Of a stretch of DNA of 6,419 bases, positions 1 through 6,419 are shown in pieces. Position 1 is the first letter of the stretch. Each line of letters begins with the position of its first letter. The notes under the pieces were generated by a model that worked only from the letters and a program-made list of their open reading frames with translations, was not told the origin of the DNA and ran no database searches. The DNA is from Alphaproteobacteria bacterium (GTDB taxonomy: Bacteria > Pseudomonadota > Alphaproteobacteria > RF32 > UBA3637). The position numbers and the translations under genes are program-made. The stretch covers positions 1 to 6,419 of the forward strand of contig JAGBRF010000073.1 in the NCBI GenBank assembly GCA_017632555.1. Reading direction: 5' to 3'.

Positions 1-1
1 C

Positions 2-43
2 AAAAATGATTTAAAGAAGTTGGATATTGACTTTTATGAATAA
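2..43 (+). CDS. C-terminal tail of a gene entering from the left edge (partial)
   Basis: Thirteen codons followed by TAA in the only plus-strand frame open at the left edge. The peptide is charged (KNDLKKLDIDFYE). It is too short to identify and the open length alone is weak evidence. The frame is identical to that of the 44-289 stretch, so the two may once have been a single gene. Confidence 0.3.
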   Translation, partial: KNDLKKLDIDFYE

Positions 44-85
44 AATCCGATAGAAAGTCGGGCAAAGCGTTCTGCTGAAAAGTCA

Positions 86-289
86 TTGAAAAAATCAGAG
101 CTTTTTGTTGGAACGGAAGTCAAACCGGGTAATGTGACGGAAGAAAAGGTTATTGTTGTTCCGGCAAAAGAGGGGGAAAACGGACCGGTTATTGTAATTC
201 CGACAAATACAGGGGTTACTAAAGGCACAGTAATAGATGCGACTACTTTGAAAAAAGCGACCATAATTAAAGGAAATGGTGGAAAATAA
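86..289 (+). CDS. Unrecognised C-terminal reading frame, probably detached from an upstream gene by an in-frame stop
   Basis: I do not recognise this product. The frame is open from 44 to the TAA at 287-289. The only usual start codon near its beginning is TTG at 86, which has no Shine-Dalgarno in front of it. The same frame is also open from the window edge (base 2) to a TAA at 41-43 and encodes a short tail ending in DIDFYE; the other two plus-strand frames close within the first 14 bases. The peptide begins with a Lys/Ser-rich stretch and then has two similar hydrophobic segments, VIVVPAKEGENG and VIVIPTNTGVTKG, which look like genuine protein. A terminator follows 17 nt after the stop. 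It may be the last third of a protein broken by a nonsense mutation or a sequencing error, or a short gene with a weak TTG start. The upstream gene lies outside the window, so this cannot be settled here. Confidence 0.4.
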   Translation: MKKSELFVGTEVKPGNVTEEKVIVVPAKEGENGPVIVIPTNTGVTKGTVIDATTLKKATIIKGNGGK

Positions 290-305
290 TCCATTGTTTA
301 TTTCA

Positions 306-336
306 AAAGCCGGAAGAAGCAACTTCCGGCTTTTTT
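306..336 (+). terminator. Rho-independent terminator after the left-edge frame
   Basis: An 11-bp perfect stem (306-316 with 323-333, core GCCGGAAG/CTTCCGGC) closes a 6-nt loop AAGCAA and runs into six T at 331-336. It ends 24 nt before the next promoter, so it insulates the exported-protein gene from upstream transcription. Confidence 0.85.
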
Positions 337-360
337 ATTGTTCGAATTTTCCGTTAAAAT

Positions 361-389
361 TTGACATTGAAGTGTTTTTATGTTATAAT
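361..389 (+). promoter_or_regulatory. Perfect-consensus sigma-70 promoter with extended -10
   Basis: TTGACA at 361-366 and TATAAT at 384-389 are separated by exactly 17 bp, and a TG at 381-382 gives the extended -10 (TGnTATAAT). Transcription should begin near 396, giving a leader of about 30 nt before the ATG at 428. Every core position matches the housekeeping consensus, so strong expression is expected. Confidence 0.85.
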
Positions 390-427
390 AAAAGGAGTTG
401 TTGGTAAAACAGCAAGGGGAGGTAAAA

Positions 428-1963
428 ATGGAGAATAGATTTAGGAGATTAGCCCTTTCTTTAGGTGCCGCCATTGGTACTCTTACCGGTGTAGCGTCAG
501 CACAGGAAAGTGATATGCCGAAACCGGAAACGGACGGCCTTAAAATTGAATATTCAGCCGAAGAAGAAGTTAAACCATTCGCAGAACGTGCGGGTGAAAC
601 AGTTCATCAGGGAACGAATTTCCTGTTGGACACAGTTTCATATCTTCCGCTTGAAATCGGCGGTTTGGCCGGAGATGCGGTTGGTGGTTTGTTCAATGTC
701 GGTGGGGAATTGTTTGATTACATCGGATTAGATCCGGTTGGTTCTGTTTTCCATAGCGCCGGCGATGTTGTTAAACAAGCACCGGTCAGTGTGGGAACTG
801 CTGTAACAGGTTTAAAAGACGCAACATCTAAGGTATTGGAAACTGCGACTCAAGCCACTATTGAAGCCGGAACCGGTCATCTGTTGAAGGCAGCCGGAAC
901 CATTTCAGAAGGCGCAGGGGATACAGTTGATGCACTTACGACCAACACTGTAAATGCAGTTGCCGATATGGCTCATGTAGGAGGAAACGGAATTTCCGAG
1001 TTTGGTGAAGCTACGGGTGATGACGTTGTTGCTCCAACTCTTTCCAGCGCTGTGCATGGCGCCGCTAATGTCACTGTTGGTGTTACGGGAAATGCAAGCG
1101 ATATAACCGAAGCTGCTTTATATGCGGCATCAAATGCGGCAAATCGTATGGATGTGGCCGGTTTTAATGCTTTGGAGGGTAATTTTACGCAAGCGGGCAG
1201 AGAAATGGCCGGTGTAACAACGGATGTGACGCAGTTTGCGGGGAATGCGGTTCAACATGTCGGTGATGCTGTTGCCGATGTTATGGAAGACGGATTAAAT
1301 TTCGGAACAGATGCGCTTGTGAATGTATCTAAGCCCGGCGTAAAAGCTTTGGCAGAAGGGGCCGAGATGTTTGCAGAACGTGCGGCTGAAAAAAATGGCG
1401 TCACAAAAAGTGGAGAAGATATTCGTCAATTAAAAGAAATAATAAATGCCGGCCCTGAAATTGTCAGAGATGTTGGTAAAACAATGAACGCCGGTTTGGC
1501 AGACGCTGTTCGTTTAGGGGGTAAAACTACCGATACGATGATTAAAACCACCGGAATGAGTGTTGATGCGGCTGTGCGTGGACAATCCGAAGAAATGGTA
1601 ACGAATGCAATGCCGGGATTGGAAGATACCGGAAATAATATCGGTGCTCATTTGGTCCAGGATACTGTTCAGAATGCTGAAAGTATAGTCAGTCGTGTAA
1701 GTAAAATAAAGAGTGCGGATGAAGCAAAAGATTTGGCAAAACGTATCAGATCGGAAGAAAAAAGAATTGCTTCGCAAGCACAGGATAATTTGCGTGATTT
1801 GGACAGGACATTATACAATTCCAATGAACAGGCAAGGGATGGTGAAGGTGTTACTATTTTGGAATATTTAGTCAAGAATGGTATAAAGGTTGAAGAAACA
1901 AGGACAGGCGATGAAAATAAAATTGCCCAATTGATTAAAGCAGTCACCGATAAGACTAAATAA
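428..1963 (+). CDS. Exported protein with 11-residue amphipathic helical periodicity, function unknown
   Basis: This 511-residue product is not one I recognise. The ATG at 428 is chosen because AGGGGAGG (415-422) lies 5 nt upstream and because a Sec signal peptide then sits exactly at the N terminus: basic N-region (residues 1-7), hydrophobic core 8-23, and an ASA cleavage site before Gln26. The TTG at 398 in the same frame falls at the predicted transcription start and would spoil the signal. The mature protein has no Cys and no Trp and is rich in Ala, Gly, Val, Thr and Asp. From V104 large hydrophobics recur every 11 residues (104, 115, 126, 137, 159, 170, 181, 192, with G148 between). Residues 341-384 form four 11-mers each ending in Lys or Arg. 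The C-terminal part (about 425-470) is charged and helix-prone. The spacing resembles LEA and synuclein-type membrane-associating helices; that comparison is by pattern only. It is a single-gene unit with its own promoter and terminator, probably periplasmic or secreted. Confidence 0.85.
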   Translation: MENRFRRLALSLGAAIGTLTGVASAQESDMPKPETDGLKIEYSAEEEVKPFAERAGETVHQGTNFLLDTVSYLPLEIGGLAGDAVGGLFNVGGELFDYIGLDPVGSVFHSAGDVVKQAPVSVGTAVTGLKDATSKVLETATQATIEAGTGHLLKAAGTISEGAGDTVDALTTNTVNAVADMAHVGGNGISEFGEATGDDVVAPTLSSAVHGAANVTVGVTGNASDITEAALYAASNAANRMDVAGFNALEGNFTQAGREMAGVTTDVTQFAGNAVQHVGDAVADVMEDGLNFGTDALVNVSKPGVKALAEGAEMFAERAAEKNGVTKSGEDIRQLKEIINAGPEIVRDVGKTMNAGLADAVRLGGKTTDTMIKTTGMSVDAAVRGQSEEMVTNAMPGLEDTGNNIGAHLVQDTVQNAESIVSRVSKIKSADEAKDLAKRIRSEEKRIASQAQDNLRDLDRTLYNSNEQARDGEGVTILEYLVKNGIKVEETRTGDENKIAQLIKAVTDKTK

Positions 1964-1967
1964 AAAC

Positions 1968-2001
1968 AAAAAAGTCGGAAGCAATAACTTCCGACTTTTT
2001 T
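1968..2001. terminator. Bidirectional rho-independent terminator between convergent units
   Basis: A 14-bp perfect stem (1968-1981 with 1988-2001: six A, then GTCGGAAG, paired with CTTCCGAC and six T) closes a 6-nt loop CAATAA. A and T tracts on both sides let it end transcription of the exported-protein gene (+) and of rpsU (-), whose stop codon is 14 nt away. Its core CGGAAG...CTTCCG matches that of the 306-336 terminator. Confidence 0.88.
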
Positions 2002-2015
2002 AAAAGGCGTTCAGA

Positions 2016-2222
2016 TTAGTAACCTTCTGCCCATCTGCGTTTACGTTGAATTTTGCGGTTACGACGAATTCCTTCTGCTTTTTCGCGTTTGCGTTTTTCA
2101 GACGGTTTTTCGAATTCGCGACGCATCTTCATTTCACGAAACAAGCCTTCACGTTGCATTTTTTTCTTTAACGCTTTCAATGCTTGTTCGACATTGTTGT
2201 CACGTACGATAACTTGAACTAT
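2016..2222 (-). CDS. rpsU: Small ribosomal subunit protein bS21, apparent AUA start
   Basis: S21 is a basic protein of the 30S subunit located near the anti-Shine-Dalgarno end of 16S rRNA, and acts in initiation. Translation of the minus strand gives 68 residues: VQVIVRDNN near the N terminus, then [19 protein letters not shown], and a Lys/Arg-rich C-terminal half ending WAEGY, the usual alphaproteobacterial S21 layout and length. Homologues begin MVQV; here the codon in the Met position (2222-2220) is ATA. AAGGAGG (2237-2231) lies 8 nt upstream, ideal spacing for that codon. No ATG, GTG or TTG occurs in frame near it; the first in-frame ATG is codon 22 and would remove the conserved N terminus. 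It follows rplI by 35 nt with no terminator, so it is probably the last gene of the rpsF operon. A single-base sequencing error is the main alternative explanation for the start. Confidence 0.92.
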
Positions 2223-2245
2223 GGTACTCCCCTCCTTTCGAAGGA
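2223..2245 (-). promoter_or_regulatory. rpsU ribosome binding site within a small hairpin
   Basis: In the minus-strand mRNA, UCCUU (2245-2241), loop CGA (2240-2238) and AAGGA (2237-2233) form a 5-bp hairpin that covers the Shine-Dalgarno AAGGAGG of rpsU. The UCCUU arm resembles the anti-Shine-Dalgarno of 16S rRNA. The element lies between the rplI stop and the AUA start, and could lower or regulate initiation. The pairing is visible; a regulatory role is inferred. Confidence 0.45.
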
Positions 2246-2257
2246 ATTAAATTGTTA

Positions 2258-2815
2258 CTATTCTTCAGTTTTAGCTTCTTCAGCTGCAACCACCACTTCT
2301 TCATTGACGACATCTTCAACCGGTTTTACCAAATCGGAATTATAAGATGCAGCCAATTTGTTTGCTTCTTCACCCGAACGAGCAACCGTAACTTTAATGG
2401 TTTCGGCAACATCCGGATGCAAAACGATGCGAACATCATATACACCAACGTTTTTAATCGGTTGAGGCATATCGATTTGATGACGTTCCAATTTAACGTT
2501 CATGTCACGCAAAGCTTCGAAAATATCACGAGCAGAAACAGAACCGTATAACATTCCGCCTTCTGCAGCTTGACGAACCAAAGACAAAGAAACTGTTTTG
2601 ATTTTTTCGGCGGCTTTAACGGCTTCTTCACGCAACTTCAAGTTACGAGCTTCCAATTCAGCACGTTTGCTTTCGAAATAAGCCATATTTTCCTTTGTGG
2701 AACGTAAAGCTTTCTTTTGTGGTAATAAGTAGTTACGGGCATATCCGTCTTTTACTTTAACTACATCGCCCATTTGACCAAGGCGTTCAATGCGTTCTAA
2801 TAAAATAACTTCCAT
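2258..2815 (-). CDS. rplI: Large ribosomal subunit protein bL9
   Basis: L9 binds domain V of 23S rRNA near the L1 stalk with its N-terminal domain and reaches towards neighbouring ribosomes through a long helix. The 185-residue product starts MEVILLERIERLGQMGD and carries the L9 signature region at residues 13-31 (G-x2-G, VKVKDGYARNYLLP). A charged connecting helix follows at about 40-75, then the C-terminal domain (about 78-150, with GMLYGSVSARDI). An acidic tail rich in Glu and Val makes it longer than the E. coli protein (149 residues); such extensions are common in alphaproteobacteria. The ATG has AAGGAG (2828-2823) 7 nt upstream, and that site overlaps the rpsR stop codon, so translation is probably coupled to rpsR. 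It ends in TAG. Confidence 0.97.
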   Translation of the reverse strand: MEVILLERIERLGQMGDVVKVKDGYARNYLLPQKKALRSTKENMAYFESKRAELEARNLKLREEAVKAAEKIKTVSLSLVRQAAEGGMLYGSVSARDIFEALRDMNVKLERHQIDMPQPIKNVGVYDVRIVLHPDVAETIKVTVARSGEEANKLAASYNSDLVKPVEDVVNEEVVVAAEEAKTEE

Positions 2816-2826
2816 GTTCGATCTCC

Positions 2827-3069
2827 TTAATTTTCAGTACCGCTGACAAAAGGCAATAAAGCCAAGAAACGAGCACGTTTAGTTGCTTTTGCCAATTGGC
2901 GTTGGTGTTTTGCACAAACGCAGGAAATACGGGACGGAACCATTTTGCCACGTTCTGTAATGAAGCGGGACAATAATTTGACGTCTTTGTAATCGATCAC
3001 TTGTGCATCTTTACCGCAGAACGGGCAAGATTTTGCACGGTGAAAAAATGAACCACGAACTTCAGCCAT
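2827..3069 (-). CDS. rpsR: Small ribosomal subunit protein bS18, zinc-binding type
   Basis: S18 forms a heterodimer with S6 on the platform of the 30S subunit. The 80-residue product contains the family core [18 protein letters not shown] (25-42), VPSRIS, and the C-terminal [11 protein letters not shown]. Cys15 and Cys18 (CPFC) together with Cys52 and His55 (CAKH) reproduce the ligand positions of Cys-containing S18 proteins thought to hold zinc; Cys50 is an extra cysteine. Many proteobacterial S18 proteins have lost these residues. The start ATG shares one base with the rpsF stop (TAATG), and a GAGG lies 7 nt upstream inside rpsF, so translation is coupled to S6. This suits a pair made in equal amounts. 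Confidence 0.97.
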
Positions 3070-3458
3070 TAGAATGCCTCACTTTCATTTTCCAAACCCA
3101 TGTTGAACAAATCATCTGCATCATCGTTTTTCTTTGCTTTCGGAGCCAACATAACAGATGGACCTTCTTCCAAAGCTTCTACTTTGACGGTTAAATGACG
3201 AATAATGTCTTCATCGATGCGCATCATACGTTCCAATTCTTGAACGGCTGTTGCCGGAGCATCAATGTTTAACAATACATAATAACCTTTACGGTTTTTT
3301 TGAATACGGTATGCTAAATTACGCAAACCCCAATTTTCACGCTTTGTGACTTTTCCGCCTTCTTTTTCAACGATACCGGCAAATTTGTCGGTCAATTCGT
3401 CTACTTGTGAAGGAGTTAAATCTTGACGTGTAACAAATACATGTTCATAAAAAGACAT
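3069..3458 (-). CDS. rpsF: Small ribosomal subunit protein bS6
   Basis: S6 binds S18 and the central domain of 16S rRNA in the 30S platform. The 129-residue product begins [20 protein letters not shown] and has the ferredoxin-like S6 fold in order: EHVFVTR strand, helix through about residue 30, [20 protein letters not shown] (strands 2 and 3), helix with [15 protein letters not shown], and a final VKVEAL strand near residue 95. A charged, low-complexity tail (about 100-129) follows. The start at 3458 has AAAGGAG (3473-3467) 8 nt upstream; an in-frame ATG at 3509 would add 17 residues from within the leader hairpin and is rejected. It is the first gene of the rpsF-rpsR-rplI-rpsU group and has its own promoter and a structured leader of about 115 nt. 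Confidence 0.97.
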
Positions 3459-3484
3459 AAATCTTTCTCCTTTAGGATATCTCG

Positions 3485-3532
3485 GCCACGGTTTCTGGCG
3501 TTTTTGCAAACCACTTGCAAAGGCCCTGTGGC
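3485..3532 (-). promoter_or_regulatory. Candidate S6:S18 autoregulatory leader hairpin of rpsF
   Basis: In the rpsF mRNA leader GCCAC (3532-3528) pairs with GUGGC (3489-3485). Inside it GGC can pair with GCC, and UUUGCAA/UUGCAAA form a 7-bp apical stem with loop GUGGU (3521-3503). The 3' side has an unpaired AGAAACC, giving ACCG at the edge of the basal stem. A hairpin with a CCG bulge in rpsF leaders is known to bind the S6:S18 complex and mimic its rRNA site. The structure and context are seen here; assignment to that element is inferred. It ends 12 nt before the rpsF Shine-Dalgarno. Confidence 0.55.
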
Positions 3533-3579
3533 ATAGTCAACCCGAAATTCGGGCGGACAAGGAGCTATCTGTGCGCGTT

Positions 3580-3607
3580 ATTATAAACGATTTTTTATAA
3601 AAGTCAA
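3580..3607 (-). promoter_or_regulatory. Sigma-70 promoter of the rpsF operon
   Basis: On the minus strand TTGACT (3607-3602) is followed after 16 bp by a perfect TATAAT (3585-3580), then a GC-rich start region (ACGCGC). Transcription should start near 3573, giving a leader of about 115 nt before rpsF. It lies 18 nt beyond the dnaX stop with no convincing terminator between, so the ribosomal genes may also receive read-through from dnaX. Confidence 0.8.
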
Positions 3608-3625
3608 CAGAAAAAAGCAATTTTT

Positions 3626-5323
3626 TTATTCGTTTGTTTCAAAAACGGAGCCGGCGGACATATCTTCATCCAGGTCGGTTGTCTTTTCCAACATTTTGAA
3701 TCCGTCAATTTGGGCATTCGGGAATGTCTTTAAAACGGCGGCGACCAAAGGCGTTTCACTCAATTTTTCTTTGATATGTTCTTTCTTTTGATTGGCTTGT
3801 TCTTTCAAAGAAAGTCCGCCGGCTTGTTCGGACAAAGCCACGTCCCATTCAATGCCTGTTTCTTGTTTCAAAAAATTACGCAACTCTTGGCACAATGTTT
3901 TTGGGGCATCGGCCGGTGCACTGAAATGCAATTTGCCATTAGCAACTTCCAACGGGTGAACATAGGAAGATAAGTTGAACCCCAGAAGCATTTGACCTTT
4001 TTTGCGCGCTAAAGATACAATGTCTTGCAATGTGTTCAAAACGGGTTTGTCACTTTGTATCGGCTGAACCGGTTTTTGTTCGGTCGGAACAATCGGATCA
4101 GGGGAAACATTTTGAACAACTAATTTTTCAGTTTTTTTTTGAGCCATCGGCACCGTTTCAACAGTACCGTTTTTGATTTGTTGAACCAATTCAACCGGAG
4201 AAGGTAATTCGGAAGCATAAACAATACGAACAAGCAACATTTCCAATGCTTTTATGGGACTTTCCGAAAATTTGACTTCCGAAAAACCTTTAAGCAACAT
4301 TTGCCACGTCCGTGACAATGTGCTGATAGATAAATTATCAGCCAGTTTTTTACCTTCTTCTTTTTCCTGTTCGGATAAAATGTCGTCATTCAACACATCG
4401 GGAGTAATTTTGATTTGCGTCAACCAATGTGTTAAATCCATCAAATCCGTTGTTAAAGTTAAAGGATCTGTTCCCAAATCATATTGTTTTTGAACGGCCT
4501 TTAATACGGCGGGCATATTACCCTTCATCAACAATTCGTATAAATTAAACAAAGAACCTTTGTCGGCCAGACCAATCATTTGACGGACTTGTTCTTCCCC
4601 GACATGTCCGTTGCCGTGTGCAATCGCTTGGTCCAACAAAGACAATCCGTCACGGACGGAACCGTCAGCCGCCTTTGCAATCAAAGCCAATGCGGTGTCT
4701 TCAAAAGTTACATTTTCTTTTTGTGCAATTTCTTTGAAATAAGTTGCCAATACGGACGCATCTATGCGTTTCAAATCAAAACGTTGGCAACGTGATAAAA
4801 TCGTTACGGGAACTTTGCGAATTTCGGTTGTCGCAAAAATAAATTTGACGCGTTCGGGCGGTTCTTCCAAAATTTTCAATAAAGCATTAAATGCCGATTT
4901 GGACAACATGTGAACTTCATCGATGATGTATATTTTATAACGCGCAGACAAGGGATTATAACGTGCGCCTTCGATAATTTCGCGAATGTTGTCTACACCG
5001 GTGTTGCTGGCGGCATCCATTTCGATAACGTCAACATGGCAATCGTTGGCAATGTCTTGACAATGTTTACAAACACCGCACGGGTTGGGGGTCATACCGC
5101 CTTTGCCATCCGGTCCGACACAGTTAAATGCACGTGCAATAATACGGGCAGAAGATGTTTTTCCAACGCCACGAATACCGGTTAAAATATAAGCCTGAGC
5201 CAATTTGTTTTGAGCAATGGCATTGGAAATTGTGCGCACCAAAGCGTCTTGCCCGATCAGGTCTTTGAAACCTTGAGGGCGATATTTACGTGCAAGGACT
5301 CGATATTTAGTTTCTTCTGCCAT
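3626..5323 (-). CDS. dnaX: DNA polymerase III clamp-loader subunit tau (gamma/tau)
   Basis: DnaX is the ATPase of the clamp loader, which opens and places the beta clamp on primed DNA; the full-length tau form also links the polymerase cores and the helicase. The 565-residue product has Walker A GIRGVGKT (49-56), the zinc module Cys68, Cys82, Cys85, Cys88, Walker B IYIIDEVHM (131-139), sensor 1 FIFATTE (161-167), the SRC motif with arginine finger R178, and sensor 2 at GSVRDG (R224). The collar domain III ends near 380, followed by a Pro/Gln-rich linker and a C-terminal tau region (about 430-565). It is shorter than E. coli tau (643). The start at 5323 has AGGA 8 nt upstream; a longer in-frame start at 5368 would lie inside the SRP RNA. 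Nine A at codons 395-398 allow slippage to a gamma-like form of about 400 residues. No own promoter is seen; it seems to be transcribed through ffs. Confidence 0.97.
   Translation of the reverse strand: MAEETKYRVLARKYRPQGFKDLIGQDALVRTISNAIAQNKLAQAYILTGIRGVGKTSSARIIARAFNCVGPDGKGGMTPNPCGVCKHCQDIANDCHVDVIEMDAASNTGVDNIREIIEGARYNPLSARYKIYIIDEVHMLSKSAFNALLKILEEPPERVKFIFATTEIRKVPVTILSRCQRFDLKRIDASVLATYFKEIAQKENVTFEDTALALIAKAADGSVRDGLSLLDQAIAHGNGHVGEEQVRQMIGLADKGSLFNLYELLMKGNMPAVLKAVQKQYDLGTDPLTLTTDLMDLTHWLTQIKITPDVLNDDILSEQEKEEGKKLADNLSISTLSRTWQMLLKGFSEVKFSESPIKALEMLLVRIVYASELPSPVELVQQIKNGTVETVPMAQKKTEKLVVQNVSPDPIVPTEQKPVQPIQSDKPVLNTLQDIVSLARKKGQMLLGFNLSSYVHPLEVANGKLHFSAPADAPKTLCQELRNFLKQETGIEWDVALSEQAGGLSLKEQANQKKEHIKEKLSETPLVAAVLKTFPNAQIDGFKMLEKTTDLDEDMSAGSVFETNE
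4132..4140 (-). other. A9 slippery run in dnaX, candidate programmed frameshift or transcriptional slippage site
   Basis: On the coding strand codons 395-398 read CAA AAA AAA ACT, a run of nine A. A -1 ribosomal shift, or a transcript with one extra A, continues AAC TGA and stops one codon later. A transcript lacking one A reads CTG AAA AAT TAG. Both routes give a protein of about 398-400 residues ending just after clamp-loader domain III, the expected position for a gamma form. No upstream SD-like stimulator or strong downstream hairpin is evident, which fits transcriptional slippage, as known for the A9 site of Thermus thermophilus dnaX. Confidence 0.65.
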
Positions 5324-5336
5324 TTTTTTATTCCTG

Positions 5337-5440
5337 TGGTGGAAGAACCAAGAACAACCCAAAAGCAAAAGGCTTAAGCTGCTTTCTTCCGAACCTGACT
5401 TGGTGAACCAACGTTTTGTCCATTCAAAGTTCTTCCGCCA
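5337..5440 (-). ncRNA. ffs: Signal recognition particle 4.5S RNA
   Basis: The RNA scaffold of the bacterial SRP, which binds Ffh and directs membrane proteins to FtsY. The minus strand carries the universal core ACCAAGUCAGG-UUC-GGAA-GAA-AGCAG, with the GGAA tetraloop at 5390-5387 and the asymmetric-loop AGCAG at 5383-5379; this matches the E. coli 4.5S core apart from a few changes. The ends pair: UGGCGGAAGAAC (5440-5429) with GUUCUUCCACCA (5348-5337), 11 of 12 positions. GGACAA and UUGUUC add pairs further in. About 104 nt, the short bacterial type without an Alu domain. The boundaries come from end pairing and may be off by a few bases. It lies directly upstream of dnaX, with no terminator between. 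Confidence 0.93.
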
Positions 5441-5443
5441 AAC

Positions 5444-5471
5444 AGTATGACAAATTTTTCAAAAAATGCAA
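5444..5471 (-). promoter_or_regulatory. Probable promoter of ffs (and dnaX)
   Basis: On the minus strand TTGCAT (5471-5466), a 16-bp AT-rich spacer, and CATACT (5449-5444, four of six matches to TATAAT) place a start about 4-7 nt downstream, at the predicted 5' end of the SRP RNA. No promoter-like pair is visible inside ffs, so dnaX probably uses this one too. Confidence 0.5.
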
Positions 5472-5490
5472 GCAAAAAATAAATTTTGCT
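5471..5490 (-). terminator. Weak AT-rich terminator after the 190-residue gene
   Basis: Read on the minus strand, AGCAAAA and TTTTGCT form a 7-bp stem with a 6-nt loop 2 nt after the stop codon of the 190-residue gene, followed by TGCATTTTTT. The low G+C of the stem makes termination partial at best; its edge abuts the ffs -35 element. Confidence 0.3.
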
Positions 5491-5492
5491 GT

Positions 5493-6065
5493 TTATAAAA
5501 TATTTTGATAAATGTCATATAAGGGAAGTTTTCTGGACCATGCCGCTATTTTTGCGGGTAATCCTTCTTTGATTTTGGCCAATCCTTTTTTATCCGTAAC
5601 GATAATGGATTGCAAGCAACCGGCGGCATTATAACGAACGGTTGTTTTGTCCTTTAATGATTCAAACAATGAATACCGTTTTTGCGGATTATAATGTCCG
5701 ACACCTTTTTCGGTATATCGATATTCGTCCGTTGTTATGGTGTATTGGTAAATGTCTGTTTGGGTATTGTAAAATTCATCTGTGTTTGAATCAAAGAATG
5801 TGTGAGTAAAGTTTTTTGCGTAAAAGCGAACCGTTGCGGGCAAACGGCAAAATCCGTCATAAACTTCTGTGTAATATGAATGCGAAAATTCCAATATCTT
5901 GTTACCGTTATTGGAAAAGCATAAATTTGAAATAAAATTGTCCGTTTGGTCCAATTCAATGTGCGGATATTCGATAAAAAATTCTTTGATTAAATTTTGG
6001 GCATTGTTTCCTTCAATGCCAAAGTATTTACATATTTTTCCTAATGTTTCCGGTGTCAATTGCAT
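5493..6065 (-). CDS. Uncharacterised 190-residue protein
   Basis: I do not recognise the family. The start at 6065 (MQLTPETLGKICKYFGIE) has AGGA 9 nt upstream. A longer in-frame ATG at 6113 lacks a ribosome site and would precede the predicted transcription start, so it is rejected. With the chosen start there is no signal peptide and no membrane segment, which suggests a cytosolic protein. It is rich in Tyr, Phe, Asn, Asp and Thr. The first 35 residues look helical, and the middle (about 45-150), with many alternating aromatic and polar residues such as TDIYQYTITTDEYRYTEKGV, looks like beta strands. Near the end the segment VTDKKGLAKIKEGLPAKI is helix-prone. Cysteines are few and scattered. 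It has its own promoter, back to back with that of the next plus-strand gene, and is separated from ffs by a weak terminator. Confidence 0.8.
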   Translation of the reverse strand: MQLTPETLGKICKYFGIEGNNAQNLIKEFFIEYPHIELDQTDNFISNLCFSNNGNKILEFSHSYYTEVYDGFCRLPATVRFYAKNFTHTFFDSNTDEFYNTQTDIYQYTITTDEYRYTEKGVGHYNPQKRYSLFESLKDKTTVRYNAAGCLQSIIVTDKKGLAKIKEGLPAKIAAWSRKLPLYDIYQNIL

Positions 6066-6101
6066 AATAAAAAATCCTATGAAAAACAAATCAATGGCAA
6101 C

Positions 6102-6130
6102 ACTATACACCATAATTTTTTTTAAATCAA
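6102..6130 (-). promoter_or_regulatory. Promoter of the 190-residue gene
   Basis: On the minus strand TTGATT (6130-6125) and TATAGT (6107-6102) are 17 bp apart. The start would lie near 6095, about 30 nt upstream of the ATG at 6065 and inside the longer in-frame ORF, which supports the shorter start. It diverges from the plus-strand promoter 17 bp to its right. Confidence 0.6.
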
Positions 6131-6147
6131 GAAAAATATAAAAATAC

Positions 6148-6176
6148 TTGACAAAACAAATAAATTATGGTATAAT
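6148..6176 (+). promoter_or_regulatory. Perfect-consensus sigma-70 promoter with extended -10
   Basis: TTGACA (6148-6153) and TATAAT (6171-6176) are 17 bp apart, with TG at 6168-6169 forming an extended -10. The A/T-rich stretch at 6131-6147 could act as an UP element. Transcription should start near 6183, leaving a leader of about 49 nt before the ATG at 6232. The architecture matches that of the promoter at 361-389. Confidence 0.85.
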
Positions 6177-6231
6177 ACTGCATCAATTTAGCTTAAAAAG
6201 TAAGTTTGATACATAAAAAAAGGAGAGGAAT

Positions 6232-6419
6232 ATGCCGGAATTTACATTTTTAACAGAAAAACAAATTGGTGCTCTGGATGTAATGAAGCGTTATGGTACG
6301 AAGGTTGCTCAGACTGATTTGGCGAGCATATTGAGTGGCCATATGACTAATAGAGATGATCGTACTTCTGAAGGTGATTTAACTTGTACCTCTTGGTCCG
6401 CGTCTTTGAATGTCTATAG
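6232..6419 (+). CDS. Uncharacterised protein, N-terminal part (runs off the right edge)
   Basis: The frame is open from the ATG at 6232 to the window end, 62 codons plus two bases, with no stop, so the gene continues beyond. The start is well supported: AAAAAGGAGAGG lies 3 nt or more upstream, with the core AGGAG (6221-6225) about 6 nt from the ATG, behind a perfect promoter. The peptide begins MPEFTFLTEKQIGALDVMKR and continues with a likely helix, then a polar segment (HMTNRDDRTSEGDLTCTSW). There is no signal peptide or membrane segment in the visible part. I do not recognise the family. Strong transcription and translation signals suggest an abundant product. Confidence 0.75.
   Translation, partial: MPEFTFLTEKQIGALDVMKRYGTKVAQTDLASILSGHMTNRDDRTSEGDLTCTSWSASLNVY

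Follow-up and report, generated by a model that had tools for sequence, protein, structure and literature searches.

Does rpsU, the gene for ribosomal protein bS21, begin at AUA in this alphaproteobacterium, and if so, why is such a poor start codon kept? In the window (the whole stretch of 6,419 nucleotides analysed here), rpsU occupies 2016..2222 of the minus strand (68 codons plus stop), and its S21 frame matches Pfam PF01165 with 70.5 bits over residues 3-56 (cut-off 27). The frame opens with ATA GTT CAA GTT (IVQV) where homologues have MVQV, the ATA lying at 2220..2222. Read 5' to 3' on the minus strand, the start region is taa ttc ctt cga aag gag ggg agt acc ATA gtt caa gtt. An in-frame stop TAA is located upstream of the start at 2247..2249, and the first in-frame NTG downstream, a TTG at 2178..2180, falls at residue 15 and is too internal for a start; an alternative start in the window rpsU was therefore rejected. 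The Shine-Dalgarno (SD) sequence GAAAGGAGG (2231..2239, minus strand) is complementary to the 16S tail CCUCCUUUC and contains AAGGAGG (2237-2231), 8 nt 5' of the ATA. Both the AUA start and the position of the AAGGAGG motif, as proposed in the first-pass annotation, are thus borne out by the letters themselves. Judged from these features, rpsU of this gut-type alphaproteobacterium really does begin at AUA and not at AUG.

Upstream of rpsU and on the same strand lie rplI (bL9; 2258..2815), which belongs to the same operon, rpsR (bS18; 2827..3069), and rpsF (bS6; 3069..3458), all three recognised by Pfam (rpsF over 3069-3467) and all starting with ATG, that of rpsF at 3458 with its own SD. On the plus strand, orf428 (428-1963; 511 residues) combines a strong SD (-12.5 kcal/mol) with an apparent N-terminal signal-like stretch and gave no Pfam match. 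A bacterial small SRP RNA (RF00169, 43.8 bits; 5339-5435, minus strand) directly upstream of dnaX was the only Rfam match in the window, in which no Rfam leader was found.

Start codons of rpsU in the family and the class

Compared by bL9, the window is closest among public sequences to L001 (95% identity), a bin of an alphaproteobacterium from yak rumen. The family of L001 was sampled with 43 genomes, and the order-level set consisted of the same 43; S21 was present in 39 and without a match in 4, and 38 genes were readable, since in one genome (G033) the S21 match begins at residue 12 near a contig end. The rpsU starts in this family were ATA in 22, ATG in 7, TTG in 4, GTG in 3, and ATC in 2 of the 38 genes. 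Conservation of the ATA in relatives and a single-base read error were the two points on which the first-pass annotation had made its proposal depend; because the codon is kept in 22 of 38 family genes and recurs in many independent genomes, a sequencing error is excluded. At least one family member, L086, carries an ATG start behind an SD identical to that of the window. Among 80 loci fetched, rpsU adjoined rplI in seven (ATA 6, ATG 1), and among loci with flanks rplI lay directly upstream of rpsU only in eight (L081-L087, L095). Coupling to rplI was rejected as a general cause, as rplI is not directly upstream of rpsU at the other AUA loci.

In the class sample, 240 alphaproteobacterial genomes were searched, 227 had S21, and 144 genes, mostly the better-scoring ones, were read (83 unread). 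Their starts were GTG in 74, TTG in 23, ATC in 19, ATG in 14, ATA in 9, and CTG in 5 genes; ATT was absent among these 144 and none was unassigned. With ATA, ATC, or CTG in 33 of the 144, the view that AUA starts are extremely rare does not hold for rpsU in Alphaproteobacteria. A further set of 30 rows from loci of the bL9 search (28 of 30 genomes with an S21 match, partly overlapping the earlier sets) gave GTG 23, TTG 4, ATC 2, CTG 1, and ATG 0. Class and family rows overlap by three loci, resulting in 179 rpsU rows. AUU was never used among the 51 AUH starts in rpsU (30 AUA, 21 AUC), yet it occurs in infC of the same family.

The start was placed at the Met position or one codon after it in all 179 genes, and ATG, GTG, TTG, CTG, ATA, and ATC were counted as start-like. 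Where codon 2 is not NTG, a start-like codon stands at the Met position in 80 of 80 genes; where codon 2 is NTG, the preceding codon is start-like in only 4 of 99. This contrast provides the best proof, on comparative grounds, that ATA and ATC are rpsU start codons. The two differ in their genomic setting, with a median locus GC of 0.36 for AUA genes (AT-rich) and 0.61 for AUC genes (GC-rich). On an S21 tree built on about 66 residues, AUH/CUG and other starts swap at least 23 times, so that the poor rpsU start is not one frozen accident.

Neighbouring genes served as controls. Alphaproteobacterial rplI begins at the expected position with ATG in 74 of 80 genes (1 GTG, 1 TTG, 4 shifted) and rpsF has ATG in 74 of 75. 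As a control, rpsR was dropped, since for most of its 52 rows the alignment did not fix the start. In a sample of 100 Pseudomonadota genomes, of which 97 had an S21 match and from which 50 S21 genes were read, E. coli-type rpsU, meaning that S21 is closer to that of E. coli than to that of the window and not a taxon call, starts with ATG in 32 of 33 genes and with TTG in one, and the 17 genes of the alphaproteobacterial type start with GTG (15) or TTG (2). The poor rpsU start, as read from these alignments, is real, conserved, and under selection. Alphaproteobacteria avoid AUG at rpsU and retain it at rplI and rpsF, which speaks for regulation.

Plasmid copies of rpsU, presumably extra ones, start with ATG in 8, GTG in 3, and TTG in 1 of 12 cases, compared to ATG in 14 of 144 in the class sample (Fisher p 1.5e-5, with the 12 hand-picked from 232 S21-bearing records and neither random nor independent); replicons of 3.7 and 4.6 Mb are among those with a GTG start. 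A cold-shock gene, rpsU (ATG), and infC stand in a row on a plasmid of Azospirillum brasilense (L372). A faecal contig deposited as an unverified phage (L389, MT838190.1), which may be bacterial, bears an S21 gene that resembles P0005 and starts with GTG.

Shine-Dalgarno strength and bases around the start

SD pairing was computed against the generic 16S tail UCACCUCCUUU. When the 43 family genomes were searched for the 16S tail, the long pattern was found in none and the short pattern in one, L399, in which CCUCCUUUC is intact. The rpsU SD of the window reached -13.0 kcal/mol, compared to -8.2 for rplI, -8.1 for rpsR, -8.8 for rpsF, and -4.3 for dnaX. Grouped by start codon, median rpsU values were -13.0 for ATA (30 genes), -12.6 for ATG (19), -9.3 for ATC (21), -8.9 for GTG (77), -8.2 for CTG (5), and -7.5 for TTG (27), and the controls gave -8.9 for rplI (74) and -8.0 for rpsF (72). 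The SDs of AUA/AUC/CUG genes were stronger than those of GTG/TTG genes (p 1e-6), with no difference in strength between AUA/AUC/CUG and ATG genes (p 0.51). The suggestion that a poor start lies behind an unusually strong SD consequently describes the window (-13.0 against -8.1 to -8.8 for its ribosomal neighbours) and the AUA group, but not the other genes. A strong SD as universal partner of the poor start was rejected, since the SDs of ATC, GTG, TTG, and CTG genes are ordinary. Because this is so outside the AT-rich AUA group, the common element is the poor start codon and not the strong SD.

The bases next to the start are also biased. Among the 33 class-sample genes with AUA, AUC, or CUG, base -1 is C in 24 and U in none, whereas U is found there in 19 of 148 rplI and rpsF genes (p 0.027); a U at this position helps weak start codons. 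The triplet abutting the rpsU start of the window on its 5' side is ACC (2223..2225, minus strand), and ACC or CCC is over-represented, standing before the start in 14 of these 33 genes as compared to 3 of 148 rplI and rpsF genes. Within rpsU of the class sample, the same triplets precede 19 of 74 GTG, 0 of 23 TTG, and 0 of 14 ATG starts. GTT follows as codon 2 in 42 of the 51 AUA/AUC genes, and the arrangement GAGTACC-AT(A/C)-GTT was found in both AT-rich and GC-rich genomes (L081, L119, L213).

The leader revealed nothing convincing as an operator. Of two leader sets, one gave a weak consensus fold that slightly surpassed its shuffles (-2.85, with -0.61 as the lowest value among 50 column shuffles), and most of this fold lies within the coding region. 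By eye, a promoter-like element, TTGCAA-N17-TATAAT, stands about 30 nt before the SD in some family members, which would leave little room for a protein-binding operator.

Possible causes of the poor start codon

The explanation that we consider best, with roughly an even chance of being correct, is that selection keeps initiation at rpsU limited by its start codon, probably by way of feedback on how much bS21 is available. Initiator tRNA would translate rpsU from AUA, helped by the long SD helix, as sequence and conservation suggest, and selection would hold alphaproteobacterial rpsU on GUG, UUG, AUC, AUA, or CUG, such that the start codon limits S21 synthesis. When bS21 is scarce, 30S subunits or initiation conditions might accept the poor codon better, while bS21-replete subunits might reject it, and S21 output would then track demand. 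By holding the mRNA on the 30S subunit, the SD may give time for testing the codon, and in the AT-rich AUA genomes such testing might need a very strong SD. That AUG is used in only 14 of the 144 class genes, with five other codons in its place, suggests such feedback. Also in its favour are the conserved ATA, the ATG starts of rplI, rpsF, and E. coli-type rpsU, the repeated start changes on the S21 tree, the ATG of most plasmid copies read, the strong SDs of AUA genes, the lack of U at -1, and the promoter-like element close to the SD. The first-pass annotation, which proposed a device sensing ribosomes that contain or lack S21, is supported in part, by the conserved AUA, the strong SD of the window gene, and the avoidance of AUG. 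Against feedback stand these same 14 ATG genes together with the 7 of 38 in the family, among them L086 with its equally strong SD, and a poor codon is thus not obligatory. The ordinary SDs of ATC, GTG, TTG, and CTG genes and the equal SD strength of AUA/AUC/CUG and ATG genes count against it as well.

In Flavobacterium, bS21 is proven to feed back on rpsU at the site of its initiation, with bS21-free ribosomes raising rpsU translation, according to passages of PMC9976891. In E. coli, bS21 helps SD pairing, as stated in part of PMC10931766, and this would give a purely SD-based feedback the wrong sign. Since SDs are ordinary in most of the class, we locate the putative sensor in the start codon and the bases immediately before it and not in the SD. 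Only tentatively do we extend this to a class-wide sensor, in which 30S subunits without bS21 would accept and complete ones reject the rpsU site, so that the codon and not SD occlusion reads S21 supply. The site would consist of GGAGG, a spacer often ending in GUACC, AUA/AUC/GUG, and then GUU; housekeeping copies would keep the sensor and plasmid copies escape with AUG.

A possible, though rather doubtful, alternative to feedback is that the poor start simply limits dosage and sets S21 stoichiometry, like the AUU of E. coli pcnB. This would fit the same comparative data, that is, the class counts and the rplI, rpsF, and E. coli-type rpsU controls, and non-canonical starts gave about 10% of AUG output in S. 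aureus reporters described in part of PMC13009471. Yet a weaker SD or promoter would suffice for such a limit, whereas the AUA genes have the strongest SDs, and S21 is required in about ribosomal amounts.

It is unlikely that rpsU and infC belong to a gene set in which the reading of poor starts depends on the level of IF3 or on the medium, even though the AUA start of S. aureus ccpN is medium-dependent, as reported in part of PMC13009471. In the same family as the window, 4 of 30 infC loci (L318, L334, L336, L339) have a frame free of NTG up to the stop, with ATA in L318, from the genome of L001, which keeps a shared dependence on IF3 in contention, and rpsU adjoins infC on the Azospirillum plasmid. 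GUG or UUG in 97 of 144 alphaproteobacterial rpsU genes argues against this coupling. IF3 rejects GUG and UUG less than AUH.

Neutral drift, in which the identity of the rpsU start is immaterial and AUA is one of several tolerated codons, is very improbable. The 52 codon changes in 179 rows on the S21 tree would suit it, but AUG, one step from GUG, AUA, and AUC, should then be common, in contrast to the 14 of 144 observed, and neighbouring genes and E. coli-type rpsU retain AUG, a codon under purifying selection in prokaryotes generally (stated in part of PMC5622118).

The idea that the AUA start is an artefact or reflects recoding, be it through a sequencing error, decoding of AUA as Met, or initiation at another codon, can be dismissed: 32 of the 56 AUA/AUC/CUG genes do have some upstream in-frame NTG, codons that gene callers use, and seven have NTG at residues 4-6, but independent genomes share the ATA, AUC is used in the same way, no in-frame NTG lies between the upstream stop and the ATA of the window, and database-called N-terminal extensions are unlike each other between groups. 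AUA recoded to Met was rejected, as the clade's other ATA codons fall on Ile columns; S18 column 43, ATA in the clade, is Ile in 39 of 41 other alphaproteobacteria, and one L9 ATA column is not Ile.

Known systems and consequences for bS21

Poor starts that control translation are known from several genes. Autoregulated infC (AUU/AUA/AUC) resembles rpsU here in being a conserved translation gene with an AUH start and a strong SD, and AUH starts are likewise seen in infC of the same family (L313-L318, L334, L336, L339, and others). The two differ in that IF3 itself judges start codons, a role not described for bS21 in the available passages of PMC9976891 and PMC10931766, and in that infC uses AUU, whereas rpsU here uses GUG, UUG, AUC, AUA, or CUG, with AUU in 0 of 179 rows. 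According to part of PMC13009471, infC of S. aureus starts with AUA.

In Bacteroidota, bS21-free ribosomes autoregulate the same gene, which has a short leader and an SD outstanding among ribosomal protein genes; the anti-SD is occluded there in SD-poor organisms (both from passages of PMC9976891), while here SDs precede neighbouring genes too, and what is both conserved and unusual is the start codon. The window genes rplI, rpsF, rpsR, and orf428 carry SDs of -8.1 to -12.5 kcal/mol, unlike the SD-poor condition of Bacteroidota. The window rpsU lies at the Bacteroidota SD threshold (-13.0 against -13 kcal/mol, computed with a tail shorter than that of the paper) and has the strongest SD of the four ribosomal protein genes of the window. 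The match of the window S21 to the Flavobacterium-type chain 7jil_z is confined to residues 6-46.

Another 30S protein gene, rpsT (bS20), has a class-typical poor start, UUG, in E. coli and relatives that is thought to be autoregulatory; it encodes a different protein, does not use AUH, and starts with AUG in Alphaproteobacteria, and bS20 autoregulation is unproven (from part of PMC10931766). Poor starts with an SD also lower the output of E. coli pcnB (AUU) and of S. aureus ccpN (AUA) and cvfC1 (AUU); these genes encode non-ribosomal proteins, and avoidance of AUG across a class is not reported for them in the available part of PMC13009471. No report of non-AUG rpsU in Alphaproteobacteria was found in open PubMed Central texts. 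The case described here adds to the known poor-start control of infC, rpsT, and Bacteroidota rpsU, with a mechanism at rpsU that we infer.

The start codon also bears on annotation. Searching 5.8 billion predicted proteins with the window S21 gave no full-length relative above 91% identity (among the best 120 of 8000 matches, 90% clusters), and relatives at 97-100% identity are present in public bins. Of the 120 protein matches listed, 42 are extended at the N-terminus and have Ile where the start lies, as expected because gene callers must find ATG, GTG, or TTG. S21 would accordingly be missing or falsely extended N-terminally in many alphaproteobacterial annotations.

As a ribosomal protein gene, rpsU would join a very short list of conserved AUA/AUC starts and would provide a bacterial class with selection against AUG at one gene. 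Because bS21 is located near the 3' end of 16S rRNA, rpsU would test directly whether ribosome composition alters start codon choice.
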